Shown: in pieces, positions 1-64,000 of the stretch
Numbering within the stretch: the stretch's first letter is position 1
How the letters are laid out: the number at the start of each line of letters is the position of its first letter
Origin: Gemmatimonadetes bacterium SCN 70-22
GTDB taxonomy: Bacteria; Gemmatimonadota; Gemmatimonadetes; Gemmatimonadales; Gemmatimonadaceae
Direction: 5' to 3'
Length of the DNA stretch: 64,000 nt
Assembly (NCBI GenBank): GCA_001724275.1
Contig: MEDZ01000011.1
Coordinates: 1 to 64,000 of the forward strand
The notes under the pieces: generated by a model
The model's input: only the letters and a program-made list of their open reading frames with translations
Database searches by the model: none
Told to the model about the DNA's origin: nothing
Position numbers and translations under genes: made by a program

Positions 1-1042
1 TCCCCGCCCCCTCGGGCTCGCGGCGCAGCGTCGTCAGGCGGCGGACGCGCTCGACGAGGGGCGAGCCGTCGGCGCCCGGCGCCACCGCCGCGTGCGCCCC
101 CGTGCCGGGGGCGACCCACTCCGCCACCCGGGCCAGCGCCTGCGCCAGCGCCAGCGGCGCGCGCGTCACCCCGACCGCCCAGGCATCGGCGGCGAATTCG
201 GCCGAGAGTTGCATCTGGCGAACGGCCAGGCGATTGAGCGGCTGGAACCAGGCCAGCGCCCCCGCCCAAGCCGCCAGGCGCAACCACAGCGTGTCGCGCC
301 GTACCACGTGCGCCAGCTCGTGTGCCAGCACCCCCTCCTGCTCGGCGAGCGAGAGCTCGCGCAGCACGCGGGCGGGGAGGACGATCTCGTCGGACGAGAT
401 GGCCGCGGGCGCCGCGAGCGCCTCGCTGGTGCTGAGCGCCACCGGGCGCCGGATCCCCGCCAGCGACCGGATGTGGCGCAGCGCCCCTGCCGCCAGCGAA
501 TGCTCGGCGCTGCGCCGGCCGGCGAGCGCGTGCGCCAGCCGCCGCCGGGCGGCGACATGTCGCCCCACCAGCGCCAGCGTCACCAGCGCCCACGCCGACA
601 CGGCGATCGTCGTCCACGGCACCCCCACCATGACGAGCCTGGTCGCGGCCGGGGGTGTCATTCGCGGCGGCACCTCCGGGGGGCGCCGCGCGCCCGGGGC
701 GGGGAGCTCGCCACCGGGCGCCCGCGCTCCCGGGGTCTCGCGCTCCACCACCCGCACCGCCGCCACGACCCGCCGTGCCCCCGGCAGCCGCAACGTCCCG
801 CCGGCCGGCGCCCACGGGCTGGCCAGCTGCATCGCCGCCGTGACGAACCCGGCCACCAGCGCCACTCCCCAGATGGCGTGGCGCGCCGCCGCCGACCACC
901 GGATGCGCGAGCGCGACGCCAGCAACCAGGCGGCGGCAATCAGCACCGTGCTGTGCACGGCATACGTCAGGAGCCAGCCCCCGATGACCGCGCTGGCGCG
1001 CCCGACCATCGCCACGAGCGGGAAGAGGAGCCTAGCGTCCAT
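1..1042 (-). CDS. M56 family metallopeptidase, BlaR1/MecR1-like (3' end off window)
   Basis: Membrane-embedded zinc protease of the BlaR1/MecR1 type, which in known systems senses a signal and leads to cleavage or inactivation of the partner BlaI repressor. The frame is open from an ATG at 1042 to the left edge (about 347 codons seen). Hydrophobic segments lie near residues 5-40, 50-70 and 185-205. The zinc motif HELAH starts at residue 241 and is followed downstream by AEFAAD, which fits the M56 third ligand. It overlaps the end of the upstream blaI-like gene by 11 bases, the usual blaI-blaR1 arrangement. The ligand-sensing C-terminus is not visible, so the signal is unknown; a beta-lactam link is not shown. 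Confidence 0.85.
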   Translation of the reverse strand, partial: MDARLLFPLVAMVGRASAVIGGWLLTYAVHSTVLIAAAWLLASRSRIRWSAAARHAIWGVALVAGFVTAAMQLASPWAPAGGTLRLPGARRVVAAVRVVERETPGARAPGGELPAPGARRPPEVPPRMTPPAATRLVMVGVPWTTIAVSAWALVTLALVGRHVAARRRLAHALAGRRSAEHSLAAGALRHIRSLAGIRRPVALSTSEALAAPAAISSDEIVLPARVLRELSLAEQEGVLAHELAHVVRRDTLWLRLAAWAGALAWFQPLNRLAVRQMQLSAEFAADAWAVGVTRAPLALAQALARVAEWVAPGTGAHAAVAPGADGSPLVERVRRLTTLRREPEGAG

Positions 1043-1427
1043 TGCCCGCGGCCCGCTGCTCGGCGTCGGCAATCAGCCGCTTCACCTCGTCCAGGTCACC
1101 CGGGGCAATCTCCCGCTCGCCGATGAGGTGCGAGATGAGCGCCGCCGGCCGCCCGGCGAAGAGCATCTCCGTCAGCTCCGACACCATCGAGCGACGGACC
1201 TCGATCTCGGTCACCAGCGCCCGGTACTGGTACTGCCGCCCCGAGTTGCCGTGGGTCACGACACCACGCTTCTCGAGGCGCGTCAGGAGCGTCGCGACCG
1301 TCGTCTGCGCCAGGGGACGGTCGGGAAGGAGCGACTCCTGCACCTCGATCACGGTGGATGGGCCGCGGGTCCAGAGGATCCGAACGATCGCGAGCTGGAG
1401 GTCGGTGAGATGGGTGGGCTCGGGCAT
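1032..1427 (-). CDS. BlaI/MecI/CopY family transcriptional repressor
   Basis: A 131-residue winged-helix repressor. The start MPEPTHLTDLQLAIVRILW, the following VIEVQESL and TVATLLTRLEKRGVV (recognition helix region) and the YRALV turn match the BlaI/MecI family, which binds DNA as a dimer and is removed by proteolysis when the partner M56 protease is activated. The gene lies directly upstream of, and overlaps, the M56 protease gene, so the pair is one operon. A TAC...GTA dyad 56 bases upstream is a candidate own operator. The regulated target cannot be told; the divergent GH20 gene shares the upstream region. Confidence 0.9.
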   Translation of the reverse strand: MPEPTHLTDLQLAIVRILWTRGPSTVIEVQESLLPDRPLAQTTVATLLTRLEKRGVVTHGNSGRQYQYRALVTEIEVRRSMVSELTEMLFAGRPAALISHLIGEREIAPGDLDEVKRLIADAEQRAAGNGR

Positions 1428-1482
1428 TTCCCTGGAAGACGAGAGGGCGAGTCGACGAGTCGGAATTGCTCGCGTCCTTCCT

Positions 1483-1495
1483 TACTGCTGTCGTA
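1483..1495. promoter_or_regulatory. Candidate BlaI-type operator
   Basis: TACTGCTGTCGTA is an imperfect dyad with TAC and GTA arms, similar to known BlaI/MecI operators. It lies in the 193-base divergent region between the blaI-like gene (start 1427) and the GH20 gene (start 1621), where it could control both. This is pattern resemblance only. Confidence 0.35.
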
Positions 1496-1620
1496 GGGTC
1501 TGACACCTCGGCGCCCGGATGCGTTTACCGGCGCCGGAATCTCGGGTCGCGCCCGAGCGGTGGCGCCCCCGGGCGCGCGCGATACTATTGGCTCGCTCCC
1601 TCGAATGGTCCGCCAATCCA

Positions 1621-3240
1621 ATGCGCCCTCGCTTGTCCCTTCCTGCGTTGCCGCGAGCGCTGCCGCTCGCGCTCGTCACGCTCCTCGCCACGGCGGGGTG
1701 CCACCGCGCCCCCGGGGTACGCCTCGCCCCGCACCCGCTTCCGCGCGCGCAGGGAGTCATCCCCGCCCCGCTGAGCGTGCGCGCGACGCCGGGCGACTCG
1801 TTCACCGTCACCGACAGCACGCGCATCGTGATCGCCGCCGACGCCCCGGCCGAGGTGGAGCGAGTGGCGCGTCAACTGGCGGCCATGCTGGCACCCGCCA
1901 CCTCGATCGGGGGGGTGGGCCGCCTGGCGCCGGGGCAGGCGATCCCGGCGCGCAGCATCGCCCTCCTCATGGCCCCGGACACGCTCGGGGACGAGGGATA
2001 CACCCTGTCGGCCGATGGCAGCGGCGTCGCGCTCCGCGCCAGCGCCCCCCACGGGCTCTTCAACGCGGTGCAGACGCTGCGGCAGCTCCTCCCGCCGTCG
2101 GTCGAGCACCGGGCCGCGGTGCGACGGAGCCTGGCCGTCCCCGCGGTGCGCATCGTCGACCGCCCTCGTTATGCATGGCGCGGGGCGATGCTCGACGTGG
2201 CGCGCCACTTCCTCCCCGCCGACGACGTCAAGCGCTACATCGACGCCATGGCGCTGCACAAGCTCAACCGCTTGCACCTGCACCTGTCCGACGACCAGGG
2301 GTGGCGCATCGAGATCGCGTCGTGGTCGAACCTCGCGCGCACCGGCGGGAGCACGCAGGTGGGCGGGGCGGCGGGCGGGTACTACACCCAGGCACAGTAC
2401 GCCGACCTCGTCGCCTACGCCGCCGAGCGCTTCATCACCGTCGTCCCCGAGATCGACATGCCGGGGCACACGAACGCGGCGCTCGCCTCGTATCCCGAGC
2501 TCAACTGCAACGGCGTCGCCCCCCCGCTCTACACCGGGATCCGCGTGGGCTTCAGCGCGCTGTGCGCCTCGCGCGACACGGTCTACCGCTTCATCGACGA
2601 CGTGGTGCGCGAGATCACGGCGCTCACCCCCGGCGAGTACTTCCACATCGGGGGCGACGAGGTGGAGAAGCTCTCGCACGACGAGTACCTGCGCTTCGTC
2701 GAACGCGTGGAGGGGATCGTGCGCGGACACGGGAAGCGGGTCATCGGGTGGGGCGAGATCGCGGCGGCGCGCCTCGACCCCGGCACCGTCGTGCAGCACT
2801 GGCGCCCGGCGCGGGGACGGGCCAGCGACTCGTCGCACGTGCATGCGGCGCGCGGTGGCCGCGTGATCCTCTCCCCCGGCAATCGCACGTACCTCGACAT
2901 GAAGTACGATAGCGCCACGACGCTCGGGCTCATGTGGGCCGGGGTGTTCGGCGTGCGCTTCGCCTATGACTGGGACCCGGCAACGGCGATCCCCGGCGTG
3001 GCCGACCAGGCGATCCTCGGCGTCGAGGCGCCGCTCTGGTCCGAGACGCTGGAGCGCCGCACCGATTTCGAGTTCATGGCCTTCCCGCGCCTGGTCGCGC
3101 TCGCCGAGGTCGGATGGTCCATGCAGGGCAACCGCACCTGGGCGTCGTTCCAGCGCCGCCTTGGCGACCACGCCCCCCGCCTGGCCGCGTTAGGCATCAA
3201 CTTCCACCGCGCGCGCGACATCCCCTGGAGGGAGCGGTAG
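1621..3240 (+). CDS. GH20 beta-N-acetylhexosaminidase lipoprotein
   Basis: A 539-residue family 20 glycoside hydrolase that removes terminal beta-linked N-acetylhexosamine by substrate-assisted catalysis. The chosen ATG gives a lipoprotein signal ending LLATAGC (Cys27), so the enzyme is exported and lipid-anchored; a longer open frame upstream adds 34 residues that do not look like a signal. The N-terminal GH20b-like domain covers about residues 30-180 and the catalytic barrel follows from PRYAWRGAMLDVARHF. The family acid/base pair is seen in HIGGDEVE (Asp346-Glu347). It is followed on the same strand by an amidohydrolase and a NamZ-like protein, suggesting chitin or peptidoglycan amino-sugar use. 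Confidence 0.92.
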   Translation: MRPRLSLPALPRALPLALVTLLATAGCHRAPGVRLAPHPLPRAQGVIPAPLSVRATPGDSFTVTDSTRIVIAADAPAEVERVARQLAAMLAPATSIGGVGRLAPGQAIPARSIALLMAPDTLGDEGYTLSADGSGVALRASAPHGLFNAVQTLRQLLPPSVEHRAAVRRSLAVPAVRIVDRPRYAWRGAMLDVARHFLPADDVKRYIDAMALHKLNRLHLHLSDDQGWRIEIASWSNLARTGGSTQVGGAAGGYYTQAQYADLVAYAAERFITVVPEIDMPGHTNAALASYPELNCNGVAPPLYTGIRVGFSALCASRDTVYRFIDDVVREITALTPGEYFHIGGDEVEKLSHDEYLRFVERVEGIVRGHGKRVIGWGEIAAARLDPGTVVQHWRPARGRASDSSHVHAARGGRVILSPGNRTYLDMKYDSATTLGLMWAGVFGVRFAYDWDPATAIPGVADQAILGVEAPLWSETLERRTDFEFMAFPRLVALAEVGWSMQGNRTWASFQRRLGDHAPRLAALGINFHRARDIPWRER

Positions 3241-3371
3241 GGCGGGCATCGCGCGCCGGCGCCGTAACCTCCTGCGTGGTTGGCGCGCTCTCACGTCCCG
3301 GGAGCGCGCCCGCCGATTGACGCGTCCGTGGTGCGGGCTATGTTCGCGGCATCCCCCACCCTCCCGCACCC

Positions 3372-4835
3372 ATGCGCGCCTTCCCTGGCCTTCCCCGGTC
3401 GCTCGCCCTCGCCTGCTTCGCCGCCGCCCTCGCGCCGCTCTCGCTCGGCGCGCAGGGCAAGAAGGGTGATCCGGGCGCTGCCGTCCTCGCCGCCCTCGAC
3501 GCGCGGTTCGACCACTACGCCGGCGTCGCCAAGCAGATCTGGGGCTTCGCCGAAGTCGGCTACCAGGAGGAGAGGTCGAGCGCCCTCCTCCAGCGGGAGC
3601 TCGAGGGGGCCGGCTTCTCGCTCGAGGTCGGCGTCGCCGGCGAGCCCACCGCCTTCGTCGCTTCCTACGGAAGTGGCAAACCCGTCATCGCCATCGTCGG
3701 CGAGTTCGACGCCCTTCCCGGGCTCTCGCAGGAGGCGACCCCGTTCAAGAAGGCGGTCGCCGAGGGCGGGGCGGGGCACGGGTGCGGGCATCACCTGTTC
3801 GGCACCGCCTCCACCGCGGCCGCGATCGCGGTCAAGGAGTGGATGGTGGCCAACAAGGTTCCGGGGACGCTCCGCTTCTACGGCACCCCCGCCGAAGAAG
3901 GGGGGAGCGGCAAGGTCTACATGGTGCGCGCCGGGCTGTTCAAGGATGTCGACGCCGTGGTGTCGTGGCATCCGGGCGACCGCAACGGCGTCGACGCCAA
4001 CAGCACGCTGGCCAACATCTCGGCCAAGTTCCGCTTCCGCGGCATCTCGGCGCACGCGGCCGCGGCACCCGACAAGGGACGCTCCGCGCTCGATGGCGTC
4101 GAGGCGATGACGCACATGGTGAACATGATGCGCGAGCACGTCCCGCAGGACACGCGCATCCACTACATCATCACCGCCGGCGGGCGGGCACCGAACGTGG
4201 TCCCCGACTTCGCCGAGCTGTTCATCTACGCGCGCCAGGGCGACATGCGGGTGCTGGACGAGATCTGGGAGCGGATCATCAACGCCTCCAAGGGCGCCGC
4301 GCTCGGGACGGGGACGACGGTGGATCACGAGACCATCGGCGCGGTCTACAACATCCTTCCCAACGAGGTGCTGTCGAGGGTCCAGCAGAAGAACCTCGAG
4401 CGCGTGGGGGGCGTGCAGTACACGGCCGACGATCGGGCCTTCGCCGAGCAGCTGCGGAAGACGCTCCAGGGGCCGGTGCCGCCCATCGACGATGCGGCGA
4501 AGGTCTTCCCCTTCTCCGGGGGGAGCGTCGACCCGGCCAGCACCGACATGGGCGACGTGTCGTGGGCGGTGCCGACGGTGCAGCTCAGCGCCGCCACCTG
4601 GGTGCCGGGGACGCCGGCGCACTCGTGGCAGGCGGTTGCGGCTGGCGGCACGCCGATCGGCGCCAAGGGGATGATGGTCGCCGCCAAGACGATGTCGCTC
4701 ACCGCCATCGACCTCTTCCGCGATCCGTCCCTCCTGGTGAAGGCCCGGGCCGAGTTCGACCAGCGGCGTGGCGCCGACTTCGTGTACAAGACGCGCCTCG
4801 ACCGCGACAAGCCGGCGCTGGACTACCGGAAGTAG
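3372..4835 (+). CDS. Secreted M20-family amidohydrolase (AbgB-like)
   Basis: A 487-residue metal-dependent amidohydrolase of the M20D / aminobenzoyl-glutamate-hydrolase type. Residues 1-25 form a signal peptide ending LSLGAQ. The metal-binding motif GHGCGHH (His136, Cys138, His140) and the catalytic pair in GTPAEEGG (Glu175-Glu176) are intact, and the dimerisation insert RGISAHAAAAPDKGRSALD follows. Such enzymes cleave N-acyl or amide bonds of small peptides or amino-acid conjugates. The neighbours (GH20 and a DUF1343/NamZ-like gene) make muropeptide or amino-sugar conjugates plausible substrates, but that is inference. Confidence 0.88.
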   Translation: MRAFPGLPRSLALACFAAALAPLSLGAQGKKGDPGAAVLAALDARFDHYAGVAKQIWGFAEVGYQEERSSALLQRELEGAGFSLEVGVAGEPTAFVASYGSGKPVIAIVGEFDALPGLSQEATPFKKAVAEGGAGHGCGHHLFGTASTAAAIAVKEWMVANKVPGTLRFYGTPAEEGGSGKVYMVRAGLFKDVDAVVSWHPGDRNGVDANSTLANISAKFRFRGISAHAAAAPDKGRSALDGVEAMTHMVNMMREHVPQDTRIHYIITAGGRAPNVVPDFAELFIYARQGDMRVLDEIWERIINASKGAALGTGTTVDHETIGAVYNILPNEVLSRVQQKNLERVGGVQYTADDRAFAEQLRKTLQGPVPPIDDAAKVFPFSGGSVDPASTDMGDVSWAVPTVQLSAATWVPGTPAHSWQAVAAGGTPIGAKGMMVAAKTMSLTAIDLFRDPSLLVKARAEFDQRRGADFVYKTRLDRDKPALDYRK

Positions 4836-4916
4836 GCGGCGCGGAGACCGACGCGTCGTGCCCGGGCACGAAGGGATGCTTCGGCGCGGGATCGCGTCGC
4901 CCCCCGGCGCCGCCGC

Positions 4917-6113
4917 ATGAGTGGCGCCGGGGTGGCGTTCGGTGTCGACCGCGTCGTGCGCGACGGCGCGCTCCTCCCCCTGGCGGCGCGCGTCGGGCTG
5001 GTGACCAACGAGGCCGCGCGCCTCGCCGCTGACGCGGCGGCGCGCTCACGCGTGGCGCTCCTCGAGGCAGGAATTCCGATCGTCCGGCTCTTCTCTCCCG
5101 AGCACGGCCTTGCCGCCGTGGGCGAGGACGGCGCGCCGATGCGCGACGGCGTCGATGCCACGACCGGGCTTCCGGTCGTCTCGCTCTACGGCGAGCGCTT
5201 CGCCCCCCCGGCGGAATCGCTCGCCGACCTGGACCTGGTCCTGTTCGACGTCCCGGACGTGGGGGCACGCTTCTATACGTATGCCTGGACGCTGTCCCAC
5301 GTGCTGGAAGCGTGCGCGCGCGCCGGGACGCCGCTGGCCGTGCTCGACCGTCCCAACCCGTTAGGCGGCGTGCTCGAGGGCGCCGAGGGGCCCATGCTGG
5401 ACGAGGCGACGTGCGCGTCGTTCATCGGGCGCTGGTCCATCCCGATCCGGCATGCGCTCACCCTGGGCGAGCTGGCGCGCCTGTGGGCGCAGACCCGCGT
5501 GCGGGAGGCGCGGCTGTCGGTGGTGACGTGCGACGGGTGGCGGCGCGACATGATGTGGCCGGCCCTCGCGCTCCCGTGGATCCCGACGTCGCCCGCGATG
5601 CCGTCGTTCGACGCCGCGCTGGCCTACCCCGGGACCTGCCTGTTCGAGGGGACCAACCTCGGCGTCGGGCGCGGGACCGCCCACCCCTTCCAGCAGGTCG
5701 GCGCGCCGTGGCTCGACGCGGCGCGCGTGCTCGACGCGGTGCAACTCCCCGCCGAGTGGGGGATGCAGCTGGCGGCCACGTCGTTCTCGCCCGGCGAGGG
5801 GCCGTACGCCGGCCAGGCGTGCCACGGCGTACGGCTCACCGCCGTGGACGCCAGGCGCGTGCGCCCGGTGGCCGCGGGGCTCGCCCTCCTGGCCGCCGTC
5901 GTGCGCGCGCACCCCCGCGAGTTCGCGTGGGCCCCGTATCGCACGGCCGCCAACCCCGGGGGCGACGATCACTTCGCGCGGATCGTCGGCGTGCGGCATG
6001 TCGCCCCCCGGCTCCTGGACCTGTCGTCGCCGGTGACGCCGGCCCTGGTGCGCCAGTGGACCGCGGCCACGGCGTGGGCGGGCCAGGTGCGCGAGGCACT
6101 GCTGTACGAGTGA
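4917..6113 (+). CDS. DUF1343 family protein, NamZ-like exo-beta-N-acetylmuramidase
   Basis: A 398-residue DUF1343 protein. Family landmarks are ARVGLVTNEAA near the start, LFSPEHGL, LVLFDVPDVGARFYTYAWTL, DRPNPLGG and FEGTNLGVGRGTAHPFQQVG. A characterised relative, Bacillus NamZ (GH171), releases terminal N-acetylmuramic acid. No signal peptide is visible at the chosen ATG, so the protein may be cytoplasmic, unlike the exported GH20 and amidohydrolase just upstream (81-base gap). The three genes probably form one transcription unit for peptidoglycan-fragment salvage. Substrate is inferred from family. Confidence 0.85.
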   Translation: MSGAGVAFGVDRVVRDGALLPLAARVGLVTNEAARLAADAAARSRVALLEAGIPIVRLFSPEHGLAAVGEDGAPMRDGVDATTGLPVVSLYGERFAPPAESLADLDLVLFDVPDVGARFYTYAWTLSHVLEACARAGTPLAVLDRPNPLGGVLEGAEGPMLDEATCASFIGRWSIPIRHALTLGELARLWAQTRVREARLSVVTCDGWRRDMMWPALALPWIPTSPAMPSFDAALAYPGTCLFEGTNLGVGRGTAHPFQQVGAPWLDAARVLDAVQLPAEWGMQLAATSFSPGEGPYAGQACHGVRLTAVDARRVRPVAAGLALLAAVVRAHPREFAWAPYRTAANPGGDDHFARIVGVRHVAPRLLDLSSPVTPALVRQWTAATAWAGQVREALLYE

Positions 6114-6116
6114 GGC

Positions 6117-7094
6117 CTAACGCGGCGGGATCGCGCAGCTCACCAGGCGGAGGGGCTGGCCTTCGCGCTCGCTGGTGAGGACGAGGCGTGCACTGGTCCC
6201 GCGGCGGGCCACGAACGCCACCCCCTCGCCCTGCGGCTCGCCCAGTGCGCGAACGTCGCACACGGTGTACGCGTCCCCCGCCGCCGGGAGCCCGGTGGCC
6301 GGGTCGACGGTGAACAGGAAGACCTGGGCGTAGGTACGCACCGCGAGCGTGCGCCCATCGAGGGCGAGCGCGGCATCGGTGACCTGGTGCGAGGTGGCGG
6401 CGCGCGGGAGGATGGGGAGCGAATCGACGAGCACGGCCGGGGCGATCCCCGTCGTGTCCCATGCCGACGGGGCCACCCGGAACATGAGCGTGGGACGCGT
6501 TTCCGTCGTCCCCTTCCGCCTCCGTTCCTTGGTGATCAGGACGACGGAACCGTCAGGGGCAACGTACATCGCCTCCACGTTGTGCGGCCCGTCCTCGTAC
6601 CGCACCACGACCGAGTCCACTGCCCGCGTCGTCACGATGTCCGGCCCGAGCGAGTCGGGTTCAGGGGTGCGGTAGATCCTGACCGTGGGACGCTCGAGCC
6701 CGTTGTCGCCCACATCGCCGACGTAGATGCAGCTCGCTGCCGGCGCGTGCGCCCCCGCACAGGGGCCCACCGCGATGGCCTCCCAGTCGCGATTGGCGGC
6801 CCCCTGCAGCGTCCAGCGCCCGCGCCCGCTCCCCGTCGTATCGACCGCGTAGACGACGGGATCGTTCCCCGAGTCGTTGATGGTGTACAGCACCCCCGGG
6901 TGCCGCACCGCCATGGCCGCCCCGGAGTTCTCGGCCAGGTAATACGTCTCGATCGTCGGCGCCACGCGCACCGAATCGGCGACCGACCCCGATTTCGCTT
7001 CGTCGTCTGGAAGGGAGCGGCCGTGCCCACACCCCGCGAGCAGGGCCAATCCGGCAAGGAGCTGCGTGCAGCGACGTCGTCTGGACGCGGGCAT
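6117..7094 (-). CDS. Lipoprotein with predicted beta-propeller fold
   Basis: A 325-residue protein beginning MPASRRRRCTQLLAGLALLAGC, a clear lipoprotein signal; the open frame extends a further 80 residues upstream without signal character, so the ATG at 7094 is preferred. The body has repeated strand-turn patterns such as VLYTINDSGNDPVVYAVD, RDWEAIAVGP, CIYVGDVGDNG and TVRIYRTPEP, which suggest a beta-propeller. No enzyme motif is evident and I cannot assign a function. The stop codon lies 3 bases from the convergent NamZ-like gene. Confidence 0.7.
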   Translation of the reverse strand: MPASRRRRCTQLLAGLALLAGCGHGRSLPDDEAKSGSVADSVRVAPTIETYYLAENSGAAMAVRHPGVLYTINDSGNDPVVYAVDTTGSGRGRWTLQGAANRDWEAIAVGPCAGAHAPAASCIYVGDVGDNGLERPTVRIYRTPEPDSLGPDIVTTRAVDSVVVRYEDGPHNVEAMYVAPDGSVVLITKERRRKGTTETRPTLMFRVAPSAWDTTGIAPAVLVDSLPILPRAATSHQVTDAALALDGRTLAVRTYAQVFLFTVDPATGLPAAGDAYTVCDVRALGEPQGEGVAFVARRGTSARLVLTSEREGQPLRLVSCAIPPR

Positions 7095-7348
7095 GCGTAC
7101 GCGGGAAAGCGGGTGAAAGCCGGGACGACGCGAACGATGTTGATCTTGCCCCCACCACTGCCATCCGCCGCACCTGCCGAAAGTATTGCCGCGGGACCGC
7201 ACGGAAGCCAGCGCGAGGCGCCACGCCTCGCTTGACCTTCGCCTCCCGCTCGCGAGCTTGTACCGGAGCGACGTGCGTGCGGCGAGTGATGTGGGTGGTG
7301 CCCACCCCGTCACCGTACCCGGCGCCTGGACCAAAGGAGATGCTGCAG

Positions 7349-8545
7349 GTGAGTGACGTGACGACGCGTGCGATGCACGGGCGCGTGCGGCTGGCGCTGG
7401 CGACCACGGCCGCCGCCGTGCTCGCGAGCGCTTGCGCGGGCGAGGGGCACCAGGTCGTGGCCCCCATCTCGGGAGACCCTACCGCCTTCCAGTGGAATCT
7501 CCCCCCTGGCTGGCCCCCTCCGCCCATCCCGCCCGACAACCCCATGTCGCCCGCCAAGGTGGAGCTGGGACGTCGGCTGTTCTACGATACGCGCCTCTCG
7601 GGCAACGGCGCCTTCGCGTGCAGCTCGTGCCACCGCCAGGAGTTCGGCTTCGCCGACGCCCGCAACATCTCGTTGGGGAGCACCGGCGAGCCACACCCCC
7701 GCAACTCGATCGGCCTGGCCAACAGCGCCTACGCGCGCGTCTTCAACTGGGTCGACCCCGTGACCCCGGCCCTCGAGCAGCAGGCGCTGGTCCCGATGTT
7801 CGGCGACCGGCCGGTGGAGCTCGGGCTCAAGGGACTGGAGGGCGAGCTCGTCTCGCGCCTGCGCGCGGTCGCGCTGTATCGCCAGCTCTTCGCCGCGTCG
7901 TTCCCGTCCGACGCCGAACCGGTCTCGGTCGCCAACGTCACCAAGGCGCTGGCGGCCTTCCAGCGCACGATCATCACCGGCAACTCGCCCTGGGACCGCT
8001 ACCAGCGCGGCGAGACGGGGGCCGTCGGCGCCGCTGCGATCCGTGGCGCCGCGCTCTTCGCCTCGCCGGCGCTCGGGTGCGCGGAGTGCCACGGCGGAAC
8101 GCTCCTCTCCGCCGCCACGAGCTTCGACCTGGACGCGCCCCCTCCGTCGCCCTTCGCCAACAACGGGCTGTACAACATCGGTGGCGACGGGAGCTACCCT
8201 CCCGACAACCCGGGGCTCATCGGGCGCACCGGGCGCGCCGAGGACATGGGGCGCTTCCGCATCCCGTCGCTGCGGAACCTGGCCTTCACCTTTCCCTACA
8301 TGCACGACGGGAGCATCGGATCGCTCGAGGACGTCGTCGAGCACTACGCGCGCGGCGGGCGACTGGTGGCGTCGGGACCGCTGGCCGGCGACGGGGCGCT
8401 GAGCCCGCGGAAGGACCCGCGCATCGTCCCGCACGCCCTCACCGCCCGCGACAAGGGCGACCTGGTCGCCTTCCTGCGTGCCCTGAGCGACTCGTCGCTC
8501 CTCACCGACCGGCGCTTCTCGAACCCCTGGGCGCCGCCCCCCTGA
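7349..8545 (+). CDS. Di-heme cytochrome c peroxidase (CcpA/MauG family) lipoprotein
   Basis: About 398 residues with two c-type heme sites, CSSCH (Cys91-His95) and CAECH (Cys244-His248), and the family features VELGRRLFYDTRLSGNGAFACSS-type entry and RIPSLRNLAFTFPYMHDGS near the end. These proteins reduce peroxide or oxidise other substrates in the periplasm. The GTG start is chosen because AAAGGAG lies 9 bases upstream (7333-7339); it gives a lipoprotein signal ending LASAC. An ATG at 7340 sits on top of that ribosome site and is less likely. The 250 bases upstream are a divergent promoter region with no other clear feature. Confidence 0.9.
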   Translation: MSDVTTRAMHGRVRLALATTAAAVLASACAGEGHQVVAPISGDPTAFQWNLPPGWPPPPIPPDNPMSPAKVELGRRLFYDTRLSGNGAFACSSCHRQEFGFADARNISLGSTGEPHPRNSIGLANSAYARVFNWVDPVTPALEQQALVPMFGDRPVELGLKGLEGELVSRLRAVALYRQLFAASFPSDAEPVSVANVTKALAAFQRTIITGNSPWDRYQRGETGAVGAAAIRGAALFASPALGCAECHGGTLLSAATSFDLDAPPPSPFANNGLYNIGGDGSYPPDNPGLIGRTGRAEDMGRFRIPSLRNLAFTFPYMHDGSIGSLEDVVEHYARGGRLVASGPLAGDGALSPRKDPRIVPHALTARDKGDLVAFLRALSDSSLLTDRRFSNPWAPPP

Positions 8546-8565
8546 TGGCGGGGTGCCGATGCGAC

Positions 8566-8600
8566 ACGGGGCGCCCGGCCATCCCGGCCGGGCGCCCCGT
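8566..8600. terminator. Perfect 15-bp hairpin, bidirectional terminator
   Basis: ACGGGGCGCCCGGCC is followed by a 5-base loop ATCCC and its exact reverse complement. It sits between the convergent cytochrome peroxidase and TonB-receptor genes. There is no U tract, so the termination mechanism is inferred from position and stem strength. Confidence 0.75.
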
Positions 8601-8623
8601 AAGTGCGAGCCCCCGTGGCCTGC

Positions 8624-11600
8624 CTAACGATCTCCCGGCGGGCGGCGCGCCCCTCCCGGCCCCGCCTGCGGGTTGCGGACGCGCTCGGGAACCTTCGCCC
8701 ACTGCTCGGGGGTGAGGATCTCCTGCACGTGCCTGAGCGTGGCCGCGCGCTCGCGCTGCGCGGCCTCCATCTTCGGCCGGATGCGCCCGAAGAGCGCCCC
8801 CATGTCGGGGTTGGCGCCGGCGTCCTTCATGAGCTTCTGGAACTCCTCGCCCAGCGCCTTGTTGCGGGCGGCGAGCGTGTCGCTCAACGGTTGCAGCTTC
8901 GCCAGCTGCTCCGCGGTGAGGGCGATCGAGTCCTTGAGGGCGATGATCGACTGGACCGGGTTGGCGTTCATCCCCCCCATCGCGAAGCCGCCGGGGCCGC
9001 CAGCGCCGGGAGCGCCAGGCTGCCCCCCGGGACCGCCGAAGCCACCGGGACCACCCGGGCCGCCGCGCCCACCGCCGGCGATCATCCCGCGAATCATGTC
9101 GCGGAAGCGATCGGGGCCCAGGGTGTAGCGCGCCTGGATCCCGAGCTGGAAGGGCAGGGTGATCCCGTTCTGCCCGGCGCGGTTGGCGCCGAAGCGCTCG
9201 TTGACCTCGTACTTGTACGCCTGGGTGACCGGGTCGAAGCCCCGTACGTACAGCAGCGTGTTGTCGGTGCCGCGGTACTGCCCCCACCCGCGCAGGTTGT
9301 CGCTCCCGTGCAGCAGCTGGTCCAGGCCGCCTAACGCGTTCACCGTCATCACCGACACCGCCAGGCGACGGTTGAGCCCGAGGAAGTTCGGGCGCCAGTT
9401 GAGCTGCAGGTCGAGCGAGGGCTGCCACGGGCCGCGGCACGAGTTGCGCCCGGCGGCGCTCCCCAGCTGGCCGCGGAGGCACGACCGCACCGCATCCGGG
9501 GCGTTGGCCAGCAGGTACTGCATCCCCGACGCCACCTGCGCATCGGCGGTGCTGGCCGGGTCGAAGAGGAAGGCGCGGTCGTTGCGCGCGCCGTCACCGT
9601 TGATGTCGCTCCCCACGATCGGGGTGAAGGGCGACCCCGAGCTCAGGCGGCCGAAGGCGGTGACCTCGATGGCCTGGCTGAAGGGGTAGGTGACCGTCCC
9701 CACCATGGTGTGACGGCGGTCGAAGTTGCTGGGCGCCCACTCGCGGACGTTGGGGTTGCCGACGGTCGTCGGGCTCCCGAACGAGCCGCCGCCGCCGAAC
9801 ATCCCGCCGAACGGCCCGCCCCCGCCCATCCCGTTCGCCCCCTGGTCCACCGTCTGCCCCCAGGTGTAGGAGACGTTGAAGATCGCCCCCTTCCCGGTGA
9901 TGCCGCCTAACGACATCGTGACCTGCTTCGAGTCGCTCGCCAGGTCCGACCCGGTGGCCAGGACCTGCCCGAAGCTCCCGTTCTTGCGCGAGCCGAGCAC
10001 CGAGGTGGCGCCGGTCGTCGGGACGATGGTGGCCGGGTCGACATAGACCGGGCGCCCCCCCTCGGCGGCGAGGGTGAACTGCGGCGTGCTGCGCAGGTTG
10101 ACGTCGGTGTAGCCGGTGAGGGCCACGCCGCGGGCGTACTGGAAGTCGAGGTTGAAGTTGTAGCGCTGCGCGAAGCGCTTCTGGACGCCGAGCGAGCTCC
10201 GGATGGAGCGCGCCGCCGCGAAGTCGTTGGCGAAGACCGTCACGTTGGGGAGCGACGTCGGGAGGTACTGGTTTCCCCCGCTGGCGCACTGCATCGGGAT
10301 GGATCCCTGGTCCTGCGCGTACAGGTTCCAGTCGGGGACCGGGACGTTGGCGCCGATGCAGACCAGCTGCGACTCGTTGTCGGGGAGCCCGGTGGCGCCG
10401 GCCGCCGAGGCGACGAGGCCGATCGACGGCGCCGAGCGGAACTCGCCGATCCCGCCGCGGATGATCCACGACGGCGGGGCGAAGCGCCCCTGCTCCGGCA
10501 GGCCCAACGAATAGGTGAAGCCGATGCGCGGGCTCACGCGGAACTCGGTCGGGACCTCGTCGGTGCGGAAGCCGAAGGCCTGCGCCACCGCCGGGTTGTA
10601 GGCGGGGGTGGAGCCGAAGTACGACCCCTCGGCGCGGGCGCCGGCCGTGAGCTGCAAGGCGCGGCTCACGCGCCACGTGTCGCCCAGGTACACCGCCGCG
10701 TTGGCCCCTGCCCCCTCGCGCAGGCGCGGCGTGAGGGTGCGGGTGTAGGTGGCCGGCGTCCCCGCCGCGAAGTCGCCCAGCGAGTTGAAGGAGAAGGTCC
10801 CCCACCGGTTCGTGGTCACGTCACGCTCGAAGGACTGCACGTTGAACAGCCCCCCCAGCTTGAAGCGGTGCGCCCCCCCCTCGGAGAGCCACGACGTCTC
10901 GTTGGTCGCCTCGAAGGTGTTGGTCTTCCCCGCCTGCGGGAGCCCGGTGTTGCCGCCGAAGGTCAGCGATGACACGCCCGTCTCGCCTCCCCCCAGGTCC
11001 GAGGAGACCTGCACCCGCCCGAAGGGGAGGGTGATGAAGGGGTTGCCGGCGTTCTTGCTCACCGCGCCATAGACCTTGAGCTCGTTCAGGAAGCGCCCGC
11101 CGATGTTCGAGGTGAGCGTCGCCGCCATCCCTCCCCCCCAGTTGCGCGAGTCGCCGCCGGTCTGCGGCAGCGAGAGCGTCCCGATGCGCGTGGGGTCGGA
11201 GTTGCTGTAGTTGTAGTCGCCGCGAATGGAGAGCGACTGCCCGCCGTCGGTGAGATAGTCGAAACGGACGATCCCGGAGACGTTGTCGCCCGTGCGATCG
11301 TTGGCGAGGATCCCGCGTGGGGCGATCCCGGCCGCCGAAGCGAGGTCGAAGAAACGAGCCACCGAGTCGGGGGCGACGCCGAAGCGCGAGAGCGTGGTGG
11401 CGTCGGCGTTGCCGAGGTTGGGAATGACGTCCTCGCGACGACGCAGCTGGAGGGCGCCGAAGACGAAGAGCTTGTCCTTCACGATGGGGCCACCGACTCC
11501 CAACGACAGCTGGTTCTGGTTGAAGCCCTGCGAGGCGGGCGATGCCTCCTCGCCCTCGACCGCCAGGCTGCGGTCGCGGAGCGAGTAGGTGAAGTTCCCC

Positions 11601-12418
11601 TGCGGGGTGTTGGTCCCGCTTCGGGTGGTCGAGGCGATCTGCCCCCCCGAGAACTGCCCCCGCGCCACGTCGTAGCCCGAGGTGATGACGCGCGAGGTGC
11701 GCACCGCCTCCTGCGGGACCTGCGCCGAGCCGAAGGAGAGGCCGTCGAGGGTGATGTTGTTGGCCGTCGGCGCCTGGCCGGCCACCGAGAAGCCGGCGGC
11801 CGTGCTGTCGCTCCCGGTGATGCTGACGACGCCCGGGGCGGTGAGGGCGAGCTGGGTCAGGTCCGACGCGTCGAGGGGGAGGCGAGCCGCCTGGTCGGTG
11901 TTCATCGCCCGTTCGACGGAACCGGGGGCTGGGCGGTCGCCCTCGCGCGGGACGTTCTGCCGGGCCTGGACGGTGACGGCGGCGAGGACGGTCGGGTTGG
12001 TCGTCATCTTGATGTTGACGACCAGCCGGTCCTCGTCGGCCTGGCGAACCACCATTACTGTCGCTGGTGCAAGGCCAAGTGCTCGTGCAGTGACGCGATA
12101 CTGTCCCCCTCCATCTGGGAAAAGCACGGTGAAACGCCCCTGGGCGTTGGTCCGCACCCGGCGCGTCACGTTCGTCTCGATCGACATCACCTCGATGTTG
12201 GCCGCCTCGATCGGCGTGTTCACTTCCGCACGCGTGACCGTGCCGGTGATGATGTCGGTCGTGGCGCCCATCTGGGCGCGGGCGGAGACCGGGACGACGA
12301 CGGCGAAGGCGAACACGGCCCGGCGCAGGAGTCGCGCGACGAAGGGGCCTGCAAATGTCTGCACGAGTTGGACCTCTGGTGACACGTCTCTGGGGACAGC
12401 CGTTGGACTCCCGGACAT
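8624..12418 (-). CDS. TonB-dependent-receptor-like outer membrane protein with C-terminal Spy/CpxP-like tail
   Basis: About 1264 residues. A signal peptide ends near VVVPVSARAQ, followed by a carboxypeptidase-regulatory-like fold (ITGTVTRAEVNTPIEAANIEV), a plug-like region (NNITLDGLSFG, IASTTRSGTNTPQGNFTYSL) and a long beta-barrel. It therefore belongs to the TonB-receptor/outer-membrane barrel superfamily. Unusually, the barrel is followed by a glycine/proline-rich linker (about 8960-9080 on the map) and about 130 residues with SIALTAEQLAKLQPL, EEFQKLMKDAG and EILTPEQWAKVPE, which resemble Spy/CpxP periplasmic chaperone LTxxQ motifs. The ATG at 12418 is chosen as the first Met before the signal. 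Substrate unknown. Confidence 0.8.
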   Translation of the reverse strand: MSGSPTAVPRDVSPEVQLVQTFAGPFVARLLRRAVFAFAVVVPVSARAQMGATTDIITGTVTRAEVNTPIEAANIEVMSIETNVTRRVRTNAQGRFTVLFPDGGGQYRVTARALGLAPATVMVVRQADEDRLVVNIKMTTNPTVLAAVTVQARQNVPREGDRPAPGSVERAMNTDQAARLPLDASDLTQLALTAPGVVSITGSDSTAAGFSVAGQAPTANNITLDGLSFGSAQVPQEAVRTSRVITSGYDVARGQFSGGQIASTTRSGTNTPQGNFTYSLRDRSLAVEGEEASPASQGFNQNQLSLGVGGPIVKDKLFVFGALQLRRREDVIPNLGNADATTLSRFGVAPDSVARFFDLASAAGIAPRGILANDRTGDNVSGIVRFDYLTDGGQSLSIRGDYNYSNSDPTRIGTLSLPQTGGDSRNWGGGMAATLTSNIGGRFLNELKVYGAVSKNAGNPFITLPFGRVQVSSDLGGGETGVSSLTFGGNTGLPQAGKTNTFEATNETSWLSEGGAHRFKLGGLFNVQSFERDVTTNRWGTFSFNSLGDFAAGTPATYTRTLTPRLREGAGANAAVYLGDTWRVSRALQLTAGARAEGSYFGSTPAYNPAVAQAFGFRTDEVPTEFRVSPRIGFTYSLGLPEQGRFAPPSWIIRGGIGEFRSAPSIGLVASAAGATGLPDNESQLVCIGANVPVPDWNLYAQDQGSIPMQCASGGNQYLPTSLPNVTVFANDFAAARSIRSSLGVQKRFAQRYNFNLDFQYARGVALTGYTDVNLRSTPQFTLAAEGGRPVYVDPATIVPTTGATSVLGSRKNGSFGQVLATGSDLASDSKQVTMSLGGITGKGAIFNVSYTWGQTVDQGANGMGGGGPFGGMFGGGGSFGSPTTVGNPNVREWAPSNFDRRHTMVGTVTYPFSQAIEVTAFGRLSSGSPFTPIVGSDINGDGARNDRAFLFDPASTADAQVASGMQYLLANAPDAVRSCLRGQLGSAAGRNSCRGPWQPSLDLQLNWRPNFLGLNRRLAVSVMTVNALGGLDQLLHGSDNLRGWGQYRGTDNTLLYVRGFDPVTQAYKYEVNERFGANRAGQNGITLPFQLGIQARYTLGPDRFRDMIRGMIAGGGRGGPGGPGGFGGPGGQPGAPGAGGPGGFAMGGMNANPVQSIIALKDSIALTAEQLAKLQPLSDTLAARNKALGEEFQKLMKDAGANPDMGALFGRIRPKMEAAQRERAATLRHVQEILTPEQWAKVPERVRNPQAGPGGARRPPGDR

Positions 12419-12475
12419 GGCGAGTGTTAACGACTTCTTGCACCCGCTATCGTTCGGCAAGCACCCCCGGTTCGC

Positions 12476-13084
12476 ATGACCTCCGAATTCCTGACCTACT
12501 TCCGCCTCGGCGTCGGCCACATCGCCGACCTCGCGGGCTACGACCACATCCTCTTCGTCGTGGCGCTCACCGCCGGCTATGCGCTGCGCGACTGGAGGCG
12601 GCTCCTCTGGCTGGTGACCGCCTTCACCGTCGGGCATTCGGTGACGCTGGTGCTGGCCACCCTGCGGCTGGTCCGCGTGCACGCCCCCACCATCGAGCTC
12701 CTCATCCCCATCACCATCGTCCTCACGGCCGGGTATTCCATGATTGCCCGGACCCGCTCCGAGCGCAGCGGCGAGGGCTATTCACCCGAGCGTCATGTAC
12801 TCCTGTACATCCTTGCCGGGTGTTTCGGGCTTATCCATGGACTCGGCTTCTCCAACTTCCTGCGGGCGATCCTGGGGGGAGAGGAGAGCATCCTCCTCCC
12901 CCTGTTCGCGTTCAACGTCGGGCTCGAGATCGGGCAGCTGGCCATCGTCGCCTGCGTCCTGCTGGCGGGGGCCCTGGCTTGCGACGTCGCCGGGGTGGCA
13001 CGGCGCCGCTGGGCGACCGGGCTGTCGCTCCTTATCGTCCTGGCCGGACTGCGGATGATCGTGGACAGGATGCCATCAGGATGA
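12476..13084 (+). CDS. HupE/UreJ-like membrane protein
   Basis: A 202-residue polytopic protein with about six hydrophobic segments. Conserved polar residues inside them, GYDHILFVVAL, VGHSVTLVL, FGLIHGLGFSNF and FNVGLEIGQL, match the HupE/UreJ_2 family, whose members are thought to move nickel, cobalt or other metals. No hydrogenase or urease gene is nearby, so the transported ion is open. It is divergent from the TonB-receptor-like gene (57-base gap), which could make a metal-uptake pair, and lies 66 bases before an M1 peptidase gene. Confidence 0.8.
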   Translation: MTSEFLTYFRLGVGHIADLAGYDHILFVVALTAGYALRDWRRLLWLVTAFTVGHSVTLVLATLRLVRVHAPTIELLIPITIVLTAGYSMIARTRSERSGEGYSPERHVLLYILAGCFGLIHGLGFSNFLRAILGGEESILLPLFAFNVGLEIGQLAIVACVLLAGALACDVAGVARRRWATGLSLLIVLAGLRMIVDRMPSG

Positions 13085-13150
13085 GCCGCCATGCGTGACC
13101 GCCTGCCAGAGAGAATGACCGTCGTCTCTTCATCCCCTTTCCTCGGTTCA

Positions 13151-15226
13151 ATGAGAACCCATCTCCTCGTCTTCCCGTCTTCCCGTCTTCTCGTCTTCAT
13201 CTCCCTCGCGTTGATCGCCCCCGCCGCGCACGCCCAGAACTGGGTGAACGCGAAGGACCGGAAGACCAACCAGTCGTCGTTCCGCGCCATCGAGGAATGG
13301 CCGGACCCCAACGAGTACCGGAATGCCGCCGGTTCGCCCGGGCCCAAGTACTGGCAGCAGCAGGTGGACTACGCCATCAAGGCCACGCTCGACACCGTGC
13401 GGCACGCGGTGACCGGAAGCGAGCGGGTGACCTATCGCAACAACTCGCCGGACGTGCTCTCGTACGTCTGGTTCCAGCTGGACCAGAACATCGACCGTCC
13501 CGACTCGCGGGCGGCGCTGGTGGAGCAGGCCCTTCCCACGCGCATCCCCGAGCAGGCGCGCCGCTTCCTGGCCCCCGAGGCCTTCGACGGCGGCTACAAG
13601 CTCACCCGCGTGCAGGTGGTGGACGCCAAGGGGGTGAAGCGCGACGCCCGCTACATCATCAACGGGACGGTGATGAAGGTGCACCTGGCGGCGCCGATCT
13701 CCACCGGGCAGGCGGCGGTGATCGAGATCGACTGGAACAACCTCATCCCCGAAGGGGGGCGCAACGGGCGCGGGGCCAAGGAGCTGGTCAAGGACGGCTG
13801 GCTCTATGAACTGGCGCAATGGTTCCCCCGCGCCTCCGTGTACGACGACGTCAACGGGTGGGCCACCGACCAGTTCCTGGGCCAGGGCGAGTTCTACCTC
13901 AACTTCGGCAACTACGACGTCGAGCTCACCGTCCCGCGCAACCACATCGTCAACGCCACCGGCGTCCTCGCCAACGCCGCGCAGGTCCTCACCGCCACCC
14001 AGCAGCAGCGCCTGGCGAAGGCATGGACGAGCGAGACGCCGGTCTTCATCGTTGCGCCCGACGAGGTCATGCGCCCCGAGACGCGCCCCGCCGGGACCGG
14101 TCCCCTCACCTGGCACTTCCGGGCCGAGAACGTGCGCGACTTCGCCTGGGTCTCGAGCAAGACGTACGTGTGGGACGCGATGGGCTTCCGCTACCGCCCC
14201 GCCGACAAGCCCATCGAGCTCCACTCGCTGTACCCGCGCGACGCCATGCCGCTCTGGGACTCCGTCAGCACCAAGGCGATCGCCCAGACGATGAAGACCT
14301 ACGGGCGGATGTCGTTCGAGTACCCGTACCCCAAGGCGGTCAACGTGCACGGCCCGGTCTTCGGGATGGAGTACCCGATGATCGCCTTCTGCGGCGCCCG
14401 TCCCACCCCGGACGGCAAGGTCACCCCCGGGCTGGCCCGCGCCCTCATCTCGGTCACCATCCACGAGGTCGGCCACAACTGGTTCCCCATGATCGTGGCC
14501 AGCGACGAGCGCAAGTGGACCTGGATGGACGAGGGAATCAACTCGTTCCTCCAGTACTACGCCGAGCGGGACTGGGACCCCAACTATCCGTCGCAGCGCG
14601 GCCCGGCCCGGAACATCGTCGGCTACATGAAGCAGGACGCGCAGGTCCCGCTCATGACGGAGTCCAACGACATCCAGACGCAGTTCGGCAACAACGGCTA
14701 CTCCAAACCGGCCGCCGGGCTCGTCATGCTCCGCGAGCAGATCCTGGGCGACTCGCTCTTCGACGAGGCATTCCGCGAGTACTCGCGCAAGTGGATGTTC
14801 AAGCACCCGCAGCCCGCCGACTTCTTCCGCTCCATCGAGGACGGCGCCGGCGAGCAGCTCAACCACTTCTGGCGCGGCTGGTTCTACACCACCTACGCCA
14901 ACGACCAGGCGATCGGGAGCGTGGAAACCCAGGCGGGCGACTCGCTGCTGGGGCCGGCCAGGGCCGGCGAGACGTACTACCGCATCAAGATCGAGAACAA
15001 GGGCGGGCTCGTTCTCCCGCTCCAGATCGAGCTCACCTTCGACGACGGGACCACGGAGCTGGTGAAGCTCCCCGCCGACGTGTGGCGCCGCAACGAGCTG
15101 CAGTTCACTTACGGTTTCTTTACGAAGAAGGTCGTCACGCAGGTCGTGCTCGACCCGAAGGAGGTGCTGGCCGACGTGGATCGCTCCAACAACACGTGGG
15201 TCAAGCGCAATACGGTGTCGGACTAG
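13151..15226 (+). CDS. Secreted M1 family aminopeptidase-like metallopeptidase
   Basis: About 691 residues. The chosen ATG gives a signal peptide (MRTHLLVFPSSRLLVFIS... ending APAAHAQ). The zinc site is complete: HEVGH (His438-His442) and Glu461 exactly 18 residues later (WMDEGINSF), the M1 spacing. GMEYPM stands in place of the usual GAMEN exopeptidase motif. The fold is the M1 N-terminal sheet followed by the thermolysin-like domain; the ERAP-like C-terminal helical domain appears short. It probably cleaves peptides outside the cytoplasm. The signal-peptide coding region contains a CTTCCCGT-type short repeat. Confidence 0.9.
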   Translation: MRTHLLVFPSSRLLVFISLALIAPAAHAQNWVNAKDRKTNQSSFRAIEEWPDPNEYRNAAGSPGPKYWQQQVDYAIKATLDTVRHAVTGSERVTYRNNSPDVLSYVWFQLDQNIDRPDSRAALVEQALPTRIPEQARRFLAPEAFDGGYKLTRVQVVDAKGVKRDARYIINGTVMKVHLAAPISTGQAAVIEIDWNNLIPEGGRNGRGAKELVKDGWLYELAQWFPRASVYDDVNGWATDQFLGQGEFYLNFGNYDVELTVPRNHIVNATGVLANAAQVLTATQQQRLAKAWTSETPVFIVAPDEVMRPETRPAGTGPLTWHFRAENVRDFAWVSSKTYVWDAMGFRYRPADKPIELHSLYPRDAMPLWDSVSTKAIAQTMKTYGRMSFEYPYPKAVNVHGPVFGMEYPMIAFCGARPTPDGKVTPGLARALISVTIHEVGHNWFPMIVASDERKWTWMDEGINSFLQYYAERDWDPNYPSQRGPARNIVGYMKQDAQVPLMTESNDIQTQFGNNGYSKPAAGLVMLREQILGDSLFDEAFREYSRKWMFKHPQPADFFRSIEDGAGEQLNHFWRGWFYTTYANDQAIGSVETQAGDSLLGPARAGETYYRIKIENKGGLVLPLQIELTFDDGTTELVKLPADVWRRNELQFTYGFFTKKVVTQVVLDPKEVLADVDRSNNTWVKRNTVSD

Positions 15227-15254
15227 GGACGGGAGACGGGAGACGGGAGATGGG
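15226..15254 (+). repeat. GGGAGAC-type short repeat with G-quadruplex pattern
   Basis: Five GGG runs separated by 2-4 bases start at the last base of the M1 peptidase stop codon. The unit GGGAGAC is tandem. Similar sequence recurs at 16231-16255 (complement) and 19147-19171, each time just after a stop codon. Confidence 0.7.
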
Positions 15255-15367
15255 AGTGGCGCCGCCCGCGAGGACGGCGCCGTTCATTTTCGCCATCCCC
15301 GACCGTTCACCACGTCTAGTCGCTAGACTTCCCGACGTCTATCTCTGCCGCTCGTGAGGGAGTCGTC

Positions 15368-16216
15368 GTGGAATCAGTCGCATTGATGGGAACCGGACTG
15401 CTGGGCACCGGCTTCGCCGAGGGCATCCTCGCCCGGGGCAACGTGAAGCTCACGGTCTGGAATCGGACGCGCGAAAAGGCCGAGCCGCTGGCGGCCAAGG
15501 GGGCGATCGTCGCCGACTCGCCGGACGACGCGGTGAAGGGGGCGACGCGCGTGCACCTGGTCCTCCTCGACGATGCCTCGGTCGACGCCACGATCGAGGC
15601 CATGCGCGACGGGCTCAGCGCCGAGTCGATCGTCGTCGATCACACCACCAACCGCCCCGCGCTGGTGGCAGCGCGCTGCGAACGGCTGGAGCACGAGGGG
15701 GTCCGCTACCTGCACGCCCCGGTCTTCATGTCGCCGATGGCGGCCCGCAACATCGGGGGGCACATGCTCGTCGCCGGCCCCGAGGGACGCTTCAACCTCG
15801 TGCGCGAGGCGCTGGCCCGGATGACGAAGGACCTGTGGTACGTGGGCGAGCGCCCCGACCTCGCCGCCTGCTACAAACTGTTTGGCAACCTCATGATCCT
15901 GGCGATGTCGGCCACGATGGCCGACATCTTCCACATGGCCGACGCTCTCGAGGTGGACCGGAACGAGGCGTGGGCGCTCTTCTCACGCTTCAAGCCGGAG
16001 GGGACGTTCACGACCCGCTCGAAGAAGATCCTCGAGGAGGACTACGAGGCGCTCTTCGAGCTGCAGGTGGCGCGCAAGGACGCGCGATTGATGCTGGAGT
16101 CGGCGGGCGACGAGCCGATGCCCGTCATCGCCGCCATCGCCGCGCGCATGGACCAGCTCATCGCCGCCGGCTACGCCCACGCCGACATGGCGGTGATGGC
16201 CAAGCGGGGCGCCTAA
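15368..16216 (+). CDS. NAD(P)-dependent oxidoreductase, 3-hydroxyisobutyrate dehydrogenase-like
   Basis: A 282-residue member of the beta-hydroxyacid dehydrogenase / 6-phosphogluconate dehydrogenase superfamily. The N-terminal nucleotide-binding fold has MGTGLLGTGFAEGILARG (GxGxxG) and VWNRTREKAEPL, whose Arg favours NADP. The second helical domain carries the catalytic lysine in CYKLFGNL (Lys170). The substrate motif DHTTNRPALVAARCERL is diverged from the usual DxSTxxP form, so the true substrate (hydroxyisobutyrate, glyoxylate or succinic semialdehyde type) cannot be named. It stands alone between a peptidase and a convergent TonB receptor. Confidence 0.85.
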   Translation: MESVALMGTGLLGTGFAEGILARGNVKLTVWNRTREKAEPLAAKGAIVADSPDDAVKGATRVHLVLLDDASVDATIEAMRDGLSAESIVVDHTTNRPALVAARCERLEHEGVRYLHAPVFMSPMAARNIGGHMLVAGPEGRFNLVREALARMTKDLWYVGERPDLAACYKLFGNLMILAMSATMADIFHMADALEVDRNEAWALFSRFKPEGTFTTRSKKILEEDYEALFELQVARKDARLMLESAGDEPMPVIAAIAARMDQLIAAGYAHADMAVMAKRGA

Positions 16217-16227
16217 CGGCGCCCCGC
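16204..16227. terminator. Hairpin spanning the stop codon, bidirectional terminator
   Basis: GCGGGGCGCC, loop TAAC, GGCGCCCCGC: a perfect 10-bp stem whose loop contains the TAA stop of the oxidoreductase gene. It separates this gene from the convergent TonB receptor. A run of T on the minus side is lacking. Confidence 0.6.
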
Positions 16228-16230
16228 CTT

Positions 16231-16255
16231 CCCATCTCCCGTCTCCCGTCCCCCC
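16231..16255 (-). repeat. GGGAGAC-type repeat on the complement, G-quadruplex pattern
   Basis: On the minus strand this reads as four G runs separated by 2-4 bases, the same unit as at 15226 but inverted. It lies between convergent genes, 22 bases before the end of the TonB-receptor gene. Confidence 0.65.
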
Positions 16256-16276
16256 TCTCGCCCGCCCCCGGCGGCC

Positions 16277-18376
16277 CTACCGCCCGACCCTGACGGCCAC
16301 ATACACCCGTCTCCCGGCCCCCGGCTCGAAGTACCGCCCGCGCGTCGCGTTGGTCACGATGTTGGCCGCATAGTGGCGACCGAAGAGGTTCTCGACGCCG
16401 ACCACCGGCTCGATCCCGAAGCGGTTGCCGGGCGCCAATCCCGCGCGGGCGTTCCAGAGCACCCACCCGGGGGCGTGGTTCGCGTTGGCGTCGTCGGTGG
16501 CGGTGCGCGATGCCTGCTGCATCTCGAGGGTCGCGAACCCGAGCCGCCGCCGCGCCGTGGCGAAGAGCGACGCCGTCATCGGCGCCACCCCGGGGACGTC
16601 CTTGCCGTCCAGGCGCGTGGCCCCCACCCGGTACTCCTCGTACGTGTACGCCAGGCGCGTGAGCGTCCCCCCGAGCTCCACCGCGCCTAACGACGCGGTC
16701 ACGCCGAGCTCGGCGCCACGCCGCTGCGTCGCGCCCGCATTGCGGAAGTACCGCCGCCCCCCGCTGTTGGGGATCTCGAACGGGATCAGCTCGTCGCGCG
16801 TCGCGATGTCGAACAGCGCGACGTCCACGAAGACGCGCCCCCCCACCACCCCCTTCACCCCCGTCTCCAGCGTCCGCCCGCGCTGCGGCTCGAGGTCGCG
16901 GTTGAGCCCCGCCGAGCCGTCGGGGCGGTTGGCCAGCTCCGTGGTGGTCGGCGTCTCGAACGAGCTGGCAACGTTGGCGTAGACGGAGAACGCCGGGCGC
17001 ACGCGGTAGGCGACCCCGAACATCGGCGTCACCGCCCCCATCGAGCGCGACTGCACCGCTCCCCCGGTGGCATATGTCGCCCGGTAGTCGCGCACGGTGA
17101 AGGTGGTCCGGTCGCCGCGCAGCGTCCCCGTGACGGTGAGGGCGGCGCGGTTCACCTCGCCGCGGGCGAAGACCCCCGCGCTCGCGACCTTCTCCTCCTG
17201 GTGGATCGTCTCGGCGCCGCGGTCGGCCAGCGTGGGGCAGGTGGCCGCCGGACGCCCCGCCCCGGTGAGCCCCGCACAGTTGACGAAGTTGCGCCGGTCG
17301 TCGCCCTGCGACTGCACGTCGCTCCCGAAGGTGAGGCGCCACAGGTGGCGCCGCACCATCCCGCGCTGCTCCACCCGTGCCGACGCGCCTAACGTGCGCC
17401 GGTCGAAGCCGACGATGGCGAAGGCCTGCGGGTTGTACAGGTCGCGCCACCCGCTGAAGAGCGTCACGCTGGCCCCCCCGGCATCCCACGTCCGTTCCCC
17501 CGTGAGCGAGAGGAGCTTCTGCCCCACCGTCTTGCTGGCGCGCTTGCGGATGTTCTGCGAATCGGCCACCGCCGGCGTGTCGCGCAGCTCGGCGGCGGTC
17601 ACGGCCCCGGGATTCTCCGCCTTGGGCGAATCGTACCAGGTGAACTGCGCGCGCAGCGTCCCGGCGGCACCGCGCCAGCCGGCGTCGCCGAAGAAGCCGG
17701 TGGAGCGAGCCGCTGAATAGTCGCGCGGCCCGTCGCTCCGGTTCCCGGTCAGCGTCCCCCGCCACCCAAACGATCCGGAGCTCCCGCTCCCCGCCGCCGA
17801 CCAGCGGTGGGCGTCGGCGTTCGCGACGTATCGCAACGACGGGGAGAACCCGCGCGACGCATACGGCGCACTCTTGAGCTCCAGCACCCCGCCGGAGGCG
17901 TTGCCATACAGCGCGCCCGCCGCGCCGCGCATCACCTCGGCGCTCCCCACCGCCTCCAGGTCGACGAAGTCCACCGCCGTCTGCCCGTCGGCAAGCGTCA
18001 ACGGCACCCCATCCCGCACCACGCGCACGCCACGAATGCCGAACGCCGAACGCGATCCGAAACCTCGGACCGCCAGCCGCGGGTCCTGCGTCGGGTTGTG
18101 CCGGTTCGACACCACGACCCCCGGAACCACGAGGAGGAGCTCGGTCAGCGAACCCCGCCGGATCCCCGTCCGCGCCGAGTCGACCTCCAGGCGCGAGACG
18201 CCGAAGGGGAGGTCGAGGACCGAGCGCGACGACTCGCGAGAGACGGTGACGCGCACCGCCTGCAGCGGGCGAGCCACGCTATCGCGTCCCTGCGCCTCCG
18301 CCGTCGGCAGGGGGGCAAGGGCCAGGGTCCCCGCGACCATCAGGCCGACGGCGCCGGACAACCTATCTTCCGCCAT
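16277..18376 (-). CDS. TonB-dependent receptor
   Basis: About 699 residues. The ATG at 18376 is chosen because GGAG lies 10 bases upstream and a signal peptide follows (GLMVAGTLALAPLPTAEAQ). The plug domain shows VSRLEV, LLLVVPGVVVSNR, RLAVRGFGSRSAFGIRGVRV, LTLADGQTAVDFVDLEAV and MRGAAGALYGNASGGVLEL; the barrel ends AAGRRVYVAVRVGR-like at the C-terminus. This is a canonical siderophore/cobalamin-type receptor architecture, driven by TonB. The ligand is unknown. The divergent DUF6702-like gene starts close by. Confidence 0.88.
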   Translation of the reverse strand: MAEDRLSGAVGLMVAGTLALAPLPTAEAQGRDSVARPLQAVRVTVSRESSRSVLDLPFGVSRLEVDSARTGIRRGSLTELLLVVPGVVVSNRHNPTQDPRLAVRGFGSRSAFGIRGVRVVRDGVPLTLADGQTAVDFVDLEAVGSAEVMRGAAGALYGNASGGVLELKSAPYASRGFSPSLRYVANADAHRWSAAGSGSSGSFGWRGTLTGNRSDGPRDYSAARSTGFFGDAGWRGAAGTLRAQFTWYDSPKAENPGAVTAAELRDTPAVADSQNIRKRASKTVGQKLLSLTGERTWDAGGASVTLFSGWRDLYNPQAFAIVGFDRRTLGASARVEQRGMVRRHLWRLTFGSDVQSQGDDRRNFVNCAGLTGAGRPAATCPTLADRGAETIHQEEKVASAGVFARGEVNRAALTVTGTLRGDRTTFTVRDYRATYATGGAVQSRSMGAVTPMFGVAYRVRPAFSVYANVASSFETPTTTELANRPDGSAGLNRDLEPQRGRTLETGVKGVVGGRVFVDVALFDIATRDELIPFEIPNSGGRRYFRNAGATQRRGAELGVTASLGAVELGGTLTRLAYTYEEYRVGATRLDGKDVPGVAPMTASLFATARRRLGFATLEMQQASRTATDDANANHAPGWVLWNARAGLAPGNRFGIEPVVGVENLFGRHYAANIVTNATRGRYFEPGAGRRVYVAVRVGR

Positions 18377-18487
18377 GGGGTAACGACTCCGTGTCTCCTG
18401 CATCCCAACGTGAACAGCCTCGACTATCCTAGCGCGCCGCGCGGCACCGCGGCACTCGCCCGAAGCGGCCAGCCGCGCACCCCCCCG

Positions 18488-19126
18488 GTGCTCGCCTTCG
18501 GCCGGGCACTTCGCCCCCTCCTGTACGCTGCGCTCGGCGCGAGCCTCGTGGTCCCGGCTATCGCCCGCGCCCTTGCGCCCTCGCCACCGCGCACACCTGC
18601 GGCCCCCGCGGCTCCCACAACCCCCGCGGCTCGCGCGCGGCTCGCCCCCGCACCGCTCGCCCCCGTGCCGCCACACGACATCCACCTCACCTACTCCCGC
18701 GTGGTAGTGGATGGGGCGAGCGTCATCTTTCGCGTGCGACTCTTTCACGACGACCTGGAGAAGGCGCTCCAGGTGCACGCGCACAACCCGGCATTGAAGG
18801 TCGCCCCCGGGATGGCCGTCGCCGACACCGCCTTCGCCTCGTACTTCGACGCCCACGTCCCGGTCACCGCCAATGGCAGGCGCCTGGCACCCCGCGTCAT
18901 CCAGTCGGGGAAGGACATGGACGTCACCGACCAGGAGATGTGGTGGTACCTGGTCGAGCTCACTGCCCCCTCCCCCGTCACATCCCTCTCGATGCGGGTC
19001 GGACTCCTGTTCGAGCACTTCACCGACCAGCGAAACATCGTGACGCTGCTGAAGATGCCGGGGGAGAAGCGGTACTCGATGTATTTCGTGCGCGAGGACG
19101 CCAAGCCGCAGGAGGTGGTGTTCTGA
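18488..19126 (+). CDS. DUF6702-like exported protein
   Basis: About 212 residues from a GTG at 18488, which gives a signal-like N-terminus (VLAFGRALRPLLYAALGASL). No good ribosome site decides the start; a GTG at 18410 is an in-frame alternative that would add 26 residues. After a long Pro/Ala/Thr-rich linker, the folded part contains VPPHDIHLTYSRVVVDGASV, RVRLFHDDLEKAL, VTDQEMWWYLVELTA and VGLLFEHFTDQRNIVTL. This resembles the DUF6702 family of periplasmic proteins found near transporters and peptidases. Function unknown. Confidence 0.65.
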   Translation: MLAFGRALRPLLYAALGASLVVPAIARALAPSPPRTPAAPAAPTTPAARARLAPAPLAPVPPHDIHLTYSRVVVDGASVIFRVRLFHDDLEKALQVHAHNPALKVAPGMAVADTAFASYFDAHVPVTANGRRLAPRVIQSGKDMDVTDQEMWWYLVELTAPSPVTSLSMRVGLLFEHFTDQRNIVTLLKMPGEKRYSMYFVREDAKPQEVVF

Positions 19127-19146
19127 GGAGACGGGAGACGAGAGAC

Positions 19147-19171
19147 GGGGGACGGGGGACGGGCGTTGGGG
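19147..19171 (+). repeat. G-run repeat with G-quadruplex pattern
   Basis: Runs GGGGG, GGGGG, GGG, GGGG are spaced by 2-4 bases, 20 bases after the DUF6702-like stop codon. It is related to the GGGAGAC unit at 15226 and 16231. Confidence 0.6.
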
Positions 19172-19345
19172 AGTGCCCGGTGAGCGGAGCGACGCTTGCC
19201 ATCCTGACAGGGGTTCTGTCGACCGTGCAGCCCTGATCGTCCCAACTCGTTCAATCTGGCCAGCTTAGGGCGGCACGCTGGGTGCGTCGGCATGGGCAGC
19301 GCGAGTTTCTCTCGCATCACCCATTTCCCATTCGGAGGAATTCGT

Positions 19346-19828
19346 ATGGTCACCCTGACGCCCCTCAACTCGATGCTCGATCGGATGGTCACCCTGAGCC
19401 GGGCCATGGATCAGGCTTTCGTGAACGGCACGCCGGAAGCCCTCGGCCAGGCCCCCGCCCAGCCCTCCTGGGTCCCCGAACTGGATGCGTGGGAGACGGA
19501 GGGCGAGTACGTCGTCCAGCTCGACCTCCCCGGCGTGAAGCCGGAGAACGTGGACATCAACTTCGAACGGAACACGCTGTCCGTCCGCGGCCAGCGCGAT
19601 CGCGGCTTCGTCGCCCCCGAGAAGGGAGAGCTCCGCGTATTCTTCGCCGAGCGTGACTGGGGGACGTTCACGCGCTCGCTGCGCTTCCCGCAGCACGTGG
19701 CGGGCGACGACATCACGGCCACCTTCGACGCCGGGGTCCTCACCGTCCGCATCCCGAAGTCCGAGGCGGCCAAGCCGCGGAAGATCCAGATCCAGACGCC
19801 GGCCGAAGCCAAGCAGGTCGCCGGCTGA
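19346..19828 (+). CDS. Hsp20/alpha-crystallin family small heat-shock protein
   Basis: A 160-residue ATP-independent holdase. The ATG at 19346 is fixed by a strong GGAGG site 7 bases upstream; in-frame sequence before it is not coding. The alpha-crystallin domain runs from about residue 45 (VPELDAWETEGEYVVQLDLP) through GVKPENVDINFERNTLSVRGQR to the signature FDAGVLTVRIPKSEAAKPR near the end. It sits alone behind a 219-base upstream region in which I see no CIRCE-type dyad. Confidence 0.92.
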   Translation: MVTLTPLNSMLDRMVTLSRAMDQAFVNGTPEALGQAPAQPSWVPELDAWETEGEYVVQLDLPGVKPENVDINFERNTLSVRGQRDRGFVAPEKGELRVFFAERDWGTFTRSLRFPQHVAGDDITATFDAGVLTVRIPKSEAAKPRKIQIQTPAEAKQVAG

Positions 19829-20019
19829 GCGATCCTGGCGGCGCCGCACTGTCGCCGCCGGACGCCCCGCGCGGCGCCGGTGGGGCTGCGTGAGCCGAGC
19901 GCCGGCGGAGAGGCTCGGCGGAGATTGGAGGAGGCGCGGCTGCGTGCACGGTCACGCGGCCGCGCCTCAAACCGTTCCGGGCCCGGCGTTGTCACATCTG
20001 GCGTACCCGCACCCCTCCA

Positions 20020-20943
20020 ATGATGCGCCAGCGTCTCTCGATATCCGCCATCGCCGCGACCCTCCTCGTCGGCGTCCCCGTCACCCTCGCCGCCCAGCAG
20101 ATCCAGGGGCGCAGCGAACGCACCTTTTCCGTCAGCGAGCGCGTTGCGGCCGGCGGTGTGGTGAACATCTACGCCGCCATCGGCGACATCACCATCACCG
20201 AGGGGAGCGGAAACACGATGGAGTTCCGCGCCGAGAAGGACGTGCGGCGCGGCGAGCTGGAAGACGTGGGCTTCGTGGTGCTGCGTGATGCCGGGGGCGT
20301 CACGATCTGCGCCGTGATGTCCGAAGACGACGAGTGCGATGCCGACGGGCTGAACACCGAATCGCGCTCACGCTGGACGCGGGGCAATCGCTCCATCAAG
20401 CTCGCGATCACCGTGAAGGTCCCGCGCGGGACCAGGCTCCGAACCACGAGCGGGAATGGCGACATCGCCGCGACCGCTGCGCTCGCCGAGGCGCGGATCA
20501 GGAGCGGGAACGGGCGGGTGAAGGTGAGCGGGGTGAGCGGGAGCGTCGACGCATCCACCGGGAACGGCGAGGTGACGGTGGATGGCACCGGCGGCCCGGT
20601 CAAGGCCCGTTCGGGGAACGGCGACGTGACGATCGGGACGGTGAACGGCCCGGTGAGCGCCTCGTCGGGGAACGGCGACATCCGTGTCTCGATGGAGCGC
20701 CTGACCGGCAGTGGCGACCTCGAGTTCTCGTCGGGGAACGGGCGCATCGTGGTCGAGGTCCCGGCCGACTTCTCCGCCGAAGTGGAGGCGAATTCCGGAA
20801 ACGGGCGCGTCACCACCGACTTTCCGATCACCATCAAGGGGCGCCTGACGCCGTCGCGCCTTCGCGGAACCATCGGGAACGGGGGGCGCCTGCTCCGGAT
20901 GCACACCGGCAACGGGACGATGGAGATCAGGAAGCGCGCGTAG
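20020..20943 (+). CDS. DUF4097-type exported repeat protein
   Basis: A 307-residue protein with a signal peptide (ending VTLAAQQ). The body is a right-handed beta-solenoid-like array in which SGNG or TGNG recurs nine times at a spacing of about 15-25 residues (TTSGNGDIAAT, RSGNGRVKV, STGNGEVTV, RSGNGDVTI, SSGNGDIRV and so on). This fits the DUF4097 family, which is found as periplasmic or surface proteins of unknown role. It is followed by a strong terminator and so is probably monocistronic. Confidence 0.8.
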   Translation: MMRQRLSISAIAATLLVGVPVTLAAQQIQGRSERTFSVSERVAAGGVVNIYAAIGDITITEGSGNTMEFRAEKDVRRGELEDVGFVVLRDAGGVTICAVMSEDDECDADGLNTESRSRWTRGNRSIKLAITVKVPRGTRLRTTSGNGDIAATAALAEARIRSGNGRVKVSGVSGSVDASTGNGEVTVDGTGGPVKARSGNGDVTIGTVNGPVSASSGNGDIRVSMERLTGSGDLEFSSGNGRIVVEVPADFSAEVEANSGNGRVTTDFPITIKGRLTPSRLRGTIGNGGRLLRMHTGNGTMEIRKRA

Positions 20944-20977
20944 CGACGATTGGCGAGCGATCGCCCCTTCCATCGCG

Positions 20978-21010
20978 CAGGCCGCCCGGACAGCTTCGGG
21001 CGGCCTGTTT
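20978..21010 (+). terminator. Rho-independent terminator
   Basis: CAGGCCGCCCG, an 8-base loop, CGGGCGGCCTG, then TTT: an 11-bp perfect stem with a T run on the plus strand, 35 bases after the DUF4097-type gene. Confidence 0.85.
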
Positions 21011-21033
21011 CATTGTCACATGAGGAGATGCAC

Positions 21034-22656
21034 ATGCGAGCCTGGTCGACGCGGGTGATGGGGACGAGCCGGGCGCCTGGCGGCGTCGCTTTGCTGCTGG
21101 CGGCAATGGCGACGCTGGCGGCGCTCGCGGCGCTGGCGCCACCGGCCGCCGCGCAGGAGCTCGACGGCCGCGCGGCGCGCCAGGCGGCCCGCGCCTTCCG
21201 CGAGGCCAACGAGGCGGCAATCCTGCGCGAATACACCGCCCTGCTCTCGCTGCCTAACGTGGCGAGCGACAGCGTCAACATCCGCCGCAATGCGGCGGCG
21301 CTGGTGGAAATGCTGCGCCGGCGCGGGGCGACGACCCGGCTCCTCGAGGTCCCGGGAGGGCCGCCGTCGGTCTACGGCGAGATCATCGTCCCGGGGGCCA
21401 CCCGGACGATCATCCTCTACGCCCACTACGACGGCCAGCCGGTGGACCCGAAGCAGTGGACGGGGGGCGCGCCCTTCACGCCGGTGCTGCGCGACAAGGC
21501 GCTGTACCTGGGCGGGAAGGACATCCCGTTTCCCGCCGACGGCCAGCGCGTGGATGGCGAGGCCCGCGTCTACGCCCGCTCGGCGAGTGACGACAAGGGG
21601 TCGATCATCGCCATGCTCACCGCGCTCGACGCCCTCCGGTCGCGCGGCGCGGGGCCCTCGCTCAACGTCAAGTTCTTCTTCGAGGGCGAGGAGGAGGCGG
21701 GATCGGGGCACCTCGAGGCGATCCTGACGAAGTACAAGGAGCTGTTGAAGGCCGACGCCTGGCTCTTCTGCGACGGCCCGGTGCACCAGAGCGGGGCGCA
21801 GCAGCTCGTCTTCGGGCTGCGCGGCGTGACGGGGCTCGAGATCACCGTCTTCGGCCCCACCCGCCCCCTGCACAGCGGGCATTACGGGAACTGGGCCCCC
21901 AACCCGGGCATGCTGCTGACGCACCTCCTGGCGGGGCTGCGGAACGACGACGGCGAGATCCTGGTGCCGCACTTCTACGACGACGTGCGCCCGCTCAGCG
22001 CCGCCGAGCGCCGGGCCATCGCCGGGCTCCCGCCCGTCGACTCCGCCTTGCGCCACTCGTTAGGGCTGGCCCGCACCGAGGGGAACAACGCCCTCCTGGC
22101 CGAGCGCATCATGCGCCCCGCCCTCAACCTGCGCGGCATCCGGGTGGGCGGCGTGCAGGAGCTGGGGTCCAACACGATCTCCACCGAGGCCTACGCCTCC
22201 ATCGACTTCCGCCTGGTCCCGAACCAGACGCCGGCGCGCGTGCGCGAGCTGGTGGAGCGCCACCTGCGCGCCACCGGGTGGCACATCGTGAGCGACACCC
22301 CGTCGCTGGGCGACCGGCTCGCCTACCCCCGTCTGGTGCGGCTGCAATGGGAGAGCGGCTACCCGGCGCAGCGCTCGTCCATGGACGACGCCTTCGGGCG
22401 GGCGCTGGTCGCGTCGGTGAGCGACGGCGCCGAGCAGCGCCCCCTCCTCGTCCCCACGCTGGGGGGGAGCGGGCCCAGCTACCTGTTCACGAAGGTGCTC
22501 GGCGCCCCCGTGGTCACCCTCCCCATCGCCAACTACGACAACAACCAGCACGCGGCCAACGAGAACCTGCGCGTGCAGAACCTGTGGAACGCGATCGAGC
22601 TGTACGCGGGGATGCTGAGCCGGTTGGGGAAGGAGTGGGCGCCGATCGTGCCGTGA
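21034..22656 (+). CDS. Secreted M20 family dipeptidase
   Basis: About 540 residues. ATG 21034 has GAGGAG 6 bases upstream and gives a signal peptide ending PPAAAQE. Metal and catalytic motifs of the M20 family are present: ILYAHYDGQPV (His and catalytic Asp), ARSASDDKGS (bridging Asp), FFEGEEEAGSGHL (catalytic Glu plus ligand) and the closing LPIANYDNNQHAANENLRV (His). The dimerisation domain includes HSGHYGNWAPNPG. It is closest in form to CNDP/carboxypeptidase-G2-like dipeptidases and likely acts in the periplasm on small peptides. Confidence 0.9.
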   Translation: MRAWSTRVMGTSRAPGGVALLLAAMATLAALAALAPPAAAQELDGRAARQAARAFREANEAAILREYTALLSLPNVASDSVNIRRNAAALVEMLRRRGATTRLLEVPGGPPSVYGEIIVPGATRTIILYAHYDGQPVDPKQWTGGAPFTPVLRDKALYLGGKDIPFPADGQRVDGEARVYARSASDDKGSIIAMLTALDALRSRGAGPSLNVKFFFEGEEEAGSGHLEAILTKYKELLKADAWLFCDGPVHQSGAQQLVFGLRGVTGLEITVFGPTRPLHSGHYGNWAPNPGMLLTHLLAGLRNDDGEILVPHFYDDVRPLSAAERRAIAGLPPVDSALRHSLGLARTEGNNALLAERIMRPALNLRGIRVGGVQELGSNTISTEAYASIDFRLVPNQTPARVRELVERHLRATGWHIVSDTPSLGDRLAYPRLVRLQWESGYPAQRSSMDDAFGRALVASVSDGAEQRPLLVPTLGGSGPSYLFTKVLGAPVVTLPIANYDNNQHAANENLRVQNLWNAIELYAGMLSRLGKEWAPIVP

Positions 22657-22681
22657 CGGCCGCGCGTCTATTGCCGGCCGT
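22656..22681 (+). terminator. Weak hairpin after M20 gene
   Basis: ACGGCCG and CGGCCGT form a 7-bp stem with a 12-base loop right at the stop codon of the M20 dipeptidase gene. There is no clear T run, so this is tentative. Confidence 0.3.
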
Positions 22682-22807
22682 GCTCTTCACCTCCGCGACG
22701 ACCCGGACGGAGGTGTGTAGAGATCGATTGCATCCCTTCGTTCCGAAGGGGCATATTTCGGGGTCCATTCGGCCCTTGGCACCACTGCCTGATTGCCCTA
22801 GCCCGCG

Positions 22808-24196
22808 GTGTTCGTCGTGAAAGGCTTTGTTCCGACTCCCGCGACAACCGTCGATCTGATGGTTGCGAAACTCTTCGGAGATACTCCCCCCGATCCATCC
22901 AGCTCCCTGCTGGACCCGGGGTGTGGGGAGGGAGTCTTCCTCGAAGGGGTTCTTCGCTACTGCCGTGAACGCGGGTGGCGACCACCGCGAATGGTCGGAG
23001 TTGAACTGGATCCGGCTCGTGCTGCAGAGTCGGCCAGCAAGTTTGCCGGGCTCGATTTCGTGCAGATCCGGCGCGATGACTTCCTCCGGTCGAGCGACGA
23101 CGAATACGACTATATCGTTGGGAATCCGCCGTATGTCTCCATCGGGCGCTTGAGCCTGGAGGAGCGCGAGGAGTACCGGGCCTCCTTCGCTACGGCGCGT
23201 GGCCGGTTCGACTTGTACTTGCTCTTCTTCGAGCGAGCGCTTCGCGCATTGCGCCCGCGGGGGCGCCTGGTATTCATCACACCGGAGAAGTTCCTCTACG
23301 TCGAGACCGCTCGGCCATTACGTAACCTGCTCAACAGGTACGCCATCGAGGAGCTCCATTTTCTGAGCGAGGCGACCTTCGGCGACCTGGTTACCTATCC
23401 GCTGGTCACCACCGTGCAAGCGGGCGCGTCGCTCGGGCTCACGACAGTACACGATCGGGACGGCGGTGTGCGATCGGCATCGATTCGCACCGGAGACTCA
23501 TGGCTTCCGCTTCTCAATGATGACTGGGGAGAGCATGACGGAATCCGATTGGCTGACGTTTCCCGCCGGGTCAGCTGCGGGGTGGCCACCGGCGCGGATT
23601 CCGTTTTCGTGGTTCGCACGGACGAAGTACCGGATAGTATCGCGGACTTCGCGCACCCAACCATTTCGGGACGAGAGCTGACTGAGTCACCACTCCACTC
23701 GACGCGGTCAAGAATCCTGGTACCCTACGACGAGACGGGTCGGCTGCTTCCCGAGCACGCACTTGGTGCGCTGGGTTCATATCTCGGCACACCGCCCCGC
23801 CGAACCCGCCTTGAAGCACGGTCGTGCAACACTCGGAAGCCCTGGTATGCATTTCATGATGCCTGCGTGCTCCCCGATATTCTGCAGCCCAAGCTCCTCT
23901 GCAAGGACATAACGGCGTCCCCAAGCTTCATAATCGACTGGAGCGGAGAGATCGTGCCCCGTCATTCCGTCTACTACATCGTGCCCAAGAATCCGGAGGA
24001 CCTGGTACCCCTGGCCTCGTACTTGAATTCGCGCGAAGCCCGCGCCTGGATGGCTAGAAACTGCCAGCGTGCCGCTGGGGGCTTTCTGAGGTTGCAGAGT
24101 CAGGTATTGAAGCAGCTGCCAATCCCGCAGGAGGTCGTGTCATCACCCACCGTCGACCACAGTCTGCTGACAGAAGCGGCGGTGAGTTGCGCATGA
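22808..24196 (+). CDS. N6-adenine DNA methyltransferase (TaqI/Eco57I-like)
   Basis: A 462-residue class I methyltransferase. The SAM-binding motif DPGCGEG starts at residue 36, VGVELDPARA follows, and the catalytic NPPY is at residues 106-109, an order typical of gamma-type N6-adenine enzymes. A target-recognition-like C-terminal half contains PWYAFHDACVLPDILQPKLLCKDI and ends LRLQSQVLKQLPIPQ, as in TaqI/Eco57I-type enzymes. The start is a GTG without a clear ribosome site; a GTG at 22817 is possible. The gene is clearly less GC-rich than its neighbours and uses codons such as TTA-CGT, signs of transfer. Its stop overlaps the next gene (ATGA), a putative restriction partner. Confidence 0.88.
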   Translation: MFVVKGFVPTPATTVDLMVAKLFGDTPPDPSSSLLDPGCGEGVFLEGVLRYCRERGWRPPRMVGVELDPARAAESASKFAGLDFVQIRRDDFLRSSDDEYDYIVGNPPYVSIGRLSLEEREEYRASFATARGRFDLYLLFFERALRALRPRGRLVFITPEKFLYVETARPLRNLLNRYAIEELHFLSEATFGDLVTYPLVTTVQAGASLGLTTVHDRDGGVRSASIRTGDSWLPLLNDDWGEHDGIRLADVSRRVSCGVATGADSVFVVRTDEVPDSIADFAHPTISGRELTESPLHSTRSRILVPYDETGRLLPEHALGALGSYLGTPPRRTRLEARSCNTRKPWYAFHDACVLPDILQPKLLCKDITASPSFIIDWSGEIVPRHSVYYIVPKNPEDLVPLASYLNSREARAWMARNCQRAAGGFLRLQSQVLKQLPIPQEVVSSPTVDHSLLTEAAVSCA

Positions 24197-24972
24197 GAAC
24201 GCCGTTCGACGCTGCGATCGAGTTCATCGCCCGAGCACGATACCATAACCACCGGCTCGAAGCGCACTCCGATATCGTGAGTGACGGTATTCTCGATGAT
24301 TTGCGGGCGCGATGCCCAGTTATTCGAAAGGACCTCGATCGAGGAGTAGTCCGCGTTTGGAAGAATGTCTCCTCACCCGGAGATCGCGAACGAAAGGTCG
24401 ATCTCTTCGTCGGCGAGCCGGATCCGGAAGGGAAGCCCGACGTCTCCAAGGTGCGCATCGCCATCGAGAACAAGTCGGTCATCACGGCTCACCGCAACGC
24501 GACGAATCGCTTCGATGATCTCAAGAAGGTGGTTGCCGCGGTACAGGGTGCGAGGCCCGAAGCGCTGTTGATTGCCACAGTACTCATTGGAACCGCCGAG
24601 CGGTTTCTCAACATTCCTGATCAGGTGCACAGGTTCTATCGTGACCGCGAGGACGAGTTCGAACGCGACGTTCTTCCGCGTCTCTCGTCCGGAGATGAAT
24701 CGCTGCTCATCGATTTCAGCTTCGCGATTAGCGAGAACAGCCGTACGGCGCCACGGAAGACACTGGAGCTCTTCCGCTCGCTCCCCTTGCGTGGAAGCGC
24801 CCAGACGCATCTCGTGGCGTATGATTCTGTGCTTCTGGTCCCCGTCTTTATCGACAACGTCCATCCGCCGGCGCTGCCACGACCGAACAACCTGGGTGTA
24901 GATGTGGATGCGGAGTACGAGACGATGATCCAGCGCACCTGCTCGGGGTACACGGCACGCTGGCATATGTGA
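24193..24972 (+). CDS. Putative PD-(D/E)XK restriction endonuclease
   Basis: A 259-residue protein starting at the ATG inside the ATGA overlap with the methyltransferase. RKVDLFVGEP followed by RIAIENKSVIT gives Asp70, Glu92 and Lys94, spaced as in PD-(D/E)XK nucleases. It would be the cognate endonuclease protecting against DNA lacking the partner's adenine mark. I do not recognise a named subtype or a recognition sequence. Same lower GC as the methyltransferase, supporting arrival as one cassette. Confidence 0.7.
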   Translation: MRTPFDAAIEFIARARYHNHRLEAHSDIVSDGILDDLRARCPVIRKDLDRGVVRVWKNVSSPGDRERKVDLFVGEPDPEGKPDVSKVRIAIENKSVITAHRNATNRFDDLKKVVAAVQGARPEALLIATVLIGTAERFLNIPDQVHRFYRDREDEFERDVLPRLSSGDESLLIDFSFAISENSRTAPRKTLELFRSLPLRGSAQTHLVAYDSVLLVPVFIDNVHPPALPRPNNLGVDVDAEYETMIQRTCSGYTARWHM

Positions 24973-25013
24973 ACCGCCTACGACCGCATGTACGGGGACT
25001 ACTGAAACCGTCC

Positions 25014-25922
25014 CTACTCGTCCCCCACCCCCGCCCCCGCCTTGCCGAAGGCGAGCACCAGCGCGCTCCCCACGATCACCGCCGCCCCCGCCAGCGTCCA
25101 CGCCGACGGCCGCTCGCCTAACAAGAGCGCCCCCCACATCCCCGCGAAGACGATCTGCAGGTAGCCGGTGGTCGTCGCCCGCACCGCCGTCTCCGCCTGC
25201 AGCCCGCGGGTCATGTACACCTGCGCCGCCTGCGTGGCGGCACCGACGCCGAGCAGCAGCAGCCACTCCACGCCGCGCGGCAGCAGCCACGACGTCGTGG
25301 CGAAGGGGATGGAGATGGGAAAGGTCACGAGCGGCAGGTAGAAGACGATCACCGCCGGGTGCTCGCCCGTCCCCAGCTTGCGCACCGCGGCGTAGGCGGC
25401 GCCGCTGCTCACCGCCCCGAGGAGGGCGATCGCCACGTCGCGCGTGTCGTAGGGCGATGCCGCGCTCCCGAACAGGAAGGCCGGACGCGTGATGAGGACG
25501 ACCCCGACCATCGCCGCCGCCAGGCACAATACCTCGCCGGCGTGCACCCGCTCCCCCACCCAGAGCGCCGCCAGCACCGTCGCGAAGACCGGGTTGGTGT
25601 ACTGGATCAGCGTCGCGTCGCCCAGCGGAAGATGGACCAGCGACCAGTAGAAGCAGTTGATCCCGATGGCGCCCAGCGCACCGCGCACCAGGAGGAGGCG
25701 GCGGTTGTTCCCCCAGATGCTCGGGACGCGCGCCTGGCGCACCGCCCACCAGCTCATGGCCAGCGTGAGCGCCGCGCGAACGAGGACGATCTGTGACGAG
25801 GGGAGGCGCCGCCCCGCGAGCTTCACGAAGAGCCCCATCACCGCGAACCACCACGCCCCGATCGCCATGGCCCGTATTCCCGGGGAGACGATCGCGCGCG
25901 ACGGGAGGGCGGAAGCGGGCAT
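25014..25922 (-). CDS. EamA/DMT-superfamily transporter
   Basis: A 302-residue inner-membrane protein with about ten hydrophobic helices arranged as two EamA repeats (about 16-140 and 160-295). Typical elements are LVRGALGAIGINCFYWSLVHLPLGDATLIQYTNPVF and VYMTRGLQAETAVRATTTGYLQIVFAGMWGALLLGERP. Members export or import small metabolites; the substrate is not predictable. It follows the Kef-type gene by 12 bases and so is probably the last gene of a leftward operon with nhaA and the Kef-type antiporter. Confidence 0.88.
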   Translation of the reverse strand: MPASALPSRAIVSPGIRAMAIGAWWFAVMGLFVKLAGRRLPSSQIVLVRAALTLAMSWWAVRQARVPSIWGNNRRLLLVRGALGAIGINCFYWSLVHLPLGDATLIQYTNPVFATVLAALWVGERVHAGEVLCLAAAMVGVVLITRPAFLFGSAASPYDTRDVAIALLGAVSSGAAYAAVRKLGTGEHPAVIVFYLPLVTFPISIPFATTSWLLPRGVEWLLLLGVGAATQAAQVYMTRGLQAETAVRATTTGYLQIVFAGMWGALLLGERPSAWTLAGAAVIVGSALVLAFGKAGAGVGDE

Positions 25923-25934
25923 GGCTCCCGAACG

Positions 25935-27962
25935 CTACGCCGTCGGTCGCGGCGGGACGGGGTGCGCAGCGGTCATCATGCGCGTGGCCGGTCGGAACAG
26001 GAGCGCCGCCTCGGTCAGCGCCTTCGACTCGCCGATGAGGACGATCTCGTCGCCATCCTCGATGACGATCTCCGACACCGGCTGGAAGATCCCTTCGCCG
26101 CGGCGGATCACGGCCGCGGCGATGGCGCCGGTCCGCGTCCGCAGCTTGAGGGCGCGTGCCGTCTGCCCGATGGCCTCGCTACCCGCGCGCGCCACCACGA
26201 CCTCGAGGTCGAGCCGGGCCCCGATGCGCGACAGCACCTCGTCCATCGGCGCGACCGTCGCCCCACGCTCGCGCAGCACCTCGTAGTGATCGCGACGCGC
26301 CGCCTCGGCCGACTCGCGGATGCGCGCGGGGGCGATGTCGTAGCGGCGCAGCACGCGCGCGAAGATCTCCAGCGACGTCTCGAACTCCTCGGGAACGACC
26401 TCGTTGGCCCCCAGCTTCTGGAGCTCGGCAATCTCCGACACGTAGCGCGTGCGGGTGACGATGTGGATGTCGGGGTTGTGGTGCCGCGCCACCACCACTC
26501 CGCGCCGTTCCTCGGCGATCGAGGCGATGGCGAAGACGATCACCCGCGCCCGCATGAGCCCGACGCGGTCGAGGACCTCGGCGCGCGTCCCGTCGCCGAA
26601 GAAGATCGGCTCGCGCTCCAGGCGCGCCTGCCGGACCAGCGCGCCGTTGGAGTCGAGGATGACGTAGGGAACCTTGGCCCGCCGGAGCGCCCGGGCCAGG
26701 TTGCGCCCGTTGAGCCCGTAGCCCACGATGATCACGTGATCGGTGACCGGCCCCACCGCGCGCACCTCGCGCGTGGCGAACTCCATGGTCGGCATGGCGC
26801 GGAGCGCGAAGAGCCGGTCGGCCAGGTCGGGGGCGGCAGCCACCGCGAAGGGGGCGACCAGCATCGTGATGACCGCCGCCCCGAGGAAGAGCTGGTAGCG
26901 ATCCTGGCTCAGGATGCCTAACGCCACGGCGCTGCTGGCCAGGATGAACGAGAACTCCCCCACCTGCGCCAGCCCGATCCCGGCCACGAACCCCACCCGG
27001 TCCGAGCGGCGCACCATCCGCACCACCGCCCACCCGGTCAACCCCTTGAGGACGATGATCCCCACCGCGACGCCGATGACGGCGGCGGCGTGGGTGGCGA
27101 AGTAGTCGAGGTCGAGGAGCATCCCGACCGAGATGAAGAAGATCCCGCTGAAGGTGTCGCGGAACGGCAGGATGTCGGACAGCGCCTGCAGCCCGAACTC
27201 CGACTCGGCGATGATGAGCCCCGCCAGGAACGCCCCCAGCGCCAGCGACAGGCCGAACGACGAGGTCACGAAGGCGGCGCCGAGGCCGATGGCCACCACC
27301 ACGAGCGTGAAGATCTCCTGGTTCCGCATCGCGGCGATGCGCGCAAGGAGCCGCGGCACCACCCAGCGCCCCACCACCAGCATCGCGGTGGTCACCGCGA
27401 TGGCCACCGCCACGTTCCGCACGATCGTCCCCACCGACTCCCCGCTCCCCGCCAGCAGGGGAAGGAAGAGCATGAGTGGGACGACGCACAGGTCCTGGAA
27501 GAGGAGGATCGCCACCACGACGCGCCCGTACGTCGAATCCAGCTCGCCGCGGTCGGCGTAGACCTTGAGGATGATCGCCGTCGACGAGAGGGCGATGAGG
27601 GCGCCGAACAGCTCGCCCTCGCGCCAGTTGCCCCCGAAGGCCATCGCGATCAGCGTCACCAACGCGATCGTCCCCACCACCTGCAACGCCCCGCCGCGCA
27701 GCACCAGCTTCCCCATCCGCACGATGCGCGACAGCGACAGCTCGAGCCCGACCGCGAAGAGGAGCAGCACGACCCCGATCTCGGCCAGCGACGCCACCGA
27801 CTCCGTCTCGCGCACGAGCCCGAGCGCGGTGGGGCCGATGGCGATGCCGCTGACCAGGAACCCGACCACGCTGGGGATGCGCAGTCGATAGGCGAGGACG
27901 ACGACGGGGACGGCCACCGCGACCAGGATCACCAGGTCGCGCAGGAGCGGGATTCCGTGCAT
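25935..27962 (-). CDS. Kef-type cation:proton antiporter (CPA2) with TrkA-N and TrkA-C domains
   Basis: A 675-residue protein. Residues about 5-385 form a 12-13-helix CPA2 antiporter domain (e.g. LFAVGLELSLSRIVRMGK, LSSTAIILKVYADRGELDS, FGLSLALGAFLAGLIIAESEF). A TrkA-N/RCK domain follows near 405-520 (DHVIIVGYGLNGRNLARALR, a GxGxxG-type nucleotide site), and a TrkA-C domain ends the protein (near 575-650). This is the KefB/KefC/YbaL layout for ligand-gated potassium efflux or K+/H+ exchange. It lies 69 bases after nhaA on the same strand, pointing to joint pH and cation homeostasis. Confidence 0.92.
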   Translation of the reverse strand: MHGIPLLRDLVILVAVAVPVVVLAYRLRIPSVVGFLVSGIAIGPTALGLVRETESVASLAEIGVVLLLFAVGLELSLSRIVRMGKLVLRGGALQVVGTIALVTLIAMAFGGNWREGELFGALIALSSTAIILKVYADRGELDSTYGRVVVAILLFQDLCVVPLMLFLPLLAGSGESVGTIVRNVAVAIAVTTAMLVVGRWVVPRLLARIAAMRNQEIFTLVVVAIGLGAAFVTSSFGLSLALGAFLAGLIIAESEFGLQALSDILPFRDTFSGIFFISVGMLLDLDYFATHAAAVIGVAVGIIVLKGLTGWAVVRMVRRSDRVGFVAGIGLAQVGEFSFILASSAVALGILSQDRYQLFLGAAVITMLVAPFAVAAAPDLADRLFALRAMPTMEFATREVRAVGPVTDHVIIVGYGLNGRNLARALRRAKVPYVILDSNGALVRQARLEREPIFFGDGTRAEVLDRVGLMRARVIVFAIASIAEERRGVVVARHHNPDIHIVTRTRYVSEIAELQKLGANEVVPEEFETSLEIFARVLRRYDIAPARIRESAEAARRDHYEVLRERGATVAPMDEVLSRIGARLDLEVVVARAGSEAIGQTARALKLRTRTGAIAAAVIRRGEGIFQPVSEIVIEDGDEIVLIGESKALTEAALLFRPATRMMTAAHPVPPRPTA

Positions 27963-28031
27963 CCGCGAAAGCTCTCGTCCCTCGCAGGGGTTTGTCGAGG
28001 CGATGCGCGAAATCGCCCCCCGTCCCGGCGG

Positions 28032-29456
28032 CTACGGCGCCGAGGCCCCCTCCTCGCCCCCTCCGCCGTCGTCAGGCGCACCCTCGGCAACGGCATGTCC
28101 GCGTGGCGACCCGGGGCGCCGCAGGAGCAGGAACCCCACGCCGCCGGCGACGAGCGACGCGACCAGGACCCCGATCTTCGCCGCATCCAGGAGCGGCGCC
28201 TCGCCGAAGGCCAGTTCGGCGATGAAGAGCGACATCGTGAAGCCGATCCCCCCGAGCCACGCCGCCCCGTGCAACATGCGCCACGTGACCCCGGCCGGGA
28301 GCGCCGCGATCCCCAGGCGAACGGCGAGCGCGCTGAACGCCGTGATCCCCATGGACTTCCCCACCACGAGCCCCAGCATGACACCCAGTGCCACGGGGTT
28401 CAGCAGCGCATCACCCACCCCGCCCAACCGGACCCCGGCGTTGGCGAAGGCGAAGAGCGGCATGATGGCGAAGCTCACCAGGTTGTGCAGCGAGTGCTCG
28501 AGCTTGAGCAGCGGGGCGTTCACCGCGCTCACCGCCACGTCGAGCCGGTGCAACGCCTCCTGCTGCCCCTTGCTCGTGATCACCAGGAGGTCTCCCGTCT
28601 CGGTGCGGTCGAAGTCGTCCACCAGGGCCCGCGCCCGCTCCGAGAACTCGGCGGCGTTGAGGTGCGAGCTGGTCGGGATGGTCATGGCCAGCAGGACCCC
28701 GGCAATCGTCGAGTGGATCCCCGACCGCAGCAGGAAGTACCACAGCACGACGCCGATGACGAGGTACGGCGTCAGCGCCCCCACGCGCCGGATGTTGAGC
28801 GTGGTGAGGAGGGCGACGCACGCCGCGGCCCCGATCACCGCCGCCCACTTGATCGTCGCCGTGTAGAAGATGGCGATCACCAGCACCGCCCCCAGGTCGT
28901 CCACGATCGCCAGCGCCGCAAGGAAGACCTTGAGCCCGATGGGGACGCGCGACCCGAGGAGCGCGAGGATGCCGAGCGCGAAGGCGATGTCGGTCGCCAT
29001 CGGGATCCCCCACCCCGCGCTCCCCTCGCCACCAACGTTCACGAGGGCATAGAGGGCAGCGGGGACGAGCATCCCCCCGATCGCGGCGACGATCGGGAGC
29101 GCCGCCTGGCGCGCCGAGGCCAGCTCGCCGACCAGGAACTCGCGCTTGATCTCCAGCCCCACGAGGAGGAAGAAGACCACCATCAGCGCGTCGTTGATCC
29201 AGTGGTGAAGGGAGAGGGTCAGCGGGTCGGCCGCGGGGCCGATCGAGACCTTCTTCTCCCACAGGTGGAAGTACGCATCGCCCCACGGCGAGTTGGACCA
29301 GGCCAGGGCGATGGCGGTGACGATGAGGAGCACCACCCCGCCGAGCGAGCCGATGCGGGCAAACTCGGCAAACGGATAGAGTACCCGCTCGAGGAGACGA
29401 GGGCGCGGCGCGCGCCGTGCGGCGCCTGACGGCGAGGGCGAGGGGGGAGGTGACAT
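28032..29456 (-). CDS. nhaA: Na+/H+ antiporter NhaA
   Basis: About 474 residues and twelve membrane segments. NhaA signatures are intact: GWGIPMATDIAFALGIL and FLAALAIVDDLGAVLVIAIFYT, the latter with the paired aspartates that bind and exchange Na+ for protons. The ATG at 29456 is preferred over an upstream alternative because it leaves a short N-tail; the tail and the C-terminus (GGGGEEGASAP) are Pro/Gly-rich, longer than in E. coli NhaA (388 residues). First gene of a leftward operon with the Kef-type antiporter and an EamA permease. Confidence 0.93.
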   Translation of the reverse strand: MSPPPSPSPSGAARRAPRPRLLERVLYPFAEFARIGSLGGVVLLIVTAIALAWSNSPWGDAYFHLWEKKVSIGPAADPLTLSLHHWINDALMVVFFLLVGLEIKREFLVGELASARQAALPIVAAIGGMLVPAALYALVNVGGEGSAGWGIPMATDIAFALGILALLGSRVPIGLKVFLAALAIVDDLGAVLVIAIFYTATIKWAAVIGAAACVALLTTLNIRRVGALTPYLVIGVVLWYFLLRSGIHSTIAGVLLAMTIPTSSHLNAAEFSERARALVDDFDRTETGDLLVITSKGQQEALHRLDVAVSAVNAPLLKLEHSLHNLVSFAIMPLFAFANAGVRLGGVGDALLNPVALGVMLGLVVGKSMGITAFSALAVRLGIAALPAGVTWRMLHGAAWLGGIGFTMSLFIAELAFGEAPLLDAAKIGVLVASLVAGGVGFLLLRRPGSPRGHAVAEGAPDDGGGGEEGASAP

Positions 29457-29695
29457 CGGCAACGCGACTCCGGTGGAACCAATTCCCGATCGGGGCGGGC
29501 GTTGTGGCAACATAGAAACGTGCAGGGCCAATCGGACCCCTTGCGGCGAGGGAGATTGCGCCCCGGGGGGCCCGCCGTTGGTGCCACACGCTGGCGCCGC
29601 GGTGCGCGGGTGGGCAGAATGTCGGGGCGCCTCGCCCAGGTCCCGGGGCGCCTGGACGTCGTGCGTCCCTTCCCGTCATCGCCTCGGAGCATCCC

Positions 29696-32600
29696 GTGCG
29701 GTTCCCGCGCCTCCTTCCCACGCTCGCCATCGCCCTCGTCGCGTTAGGCACTCCCGCCCTCGCCCAGCGCGCCGGAGGGCGCGCGGCGCGTCCCGACACC
29801 GCGGCGCGCTCGCCGTTCTCCGCCGAGGCTTTCGCCGGGCTCAAGGCACGCGCCATCGGCCCGGCGATGACGTCCGGGCGCGTGATGTCGATCGCCGTCC
29901 ACCCCGCCAACGTGGGGATCATCTACGTGGGGACGGCGTCGGGTGGGCTGTGGAAGACGACCAACGGCGGCGCCACGTGGGACCCGATCATGGACCGCGA
30001 GGGATCGTACTCCATCGGGTGGGTCACCCTCGACCCCAGGAACCCGAACGTCGTCTGGGTGGGGACGGGCGAGCGCAATTCGCAGCGCTCGGTGGCGTAC
30101 GGCGACGGGGTCTACAAGTCGGAAGATGGCGGGCGCTCGTGGAAGAACGTCGGCCTCAAGGAGTCCGAGCACATCGGACGCATCGTGGTCGACCCCCGGA
30201 ACAGCGACGTGGTGTACGTCGCCGCGCAGGGACCGCTCTGGAGCGCGGGGGGCGATCGCGGGCTGTACAAGACGTCCGACGGCGGCAAGTCGTGGACGCG
30301 GGTGCTCGCCATCTCCGACAACACGGGGGTCAGCGACGTGGTGCTCGACCCGCGCAACCCCGACGTGATCGTGGCCGCGTCGTACCAGCGCCGCCGCCAC
30401 TTCTTCACCCTCATCAACGGCGGGCCGGAGAGCGCGATCCATCGCAGCACCGATGGCGGAAAGAGCTGGACCAAGGTCAACACCGGGCTCCCCAGCGAGG
30501 AGCTGGGGCGCATCGGCCTCGCCATCTCGCCGCAGGACCCGGACGTCCTCTACGCCAACGTCGAGGCGGCCAACCGCCGCGGCGGGATGTATCGCTCCAC
30601 CGACAACGGCGTCACCTGGCAGAGGATGTCGGACTTCAACCAGGGGGCGATGTACTACGGCGACGTCTTCGCCGACCCGCACGACTTCGACCGCATCTAC
30701 GTCCCCGACGTCCTCTTCCAGGTGAGCGACGACGGCGGGCGCACGATGCGGGCCATGAGCACGCGCGCCATGCACGTGGACAACCACATCATCTGGGTCG
30801 ACCCGAGGAACGCCAACCACATGCTGGTGGGGAACGACGGCGGATTGTATCGCTCGTACGACCGCGGCCAGACGTGGGTCTTCTTCGAGAACCTCCCGCT
30901 GGCGCAGTACTACGACGTGGACGTCGACGACGCGGCCCCCTTCTACAACGTCTACGGGGGGCTGCAGGACAACAACTCCCTCGGGATGCCGTCGCGCACC
31001 AAGTCGGACCACGGAATCCTCAACTCCGACGTCTTCGTGACGATGGGGGGTGACGGCTTCGTCTCGCGCATCGACCCCGAGGACCCCAACATCATCTACG
31101 CCGAGCTGCAGCACGGCGTGATCGTCCGCTTCGACAAGCGCACGCACGAGCGAGTGGGGATCCAGCCGCAGGAGGCCAGGGGCGACGTCCCCTTCCGCTG
31201 GAACTGGGACGCCCCGTTCATCCTCTCGCCGCACGCGCCGCGGCGGCTGTACATGGCGGCCCAGTTCCTCTTCCGCTCCGACGACCGCGGCAACAGCTGG
31301 CGGAAGGTCTCCCCCGACCTCACCCGCCAGGTGCAGCGCAACCTCCTCCCGGTGATGGGCAAGGTGTGGGGGCCCGACGCGGTCGCCAAGAACACCTCCA
31401 CCGCGCTCTACTCCAACGTCAGCGCCATCGCCGAATCGCCGCGCAAGGAAGGGATGCTCTGGGTGGGAACCGACGACGGCCTCGTCCAGGTGAGCGAGGA
31501 CGGCGGCGCCACCTGGCGCAGGATCGAGTCGTTCCCCGGCGTCCCCGCCAACGCCTACGTCTCGCGCATCAAGGCGTCGCAGTTCGACGCCAACACCGCC
31601 TACGTCACCTTCACCAACCACCAGAACGGCGACTTCAAGCCGTACGCGCTGAAGACGACCGACGGCGGGCGCAGTTGGGTCTCGATCAGCGGCGACCTCC
31701 CGTCGCGCGGCTCCACCCACGCGATCATCGAGGACGTGGTCGATCCCAGCCTCCTCTTCATCGGGACGGAGTTCGGCGCCTACGCCACGCGCGACGGCGG
31801 CGCCCACTGGTTCCGGCTGGCCGGCCTGCCCACCATCGCGGTGCGCGACCTCGCGATCCAGAAGCGCGAGCACGACCTGGTCATCGCGACCTTCGGGCGC
31901 GGGATCTACATCCTCGACGACTTCCGCCCCCTCCGCACCACCACGCCGGCCACGCTGGCGGCGGCGGCCACGCTCTTCCCGGTGAAGGACGCGATGCTCT
32001 ACGTCCCCACGCAGCAGTATGGCGGCCGCGGCAAGGCGTTCCAGGGGGAGATGCTCTACGGCGGCGACAATCCGCCCTACGGCGCCATCGTCACCTACCA
32101 CCTCGAGGACCCCCTCAAGTCGCTGAAGCAGCAGCGCGTGGACGCCGAGAAGGCGGCGGAGAAGGCGGGGAAGCCGATCCCCTACCCGACGAGCGACCAG
32201 CTGCGCGCCGAGGCCGAGGAGGAGGCGCCGGCGATCCTCCTGACGGTCGCCGACTCGTCAGGCACCCCCATCCGCACCTTCACCGGGCCGGTGGGGAAGG
32301 GCTTCCAGCGCGTCGCCTGGGACTTGCGGCTGCCGGGGCATGTCCTCCCGCGCGCGGCCGGCACCATGGAGCAGCTCTTCGGCGACCCGCCGGGCGGCCC
32401 GTACGTGGTGCCGGGGCGGTACAGCGTCTCGCTCGCGCAGCGGGTGGGGGGCGTGGTGACGCCGCTGGCCGGCCCCGTCAGCTTCAACGTGGTCACCGAG
32501 CCCGCGTCGCCGGTGACGCTCGCCGACCACGCCGCGCGCGGCGCCTTCCAGGCGCGGCTGCAGGAGCTGCGGCGCTCGGTGGCCGGCGCCGTCGAGCTCA

Positions 32601-32992
32601 CCAACGCCACCGCGCAGCAGCTCGAGCAGCTCCGGCGGGCCCTCGACCTGGCGCCCGCCGCACCCCAGGCGCTGCACGACCAGGTGCGCGCGCTCGAGGG
32701 ACGGCTCCGGCTGGTGGTGCGCGAGCTCTCGGGCGACCGGGCCCTCGCCAGCCGCAGCGAAGCCACCCCCTCCTCCATCGCCGACCGGGTCAACGGGATC
32801 AGCGGCGAGCAGGGCCGCACGTTAGGCAGGCCCACCGGGACGCACGAGGAGCAACTCGCCATCGCCGGCGAGCTGTTCGCCGCCGAGCTGGCCCGGCTGC
32901 GCCAGCTGGTGGAGGTCGACATCCCGGCGCTCGAGCGCGCGGCCGAGAAGGCCGGCGCCCCCTACACCCCGGGCCGGATCCCCGGACGATGA
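29696..32992 (+). CDS. Exported BNR/sortilin-like beta-propeller protein
   Basis: A 1098-residue protein from a GTG start with a signal peptide (MRFPRLLPTLAIALVALG ending ALAQR). From residue about 45 to 740 it consists of BNR/Asp-box-type propeller repeats, e.g. STDGGKSWTKV, SDDGGRTMRAM, SEDGGATWRRI and TTDGGRSWVSISG, as in VPS10/sortilin or xyloglucanase GH74-like folds. The last 350 residues lack these repeats and are helical (QQLEQLRRALDLAP). Such proteins are common and uncharacterised in this kind of bacterium; no hydrolase active site is assigned. Its stop overlaps the next start (ATGA). Confidence 0.85.
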   Translation: MRFPRLLPTLAIALVALGTPALAQRAGGRAARPDTAARSPFSAEAFAGLKARAIGPAMTSGRVMSIAVHPANVGIIYVGTASGGLWKTTNGGATWDPIMDREGSYSIGWVTLDPRNPNVVWVGTGERNSQRSVAYGDGVYKSEDGGRSWKNVGLKESEHIGRIVVDPRNSDVVYVAAQGPLWSAGGDRGLYKTSDGGKSWTRVLAISDNTGVSDVVLDPRNPDVIVAASYQRRRHFFTLINGGPESAIHRSTDGGKSWTKVNTGLPSEELGRIGLAISPQDPDVLYANVEAANRRGGMYRSTDNGVTWQRMSDFNQGAMYYGDVFADPHDFDRIYVPDVLFQVSDDGGRTMRAMSTRAMHVDNHIIWVDPRNANHMLVGNDGGLYRSYDRGQTWVFFENLPLAQYYDVDVDDAAPFYNVYGGLQDNNSLGMPSRTKSDHGILNSDVFVTMGGDGFVSRIDPEDPNIIYAELQHGVIVRFDKRTHERVGIQPQEARGDVPFRWNWDAPFILSPHAPRRLYMAAQFLFRSDDRGNSWRKVSPDLTRQVQRNLLPVMGKVWGPDAVAKNTSTALYSNVSAIAESPRKEGMLWVGTDDGLVQVSEDGGATWRRIESFPGVPANAYVSRIKASQFDANTAYVTFTNHQNGDFKPYALKTTDGGRSWVSISGDLPSRGSTHAIIEDVVDPSLLFIGTEFGAYATRDGGAHWFRLAGLPTIAVRDLAIQKREHDLVIATFGRGIYILDDFRPLRTTTPATLAAAATLFPVKDAMLYVPTQQYGGRGKAFQGEMLYGGDNPPYGAIVTYHLEDPLKSLKQQRVDAEKAAEKAGKPIPYPTSDQLRAEAEEEAPAILLTVADSSGTPIRTFTGPVGKGFQRVAWDLRLPGHVLPRAAGTMEQLFGDPPGGPYVVPGRYSVSLAQRVGGVVTPLAGPVSFNVVTEPASPVTLADHAARGAFQARLQELRRSVAGAVELTNATAQQLEQLRRALDLAPAAPQALHDQVRALEGRLRLVVRELSGDRALASRSEATPSSIADRVNGISGEQGRTLGRPTGTHEEQLAIAGELFAAELARLRQLVEVDIPALERAAEKAGAPYTPGRIPGR

Positions 32993-33531
32993 GGACGCCG
33001 CGATTCGCCCGGTTGGTGCTGCCGCTGATCCTGGCGGCGGCACCGCTGGCCGCCGCGCGCGCCCAGGCACCGGGGGCGCGCGCGATGCTCCCCGGCCTCG
33101 ACGCCCCGATCCTCCTCGACACCATCGGGCTCGCCTTCCCGGTCCACGGACCGCGCGATTCCATCTTCGTCGCGCTCGAGACGACGTTCAGGGAGCTCAA
33201 GATCCCCATCGAGGCCCGCGACCCGCAGACGGGGCTCCTGCGCAACCTCGACGCCGAGGTGTCGCGGCGCCTCGGCGGCCAGCCGCTCTCGCGCTATCTC
33301 GACTGCGGGCGTGGCTTCTCGGGGAACAACGCCGACTTCTACCGCATCACCCTCGCCATCTCGGCCTGGGTGGAACCCGCGAACGGCACCCCGGAGCGGC
33401 TCCTGGTCGCCATTGCCGCCAGCGGGCGCGACCCCGCCGGGAGCCGCAGCGCCTACTCGCCGTGCACCTCGCGCGGCGCGCTCGAGAAACGGATCGCCGA
33501 GCGCGTGCAGGCGCTGGTGGCGGGGCGGTAG
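32989..33531 (+). CDS. Exported hypothetical protein
   Basis: A 180-residue protein starting at the ATG in an ATGA overlap with the BNR-propeller gene, so the two are translationally coupled. A signal peptide is evident (LVLPLILAAAPLAAARAQ). The mature part has no family I recognise; it has IFVALETTFRELKIPIEARD and two cysteines (DCGRGFSG and YSPCTSRG) that could form a disulfide. It ends 9 bases before a convergent M20 peptidase gene. Confidence 0.7.
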   Translation: MRTPRFARLVLPLILAAAPLAAARAQAPGARAMLPGLDAPILLDTIGLAFPVHGPRDSIFVALETTFRELKIPIEARDPQTGLLRNLDAEVSRRLGGQPLSRYLDCGRGFSGNNADFYRITLAISAWVEPANGTPERLLVAIAASGRDPAGSRSAYSPCTSRGALEKRIAERVQALVAGR

Positions 33532-33540
33532 CCCTCCCGC

Positions 33541-34950
33541 CTACTGCACCGCGCTCGGCGCCGTCACCCGCTTCACCAGCCGGTACGTGAACTCGATCCC
33601 CTCGAAGAACGCCTTCTGCGGGATGCGCTCGTTCATTCCGTGGGCGAACGTGTCGCCGTAGAAGAAGCCGCTCACGCCGTACACCGGGATCCCCGCGTTG
33701 CGGAGGTACAGCCCGTCGGTGGCGCCGGTGCTCATCGTCGGGATCACGGGGACCCCGGGCCACATCTCCTTCGTGACGCGTTCCACCTCTCCCATCAGCG
33801 CCGGCGTCAGGGGCGACGGTGGCGAGGGCTTGGCAGGCGCAACGGGCTTCACCGTGACCTTGGGATCGCCGATCACCCGCTCCAGCGTCCGGTGGATCTC
33901 CTCGGGGTCGTCGTTGGGGAGGATGCGGCAGTTCACGTTGGCGCGCGCGCGCTGCGGGAGGGCGTTGGGCGCGTGCCCCCCCTCCAGCATCGTCGCCACG
34001 CAACTGGTGCGCAGCTGCGAGTTGTACGCCTTGTCGCTCGAGAGCAGCGCCACCGCCCTGGCGTCGTTCGGATTCCGGGCCACCGCGCGCATCGCCTCGC
34101 CCATGGGGCCGGGGGTGATCGCCGCCGAACGCTCGAAGTAGGTGCGGGTCACGTCGTTGAGGTGCACGGGGAAGTCGAACGCCCCGACCTTCACCAGCGC
34201 CTGCGACAGCTGCGTGATGGCGTTGTCCTTGACCGGCTGCGACGAGTGCCCGCCCGGATTCGTCGTCTCCAGCTGGAAGTCGACGTAGACCTTCTCGGCC
34301 GCCTGGATGTCGTGCGAGAGGTACCTCCCGTCACGCACCCGCCCGCCTCCCCCTTCGTTGAAGGCGTACTCGGCGTCGATCAGCGCGCGGTGGTGCTCGA
34401 GGAGGTAGTCGACGCCGTTGTCCGGCCCCCCTTCCTCGTCGGCGGTGAGCGCGACGATGATGTCGCGATCACCGGCGTACCCTTCGGCCTTCAGGCGCAT
34501 GATGGTCGTCAGGTGCATGGCGCTGTCGTCCTTGTCGTCGGCCACGCCGCGCCCGTAGAAGGTGCTGTCCTTCTCCACGAAGGTGAACGGCGGAAGCGTC
34601 CAGTCCTCGGCCTTCGCCTCGACCACGTCGATGTGCGACAGGAGGAGGAGCGGCTTGCGGGTCACGTTCTTCCCGCGCAGGCGGGCCACCAGGTTCCCCT
34701 TGCGGTCGTTCTGCCGGATCACGACGACGTCCGAGTCGGGGAAGCCGGCCGCCTGGAGTCGCGCCGCCATCGCCCGCGCGGCCGTGAGCGTGCTCCCCGA
34801 GCTCTCGGTGGTGTTGATCTCGATGAGCTCCTTGAACAGGTCGCGGGCCGTGGAGTCCCACCTGGTCTTGCCGATGTGCTGGGCCCCGGCCAGTGCGGGG
34901 ATGGCCGCCAGGAGCAACGCGGCGGCGGAATAGCGGCGGATCGTGGTCAC
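33541..34950 (-). CDS. Secreted M20 family peptidase
   Basis: A 469-residue M20/M25/M40-type metallopeptidase. It begins with GTG within a GTGA overlap with the stop of the upstream M14 gene; a signal peptide ends AGAQH. Active-site motifs: LLLSHIDVVEAK (His, catalytic Asp), GRGVADDKDDSAM (bridging Asp), LTADEEGGPDNG (Glu-Glu) and GMNERIPQKAFFEG with the last His just before (TFAHG). The dimerisation domain includes TTNPGGHSSQP. Likely digests short peptides outside the cytoplasm together with the M14 enzyme of the same operon. Confidence 0.9.
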   Translation of the reverse strand: MTTIRRYSAAALLLAAIPALAGAQHIGKTRWDSTARDLFKELIEINTTESSGSTLTAARAMAARLQAAGFPDSDVVVIRQNDRKGNLVARLRGKNVTRKPLLLLSHIDVVEAKAEDWTLPPFTFVEKDSTFYGRGVADDKDDSAMHLTTIMRLKAEGYAGDRDIIVALTADEEGGPDNGVDYLLEHHRALIDAEYAFNEGGGGRVRDGRYLSHDIQAAEKVYVDFQLETTNPGGHSSQPVKDNAITQLSQALVKVGAFDFPVHLNDVTRTYFERSAAITPGPMGEAMRAVARNPNDARAVALLSSDKAYNSQLRTSCVATMLEGGHAPNALPQRARANVNCRILPNDDPEEIHRTLERVIGDPKVTVKPVAPAKPSPPSPLTPALMGEVERVTKEMWPGVPVIPTMSTGATDGLYLRNAGIPVYGVSGFFYGDTFAHGMNERIPQKAFFEGIEFTYRLVKRVTAPSAVQ

Positions 34951-37328
34951 TGCGCCGGCCCTCGCCCGATGGCGTCCCAGATGAGCGGGAGGGTGGCGAC
35001 CGACTGCCCGCGGTACTGCGGGCGGAAGCCGTAGAGGACGACCCTTCCCTTCCCCACCGTCGCCTCCACCAGCGCCGCCTTGCCGTTCAGTCGCTCGGCG
35101 CCGAGGAGCCAGCCGGAGAGGAGCGCGTTGCCGCTCGCCTCGTAGGTGGCCACCGCGCGGGCGCGCGTGGCGTCGGTGATCTCGAAGGCGGGCGAGTCCT
35201 CGAACCAGACGGCCGCCGTCGACGCCGTGTGCCCGGCCGCGATCGGGTTGGCCTTGTCGAGCCTTACCCGGAAGAGCGACCCCGGGGCGTAGAAGTCCGT
35301 GGAGCGCACCCCCGACAGGACGTTCTTCACCGGGAGCTTGAACGTCTCGATGGCGTAGTCGCTCGCCTCGTTGAAGGCGAGCACCGTCCCCCCGTTCTCC
35401 ACGAACGCGTTGAGGGCGCGCGCCCCTGCCTCGCCCACGCCGCCGCGCAGCGAGTCGGGGTAGTTCCCCCCCAGCCCGCGGGCGATCGCCCCCGCCGACT
35501 GGTCGGGAAGGATGATGACGTCGAAGCGGTCGTTGAGCCGCCCCGCCCGCAGGTCGCGATCGGCGATGCTGCGGTACGGAACCTTGTAGCTGTCGAAGAC
35601 CCACCGCGTCCACCCCTCGTCCATGCTGGCGGCGTGCGACTTGTAGATCGCGATGCGGCGCGACGCGTTGCCGGTGAGCCCGGCCACGCGGTACGCGGGC
35701 TCGGCCACCGCGGCAATCGGCGCCCGCGACACCGGGACCTCGCCGTACACGGCGATGGCGTCGACGCCGAACAGGAGCGGGAGGGTGTGCGCCGTGACGT
35801 CGTACGGGCGCTTGGGCGGCCCGCCGGGATACTCGCGCAGGTTGGGATAGCGCTGCGGCTGCAACAAGGCGTTGGCGTACGCCCCGAAGTTCTGGCGGAT
35901 GACGACCGCGTAGCTCCCCGCCGGGAACGTCTCCCCCTCGGCCGCCACCGGGGCCGTCGTCTCGCGCACCTCCACCATCCCGTGCTGCAGCGTCCACAGC
36001 AGGCGCTGCACCGCCTGCGCGTCCTTCTGCCCCTTCGGGATCACGTACGCCGTCGGCACCAGCGAGTCCATCGTCCACGGATGGTCGGCCGCCAGCGCGC
36101 GCTCCCCGAGCCTGGCGTACCCCTCCAGCCACTGGCGACGGTCGCGCGCCGCCTGCGACAGCAGCGCCCAGGTCGCGCTCGACTGGTAGGCCACGATGTC
36201 GCCGATCCCCCAGCGCCCCCCCTTCCAGAGCGCCGGGAAGTTCCAGCTCTGCACGCGCGCGTCGTAGCCGCGCGCCGTCCCCAGGGCGCTGAACGGGACG
36301 TCGATCGGCGTCGCCAGGCGCGCGCTCGCCGTCTCCGTGAGGATGCGCACCCCGCGATGGTTGAGCGAGAACTGCCGGGCCGGCGACCACTGGTCGTACG
36401 AGGCGTTGGTCGCGATCCCCACCTTCCCCTCCGACACCATCCGCCACGCCATCGCCATGCCTAACGAATTGGTGGCCGCGGTGAGGATGGGATCGATGTT
36501 GGGCTCCAGCGGGTCCATGTACGGCGGGATGAAGATCCGCCCCGCGTTGGACTGCTGCTGGTGGATGTCGTTCACGATCTGCGGCACCCACGGCCCGTAC
36601 AGCGAATCGATGGTGTACCGCGTCTCGGGCTGGGTGAAGGCGTACCAGTCGCGGTTGTTGTCGTGCCCCACGTAGTGGTGGTACAGCTCCGGTGGCGGCG
36701 TCCCCTCGGCGGGCGTCCCCAGCGTCGAGCGATACCAGTTCCCCACGATGTCGACGCCGTCCGGATTCTGCGACGGGACGAGCATGATGATCGTGTTCGC
36801 CAGGATCGACCGCACCTCCGCCGAGTTGCCGCGCGCCAGGCGATCGGCCAGGACGAGCGGGGTGAGGAAGCCGCCCACCTCCGTGCTGTGGATGCTCGAC
36901 GTCACCAGGATGACGTTCTTCCCCTGGTCGAGGAGGCGCTCCAGCTCTCCCGCCGATCGCAGCCGCGGGTCCATCAACCGGCGCTGGATCTGGCGGTAGC
37001 GCTCGAGCGAGGCGAGGGTGGCGGGGTCGGCGATGAAGGCGACGATGAAGTCGCGCCCCTGCACCGTCTTGCCCAGGGTGCGCACCGCGACGCGCGGCGA
37101 CGCCTTGTCGAGGGCGCGGAAGTACGTCGTGACCTGGTTCCAGGTGGGGAGCTTGCGGTCCGTCCCGGGCTCCCAGCCGAGGATCGAGGCAGGGGTCGGG
37201 ATGGCGCTCGATGCCGCTGCACGCTGGGCTCCCTGCGCCGCGGCATCATGAGCCGCTGCGGCGCTGGCGATGGCGAGGCACGTGACCGCCAGCGCGGACC
37301 TGACGTGGGCGCGTTGGATCCTTGGCAT
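34947..37328 (-). CDS. Secreted M14 family zinc carboxypeptidase-like protein
   Basis: A 793-residue protein. The ATG at 37328 gives a signal peptide (VTCLAIASAAAAHDAAAQ); the open frame upstream runs antisense into the divergent M28 gene and is not coding. The M14 domain spans about residues 50-400, with the first zinc motif in SSIHSTEVGG (HxxE) and PSQNPDGVDIV and RDWYAFTQPETR following. The C-terminal half (residues 480-790) resembles a glutamine-amidotransferase-like Rossmann region often seen after such M14 domains (VIILPDQSAGAIARGLGGNYP). Promoter probably in the 120-base divergent gap with the M28 gene. Confidence 0.85.
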   Translation of the reverse strand: MPRIQRAHVRSALAVTCLAIASAAAAHDAAAQGAQRAAASSAIPTPASILGWEPGTDRKLPTWNQVTTYFRALDKASPRVAVRTLGKTVQGRDFIVAFIADPATLASLERYRQIQRRLMDPRLRSAGELERLLDQGKNVILVTSSIHSTEVGGFLTPLVLADRLARGNSAEVRSILANTIIMLVPSQNPDGVDIVGNWYRSTLGTPAEGTPPPELYHHYVGHDNNRDWYAFTQPETRYTIDSLYGPWVPQIVNDIHQQQSNAGRIFIPPYMDPLEPNIDPILTAATNSLGMAMAWRMVSEGKVGIATNASYDQWSPARQFSLNHRGVRILTETASARLATPIDVPFSALGTARGYDARVQSWNFPALWKGGRWGIGDIVAYQSSATWALLSQAARDRRQWLEGYARLGERALAADHPWTMDSLVPTAYVIPKGQKDAQAVQRLLWTLQHGMVEVRETTAPVAAEGETFPAGSYAVVIRQNFGAYANALLQPQRYPNLREYPGGPPKRPYDVTAHTLPLLFGVDAIAVYGEVPVSRAPIAAVAEPAYRVAGLTGNASRRIAIYKSHAASMDEGWTRWVFDSYKVPYRSIADRDLRAGRLNDRFDVIILPDQSAGAIARGLGGNYPDSLRGGVGEAGARALNAFVENGGTVLAFNEASDYAIETFKLPVKNVLSGVRSTDFYAPGSLFRVRLDKANPIAAGHTASTAAVWFEDSPAFEITDATRARAVATYEASGNALLSGWLLGAERLNGKAALVEATVGKGRVVLYGFRPQYRGQSVATLPLIWDAIGRGPAQ

Positions 37329-37448
37329 GTGAGACGTGGTGTGGGGACGGTGCGCTTGCGTTGCCCGAAGCTGGACCGGGGGGTGGAGAGCGTCAAGCAA
37401 CGCTCGGCGATGATACCTTTCCAACCTCGACACCCTCAGGCCAACCGC

Positions 37449-39203
37449 ATGCGCCGCCAACTCACGCAGCTCCTCCTCGCTTCCACCTGGGCCGCTTGCT
37501 GGCTCGTTGCTCCCCCACTCCACGCGCAGCCTGCTCCCTCGCCCTCCGCCGGCGTCCTGCGCCTGGTCGAGCCACGGTACTCGGGAGCGCGCGCCAGGGA
37601 GACGGTCGCCTTCCTCGACCAGTTCGTCCGCTGGCCGGGGAATCGCGGCTTCGACGCCAGCATCGACCATGTCGCCCAGCGTCTCGAGCGCGCGGGGTAC
37701 GTGCGGGAAGACCGGGCCCCCGCCTCGGCACGCCTCACCTATCGCATCGAACGCTATCCCATGAGCAACCCGGCGTGGGAGCCGCGCTTGGCATCGGTCG
37801 AGATCGTGGGCCAGCGCGCTCCCGTGTTGCAGCTGACCACCAACCGCAACATGCTGGCCACCAACTCCTGGAGCACGCCCGACACGGGCGTCGTCGCCGA
37901 GCTGGTCGACGCAGGGACGGGGACACCCGCAGCCCTCGACTCCGCGCACGTGGCCGGGCGCATCGTCATCGCCGACGCCAGCGTCGGCCGCCTCTTCGCC
38001 GAGGCGGTGTTGAAGCGCGGGGCGCTCGGCGTGCTCGCGTACGCCATGCCCGCCTACACCCAGCCGTCGAAGAACACGCATTCCATCCAGTTCGGCGGCA
38101 TCCCCTACGACACCACCCATCGGGCGTGGGGCATCGCCCTCTCCCACGACGCGCGCACCCGCCTGCGCGCCGCGCTGGCCAAGGGGGCCGTGCGGGTCCG
38201 CGTGAAGACGGGAGTCGCCTGGACCCCGAACGCCGTGGAGCGCACCGTGGTGGCCGAGGTGCGCGGGAGCAGCCACCCCGCCGAGCGTTTCGTCTTCAGC
38301 GCCCACGTGCAGGAGCCCGGGGCCAACGACAACGCCTCCGGAGTGGGGGCACAGGTCGAGATGGCGCGCGTGGCGGCCGATCTGGTCAAGGCGGGGAAGG
38401 CCGACCCCAAGCGGACCATCACCTTCCTGTGGGGGCTCGAGATCCGATCCACCGACCGCTACATCACGCAGGATAGCGTGCGCGCGCGCGGCATCCGGTG
38501 GGGACTCTCGCTCGACATGGTCGGCGAGGACACGAAGAAGACCGGAGGAACCTTCCTCATCGAGAAGATGCCCGACCCAAGCGCCATCTGGACGCGCGGC
38601 GAGGACCGGCACAGCGAGTGGGGCGGTTCGCCGCTCACGAAGGAGCAGATGGCGCCGCACTACTTCAACGACTACGTCCTGAACCGCTGCCTCGAGCTGG
38701 CGGCCACCAACGGTTGGGTCGTCAGGACCAATCCCTTCGAGGGAGGGAGCGACCATACCCCCTTCCTCAAGGCGAAGAAGCCCGGGCTCCTCTTCTGGCA
38801 CTTCACCGACCAGTTCTACCATACCGATGGCGACCGCATCGACAAGGTCTCGGCGGCAGAGCTGAAGAACGTGGGCGTGAGCGCGTTGGCCAGTGCGTTG
38901 GTGCTGGCGAGCGCCGACGGCGCTGCGGCGCGAGCCATCGTGGGCGAAGTGGAGCGTGCCGCGCTGGCTCGCCTCGCGGCGGAGCGCGCGCTCGGCGCCG
39001 CCGAGGTGGCCAAGGGGGGCGACATCGTGAAGGAGCGCGACATCCTGGAGACGTGGGGGAGCTGGTACGACGGCGCCCTGGCCGCCACTGCTGATATCGA
39101 GGTCGGCGGGGCCAGTGGCGAGACCATGCGTGCCATCGACGAGGGGCGCGCGAGGGTGCGCGAGGCGCTCCGCGGCCACCTGTCCGCCCTCACCCCGTCC
39201 TGA
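37449..39203 (+). CDS. Secreted M28 family aminopeptidase-like peptidase
   Basis: A 584-residue exported protein (signal ending PPLHAQ). A PA-like insert domain lies about residues 130-240 (AHVAGRIVIADASVGRLFAE, GALGVLAYAMPAY). The M28 catalytic domain has FSAHVQEPGANDNASGVGAQVEMARV (metal ligands), TFLWGLEIRSTDRY (replacing the common Glu-Glu pair), LDMVGED and FEGGSDHTPF. The start HxD motif reads HVQ rather than HxD, a deviation that might alter metal binding. The divergent M14 gene and the following cyclophilin gene (3-base gap) are its neighbours. Confidence 0.85.
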   Translation: MRRQLTQLLLASTWAACWLVAPPLHAQPAPSPSAGVLRLVEPRYSGARARETVAFLDQFVRWPGNRGFDASIDHVAQRLERAGYVREDRAPASARLTYRIERYPMSNPAWEPRLASVEIVGQRAPVLQLTTNRNMLATNSWSTPDTGVVAELVDAGTGTPAALDSAHVAGRIVIADASVGRLFAEAVLKRGALGVLAYAMPAYTQPSKNTHSIQFGGIPYDTTHRAWGIALSHDARTRLRAALAKGAVRVRVKTGVAWTPNAVERTVVAEVRGSSHPAERFVFSAHVQEPGANDNASGVGAQVEMARVAADLVKAGKADPKRTITFLWGLEIRSTDRYITQDSVRARGIRWGLSLDMVGEDTKKTGGTFLIEKMPDPSAIWTRGEDRHSEWGGSPLTKEQMAPHYFNDYVLNRCLELAATNGWVVRTNPFEGGSDHTPFLKAKKPGLLFWHFTDQFYHTDGDRIDKVSAAELKNVGVSALASALVLASADGAAARAIVGEVERAALARLAAERALGAAEVAKGGDIVKERDILETWGSWYDGALAATADIEVGGASGETMRAIDEGRARVREALRGHLSALTPS

Positions 39204-39206
39204 CCC

Positions 39207-39857
39207 ATGCCTCGCCGTTTCCTGCTCGCGCTGGCCTTGCCCCTCGCGCTCACCGCCTGCTCGCGCCCATCGCCCCTCCTGGCACCCAGTCCCGCCGGAC
39301 TCGACGCGCCCGCCCCCGACTCGTTCGTCGTCCGCTTCGAGACCAGCAAGGGCGACATCGACCTGATGCTCCATCGCGACTGGGCACCGCGCGGCGTGGA
39401 CCGCGTGTACTGGCTCGTGCGCAACGGCTACTACGACGGCGCGCGCTTCTTCCGCGCCGTGCCAAACTTCGTCGTGCAGTTCGGGCTCGCTGCCGACCCC
39501 AGCGTGACGGCCGCCTTCCGCACGCGCCGCATCGCCGACGACTCGGTGACCCGCAGCAACGTGCGCGGGACGCTGGCCTTCGCCGCCGCGGGCCGCGACT
39601 CGCGCACCACGCAGCTGTTCATCAACCTGCGCGACAACCAGCGGCTCGACCGCCTCGGCTTCGCCGTGGTGGGGCAGGTGGTGGCCGGGATGGCGGTGGT
39701 CGACTCGCTCTACACCGGCTACGGCGAGGGGGCACCGCGCGGCAAGGGGCCCACGCAGGAGCGCATCACCAGCGAGGGAGAGGCGTATCTGGCGCGCGAC
39801 TTCCCCATGCTCGACCAGATCCGGCGTGCGCGCATCGTGCGCATAGCGCGGCGCTGA
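39207..39857 (+). CDS. Cyclophilin-type peptidyl-prolyl isomerase lipoprotein
   Basis: A 216-residue PPIase. The signal MPRRFLLALALPLALTAC marks a lipoprotein. The cyclophilin fold follows: FETSKGDIDLMLHRDWAP, NGYYDGARFFRAVPNFVVQFG, RGTLAFAAAGRDSRTTQLFINLRDN and GFAVVGQVVAGMAVVDSLY. The catalytic-site Arg-Phe-Phe (ARFFRAVPNF) and Gln are recognisable. It probably assists folding of exported proteins and is co-transcribed with the M28 peptidase gene. Confidence 0.9.
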   Translation: MPRRFLLALALPLALTACSRPSPLLAPSPAGLDAPAPDSFVVRFETSKGDIDLMLHRDWAPRGVDRVYWLVRNGYYDGARFFRAVPNFVVQFGLAADPSVTAAFRTRRIADDSVTRSNVRGTLAFAAAGRDSRTTQLFINLRDNQRLDRLGFAVVGQVVAGMAVVDSLYTGYGEGAPRGKGPTQERITSEGEAYLARDFPMLDQIRRARIVRIARR

Positions 39858-39926
39858 GCGCGGCGATCATAGGCGGCGCGCCAGGCATCGGTAGCCTGCG
39901 TCAGGAAGTCTTGCGGGGAGAACACG

Positions 39927-39960
39927 AACGGGGTGGCGCCAGCTGCGGCACCACCCCGTT
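39927..39960. terminator. Bidirectional terminator hairpin
   Basis: AACGGGGTGG pairs with CCACCCCGTT (10 bp) around a 14-base loop that can extend the stem by three pairs after a mismatch. TTTG follows on the plus strand. It separates the cyclophilin gene from the convergent susD-like gene. Confidence 0.75.
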
Positions 39961-39980
39961 TGTCGTATCGCCTGCCGCGG

Positions 39981-41351
39981 TTACTGCCCGCAGGCCGGTT
40001 GCACGCTGGCCACCTTGGGGTTGGACAGGCGCTCGCCGTTGGTGATCGGGAACAGGGATCCCGGACAGACTCGCGCCTCCGACGTCGCGCCCCAGGCCGG
40101 GCTCACGATGCCGAAGCGGTACATGTCGTTCAGCCGCCGTCCCTGCATCACCGTGTTTGCCCGGCGCTCGTGTATCAGGATCTCGAGCGCGGTGGGCTGT
40201 CCCGCCGCGCCCGTCCACGGAGGGAGGGCGTTGAGGGCGCGAAGCTGGTTGATGCGCGACGTGAATTCCGTGGTGTTCCCTTTCGCCAGCGCCACCTCCG
40301 CCGCGATCAGGAGCATGTCTCGCGAACCGGTCACGGTCAGCGGCGACATCGTCAGCCCGTTGACGAACTCGGTGAGCAGCTGCCCCACCGCCGGATCGGG
40401 CTGCCCCGTGATCGGATCCTTCAGCGCCACCGTCATCACCTTGGTGGTGTAGTTGTAGGTGGCGAGCGCCGGGTTGAAGATGACTTCGCGTCGGGAGTTC
40501 GTGCACGACGGGAGGAAGCAGTTCCCCCACCCCATTCCCGTCTGCACCTCCAGCTTGTAGCGATAGTCGCTACCCAACAGCGGGAGTGCGGCGATGGCGT
40601 CGTCCGCCGCTCCCTGGTCGTCGACCAGCGGCTGCGCCGGCGTCTTGCCGGAGGGGTTCAGCTTGCGCCAGATCGCGCGATCGAACTTCGCCCGGGCTCG
40701 CATCGCCAGGACCTGTCCCCTGAGGAGCGTGTTGGCCGCCGGGACGGAGGTGAGGGCGCGGGTCGCCGCCGCTTCCGCCGAGTCGTACAGTGTGACCATC
40801 TTGTCCGGCCCCACCGCATCGCCCGCCTCACGCTGGTTCGAGGCAATCACGAAGTTGTCGAAGTGGTTGGCCAGGAAGTCGTACGTGATCGCACCATAGA
40901 GGTTGGCGAGCGCCAGCTGCGTGGGATCGGCCAGCGTCCCGGCTGCCTTGAACTCCTCGAGCTGCTTGATGGTGCGCGCCGCCATGAAGCGCGCTGGCGT
41001 CATCCCATTGAACGCGTCCTCGAGGAACTCGTTGTAGGGATCGCGCACCTCGCCACGGCTGAGCCGGTCTACGCCGTCCAGCGAACCGCTCCAGACGAGG
41101 TTGTCGCTGGCGATTTCGGCGTGCCCCACCAGCTGCACCGCGCCGCGTGTCAGCGCGGCCAGGGTCCCGTTTGCCTGCGCCGCGGCCGACGCGGGCACCT
41201 TGAGCGCATCGGCATTGACGTTGTTCGGGTTCTCTACATCCAGCAGGCTGCCGCACGCGCCCGTCAGGAGGGCGCCGACCACGCCAAGTGCGAGGGTCGC
41301 CCGCCGAGCCTGCCGGCGCGCGTGCATCGGATCTGCGATTCTCGAAATCAT
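39981..41351 (-). CDS. SusD/RagB-like outer membrane lipoprotein
   Basis: A 456-residue nutrient-binding lipoprotein. The ATG at 41351 follows the SusC-like stop by 16 bases, with GGGAG in between; an ATG at 41327 is an alternative. The signal ends LGVVGALLTGAC, followed by GSLLDVENPNNVN, a typical SusD start. TPR-like helices and the C-terminal YRFGIVSP...CFPI-like segment (here VCPGSLFPITNGERLSNP) fit the family. It would cap the SusC-like transporter and capture an oligosaccharide or peptide; the ligand is unknown since no degradative enzymes lie in the operon. Confidence 0.88.
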   Translation of the reverse strand: MISRIADPMHARRQARRATLALGVVGALLTGACGSLLDVENPNNVNADALKVPASAAAQANGTLAALTRGAVQLVGHAEIASDNLVWSGSLDGVDRLSRGEVRDPYNEFLEDAFNGMTPARFMAARTIKQLEEFKAAGTLADPTQLALANLYGAITYDFLANHFDNFVIASNQREAGDAVGPDKMVTLYDSAEAAATRALTSVPAANTLLRGQVLAMRARAKFDRAIWRKLNPSGKTPAQPLVDDQGAADDAIAALPLLGSDYRYKLEVQTGMGWGNCFLPSCTNSRREVIFNPALATYNYTTKVMTVALKDPITGQPDPAVGQLLTEFVNGLTMSPLTVTGSRDMLLIAAEVALAKGNTTEFTSRINQLRALNALPPWTGAAGQPTALEILIHERRANTVMQGRRLNDMYRFGIVSPAWGATSEARVCPGSLFPITNGERLSNPKVASVQPACGQ

Positions 41352-41367
41352 GGATCGTCGATGCTCC

Positions 41368-44300
41368 CTAGAAGCCAAGGCGGACGGTGAGGGCGAAGCG
41401 ACGCGGAAGCGGAAGTGCGAAGGTGTCGCTCGATTCATAGAAGTTGTTGTCGACCTGGTTCGACGAGAGGCTGTTCGAGACACCGCCCCAGTTGGCCTCG
41501 GGGTCGGTGCCGGGGTAGCGCGTCCAGAGCATCAGGTTGCGCGCCGCGAACATGAACTGCATCTCGCTGGCGCCGATGCGCGAGGCGAAGCTTGCCGGCG
41601 CCGTGTAGGTCAGGCTCAGCTCACGCCAGCGGATCATGTCGCCCGGATCGTTCTGGTTGGCCCCGTCGTACGGCGACAGCGCCACCAGTCCCAGCCACTT
41701 CATGGCGGCGTCGTAGCGCTGTTCCGCCGTCGACGCCGGGTTCAGGAGCGTGGCCTCGACCTTCGTGGCGGCCATCTTGTTGCGGCCGAGCGTCGGGGAG
41801 GCGTTGCGGAAGGCGTCGGTGAGGTTGGTGATCGTGTAGTTCCCCGTCTTGTACTCGAACAGGGTCGCGACCTTCCAGCGCTTCCCCACGCGGACGTTGC
41901 CGCCGAAGGCGCCCTGCCAGTCCGGCATCGGCTTCCCCTGGTAGTGATCGAGGTAGTCACCGTTGCCGTTGTCGTCGGCGCGGAGGAGCTTCAGGTTGGT
42001 CGGGTTGATCGGGTTGGCGAGCGCCGCCAGCAGCTCGGCCTTGGTGGCCGCGCGCCCGGTCGTGCCTAACGTGAACGGCGTCTCGTCCGCCTTGAGGCAG
42101 CCGCCCTTGGCCTGTGCCGCCGGATTCCCGTAGCTGCTGCACGGCGCCATGATCTTGGCCCCGAACAGCGAACCCGGGGCATACCCCTCCTTGATGAAGC
42201 CGCGAATGCGCACGTACGACCCCTGCACCTTGATTGGCGGCGCGCCACCCAGGCTCACCACGTTCTGGTGCAGGTACGACGCGTTCGCGAAGAGGTCGAC
42301 CGACAGGTTCGGCTTGTTGACCACGTACCCGTTCAGGCCGATCTCCCACCCGTTCGCCTCGAGCTCGCCGATGTTGGCCAGCTGGCGGGCGGTGAAGCCA
42401 CCGGAGAGCGGGAACTGCTTCTGCACCAGCGCGTCCGTCACCTTGCGGTGCCAGTTGGTGACCGTGAGGCTCACGCGATCGTTGAGGAAGCCCGCTTCGG
42501 CGCCCGCCTCGATCTCGGTCGAGACCTCGGGCTTGAGGTCCGGGTTCCCGAGGTTGTCGGGCATCAGGCCACCGCCCGTCGATGCCGCCTGCGCGCGATA
42601 CGTCGTGAACTTGTCGAACGCCCCCGGCTGGCGCCCCGAACGGCCGATCGCCGCGCGAACGCGGAACGTCGACACCAGTCCCGAGGTCCACCACGGGCGG
42701 TCGGACGGGACCACCGAGATGCTCGCCTTCGGGTACAGCACTCCGCCGGCGCTCTCGCCGAAGGCGCTGTTGTAGTCGTAGCGCGCCCCGACGGTACCGA
42801 AGATCCAGTCGTTCAACCCCACCTGCTCCTGCACGAAGTAGCCCGCGTTCACCACCTTCACGAGCCCCTCGTACACGCTCGGCGTGTTGCCGGCCCCGAC
42901 CACTTCGAGCCCCGGGCCGGGGAAGTTCCGGTTGGACCCCCCTTCGTTGCGCTGGTGCGTGATGAACCCCTGCCCGCCCACCACGAGCGTCGAGCGGATG
43001 GCGGGGGTGAACTGGCGATCCCAGCTCGTCTTCACGTCCAGGGTGATGTTCTGCTGCCAGAGGTCGTCGACGCTGCGCGAGCCGTCGGGGGCGTTGAGCG
43101 AGAAGCGGTCCACCGCGTTCCCGAACGGCCAGAAGCTCACCGCGCGCATCGACGTGTTGTCGAGCCCGAGCGTCGCGTCGAAGTTGAACTCCGTGCTCGG
43201 CGTCCAGCGGGCGCTCAGGGCGCCCGTGTAGTGCGTCCCGTCCTGGTAGATCTCATGCTGCAACGACTCGCGGACGGTGTTGCTGAGCGTGTTGCCGAAC
43301 GGATTCCCGATGCGCTTGCAGCGCCCGTTGCCCGCAATGGCATCGATCGACTTGACGCCGTTGTCGTCGAGGCAATACCCCATGTCCGGGCGCGCATACA
43401 TCGCCTGGGCATACGGCGAGTAGATCGAGTTGCCCCCCTGCGGGACCTCGCTGTGCAGCAGCGTGTAGCGTGACTGGAAGCCGATGTTGATCTTCTCGCG
43501 CGGGAAGATGTTCAGGTTCATCGAGGTCTGCGTGCGGCGCGCGATGTCGGCGGCCAGGCCGCCCAGCTTGTCCGACGTGAAGGGGCCGTCTTCATACTGA
43601 TAGCGCCCGCCCACGTAGTACGTCATGCGCTCCGTGCCGCCGGCCACCGAGCCGTTGACCACGTTGCCGTAGCCCGTCTCGTACAGCTGCTCCGTGACGT
43701 TGTAGCCGAACGGCACGAAGGGGGTGATCTTCTGGCTGTACAGCTTGCTCAGCAGCGCGGCCTGCTCCGGGGTACGGGCGAAGCCCGTATTGGGGGCGAC
43801 GCGGTCGCCCGGGTATGCCAGCTGTGAGCGCTCGTAGTCCAGGTTCCACCGGGCATTTCCCTGCGCGCCCTTCTTGGTGAAGATCTGGATGACGCCGTTG
43901 GAGGCCTCGGTGCCGTAGAGCGTCGCGGCGGCGGCCCCCTTCAGTACCTCGATGCGCTCGATCGACGTCGGGTCGATGTCGTCGAGGCGCGAGGTCGCCG
44001 TTCCGCCGAAGCCCGACCCGCCGTTGTCCATCCGGACGCCGTCGATGTAGATGATCGGGTTGTTGGACTGCGAGAGCGAGGCGTTGCCACGGATGCGGAT
44101 GCGTGCGCCGCCGCCCGTGACGCCGCTGGACGGGAGGACCATGACGCCCGGCATGCGGGCCGCGAGCGCCTCGGTCGGCGTCTGGATGGGGGCGCTCCGG
44201 AGCTCGGCGACGTCGACCGTGCCGATCGTGTTGCCGAGCTTCTTGGTTTCCACCGCCGTGCCGGTGCCCGTGGTGACCACCGCTTCCAGCTGCAACGCCG

Positions 44301-44652
44301 ACTGCTGGAGGGCGAACTCGACGCGCGCCGTCTCGCCCAGGGTGACCGTCACGCTCCGGGTCGCCTGGGCATAGCCGATGAGGCGCACGCGCACCTCGAC
44401 CGTCCCCACCGGGACGTTGGTGAGCCGGAACGTCCCGGTGGCGCTGGTGCTGGCGCCGATCCCCGTGCCGACGATGAACGCCTGCGCGTTGGCGAGCGGC
44501 TGCTGGCTGGCGGCGTCGCGGACCACGCCCTCGATCGTGCCGCCACTGGTCGGGGCGACCTGTGCGTGCGCACTCGTTCCTGCGCTCGCCAGTCCCAGGA
44601 ACATCGCCGCGGCGATGCCCCCGGTGATTTGGTTAACGACCCATCTGATCAT
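41368..44652 (-). CDS. SusC/RagA-like TonB-linked outer membrane transporter
   Basis: A 1094-residue receptor. The ATG at 44652 has GGAGGG 7 bases upstream; a signal peptide ends GTSAHAQ. A carboxypeptidase-regulatory-like domain (GTIEGVVRDAASQQPLANAQ) is followed by the plug with the SusC signature IRIRGNASLSQSNNPIIYIDGVRMD and IERIEVLKGAAAATLYGTEASNGVIQI, then a 22-strand-type barrel ending LPRRFALTVRLGF, a proper outer-membrane C-terminus. Together with the downstream SusD-like lipoprotein it forms a TonB-driven uptake pair. Confidence 0.93.
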   Translation of the reverse strand: MIRWVVNQITGGIAAAMFLGLASAGTSAHAQVAPTSGGTIEGVVRDAASQQPLANAQAFIVGTGIGASTSATGTFRLTNVPVGTVEVRVRLIGYAQATRSVTVTLGETARVEFALQQSALQLEAVVTTGTGTAVETKKLGNTIGTVDVAELRSAPIQTPTEALAARMPGVMVLPSSGVTGGGARIRIRGNASLSQSNNPIIYIDGVRMDNGGSGFGGTATSRLDDIDPTSIERIEVLKGAAAATLYGTEASNGVIQIFTKKGAQGNARWNLDYERSQLAYPGDRVAPNTGFARTPEQAALLSKLYSQKITPFVPFGYNVTEQLYETGYGNVVNGSVAGGTERMTYYVGGRYQYEDGPFTSDKLGGLAADIARRTQTSMNLNIFPREKINIGFQSRYTLLHSEVPQGGNSIYSPYAQAMYARPDMGYCLDDNGVKSIDAIAGNGRCKRIGNPFGNTLSNTVRESLQHEIYQDGTHYTGALSARWTPSTEFNFDATLGLDNTSMRAVSFWPFGNAVDRFSLNAPDGSRSVDDLWQQNITLDVKTSWDRQFTPAIRSTLVVGGQGFITHQRNEGGSNRNFPGPGLEVVGAGNTPSVYEGLVKVVNAGYFVQEQVGLNDWIFGTVGARYDYNSAFGESAGGVLYPKASISVVPSDRPWWTSGLVSTFRVRAAIGRSGRQPGAFDKFTTYRAQAASTGGGLMPDNLGNPDLKPEVSTEIEAGAEAGFLNDRVSLTVTNWHRKVTDALVQKQFPLSGGFTARQLANIGELEANGWEIGLNGYVVNKPNLSVDLFANASYLHQNVVSLGGAPPIKVQGSYVRIRGFIKEGYAPGSLFGAKIMAPCSSYGNPAAQAKGGCLKADETPFTLGTTGRAATKAELLAALANPINPTNLKLLRADDNGNGDYLDHYQGKPMPDWQGAFGGNVRVGKRWKVATLFEYKTGNYTITNLTDAFRNASPTLGRNKMAATKVEATLLNPASTAEQRYDAAMKWLGLVALSPYDGANQNDPGDMIRWRELSLTYTAPASFASRIGASEMQFMFAARNLMLWTRYPGTDPEANWGGVSNSLSSNQVDNNFYESSDTFALPLPRRFALTVRLGF

Positions 44653-44738
44653 CCAACGTCCCTCCGACTGTGGTGAGATGCAACTAATGGACACGAGCTT
44701 TCCAGCTGATGGCGACTGCCGCGCCCCGGCGGGGCGGA

Positions 44739-45311
44739 TCAGGGAGGAGTTCCCCCACCGCCCCCGGGTGTGCCGTCGCCCCCCGCCACACCGCGCATGT
44801 TTCGCACGCCAAGGAAGACCACGATCGAACCTGCCACTGCCGATGCCGCCACGACCATCGTGCGCCGCTTGTCGAGGGTGCGGCGTTCCGTGGATGCCAC
44901 CGCGTCGGCGGGGATCGCGACGCGCTCGCCCACCCAGGTGACGCGTTGCGCCGTGAAGGCGGAGGTGGAGGCGGTCATCCGGATGACCAGCGAGTCACGC
45001 GTCGCGTCGAGGACTTCGCCCTCGAGGGTCGCGGGGGCGACGCCGAGCCGCTTGCCCAGGGTCGTGGCCCCCTGCTCGTTGAGCCGCACGCGCACTATCG
45101 CCCCCGCCGGTGCCCCGCCGGCCACCGGGACGAACTTGTAGCATCCGGCCAGGAGGGCGAGGGTGAGGAGGCGTGCCGCGCTCGCGAGCTGCGCCCGGCG
45201 CCCGCGACGTGCGGGGCGCACCAGGCGCGCGGCACGCGTGGGGTGCGCGTGGTGAATGCGTGGCGGTTCCCCGGCCTGGTCTGACCGGTGGGCGGGTGCC
45301 CGTGAGGCCAT
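44739..45311 (-). CDS. Hypothetical lipoprotein
   Basis: About 190 residues from an ATG at 45311, which has GGAG 9 bases upstream. The lipobox-like LLTLALLAGC is about 57 residues in, so an internal start such as GTG 45221 would give a normal signal; the true start is uncertain. The mature part has APAGAIVRVRLNEQGATTLGKRLG, TLEGEVLDATRDSLVIRM and a hydrophobic stretch near the C-terminus (VVAASAVAGSIVVFLGV), then a Gly-rich end. No family recognised. Lies 86 bases upstream of the susC-like gene on the same strand. Confidence 0.6.
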   Translation of the reverse strand: MASRAPAHRSDQAGEPPRIHHAHPTRAARLVRPARRGRRAQLASAARLLTLALLAGCYKFVPVAGGAPAGAIVRVRLNEQGATTLGKRLGVAPATLEGEVLDATRDSLVIRMTASTSAFTAQRVTWVGERVAIPADAVASTERRTLDKRRTMVVAASAVAGSIVVFLGVRNMRGVAGGDGTPGGGGGTPP

Positions 45312-45478
45312 CCTGAGCTTCTCCAGCTGCAACGTCAGCGGTATGCAAAGGTGTCGCCTGATCGGCGCTCACAGTACGCGCTGCGCAAATCACCGCAAGA
45401 CCCAAATCGGGCGACGGGACCGTATACAACGTTTGAGGGGGGCTGGGCGTTCAGATTCTCTTGGGAGATCGCCCCGCG

Positions 45479-45721
45479 CTACGACGCCGGCGACTCCGCC
45501 CCGCCGGTCTCCTCGCCCGTCGGACGAGCCAGGCGCTCCAGGAGCGCCGCCTGAGCCGCCAGCCGCGCCTCCAATTCCGCCAGTCGCGTGGCGATGAGCG
45601 TGTCGAACTTGGCGTGCAGGCTCAGGACCTGCATCTCCGCGTTCAGGTTCACCTTGTCGTCGTTCTGCGCATCGACGCGTGCGCGCGGCTCCGTCGAGCA
45701 CCCGGACCCCAACGACGCCAC
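45479..45721 (-). pseudogene. DUF1003-like C-terminal remnant
   Basis: An 80-residue frame whose middle, DDKVNLNAEMQVLSLHAKFDTLI, matches the pattern at the end of DUF1003 membrane proteins (nL.aE.ei..lh.kld). The membrane-spanning N-terminal part expected for that family is absent, and the frame overlaps the end of the DUF2127-like gene by 73 bases. I read it as the tail left by a deletion that joined two genes, though a small functional protein cannot be excluded. The rest is a Leu/Ala/Glu-rich helix (LAELEARLAAQAALLERLA). Confidence 0.45.
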
Positions 45722-46287
45722 CCGCCGTGCCGATCAGCAGGCTCCCCATCAGGCCGGAGTCGTACCCACAGGTACCAGACCACGACCACGTTGACCGAGA
45801 CGGCGATGAGGGGTTCGAAACCCGGGTGCCGGTATAGCAGCCGCAGCTCGAACGGGATGTAGACGAGCCCTGACAGCACCCCCATCATCTCGGCCCAGCG
45901 CCGCCCAGTCCAGAGCCCCACGGCTTCCCACAGTCGGAGCAATGCGTACGTCAGCGCCCCCATCGCGAGCCACCGCAACCGGGTGCTGGTCGATTCGGCG
46001 GCCAGGTGCAGGAAGACGAGCGGGATTCGGTTGGCGGGATTCAGGTGCAAGTGCGCCACCAGGCGTTGCGCGAGCGCCTGGACGTTGGCATGAAGCAGGA
46101 GGAGCACCCCCGACCCCGCCACGAGCACCAGGAATCCCTTGGCGGCCTCGAAGGCCGCGATCAGGCGGAGACCGGACGGAGGGTTCACGGTCGGGGGGGG
46201 TGTTGGTACTGGCGGGGTGTCCGCGCGATTACCGGCGGGGAGCGTCGAGTGGCTGCGCGTGACGTGCGGCGGTGTGCGTGAGGGCAT
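45649..46287 (-). CDS. DUF2127-family membrane protein
   Basis: A 212-residue protein; ATG 46287 has GGGAG 6 bases upstream. After a Pro-rich N-tail come GLRLIAAFEAAKGFLVLVAGSG, LRWLAMGALTYALLRLWEAVGLW, RRWAEMMGVLSGLVYIPFELR and VSVNVVVVWYLWVRLR, the four membrane helices of the DUF2127 family. The last 35 residues are Arg/Gly-rich, out of character, and overlap the DUF1003-like remnant, so the natural C-terminus has probably been replaced by out-of-frame sequence. Role unknown. Confidence 0.7.
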   Translation of the reverse strand: MPSRTPPHVTRSHSTLPAGNRADTPPVPTPPPTVNPPSGLRLIAAFEAAKGFLVLVAGSGVLLLLHANVQALAQRLVAHLHLNPANRIPLVFLHLAAESTSTRLRWLAMGALTYALLRLWEAVGLWTGRRWAEMMGVLSGLVYIPFELRLLYRHPGFEPLIAVSVNVVVVWYLWVRLRPDGEPADRHGGWRRWGPGARRSRAHASMRRTTTR

Positions 46288-46915
46288 CGTGGACTCCCGT
46301 TGGCCGAAAGTCGGGGTGCTGCGAGGGATGCGGCCTTGCAGTCGCTGCGCTACCACGATGGTCCCGTCCCGGGGTTGAGCAGCAAGGCCTCCTCATTGGC
46401 ATCAGGTGTCGGATACCAGATCCGGCGATAGCGCCTGCGCACGATACCATTGAGGTCATTCAGCGACCAAGGAACGCATCATCGCCGAGGAGCTCGGACT
46501 GGGGCCGGCCAAGAATGGCGGCAGCGTTGAAGTGCTTCTTGTGCGTCGACTGGAGATTGCCCTGCAGGTGCTTGGTCTCGTGATTCCCGAAGAGTAAGCG
46601 CGGCGATGCCCGCATGATGAATCGACTCTGGTCCGTCGGGCATGTCACCTCCAGCGCGAAGGAGTCGGTCACTGCATGGCGCTTCTCCTCTGCGTAACAT
46701 CCCTCACGGCTGTTGCCGCGCACCGCCTGGGACATCCCGCGTCGCCCTGGTGGAACATGCATGGTCCGTCGTCGCCCGCCCTGTAAGCGACGTCGGTCTC
46801 GCCAAGGTGGCAAGAGGATGGCGTGCCACCCGCGGCGATCGGACGCGCCGGATGATGCGGAACCCCGTCGGCGGCGGCGCGCACGTAGGCCTGGATCGGA
46901 TGACGGGCAATCATG
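46288..46915. other. Degenerate region without a convincing gene
   Basis: About 630 bases of lower GC between the DUF2127-like and PadR-like genes. A minus-strand frame (stop near 46460) contains FALEVTCPTDQSRFIMRAS and LLFGNHETKHLQGNL, which look more protein-like than random but belong to no family I know and have no start context. I would treat it as remnants of an older insertion. Confidence 0.4.
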
Positions 46916-46990
46916 TCAGCGTCGTTCGGTAGGATGTTTGACGCTGTCCAGGTCGGCCAGCAGCGCATTGATGTCGGCGACCGACTGCTT

Positions 46991-47290
46991 TCATGCCTGC
47001 GCCAGCGCAATGAATTCGTGCTTGCCCCTGGCGGACAGCTCGTAGTATTTGCGAGGTCGGCTCTCGCCTTCCTGCACCCAGTTGGCATTCACCAGCCCGT
47101 CCCGCTCGAGGCGATTCAGCGGCTGATGCAAGGTGACCTCTGTGACGGTGGTCGTGGGGAGGCGCTGCAGAAGGCGCAACAGCGCCAGGCTGTAGCGCGG
47201 CTGCTCCCGCTGGGCCGCCAGGATCACGAGCTCCAGCGGTCCCTTTCGAGACTGTAGCAGCGGTGCTTCGTGCAGTGCGTCCGTTGCCAT
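46991..47290 (-). CDS. PadR-family transcriptional regulator, truncated by in-frame TGA
   Basis: A 99-residue winged-helix protein (MATDALHEAPLLQSRKGPLE, then YSLALLRLLQRLP, TTTVTEVTLHQPLNRLERDGLV and SRPRKYYELSARGKHEF), the PadR DNA-binding fold. It stops at TGA 46991-46993. In the same frame the sequence continues KQSVADINALLADLDSVK and ends at TGA 46916-46918; PadR proteins usually have Trp at the position of the first stop (AxAW...xxxxNxLL). A TGG-to-TGA change would explain this. The DNA-binding part is whole, but the dimer helix is cut, so activity is doubtful. Confidence 0.7.
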   Translation of the reverse strand: MATDALHEAPLLQSRKGPLELVILAAQREQPRYSLALLRLLQRLPTTTVTEVTLHQPLNRLERDGLVNANWVQEGESRPRKYYELSARGKHEFIALAQA

Positions 47291-47658
47291 GCCGCATTCC
47301 TGCAAAGCCAATGTCCTGTGTATTGCATGGAATGCGGCTGCGCACAGCAATGTTCTGACAAGAGCGGAGCCCCCGAGGGGCTTCGGGACAGGGTGGTCGG
47401 ATGCGAGTACGGCCACCGGCCGTGGTCGGGCGCATCGGCGGATGCTTCGACCGTCGAACGTGGAGGTGGTCGGGCGCGCAGCTTCTGGCCGACGCTCCTT
47501 GGGGCCGATCGGACGAGGATCCCAGCTGTCTGCTCGATCGGCGGCACTGGTCCGGCGTTCACGGCAACGGGGTCGCGCGAACTTACGCGGCGCGCCGCGC
47601 CCAAGTCCCTGCCCGCCTCGTCGCTTGGGAGGGGTGGGGAATGGCAGACGTCGGCCGG

Positions 47659-47803
47659 CAGTCGGAGTGGGGCGACATCTTCGGCGACAACGTCATGGCG
47701 GCGGAGCGCATCGACGGGCTCGTGCGCGACTGCCACATCGTGAATATCCGCGGCAACAGCTATCGCTTGCGGCACCATGCGGTCCTGCACCGCGTCTTGG
47801 GGA
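47659..47803 (+). pseudogene. istB 3'-end fragment (IS21 family)
   Basis: On the plus strand, SEWGDIFGDNVMAAERIDGL and CHIVNIRGNSYRLRHH are the C-terminal end of an IstB ATPase, related to but clearly different from the copy on the minus strand (EEWGESFGDNVMAAGLMDRL). Nothing upstream resembles the rest of IstB. It is an older IS21 remnant lying tail to tail with the later element. Confidence 0.7.
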
Positions 47804-48611
47804 GTCCTCCGTCAACGCCGATGGAAAATGGGACACGGGGTGGGGGGCTAGCCCGGCAGGTCAGCTGTGGTGTCGATGCGACGTCCTCGTCGCTCCCGGG
47901 GTGAGGAGGGGGTGGGGGGCGGCGGGTATGGAGCCGCCGGGTGAGTTCGGCGTGCGGACGGAGGCGGTAGCTGTTGCCCCGAATGTTGACGATGTGACAG
48001 TGTTGCACGAGGCGGTCCATGAGGCCCGCGGCCATGACGTTGTCGCCGAAGCTCTCGCCCCACTCCTCGAAGCCCTTGTTGCTCGTGCGGATCGTCGAGG
48101 CGTGCTCGTAGCGCCGGGCGATGACCTGGAAGAAGAGCATCGCCCCGACGCGCGAGATCGGGAGGTAGCCGATCTCGTCGATCACCATGAGACTGAGGAA
48201 GACGAGCGTCTGGAGCCACTGCGGCAAGCGTACCGCGGCTTGGGCATCCTCCAACGCGTGGAGGAGATCTGTGAGCGTCGTAAAGTAGACCCGACGTCCC
48301 TGCTCGGCGGCCCGCACGGCGAGCGACAGCGCGAGGTGCGTCCTGCCCACACCGGGCGGCCCGAGGAACTCGACGTTCTCCTTGCGGTCGAGGAAGCCGC
48401 GCGTGTACAGGCTCTCGAGTTGCTCGCGCTTGACCGACGGCTGGAACGTGAAGTCGAAGTCGGCGAGCGTCGTGAGGACGGGGAGGCGCGCGGCCCGCAT
48501 CGCAGTCTGGAGCCGCCGGGCGTTGCGCAGGTCGATGTGGGCGCTAAGGGGCTGCGTGCGGAGATGCTTACGCACCGAGGGGGCCGTGGTGGCCAGACGG
48601 GCGGCGCTCAT
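47760..48611 (-). CDS. istB: IstB-like ATP-binding protein with altered Walker A
   Basis: A 283-residue AAA+ helper of IS21 transposition. ATG 48611 overlaps the istA stop (ATGA). Family features: VLTTLADFDFTFQPSVKREQ, FLGPPGVGRTHLAL, LSLMVIDEIGYLPIS (Walker B) and IRTSNKGFEEWGESFGDNVMA. The Walker A lysine is replaced by Arg90 (GVGRTH instead of GxGKTH), which should abolish ATP use. The frame also reads through the element's terminal repeat into flanking DNA, ending at 47760, so the native C-terminus is lost. Probably non-functional. Confidence 0.8.
   Translation of the reverse strand: MSAARLATTAPSVRKHLRTQPLSAHIDLRNARRLQTAMRAARLPVLTTLADFDFTFQPSVKREQLESLYTRGFLDRKENVEFLGPPGVGRTHLALSLAVRAAEQGRRVYFTTLTDLLHALEDAQAAVRLPQWLQTLVFLSLMVIDEIGYLPISRVGAMLFFQVIARRYEHASTIRTSNKGFEEWGESFGDNVMAAGLMDRLVQHCHIVNIRGNSYRLRPHAELTRRLHTRRPPPPPHPGSDEDVASTPQLTCRASPPPRVPFSIGVDGGLPKTRCRTAWCRKR
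47817..47838 (+). repeat. IS21 terminal repeat, low-coordinate end
   Basis: Inward-facing 22-base repeat with core GAAAATGGGACACGG, matching the two copies at the other end (core GAAGATGGGACACGC at 49721-49742) at 13 of 15 core positions. Confidence 0.65.
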
Positions 48612-49662
48612 GAAACGCCCACACGGCCTAACGCCGCGTAGTCTTGCAGCGACCGCCGCTCGACGACCACGCTGGGGACTGGCGACGCCGTGCGCGGAGC
48701 GGCGCTTCGTGCGGGCAGCGCGACCAGCCCGCTGCGATGAGGGCTCGTGGGTAACGGCTGCAACGTCGGCCGCACGACCGTGGCGAACCGATCGGCCGGC
48801 ACGCAGTCCGTCGTGCTGTGAACGCTGACGTTGGCGACCGTGTCGAGCCACGTCATGACCTGCGCGTTGAGGTCCGCATCGCTCACGAGCGTGCGGCCGT
48901 AGTGAATGCTCTCGCGGAGGTAGCGGATCGGCCGCTCGCCCTTGTCCTTGGTCTGGGCCCGGCCGGAATGACAGGCCTGCACGGGGGCGCCCTAATGTCG
49001 CGCAAAGCGCACGAACTTGAGATTCGCCTCGAGGCCCCCGCCCGCCAGGTGATCGTTGCGCGTGAGCACGCTCCGCATCCGGTCGAATAGCAGCTCGCGC
49101 GGCACGCCGCCCAGGTGGCGAAGCAGGCCGACAAGTCGTGATGCTCAAGCGCCTGGAGATCCTGCGGCGGATAGAACTGCATCCAGAGCAGGCGCGAGTG
49201 CCCGAGCACCACGACGAGCGCCCAACGCACGCCACAGGGCAAGCGGCACCGCGCGAAGTCGACCTGCGCCTGATGTACCGGAACGGTCTGGAAGCGCTCC
49301 GGTTGAGGGCGGTGGACGAAGGCCGGCGACGAAGACGCGGAGCTGGAAGATCCCGCCGTTATAGCCCGCCGCCCGGCACTCGGCGAAGAGGCGGGTGGGA
49401 CTTCGGTCGCGGTGGTCCCGCAGACGGTCAGTGATACGGGCGGTGAGCGCCGGGAGATTGGGGACGGACCCCAGGCCAAGGGTGGTAGCGCGCCTGGATG
49501 AGGGCCAGCGGCTCCTCCATTGAGCCCTTGTGGATCCACCGATACGTCGTGCCCCTCCCCACTCGGGTCCCCCGAGCCGCTTCGAGGCGACCTCCTCCGG
49601 CCTCGGCCGACAGTTGTGACGAGCGCATACGTGTGGACGCTCCATGCATATCGGGCTCTCAC
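48608..49662 (-). pseudogene. istA: istA transposase remnant, frameshifted
   Basis: Pieces of an IS21 transposase are spread over different frames: TYRWIHKGSMEEPL and ARYHPWP (near 49500), then DRSPTRLFAECRAAGYNGG, then VHQAQVDFARCRLPCGVRWA with the first catalytic-type Asp (QVDF), and finally ERPIRYLRESIHYGRTLVSDADLN to the stop at 48608. At least two frameshifts and lost segments separate them, so no full transposase is made. Confidence 0.75.
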
Positions 49663-49720
49663 GGGCCGAAAGCCCGAAGGTCGACGAACGGGACCCGGCC
49701 GCTAGACGCGGCCGGCGGAT

Positions 49721-49764
49721 GCGTGTCCCATCTTCAGTCGGTGGGTGTCCAGTATTCAATCGGC
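49721..49764 (-). repeat. Two tandem IS21 terminal repeats, high-coordinate end
   Basis: Two 22-base copies read on the minus strand, 49743-49764 (outer, core TGAATACTGGACACC) and 49721-49742 (inner, core TGAAGATGGGACACG). Multiple end repeats are a hallmark of IS21 elements and are bound by the transposase. Confidence 0.65.
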
Positions 49765-49804
49765 GGCAACACGCCGGGAGCGAGGTCCCTGGCCGTCCTC
49801 CCCT

Positions 49805-50287
49805 CTATTTCCGAAGCGGCACAATCCGCTTGATCGCCCCCGGCTTCACCACTTGGCGTGACGTCGTCTCACCAGCCCCTCGCCATCCATTGAGCGCCTT
49901 GTTCACCCGGACCATGGCGCCGCGAGGCAGCTCGATCAATTCGCGCACCGTGGGAATGCGAGGCAGGCCATACTTCCGCGCCGCCGTTGCACCGCTCATC
50001 GGCCGCCCTGGGCCAGCCGTGCCAGTCATGTGCGTGCCCGCAGGCAAGCCGTGCTTCGCCTCTCGCAGGGCTCGCGACTTCGTGGTGTACCGAAAGACCC
50101 GGCGCGGCGCGAGCAGACGCCTCGACGCAGTCGCTGCGTCTCGCGCGAGATCGCGCTTGAATATCGCCCGCAGGTCGGCGGCGACCGCCCGCCGTGCAGC
50201 GCGCGCCGCCGCACGCGCCGGCTGGGCTCCGAGCGAGGGAGCACTGATGACAATCAGCACGAGCAGAAGCGTCACGTGAATCCGCAT
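49805..50287 (-). CDS. Small secreted protein with toxin-like C-terminal domain
   Basis: A 160-residue protein with a signal peptide (MRIHVTLLLVLIVISAPSLGAQ) and an Ala/Arg-rich helix. The C-terminal part, HMTGTAGPGRPMSGATAARK, YGLPRIPTVRELIELPRGAM and KPGAIKRIVPLRK, resembles the compact all-beta C-terminal domains at the end of some polymorphic (Rhs/contact-type) toxins. That is recalled pattern likeness, not a confirmed family. Last gene of the seven-gene leftward operon; its ATG shares one base with the previous stop (TGATG). Confidence 0.6.
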   Translation of the reverse strand: MRIHVTLLLVLIVISAPSLGAQPARAAARAARRAVAADLRAIFKRDLARDAATASRRLLAPRRVFRYTTKSRALREAKHGLPAGTHMTGTAGPGRPMSGATAARKYGLPRIPTVRELIELPRGAMVRVNKALNGWRGAGETTSRQVVKPGAIKRIVPLRK

Positions 50288-50688
50288 CAGTTGAGCCTCC
50301 GTGGATCTGCATATGCCACGCGTCGCGTAGCCTGCACCCCCAGCCTCAGCGCGCCCACCGCAATCCTGAACGCCAGCCGGATGCACGACACCACCATCCA
50401 TCCGAGCACATGTCCCGCAGCCTCGCGCCCCAGGAACAACTCCAGCACGCCACGAACGACTGACAAGAGCACGAAGAGGAAAAGCCCTGCCGCGACGTAC
50501 CATGGGAACATCGCGAGCACCTGCACCATCACAGTCGTCAGGATCGGCAGGAATGCGAGCAGCAACATGAGACGCACCGCCTTGGACACGGGCAGGAACC
50601 CGACGATCACTCCCAGCGCGAGTGCGACGATCGCCAGCGGATACGCCGACTGCGGCAGGAAGAACAACGCGAGTTCGCCGACGCTCAT
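50287..50688 (-). CDS. Small membrane protein
   Basis: A 133-residue protein from ATG 50688 (inside an ATGA overlap with the aminotransferase stop). It has about three hydrophobic segments: AYPLAIVALALGVIVGFLPV, LMLLLAFLPILTTVMVQVLAMF and WYVAAGLFLFVLLSVVRGVLEL, followed by an amphipathic tail. No family recognised. Position between a PLP enzyme and a secreted protein suggests it anchors or exports part of the operon's machinery. Confidence 0.65.
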   Translation of the reverse strand: MSVGELALFFLPQSAYPLAIVALALGVIVGFLPVSKAVRLMLLLAFLPILTTVMVQVLAMFPWYVAAGLFLFVLLSVVRGVLELFLGREAAGHVLGWMVVSCIRLAFRIAVGALRLGVQATRRVAYADPRRLN

Positions 50689-51947
50689 GACGCCTCCATG
50701 GCTGAACGTTTGCGAGCCAGGCACGGCAAGTTCGTGAATACCTTCTCGAAGGCATCGCCGAGTTCACGAACTCGTGCCGGCGGTACCCCTAACCAGCGAC
50801 TCTCGCTTGCAATGAGGTACTCCTCCTCACAACGACGCTCGGCGACGGCGAGTCGCGCTCCCGGTTGCACACCGGCCCATCGCGGCCGCAGGTGAATCGG
50901 AACCCGCACCGGCCCTTCTTCCAGGGGAACACCTTCCGCACGGAGTGCTGAAACGATCGCCGAGCGCGTCACGCCGAGGCAGCCCTCCCGGTCGAAGGCA
51001 AGGGGAAACGAGTACCACCCCGAGATCGCCCCCCCGTGTGAAGCGACGACCGATACGCCGGGCAGCTCGGCAATCCGCGCGCGGAGCGCTTCGCACGCAC
51101 GCCGGCGCCGCGCAATCCGGGCGGGCAGTTCCGGAAGAGCCGCCGTCCCCATGACAGCGGCGAGTGGATGCATCCGCAACGACAGCGAGCACTCGTCGAT
51201 CAGCGGGCGCATGGCCGGATCGAGCACCTCCCGACGCGCACGCGACGGGTGCTGACTGACGACGACCAACGCATCGGCAATTGAAGGATCGTTCGTCGTG
51301 ATCATTCCCCCCTCGCCAACGTATGGCAGCTTGTAGCGGCCGAAGCTCCAGGCGACGGCATCCCCGAATCGGCCTAGCGGCTCCGCGTCAACGGATGCAC
51401 CCATCGCCTGCGCCGCATCGAAGATCAGGTGCAGGCCATGAGCGTCGGCAACATCACGCAACTTCCGGACATCGGCTGGAATCCCGAACATGTGGGTGGC
51501 CAGGATCGCGCGCGTGCGCTTGTTGATGAGTGTCCCCAATGTGGTAGCGTCCAGGCACGCAGTGAGCGGATCGATGTCCGCGAATCGTGGGATGGCGCCA
51601 ACAGCGAGTACTGCGCCCACCGTGGAACCCCACCCGTACGTAGAGACGATGACCTCGTCGCCGGGCGCGACACCCAACGCGTGGAGAATCGCGATGAGCG
51701 CCGCCGTTCCCGACGACGTGCCGATCGCGAACGAGGCGCCCACCATTCGCGCGAACGCGCGCTCGAACATTCCGACAGCACCTGAGCCCTCGTGATCCGA
51801 GAGCAGCAGCGCATCGTCTGCAGCGGCAAGCAGATGTTGCGCAACTGCCCGACGCCCCCGCGCCCCCGTCCATGCAACGGCCAACTCGGCCGTTCGCACC
51901 GTCGGCGTGCCGCCGTGCACGGCGAGGGACTGCGGCGTGACGATCAT
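50685..51947 (-). CDS. DegT/DnrJ/EryC1/StrS-type PLP aminotransferase
   Basis: A 420-residue fold-type I PLP enzyme. Landmarks: ASFAIGTSSGTAALIAILHA, GDEVIVSTYGWGSTVGAVLAVG, HLIFDAAQAMGA (Asp177) and the PLP lysine in SFGRYKLPYVGEGGM (Lys206). Family members transfer an amino group to keto-sugars, often for surface glycans or antibiotics. No sugar-nucleotide genes are near; instead it is embedded, with ATGA overlaps on both sides, in an operon with an AAA+ ATPase and vWA protein, so its substrate here may be unusual. Confidence 0.88.
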   Translation of the reverse strand: MIVTPQSLAVHGGTPTVRTAELAVAWTGARGRRAVAQHLLAAADDALLLSDHEGSGAVGMFERAFARMVGASFAIGTSSGTAALIAILHALGVAPGDEVIVSTYGWGSTVGAVLAVGAIPRFADIDPLTACLDATTLGTLINKRTRAILATHMFGIPADVRKLRDVADAHGLHLIFDAAQAMGASVDAEPLGRFGDAVAWSFGRYKLPYVGEGGMITTNDPSIADALVVVSQHPSRARREVLDPAMRPLIDECSLSLRMHPLAAVMGTAALPELPARIARRRRACEALRARIAELPGVSVVASHGGAISGWYSFPLAFDREGCLGVTRSAIVSALRAEGVPLEEGPVRVPIHLRPRWAGVQPGARLAVAERRCEEEYLIASESRWLGVPPARVRELGDAFEKVFTNLPCLARKRSAMEAS

Positions 51948-53734
51948 CGGCGCCACCGTCCTTCCGCGCGCTCCCGCTCGCGCTGGCTGATGCGATTTGC
52001 GAGCTCCTCGTCGTTCATTCGGCCGGTTGCGGGATCGACCAGGTCCCGGAGGTACGGGGGAAGGTCGCGCACGTCGCACCCACCCTCGCTCATCCACGGA
52101 AGCAACGAGGTGAACGACGCCATCTGCAGCGCCTTCAATGCGAGAAACTCGTGCTCCGTCGTATTCTGCGACGACTTATAGTCCTCGATTGCCCCGGCGA
52201 GATCGCCGTGCCCAATCGGAGCACCGAACTCTCCCGTGCGCGCGTCCGCCAACATCGCCGCAGCCACGATGATTTCCTGGAGCGACCTGACCGTCAGCAT
52301 CTCCAGCGCGGCGCTCGACTCGAAGACTCCTAGGTCGATGCCTTCGGCGAGCTGCCGGTCGATCTGCTTCGCCAGCAACGGAATCAGCTCGCCACGCTCC
52401 CGCGTGGTCGGGTGAATCCAGGGTAGCACGACCTGGAAACGGTCCAAGAGCGCCGGATCCAGGATGTCGGGACGGTTGGTCGTGCCAATCCACAGGATCC
52501 GCCCCCGCTTGTTCATCCCGCCGAAGTACTCGAACAGTCGGGCGAGCATGCGCTCCGACGTCCCTCCATCGGCAGACTGCCCAGTGCTCCGCTGCCCAAT
52601 GGCCTGATCCAGTTCGTCCGTCCACAGGATGCACGGCGACAGGTTCTCGGCGATCCAGAGTACACGCTCGAGGTTGCGCTCGCTCTGGCCCACGAACTGG
52701 TCGCGCACGTTCCGCATGATCAGGAGCGGCGCCCCGAACTCGCGGGCGACCGCGCGCACGATGTGGCTCTTGCCGCACCCTGGCACCCCGGCCAGGAGGA
52801 TCGCCTGCGGGCACGACGCGGTCCCACGCATCCACTGTCCCCGCACTGCGCTGAAGTAGCGCTTCGCGTGCGCGGCTCCGGCAACGGACTCGAATCCCGC
52901 GCGCGGTTCGACGACTTCCACGAGATCGCGCGAAATCTGCGCAATGGCATGCTGCTTCTCGGTCCGCGCGTCGTCACGTGTCACGTCGGTCTTGCGGGCG
53001 GCGGCACGGCGCATCAGGTATTCGATGTCGCTGAGGCGCAGGCCGCACGTGTTGCGTGCGAACTCCTCCACCGGGTAGTCCGCGGCGAGCGTTCCCAGCG
53101 TGCGCGCATAGCCATTGGCACGAACGTGCGATAGGTGCGTCGTGAAGCGCGCGCGCTCCTCCTCCGTCGGCAGGTCGATCCGCACCGTGCGGAACCCGCC
53201 GGTGCCGAGCAGCAGCTCATGGAGCGCGCCGTCGTTGGACACAATGACGATGAAGTTCCCCGCCTGGCGGATCAGGTCGTCCTGCGCCCAGTGGTGCACG
53301 ATCTGCACGGCCTGGGCATGTGAAGGCGACATGCCAGCGGCCGAGCCGCTGCTCTGCGGCAGGAGCAATTCCGCATAGTCGAGGATCACGGCGGCCTGCG
53401 ACCCTGGCAGGCGCAGCACGCGCTCCAGCGCGGACAGCACCAGCAGGCACTCGGACGGTCCGACGGGGACGTCGGCGAATGGCGGCGACGCCGCGCTCCC
53501 GCGGTTGGGCGGCGTCTCCAATACCTCGAATCCCGTGCCGAGCGCGTGGTAGCCCACGCGTAACCCCTGCTGGGAGAGATGGTGCGCGATCGCGTATCGA
53601 AGAAACGCCACCTCCACCCCGGGAGATGCGAGGTGTACACGGTCAACGGTGTTGCCGGTGAGTATCACGCCGGCCGCGCCCGACGTCCGCGCCTCCTCGA
53701 GTTCCTGGAGCCATTGCGGCATGGGAGCGCTCAT
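51944..53734 (-). CDS. Ycf46-like AAA+ ATPase
   Basis: A 596-residue protein with two ATPase-like halves. Residues 1-265 look like a degenerate AAA domain: no P-loop, but a Walker-B-like QAAVILDYAELLLP near 113-126. The C-terminal half is a full AAA+ module: GVPGCGKS (316-323), Walker B ILWTDELD (369-376), then SADGGTSERMLARLF and TTNRPDILDPALLDRF (arginine finger region). This order, and SPCILWTDELD with DGGTSERML, closely resembles Ycf46 proteins of cyanobacteria and plastids. It starts in an ATGA overlap with the previous gene. Likely remodels a protein partner from the operon; function of Ycf46 proteins is not well known. Confidence 0.82.
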   Translation of the reverse strand: MSAPMPQWLQELEEARTSGAAGVILTGNTVDRVHLASPGVEVAFLRYAIAHHLSQQGLRVGYHALGTGFEVLETPPNRGSAASPPFADVPVGPSECLLVLSALERVLRLPGSQAAVILDYAELLLPQSSGSAAGMSPSHAQAVQIVHHWAQDDLIRQAGNFIVIVSNDGALHELLLGTGGFRTVRIDLPTEEERARFTTHLSHVRANGYARTLGTLAADYPVEEFARNTCGLRLSDIEYLMRRAAARKTDVTRDDARTEKQHAIAQISRDLVEVVEPRAGFESVAGAAHAKRYFSAVRGQWMRGTASCPQAILLAGVPGCGKSHIVRAVAREFGAPLLIMRNVRDQFVGQSERNLERVLWIAENLSPCILWTDELDQAIGQRSTGQSADGGTSERMLARLFEYFGGMNKRGRILWIGTTNRPDILDPALLDRFQVVLPWIHPTTRERGELIPLLAKQIDRQLAEGIDLGVFESSAALEMLTVRSLQEIIVAAAMLADARTGEFGAPIGHGDLAGAIEDYKSSQNTTEHEFLALKALQMASFTSLLPWMSEGGCDVRDLPPYLRDLVDPATGRMNDEELANRISQRERERAEGRWRR

Positions 53735-54564
53735 TTGCGGGTAGTCGAAAGGGTGACCCTCGACCGCCGCACAGGGCGCTGTTCGTCGTCCTGTGCGGTC
53801 GGCACACCGCCCAGCGCCGAGCGCAGTCGGCGCACGAGCACTCCGCCGTTCGGATCGCCGTGCGTCCTCCGGTCACGCAGGGAGAGCGCCAAGCCGTGGC
53901 GCCCCATGGCCGCCCGCAGCCGTTCGGCCACGGCGCGACAGTCCAGGCCTGCCATGCCCTGGAGGTCCATGTTGATGTGGCCACGCGCGGGATCGAGTTC
54001 CACCGTCACCGCGGACCGGCCCGCACCGATCGCGGTAAGGGCCGCGCGTCCGCCGGACCAGTTGGCGGATCGACCGACCGTGAACCCGCACTCGGACAGC
54101 GCGGCGCTCACCATACGCAGCTGCACCGTGCGCTCGGCGACGGCGAGTCGCAGCGCCGCGGCCTCGAGTCCGGACGTCAGTTCGCGTGCGGCCGCGGTGA
54201 GGGCCTCACAACGACCAAACGGATCGGCCGTGCCGCCGGCGGCGAGCGATGCCGCACTTGCCATCCCCTCCACCCGCTCGAGCAGACCAGGACGCTCGGC
54301 GTCGAGCGACGCCCGCATCAGCGCGGCGTGCGGAGCGACTCGAAGGGTCGCGAGCGCACTGGTCGTCCCGGCCAACGCCTCGTCCAAGCGGGCGGAGGAG
54401 CGCGTCAGGGCGGCGCCCAATCCCGACAGCAGCTCAGCCAGCACGACCGCCGTAGGCCGGCCGCGGGCGGCGCCGACGTCGGCGCGAAGCATGGCCGATT
54501 GCGCAATCTGCTCGCTCGCGACCGAGGTGAAGGCGTCAACCGTGTAGTAGCTCTCCTCGCTCAT
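53731..54564 (-). CDS. Unknown protein with DUF2997-like segment
   Basis: A 277-residue protein from ATG 54564 (ATGA overlap). Residues 1-150 are Ala/Leu-rich and helical. The later part, VSAALSECGFTVGRSANWSG, then AVTVELDPARGHINMDLQG and MAGLDCRAVAERLRAAMGR, resembles DUF2997 (short strand pair ending in a Gly-x-x-Cys helix), a small family found beside Ycf46 and Ycf35 (DUF1257) genes. The adjacent Ycf46-like ATPase makes this reading more likely. The tail is basic (RRSRVTLSTTRK). Confidence 0.55.
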   Translation of the reverse strand: MSEESYYTVDAFTSVASEQIAQSAMLRADVGAARGRPTAVVLAELLSGLGAALTRSSARLDEALAGTTSALATLRVAPHAALMRASLDAERPGLLERVEGMASAASLAAGGTADPFGRCEALTAAARELTSGLEAAALRLAVAERTVQLRMVSAALSECGFTVGRSANWSGGRAALTAIGAGRSAVTVELDPARGHINMDLQGMAGLDCRAVAERLRAAMGRHGLALSLRDRRTHGDPNGGVLVRRLRSALGGVPTAQDDEQRPVRRSRVTLSTTRK

Positions 54565-55826
54565 CGGCTCAGTCCCTCGTCGGCGTTGGCGTTGACGTTG
54601 GCGTTGGCGGTGGCCTCGGCGTTGCGGCCGGGGTACGCCTCCCACGCGTGCTGTTGCGACACAACGGGCTCCTCGAACTCAACGCCTTGCTCTGGCGTTC
54701 TCGTGTCCGGCGACTCCTGTACAGGAGACGCCGCCGCCTTCGCTGGTGCGACACCCTCGTGCAGTGATCCGGGACCGGCGGGGGCGTCGGTCACTTCCAG
54801 GTCGTCGGTCCAGGACGTGAGTGCGATCATCCACGGCCGCGCCCCTTGGCCCAGCGCGCTCTCACGACGATTTAGCGCGCGCACGTAAGAGATGGCCGGG
54901 CGCGTAAGCGTGATCGTGCCCTTCTGGCAGAGTTCCATCGCAGGGTGCGCAAACTCGTAGAGCCATCCGAGCAGACCATTCGCAACGACCGCGGCCGCTC
55001 CGGCCAAGCGGGCAGCCGTCGCCGTGAGCGTCAGCAGGAGGAGCCAGAGTTCGATCGAAAGCGCTACGGGTCCGTAGTGCCACGTGACCATTACCAAGAG
55101 GAATGTGGACACCGCGAGGCCGATGAACAGCCACTCGTACATCGCCCGCTCGATGCCAGAGGCCGGCGTGACCGGCGCGACATCCTCGGATGGCGCCTCG
55201 ATCAGCGCCGCCACTTCATCCACCACCCCTTCGGGCATCGCGGACACGGCTGATGTCGCCGGCTGGGCCGAGGTATACACCTCGACTCGGTAGAGACTCG
55301 AGACTAACAAGCTTCCGGCCGTGGCGAAGAGCGCTACGAGGGCGGCGCCCCTGTAGGCGATGCGCTCGCCACGACCCAAACCGCGCGTTGCCAGAAGCCG
55401 TGGCCTCGTGAGTTCAGACGCGAACCAGGGCGCGAAGAGGGCCGTCGCGAGGGTCGTGAGGAGGAGTGCGGGCATGGCATAGGTCTCGATCGCGCCCGCC
55501 GGGACGCCGAGGCGCCGTTCGAGGGTGCCCAAGTCCCATCCGAGGACCGGGCCGAACGTGACCGCGGCCAACTCCGCGTCGGCCACGGCCAGGATCGTCC
55601 AGATCAGCGTCGTGATTGCGGCGCCGAAGAGCGTTCCACCACCGCTGGCCTCGCGCGTCGCGTCGACCCGCTGCCGCAGCGACGCGGCGCGCGCCGTCAT
55701 ACGATCGCGCGCCCCGATGAGGGCAACGTGTGGCGCACTGAAGATGGCCGCCAGCACGCGGTGCGCGGTCTGGTGATAGAGGCCGATGACAACGACACTC
55801 AGCAGCAGGAGTCCTGGTATCATCAT
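54561..55826 (-). CDS. Multi-pass membrane protein with low-complexity tail
   Basis: A 421-residue protein with about six membrane segments, among them MMIPGLLLLSVVVIGLYH, TLFGAAITTLIWTILAVADA, YAMPALLLTTLATALFAPWF, AALVALFATAGSLLVSSLY and WLFIGLAVSTFLLVMVTWHY. A loop between helices 4 and 5 is acidic and Pro-rich. The C-terminal 110 residues are soluble and low-complexity, ending in an Ala-Asn repeat (ATANANVNANADE). No family recognised. It overlaps the genes on both sides by 4 bases. Confidence 0.7.
   Translation of the reverse strand: MMIPGLLLLSVVVIGLYHQTAHRVLAAIFSAPHVALIGARDRMTARAASLRQRVDATREASGGGTLFGAAITTLIWTILAVADAELAAVTFGPVLGWDLGTLERRLGVPAGAIETYAMPALLLTTLATALFAPWFASELTRPRLLATRGLGRGERIAYRGAALVALFATAGSLLVSSLYRVEVYTSAQPATSAVSAMPEGVVDEVAALIEAPSEDVAPVTPASGIERAMYEWLFIGLAVSTFLLVMVTWHYGPVALSIELWLLLLTLTATAARLAGAAAVVANGLLGWLYEFAHPAMELCQKGTITLTRPAISYVRALNRRESALGQGARPWMIALTSWTDDLEVTDAPAGPGSLHEGVAPAKAAASPVQESPDTRTPEQGVEFEEPVVSQQHAWEAYPGRNAEATANANVNANADEGLSR
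54581..54620. repeat. Short tandem repeat (GTTGGC-type) in coding sequence
   Basis: Near-perfect repeats of GTTGGC/GTTGAC encode the Ala-Asn run at the end of the membrane protein. Such slippage-prone tracts can vary in length or shift the frame. Confidence 0.6.
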
Positions 55827-56473
55827 CGGGGCTTGCCCTCCGCGGGGTAGATGTTCACTTCAACGGCGCCGTGAGCGCGGAAGTACTCCTTCCACACCTC
55901 GCGCGTCGCGAGAGACCTCGCGACTGCGCTCTCGACCTGCAGCATGACGATCGAGATGACGACCCCCTGCAGATCAGGGGCGATCTTCTGCTGGAGGTTG
56001 TCGAATCCATCAGTGACGATTCGCACTTCCCGCTGGACGCCAGCGGGTGCCGCTGTCGCTGCCTCGCTAGCACTCTGAAGAAAGCCCCTGATATCGGTCG
56101 CCGGGGCTCGCACGATTGGGGCGGCTAGCAGGCGCGCAACGGCGGCGCGTTTCGCGGCTGCTGCTCGGGTTTCCCACTGCGCGTAGGCCCTGCTGCATGG
56201 CACGTCCATTCTGCTCCCACACACACGTGGTGCCTCGGGTACTCGCAGGTGAACCACACGCTCGGTGGCGGCGTACGACCGCTCGGAAATCCAGCGCACG
56301 ATGACCTCATCGCCGCTTCCCGCCTTGGCCAGTACGCGCGCGCACTCGTAGACCGCATCCTCGCGCATCGAGTATGCGCTGCCACTCCGATCAATCCCGC
56401 ACACCACCAGGCGTCGGACCGGAACGGAATCCACCGAGAGTGCCATCGTTAGAACGAGCGGGAGTACCAGCAT
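55823..56473 (-). CDS. Exported vWA-like domain protein
   Basis: A 216-residue protein; ATG 56473 has GAGG 6 bases upstream and a hydrophobic signal (MLVLPLVLTMALSVDS). A von Willebrand A-like fold follows directly: VVCGIDRSGSAYSM has the MIDAS pattern DxSxS (Asp28, Ser30, Ser32) and VRIVTDGFDN supplies Thr154 and Asp155. Cysteines CGIDRS, YECARVL, VCGSRM and PCSRAY suggest disulfides outside the cytoplasm. It is the first gene of the seven-gene operon and would bind a partner through a metal ion. The 240 bases upstream form a divergent promoter region with the CARF-nuclease gene. Confidence 0.75.
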   Translation of the reverse strand: MLVLPLVLTMALSVDSVPVRRLVVCGIDRSGSAYSMREDAVYECARVLAKAGSGDEVIVRWISERSYAATERVVHLRVPEAPRVCGSRMDVPCSRAYAQWETRAAAAKRAAVARLLAAPIVRAPATDIRGFLQSASEAATAAPAGVQREVRIVTDGFDNLQQKIAPDLQGVVISIVMLQVESAVARSLATREVWKEYFRAHGAVEVNIYPAEGKPR

Positions 56474-56713
56474 CGGAGACCTCGCAAGAGGGGTTGGCTC
56501 GTGCCTGCATCGCATAGACGCACGCACCTCTGCGCCATGCGACACCTTCTCGCCGTCTTGGAGATCCGCGTCCCACAGCTGCTTCGCACGCCGCCGCCTT
56601 GCCACCGCGCCGATTCGCCCGCATGTTGCGCGTCGCAACAGCACCGCCAGCGCGCATGACGACGATGGCGAATACACCGAAGACTGGACGCGCCGGGACG
56701 GGAGGACGGGCTA

Positions 56714-58750
56714 ATGGGGGCGACATATGTCACGATGGTCGGGAAGAGCCCCGCCGCTAACGCCGTAGCCCTGAAGGCGTGGCTGGCGTACCAGCCGAAC
56801 GCCATCGACCGCGTGATACTTCTGGAGACGCACTGGGCGAAGTCATCCGGTGCCTCGGCGCGCCTGGGGCAGTGGATCACACGGGAGGTGTGCACGGAGG
56901 TAGATCACGTGCCGCTGCCCGCGGGACTGCGTGAACTCCGCGACGTCGTGCAGACCGCACTCGGTTCCGATCGAACCGGGCAATCGCCGCCCGTCAGCAA
57001 CGTCGCGGCCGGAATGCGCTCCTTCATCGTGACCATCGCGGCGGCCATGCCCGCCGGGACACGCTTCCTGAGCCCGAACCCGATTGGCGGATACTGTCGC
57101 GTCCAGGTGTTCGAGCCGCGCGAGACCACGCATCGCATCGCACTCGCCGACCTGGGAGTCCGGACGCTGCTCGACCTCTGGGGTGGGTGTAAGGACTATG
57201 CCTATCAGGGGTTCGAGCGGCCGAACGAGGACATCGCCCGTATCGTCGAGCGTGACCACCTCGCCGCCGACGAGTGGTGCGATCCCCGCACCGTGTGGAA
57301 CCTCGAGATGCAGCTGGCGAGTGGGGGAGCAGTACGATTCGATGCCGCACGCGAATCGTTCGGCCAACTCATCACCATCTCCGTGCGTCGAGAAGTCCCA
57401 AACCGCGAGCGTGGCGCCGCCGCGAAGGCCGAGCGTGCCCTGCTGTCAGAGGGAGATAGCCTCGGCGGTCTCATGGTGGCACACCACGTTGTGTGCGACT
57501 GGCGCGACCTCTCGAACCGGCTCACGGAGTCGCGCCGAGTCCGGTGCATCGACGTGAGGAGCGATCAGCGACCGGATTGGAGGGAGCAGCAGCTCACGAC
57601 CTTGAGGGCGTTGCTGCGTCCTGCCGCGGCGACTCTCCAGCCCGAAAACGACTCGACACCCGCTGTCGCCGCAGCCGACTCCTCAGGAAAGGGAGGCGAT
57701 GCGACCCCCCGGCTCCTCCTCTTCCTCGGCGCCGATCCGAGCACGACGCTCGTGAGTCTTTGCACGCACCGGCCAATCGACGCCTGGATCGGTTTCGACG
57801 CGAGCCCAACCGGAGAGCGCGTGCGCGCCGCCCGTGACCGATTCCTGAAGGAGTTGACGAACATCCCCGTGTCGCGCGTGCATTGGGCACCAACGAACAT
57901 CAGCGGCTCCGGGATCGGCCACTCGATCAGCAACGCATGGGCAGATGGCGGCGGCGGCCGAATCGACGTCACCCCGGGCACGAAGGAGCAGGCGCTGGCA
58001 CTCTCACGCGTTCCGGGCGCGGAGCTCTGGTCGCTGGTGGCACACCAGGGCCATGCCGAGAGCCTCGTCACCGGGGAATCGATCAGGCTCGAGGGCCCGC
58101 CAATCGCCGTGCAGGCCAGGTGCTGTGGCGGCCCGTTGCGTCCGGCGGGCGGCGGGCGACTCTGGAACGGTGTCGAAATGAGGGAGCACGCAGACCGCTA
58201 CGCCAGGCTCGCGAAGGCATTCGAGACGCCCGATCTGAGGTGGAACCCTGACTACGCGCGCAGCCGCTGGATGGGCGATGATGAGGCACCGGCGCACTGG
58301 CGAGGGTGGCCTCGAGCAGACGACGACAAGAGGGTCAGTCGCCTCTTCGAGGAGGCGGTAGCGTGGCGGCTGCTACAGCACGCTGGCGCTGACGAGGTGG
58401 TGGTCGCCGTCGAATGGCAGTTTGCGCGTAACAACGACGTCCGCGATGAAATCGACGTCGTAGCTCGCTTTGGCGGCGTGTTCGTGTCCGTTGAATGCAA
58501 GGCCTGGATGGGCAAGAACCCGAACGCGACCTCGCTCAACGAACACTTCAAGTTCCACCGCGGACGCACCACCCGCGGCCTCGGGCGGTTTGCCATTCCT
58601 CTGCTCGTCTTGCTGCGCCAGCCGCAGGAGCAGGTCGCCGCCGATACCGACCTCTGGACATTCAGTCAGCTTTCGACTCCAGCGCAGGCGCGGTCGCTTG
58701 TCGGCGCGCTCATCCGGTCGAAGAGCACGATGGTCCCGGAAGAAACGTAG
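56714..58750 (+). CDS. CARF-domain PD-(D/E)XK nuclease (DUF1887/Card1/Can2-like)
   Basis: A 678-residue protein; ATG 56714 has GGAGG 8 bases upstream. Three parts: an N-terminal CARF-like Rossmann region (about 4-70, TYVTMVGKSPAANAVALKAW, DRVILLET); a second CARF-like region (about 332-460) with RIDVTPGTKEQALALSRV, matching the NxTGGTK-type loop of DUF1887; and a C-terminal nuclease with FEEAVAWRLL (Glu546/Glu547), DEIDVVARFGGVFVSVECKAW (Asp581, Glu594, Lys596). Card1/Can2 enzymes use a CARF domain to bind cyclic oligoadenylate made by type III CRISPR Cas10 and then cut nucleic acid. At 678 residues this protein is much longer than Card1/Can2 (about 370-440). No Cas10 gene is visible, so its trigger is open. 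Confidence 0.8.
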   Translation: MGATYVTMVGKSPAANAVALKAWLAYQPNAIDRVILLETHWAKSSGASARLGQWITREVCTEVDHVPLPAGLRELRDVVQTALGSDRTGQSPPVSNVAAGMRSFIVTIAAAMPAGTRFLSPNPIGGYCRVQVFEPRETTHRIALADLGVRTLLDLWGGCKDYAYQGFERPNEDIARIVERDHLAADEWCDPRTVWNLEMQLASGGAVRFDAARESFGQLITISVRREVPNRERGAAAKAERALLSEGDSLGGLMVAHHVVCDWRDLSNRLTESRRVRCIDVRSDQRPDWREQQLTTLRALLRPAAATLQPENDSTPAVAAADSSGKGGDATPRLLLFLGADPSTTLVSLCTHRPIDAWIGFDASPTGERVRAARDRFLKELTNIPVSRVHWAPTNISGSGIGHSISNAWADGGGGRIDVTPGTKEQALALSRVPGAELWSLVAHQGHAESLVTGESIRLEGPPIAVQARCCGGPLRPAGGGRLWNGVEMREHADRYARLAKAFETPDLRWNPDYARSRWMGDDEAPAHWRGWPRADDDKRVSRLFEEAVAWRLLQHAGADEVVVAVEWQFARNNDVRDEIDVVARFGGVFVSVECKAWMGKNPNATSLNEHFKFHRGRTTRGLGRFAIPLLVLLRQPQEQVAADTDLWTFSQLSTPAQARSLVGALIRSKSTMVPEET

Positions 58751-58771
58751 GCGCTCACCACTCGGTAGTAC

Positions 58772-60145
58772 TCAGCGGCGCAGTAGTGCCCACCGCAATC
58801 GTTCCAACAACGTCGCGTCCTTGCGTGGAACATCCTGCGCCATCGCCCGGTAGGACTCGACCCTCGCGTTCAGCTCGTCCTCCCGCTCGCTCCACTGTGT
58901 CCGTGCTTCAATCAGGCGTGACTCTGCGGCCGCTGCCGCCTCCAATGCAGTCGACACATCAGCCTCGGCGCGGCGAGCCAGTTCACACGCCTCCGCCTCG
59001 ACTCGTGCGGCCTCCGCGAGAATGCGGTCGTGCATTCGCTCGTCGTCTGACAGGATATCGAGCGGAGTATCGTTCGCCTCTGCCGGCGCCCACGGCGCGA
59101 ACACGTGCTCATCGTAGTCCCTGATCGACTTTGACCCCAGGGATCGCTCGTACTCATCGTGCTGAAACAGTTCCGCCGCATAGAACCGCTGCTGGATCGC
59201 ATTCGTCCACCCCGCGAGGCGACAGCTCGTGCGCCCCGGTTTGTAGACCTCGAGGTCTGTCGGGTAGGAGTGCCGCTTGATGGCGCGCCACATCGGATTG
59301 CGCACACGCGACAACATATGCTCGAACTGATCGCGTATGTTCGCGCCTGCCTCGCCCAGCGTTCGCGATGCGGCGGGAGAGAGCATGACCTGCATCCCGG
59401 CCGTCGCGCGAAGGTCGCCGAGCAGCATTAGCCCAAAGGCTGACAACGTATAGCTGTCGGCATCGACCATCTCGAACAGCCCTGCGATGCCCCCCATGTC
59501 GACGCCCAGCTGGTTCACCAATTCGTGCCGGCCGATAATCGCATCGCGCTCGAGATTCGCCAGCAGGCGGCCGGCCACGCGAAGCGCGTCATGATCGAAA
59601 CCGATCGGGAGTGGGGGGAGCGTGACCAGCGTGCCGGTCATCTGAAACCGGTAGGTCAGCGGAACGCGCCGCAGCATCGCATAGATCGAGACATACGGGA
59701 TGACCGGGTTGATCCCTGCTCCGACGCTGATGGAGATGGAAGAACCTCGTTCGCGCTCATGCGCGACCACCGCGTCGAGCTCTTCCACGAGGGAAAGCAA
59801 TCCCTCGGTGCGAAAGGCGTCGGCATCATCGAGGGTCAGCCGCGGAATCACCTTGACCTCTGCAGTCACCCCGAAACGCAGCTCGGCGATACGTCTGACG
59901 AGCTGCGCGGCAGCCGTGCCTGCCTCGGTGTCTGTTGCGAGGAGAATCAGCCGGTCCTCGCCACCGGCTCTACTGGCGGCAAGTGTCCCGATCTCCGCCG
60001 ACAGTTCGTTGGCAGCGGAGCCTAGCGTCTCGATGAGCTGTCCGGTGATCGCGAACGCCTGCGGCTCGATGCCGCGCTTCGCCAGGTTGCCGAAGACCGA
60101 CGTTCCCGAGGTAAAGACGAAGGATTGCATCCGGTAATCATTCAT
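58772..60145 (-). CDS. CARF-domain protein (APE2256-like) with wHTH and probable RelE-like domain
   Basis: A 457-residue protein from ATG 60145 (ATG 60130 is an alternative). Residues 6-180 form a CARF domain of the Cas_APE2256 type: SFVFTSGTSVFGNL, RLILLATDTEAG, ISVGAGINPVIPYVSIYAML and LVTLPPLPIGFD. A winged-helix-like part follows (185-245). Residues about 270-340 (RNPMWRAIKRH, DLEVYKPGRTSCRLAGW, RFYAAELFQHDEYER) look like a RelE-type fold, as in the CARF-RelE ribonuclease Cami1; this is my less certain assignment. The end is a coiled coil (375-435). It converges with the CARF nuclease gene (21-base gap). Confidence 0.65.
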   Translation of the reverse strand: MNDYRMQSFVFTSGTSVFGNLAKRGIEPQAFAITGQLIETLGSAANELSAEIGTLAASRAGGEDRLILLATDTEAGTAAAQLVRRIAELRFGVTAEVKVIPRLTLDDADAFRTEGLLSLVEELDAVVAHERERGSSISISVGAGINPVIPYVSIYAMLRRVPLTYRFQMTGTLVTLPPLPIGFDHDALRVAGRLLANLERDAIIGRHELVNQLGVDMGGIAGLFEMVDADSYTLSAFGLMLLGDLRATAGMQVMLSPAASRTLGEAGANIRDQFEHMLSRVRNPMWRAIKRHSYPTDLEVYKPGRTSCRLAGWTNAIQQRFYAAELFQHDEYERSLGSKSIRDYDEHVFAPWAPAEANDTPLDILSDDERMHDRILAEAARVEAEACELARRAEADVSTALEAAAAAESRLIEARTQWSEREDELNARVESYRAMAQDVPRKDATLLERLRWALLRR

Positions 60146-60291
60146 GTGATTCCGATCGCGCGCAATGTCGCCATAGGCTGCTCCGGGACGCGCGCCTCTC
60201 GCAGAAAGGGGGGGGCGGTGCATATTTCGCCGCCGCTCACCAGCAGCGGCGTGTCATCTCCCTCTCGCCCACGCCGACCGCTCGGGAACGC

Positions 60292-61767
60292 ATGATGCCG
60301 CCGATGCCGCTCTGGAACCTCGATGTCCTCCCCGCAATCCAAACGTCGATTCGCGCCGGTGCCCTGGTGGCCGCGGTTCGCAGGTCGATCGACGCGATGA
60401 TGGCCGGCGGTCACCAAGCGACGCACCTGGTGATGAACACGCTGGAATGGGAACTCCATGAACGGCGCGCGTGGTCACCCGCGGAACTGACCCTCGCGCT
60501 GCGACTCGCCAGTGACAGCGGGTTGGCGACGCTCTCCACGCTGCTCGGACAGCTGCTCCCGGTGACGGTGCAACCGGAGGCCGGGAAGGCGTTCATCCTC
60601 ACCGCTGGCTCACAACAACTGCAGGACGTCGGTGTAGTGTTGCCGTTGCGCGTGACCACCACCTGGTGGGGGGGCGGATTCGAACTCTGTCCCAGGCAGT
60701 ACACCGCAACGGACGCCATCGCCGCCTTTCGCCATGGGGCCATGGCGGCAGGCAATGCCCTGCTCGGGGCTTTCGGCGCCGCCACCCTCACGCGCCACGT
60801 GATCGTCAATAATTGCCGCGTGCGCGGCGACTTCGACGGTTTGCGATACCCTGTCGACGGCGAATCGCTGGGACTCGGCGCGGCGATCGCCACACTGTCG
60901 AGCTACACCAACTGGTGCGTGCCGGTCGATGCGGGGTTCACGGGGCGCATCGGTCACGATGGCACGATCTACTCGGTGGGCGAAATCGCCACCAAGCTGC
61001 GAGGCGCCGCCGACAAGGGGTTGAGATGCATTTACCTTCCGGCGGCGAACGACGGCGCGGAGCACCGCCAGCTGGCGTCCGACCTGGGGCTCACACTCCG
61101 CTGGGTCGAGTCGCTCGCCGACGTCGTTCGTGATCTCGGCCTCACCGACGACATGCGCGAGGCGGTCCGCGCACTCGACGCGACGGCTCTCGCACCCGAG
61201 GCCACCAGGCGATACTGGATGACGGAGTCCCGTCCTGGTGAGGCGCGCCGGGTCCTCTTCTCCGCCATCGGAAAATCCGATCCAATCGGGACGATGAAGG
61301 ACCGCAGCGGGGTTCCTATCGGAACCGACGACGGACCATTGCTCACGCTCTGCCGCGAGCTGTCGCCGAGCGTTGTCCATTGCCTGTACACCGTGGCGCC
61401 GAAGGACAACGACTATCGAGACAAGTACACCAACCTCGACGCCATACTCTCGGGTGAGGAGTCAGCAACCAGAATTGTGCCGCATGGGTTGGACGATGTG
61501 CTCGACCCCACCGATCTCGAGTCCCTGCTCCCCGCCTTCGCGCGGGTCGTGGACCAGGTTCTTGCCGAGGAGGATCATCCGAATGTGGAGTTCTACGCCA
61601 ACGTCACCTCCGGAACGGGGCAGATGTTGATCACATGGCATTTGCTGCAGGAACGGCTCGCCTTGCGGGGCTTCGAGCTACATCTGCTGCAGGTACGGGA
61701 GGCAAGATGGAGGAGAAGTGCTACAGAGCCACTAGTGCGCCGCGTCGTGTTACCCGGCTCCCGGTGA
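60292..61767 (+). CDS. Lon-type protease fused to a C-terminal CARF-like domain
   Basis: A 491-residue protein. Residues 115-275 are a Lon (S16) proteolytic domain: YPVDGESLGLGAAIATL has the nucleophile Ser192 and GEIATKLRGAADKGLRCIYL the base Lys235; their 43-residue spacing equals that of E. coli Lon Ser679/Lys722. There is no Lon ATPase. Residues 320-470 form a CARF-like domain: RRVLFSAIGKSDPIG, DDGPLLTLCRELSPSVVHCLY and FYANVTSGTGQMLITWHLL. It thus resembles in logic the CRISPR-linked protease CalpL (SAVED-Lon), but with another sensor and the opposite domain order. The N-terminal 110 residues are unknown. Divergent from the CARF-RelE-like gene; its 3' end overlaps the next gene by 18 bases. 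Confidence 0.82.
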   Translation: MMPPMPLWNLDVLPAIQTSIRAGALVAAVRRSIDAMMAGGHQATHLVMNTLEWELHERRAWSPAELTLALRLASDSGLATLSTLLGQLLPVTVQPEAGKAFILTAGSQQLQDVGVVLPLRVTTTWWGGGFELCPRQYTATDAIAAFRHGAMAAGNALLGAFGAATLTRHVIVNNCRVRGDFDGLRYPVDGESLGLGAAIATLSSYTNWCVPVDAGFTGRIGHDGTIYSVGEIATKLRGAADKGLRCIYLPAANDGAEHRQLASDLGLTLRWVESLADVVRDLGLTDDMREAVRALDATALAPEATRRYWMTESRPGEARRVLFSAIGKSDPIGTMKDRSGVPIGTDDGPLLTLCRELSPSVVHCLYTVAPKDNDYRDKYTNLDAILSGEESATRIVPHGLDDVLDPTDLESLLPAFARVVDQVLAEEDHPNVEFYANVTSGTGQMLITWHLLQERLALRGFELHLLQVREARWRRSATEPLVRRVVLPGSR

Positions 61768-64000
61768 CAATGCCTGACGGAGTTGCGCTTCGAGGTGGTA
61801 GGCCATGATCTCTGCTGAGACATCACCCTGCGCCTCCTCGCGTGGGCGCGCATAGCGCGCGCGCGATTGTGCGATGATTCGACTGGCGGTGTCTGTCGAG
61901 GTGACGCTCGCAATCGCCGTCGTGCGAACGGAAAAGGGAGCCAGCATCGTGTTCTTGTACATCAGGGAGACGCACGCGTGCCAGTTGGGGAGCTGGACGA
62001 GGTCATGGCGATTGAACGAGGGGATCATCCGCCGTTCTATAGATTCGGCGTCCTTGGGGCCGAGCCGGAATGCCACCATAGTTCCGACATTGCCGAAGAC
62101 CGCGTCGATAATGCGCTCGTCCTTGATCTGTGACAGGAACTGGTTGGCCAGGGTGAGACCGATCCCGAACTTGCGCCCCTCGCTGAGGAGCGTCACGAAG
62201 CTCGATGTCGCCACGCTGTGGAACTCGTCGACATAGAGGTAGAACGCGCTTCGATCACGCTGGGCGAGACGCGCGCGCGCCAACACCGCCGCCTGAAGCA
62301 TCCCCAGCAAGACCATGCCAACGAACCGGCTGTTGCCCTCTCCAAGCTCGCCCTTGGCGAGGTTCACCAGCACGATCTTTCGCTCCGCGATCAGGTGCTC
62401 GAAATTGACCGTCCTGCGGCGCTGGCCAAAAATGTTGCGCAATATCGGATTGAAGAGCAGGCGCTCGAACTTGGAACTGATGTATGTCCCCATCGAGGTG
62501 CCTTCGCTTGCGACCTTGGTGTAGTCGTACGCCGGCAAGACCTGTCCGATCCACGTCATGAGCAGTGTGTCGCGCGTCGATCGCGGGACCCAGCGCTGCC
62601 AGTAGTTCTTGTGCTGGAAGATCTCGTAGAAGTCGAGCAACGAGCCGACCTTGCGCTCCGGATCCGACATCACGAGCAGGAGGTTCATCTTGACATGCTG
62701 CTGAAACAGGGGACCAGCCCAGGTCATCCCCTCCTTTCCGAAGTCGTCCGCCAGGTAGCGCAACATGCTGTCGAGCAGCAATTCCGCCACGAAGTACCGC
62801 TCCTCGGGCGTTGCACAATCCAGTGGGTTGATCGCGACCGGATATTCCGTGTCGGTGGGATCGATGAGCACCACATCGTCCGCTCGCTCCGCGGGTATGC
62901 GGTGGAGGATGTCCCGATATAGGTCGCCATGCGGGTCCATCACGCACACGCCGGCGCCTGCTGCGATGTCGGCGAGGATCCGTGAGAGAAGGAGGGTGCT
63001 CTTGCCCGTTCCGGTCTGGCCCACGACGTACAGGTGACGGAGGCGGTCGGGCCACCCTAACAGCACCGGCCTGGTGACGCCGTACTCCTCGCTCACTCCC
63101 AGCGGGGTGCCGTCATCCCACGGGTGTGCCGGAGCTGGAACGGTGCGCCATGTCTTCGACTCCACGCCAGCGAGGCGTCGAGTGGATGGCGGCGGCGGAA
63201 GCAGGAACAACTTGGCGGCATCGACAACTTCGATCAGGTGGCGCAGCCTGCCCATGTCGATGCCAGGCTGCGTGGACTCCTGCGGCAGGGCGATATCGGC
63301 CGTCTGGAACGCAACCGCCGCTTCGCGCAAGTCGGTGGCGCGCGCAATGTCGTAGCCACCCGACAGCAAGCCCGATCCGCGTGAGCCGGCGGCATCTGAC
63401 ACTTCACTCCCTTCCGGCGTCGAAAGCGCCGTGGCGATGGCCGCAAGTGCGAGCGCCGGCACCTCCGATGGCGACGCGATCTCGATCTGCACCAGGCATA
63501 CGCCTGCCCGCAGGCCCAGAAGCCGTCGTGTCTGCTGCTCCAACAGGACGCCGAGGAGATGCCGCAGCACGGGATGCTGATTCTCGGGGTCGCGAGACGT
63601 GTCGCCGGGGTCGATCTGCATCATCCGTTCGCAGGTGACGACCTGCGTTTCTGCGAGCGACAGTTCCTCTGCGGTTGCGGTCGTCGCCCGGAAGCGAAGG
63701 CTCAACGCGAGCGGCGTCTGCTCGAGGAGGAGCACGCGACAGATGTTGGCGAGCGCATCGGCATCGGCAAGGAACGGCATGACCTGTGCGATGCGATCCG
63801 AAGCGCGCCGTGCGTGCGTCGAGTCGCGCCGAGCATCGTCTTCGAATCCCGTGACCGGTGGACGGGTGCGAGGATGGCGGAGGCTGTCGGGTGAGACGAG
63901 TTCGACCCGGCGTCCGATTCGCACGATGTCGTTGGGCTCGAAGGGACGCGCGATGGCGAGCGCCTCCGTGGCGCCGACGAGTTCCCACTCGCCCTCGGGG
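61750..64000 (-). CDS. VirD4/TraG-like DNA-transfer ATPase (5' end off window)
   Basis: About 750 residues are visible and the frame is open to the right edge, so the start is missing (a GTG at 63924 is internal to the open frame). The motor domain has YVVGQTGTGKSTLLLSRILA (Walker A), VCVMDPHGDLYRDIL, FYLYVDEFHSVATSSFVTLL (Walker B) and GLTLANQFLSQIKDERIIDAVFGNVGTMVAFRLG, as in type IV coupling proteins and related DUF87/TraM-recognition ATPases. No membrane helices are visible in this part. Convergent with the Lon-CARF gene. It may be a conjugation or island-mobility protein, or part of the defence-like island itself. Confidence 0.8.
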   Translation of the reverse strand, partial: PEGEWELVGATEALAIARPFEPNDIVRIGRRVELVSPDSLRHPRTRPPVTGFEDDARRDSTHARRASDRIAQVMPFLADADALANICRVLLLEQTPLALSLRFRATTATAEELSLAETQVVTCERMMQIDPGDTSRDPENQHPVLRHLLGVLLEQQTRRLLGLRAGVCLVQIEIASPSEVPALALAAIATALSTPEGSEVSDAAGSRGSGLLSGGYDIARATDLREAAVAFQTADIALPQESTQPGIDMGRLRHLIEVVDAAKLFLLPPPPSTRRLAGVESKTWRTVPAPAHPWDDGTPLGVSEEYGVTRPVLLGWPDRLRHLYVVGQTGTGKSTLLLSRILADIAAGAGVCVMDPHGDLYRDILHRIPAERADDVVLIDPTDTEYPVAINPLDCATPEERYFVAELLLDSMLRYLADDFGKEGMTWAGPLFQQHVKMNLLLVMSDPERKVGSLLDFYEIFQHKNYWQRWVPRSTRDTLLMTWIGQVLPAYDYTKVASEGTSMGTYISSKFERLLFNPILRNIFGQRRRTVNFEHLIAERKIVLVNLAKGELGEGNSRFVGMVLLGMLQAAVLARARLAQRDRSAFYLYVDEFHSVATSSFVTLLSEGRKFGIGLTLANQFLSQIKDERIIDAVFGNVGTMVAFRLGPKDAESIERRMIPSFNRHDLVQLPNWHACVSLMYKNTMLAPFSVRTTAIASVTSTDTASRIIAQSRARYARPREEAQGDVSAEIMAYHLEAQLRQALSPGAG

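Follow-up and report, generated by a model that had tools for sequence, protein, structure and literature searches.

Do three CARF-type effector genes, lying side by side with no visible synthase of a cyclic messenger, form an island of their own, or do they serve a neighbouring CRISPR system? The question was raised by the first-pass annotation of a 64,000-nucleotide stretch of DNA from Gemmatimonadetes bacterium SCN 70-22 (the window), in which neither Cas10 nor a CRISPR array had been seen. Within the window this holds; a short way past its edge, however, the same contig carries both. That contig (C11) is 82,917 bases long and the window takes up its bases 1-64000, so that contig and window numbering agree, and the synthase seems to be absent because the window ends at 64000. 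Open frames for the three genes were found at the positions claimed and in the announced +/-/+ orientation, and GC content by codon position is coding-like in each of them:

56714-58750, plus strand: gene 1, Can1-like CARF nuclease, 678 aa
58772-60145, minus strand: gene 2, Cami1-like protein (CARF-wHTH-RelE), 457 aa with the ATG at 60145 as start
60292-61767, plus strand: gene 3, Lon-type S16 protease with a C-terminal Csm6-type (CARF1) sensor, 491 aa

The description of all three as CARF-like holds, with support that is strong for gene 2, good for gene 3 and weak but convergent for gene 1. The sequence clearly marks gene 2 as a Cami1 homologue. Its reading as an APE2256-type CARF protein with a RelE domain is borne out by Pfam Cas_APE2256 (E 2.5e-18) and PADLOC CARF_RelE (E 1.3e-35), and residues 71-377 of its longest frame match solved Cami1 (PDB 8phb; E 2.9e-22); the start at 60145, giving 457 aa, is the most likely one. 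Profiles and alignment reveal an APE2256-type CARF, a linked wHTH and a RelE region. The CARF, the winged helix and the beginning of the RelE region align with those of Cami1, and the RelE region retains a lysine, arginines and an HDEY motif at similar positions. Gene 2 was also aligned with four plasmid relatives of about 28% identity, each encoded in a type III locus; it differs in carrying an extra C-terminal tail of ~75 residues, which these relatives do not have.

The Lon-CARF reading of gene 3 is likewise upheld, by Lon_C (E 4.7e-6), Csm6 TIGR02672 (E 9e-11) and PADLOC CARF1 (E 1e-12, or 8e-14 when the sensor domain is isolated), and a CARF motif, 'NVTSGTGQM', is present at residue 437. 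Alignment to solved Lon proteases points to a putative Ser-Lys dyad formed by S192 (in GESLG) and K235, 43 residues apart, as are S679 and K722 of the E. coli Lon dyad. Since the catalogued Lon fusions SAVED4-LON, CARF_m2-LON and CRISPR-Lon match gene 3 in its Lon part only, no model in the libraries used spans the Lon-CARF1 pairing in full. Gene 3 resembles CalpL (Lon-SAVED) in its N-terminal Lon protease, its C-terminal messenger sensor and its association with a type III locus, but its sensor is a Csm6-type CARF rather than SAVED, and no CalpT or CalpS was recognized next to it. It raises the question of whether Lon can be placed under the control of a Csm6-type CARF.

The array starts 1.1 kb, and cas10 6.3 kb, past the window edge, in the following arrangement:

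C11:65,079-65,983, repeat on the minus strand: CRISPR array, 12 exact 37-nt repeats and one degenerate repeat
C11:66,496-68,820: RT-Cas1
C11:68,814-69,602: 262-aa gene, weakly sigma-like (with the next gene, L002:8814-10266)
C11:69,607-70,266: 219-aa gene
C11:70,263-72,002: Cas10, best solved match 8s9t_C (E 1.4e-64)
C11:71,999-74,407: Cas7-Cas5-Cas11 fusion (Cas7-5-11, with a Csx10-type Cas5), 8s9t_A (E 6e-109)
C11:74,394-76,079: Cas7-2x, 8s9t_D (E 3e-70)
C11:76,076-76,669: Csx19 (E 1.7e-19)
C11:76,666-78,417: Cas7-insertion, 8s9t_E (E 3e-67)
C11:78,433-79,323: Cas6

By its gene content as read from the DNA, C11:65079-79323 is a complete type III-Dv locus. In Cas10 the GGDD motif (residue 299) is intact and an HD domain was not found; such domains occur in only 3% of the III-D Cas10s of a 1113-locus survey (PMC11229360). 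The spacers are 32-36 nt long and the repeat ends ATTGAAAC; no match to the array was found in the phage collection. The III-Dv complex of Synechocystis PCC 6803 (pSYSA; 8s9t) is the best solved match of Cas10, Cas7-5-11, Cas7-2x and Cas7-insertion alike. The five complex genes are in identical order in the two loci, both with a GGDD Cas10 devoid of HD, and the order from cas10 to Cas7-insertion is also that of Nostoc pNe_2 (PMC11026444). CARF effectors lie close by on pSYSA too, but they are Csm6/Csx1 there and Can1-like, Cami1-like and Lon-CARF proteins here; further differences here are an RT-Cas1 fusion for adaptation, Cas6 at the operon end and two small genes before cas10. The claimed anomaly of CARF effectors without a synthase is thus removed, and by the very finding that the annotation had named beforehand as speaking against it, a complete type III locus beyond the edge.

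The three genes are most probably (at roughly 0.88) an ancillary effector set of the III-Dv system directly downstream on the same contig, and the proposal that they serve type III signalling with differing outputs is supported. In agreement with this, related III-Dv loci have CARF-type genes nearby, and the plasmid relatives of the Cami1-like protein lie in type III loci. Against it, cas10 is 8.5 kb away from the trio, whose genes do not all point the same way, and a VirD4/HerA-like gene lies between the trio and the array; the trio is therefore not in one operon with cas10.

In such a system, the crRNA-guided complex (Cas10, Cas7-5-11, Cas7-2x, Csx19 and Cas7-insertion) would detect a foreign transcript, and the GGDD palm of Cas10 would make a cyclic oligoadenylate, probably cA4. 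This messenger would bind the CARF domains of the three effectors, whereupon the Can1-like nuclease would nick DNA, and perhaps RNA too, the Cami1-like RelE protein would cleave mRNA on the ribosome and the Lon-CARF protease would cleave some protein target. As cA6-type Csm6 was never found together with cA4 effectors in the 1113-locus survey (PMC11229360), cA4 is predicted to be the common messenger of all three, and the trio poses the question of whether they all respond to one shared messenger. With no HD nuclease in Cas10, it would fall to the effectors, together with Cas7 cleavage of the target RNA, to provide immunity; the outcome, we infer, could be abortive.

The CRISPR system itself is an ordinary, RNA-targeting type III system, and the particular effector mix alone is unusual. 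According to the same survey, three effectors at a single locus are rare and several cA4 effectors per locus are common (PMC11229360), so that the combination of Can1-like, Cami1-like and Lon-CARF proteins appears unusual but of a known kind. Mildly new are the presence of three effectors in one locus, the Lon-CARF protein with a Csm6-type sensor and the two unexplained genes before cas10. The locus is a compact natural case in which to ask why three different effectors would be retained together.

The trio could alternatively be an orphan island answering the messenger of a remote synthase (CBASS, mCpol or a second Cas10), as effectors with no local synthase occur, we infer from the survey, where the genome has type III loci elsewhere (PMC11229360). 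The annotation had proposed a search for synthases to the right and across the genome. Cas10 was found next door, but no SMODS CD-NTase and no mCpol was found in the genome, which leaves Cas10 as the one plausible synthase; the sole other Cas10-palm match of the genome, on contig C48 (E 0.003), falls short of the cut-off. With a complete III-D locus adjoining the trio, an orphan island is very improbable, and this reading was rejected together with the CBASS and mCpol ones.

Within the effector set of the III-Dv system, gene 1 likely has a two-CARF architecture. A CARF-like motif, 'NVAAGM', is found at residue 96 of its product and a second one, 'DVTPGT', at residue 418, the latter region being recognized by its motif only, with no profile match. 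The C-terminal PD-(D/E)xK motif, E579-x-D581 ... E594-x-K596, contains the nuclease active-site residues; the stretch EIDVVARFGGVFVSVECK aligns gap-free with EVDGVFFHRGALWFVECK of Thermus Can1 (TTHB155, 6sce), and the E-x-D-x12-E-x-K spacing is identical. Gene 1 (678 aa) also resembles Can1 (636 aa), and not Can2/Card1 (about 366 aa), in size and has, like Can1, a CARF-like motif in each half. It differs from Can1 in the lack of significant pairwise similarity: direct alignment gave a best E of 0.27. Residues 1-140 gave a Z of 3.0 against Can1 CARF2, and neither profile libraries nor alignment matched the middle of the protein to the inactive nuclease-like domain of Can1, a protein described as confined to Thermus (PMC9704534). 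AlphaFold predictions run without alignments for the Can1-like and Lon-CARF proteins gave no usable fold (pLDDT 31.7 and 37.4).

Gene 1 might instead encode an unrelated, NERD-like PD-(D/E)xK nuclease with no CARF domains. Only its nuclease domain passes E 0.001 (when excised, it reaches E 5e-5 with PADLOC CARF_PDDEXK but 0.007 with Pfam Card1_endonuc), and the Pfam NERD model scores roughly as well as Card1. However, the isolated N-terminal 140 residues match CARF domains only, through the same residues in two libraries (PADLOC Can1, E 0.016; Pfam Csa3_N, which is a CARF domain, E 0.097), matches whose weakness counts against the effector-set reading. The second motif, the Can1-like size and motif spacing and the two adjoining CARF genes also argue against a NERD-like nuclease, which we regard as unlikely.

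The role of Lon-CARF could also differ from that proposed above. The two small genes overlap RT-cas1 and cas10 and hence belong to the cas operon. Against a sigma region 2 profile, the 262-aa protein has an hhalign score of 27.4 (maxima of 18.5 for 100 shuffles and 17.9 for 80 control frames), and its four NCBIfam matches are all sigma-factor models (E 0.009-0.044). As a Lon protease shares the locus with this sigma-like pair, a cascade modelled on CalpL/CalpT/CalpS, with its SAVED sensor, is conceivable. Lon-CARF would cut a regulator, the pair would act as sigma factor and anti-sigma partner, and the messenger would free the sigma factor and alter transcription, so that Lon-CARF would not kill directly. 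CalpL, with its N-terminal Lon and C-terminal sensor, provides a precedent (PMC11417357). Yet no Pfam sigma or anti-sigma domain was found in the pair, the 219-aa protein scores at noise level against the sigma profile, its anti-sigma reading being by eye only, and the pair lies 7 kb from the Lon-CARF gene and is missing from two related III-Dv loci examined. Such a cascade is thus doubtful, and even less likely is its combination with the other outputs, in which one messenger would simultaneously trigger DNA nicking, mRNA cleavage and this switch, through the Csm6-type CARF on Lon and the sigma-like/unknown pair of the cas operon. A search of plasmids and of 336 genomes from the phylum turned up no relatives of the 219-aa protein.

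With the exception of this genome, Cas10 and the Cami1-like protein are each absent from 375 sampled genomes of the phylum, and the Can1-like protein from 346, a distribution that fits acquisition of the locus as a single island. Pattern scans, which detect close relatives only, covered species genomes and viral contigs and found none for the Can1-like or the Lon-CARF protein; plasmids yielded no full-length relatives of either. In 201 genomes of the order, the Lon-CARF search returned chiefly matches to the Lon domain (residues ~180-300), as housekeeping Lon would give.

Several genes surround the trio and the CRISPR locus. Between the Lon-CARF gene and the array, and across the window edge (61750-64392), lies the gene for an 880-aa VirD4/TraG-HerA-like ATPase, with mad8 as top PADLOC match (E 1e-14) and 5156 as top PHROG (E 1e-45). 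On the other side, 51944-56677 (minus strand) contains four overlapping genes, possibly an operon of their own for defence or stress: one encodes a CDC48/IetA-like AAA ATPase, two have no family matches and in the remaining one a vWA-like D-x-S-x-S motif was recognized by eye. A separate, type I-E-like repeat (CGGGTCATCCCCGCACGCGCGGGGAACAC) occurs where the CRISPR locus ends, as two copies plus a remnant (C11:79841-79990; L002:19841-19990). Finally, IS21-type IstB-like genes flank the CRISPR/effector region (47760-49235 and L003:703-2819) as its possible mobile borders; 96 of 211 aligned residues are identical between their products, and the right-hand gene lies beside an integrase-like gene.
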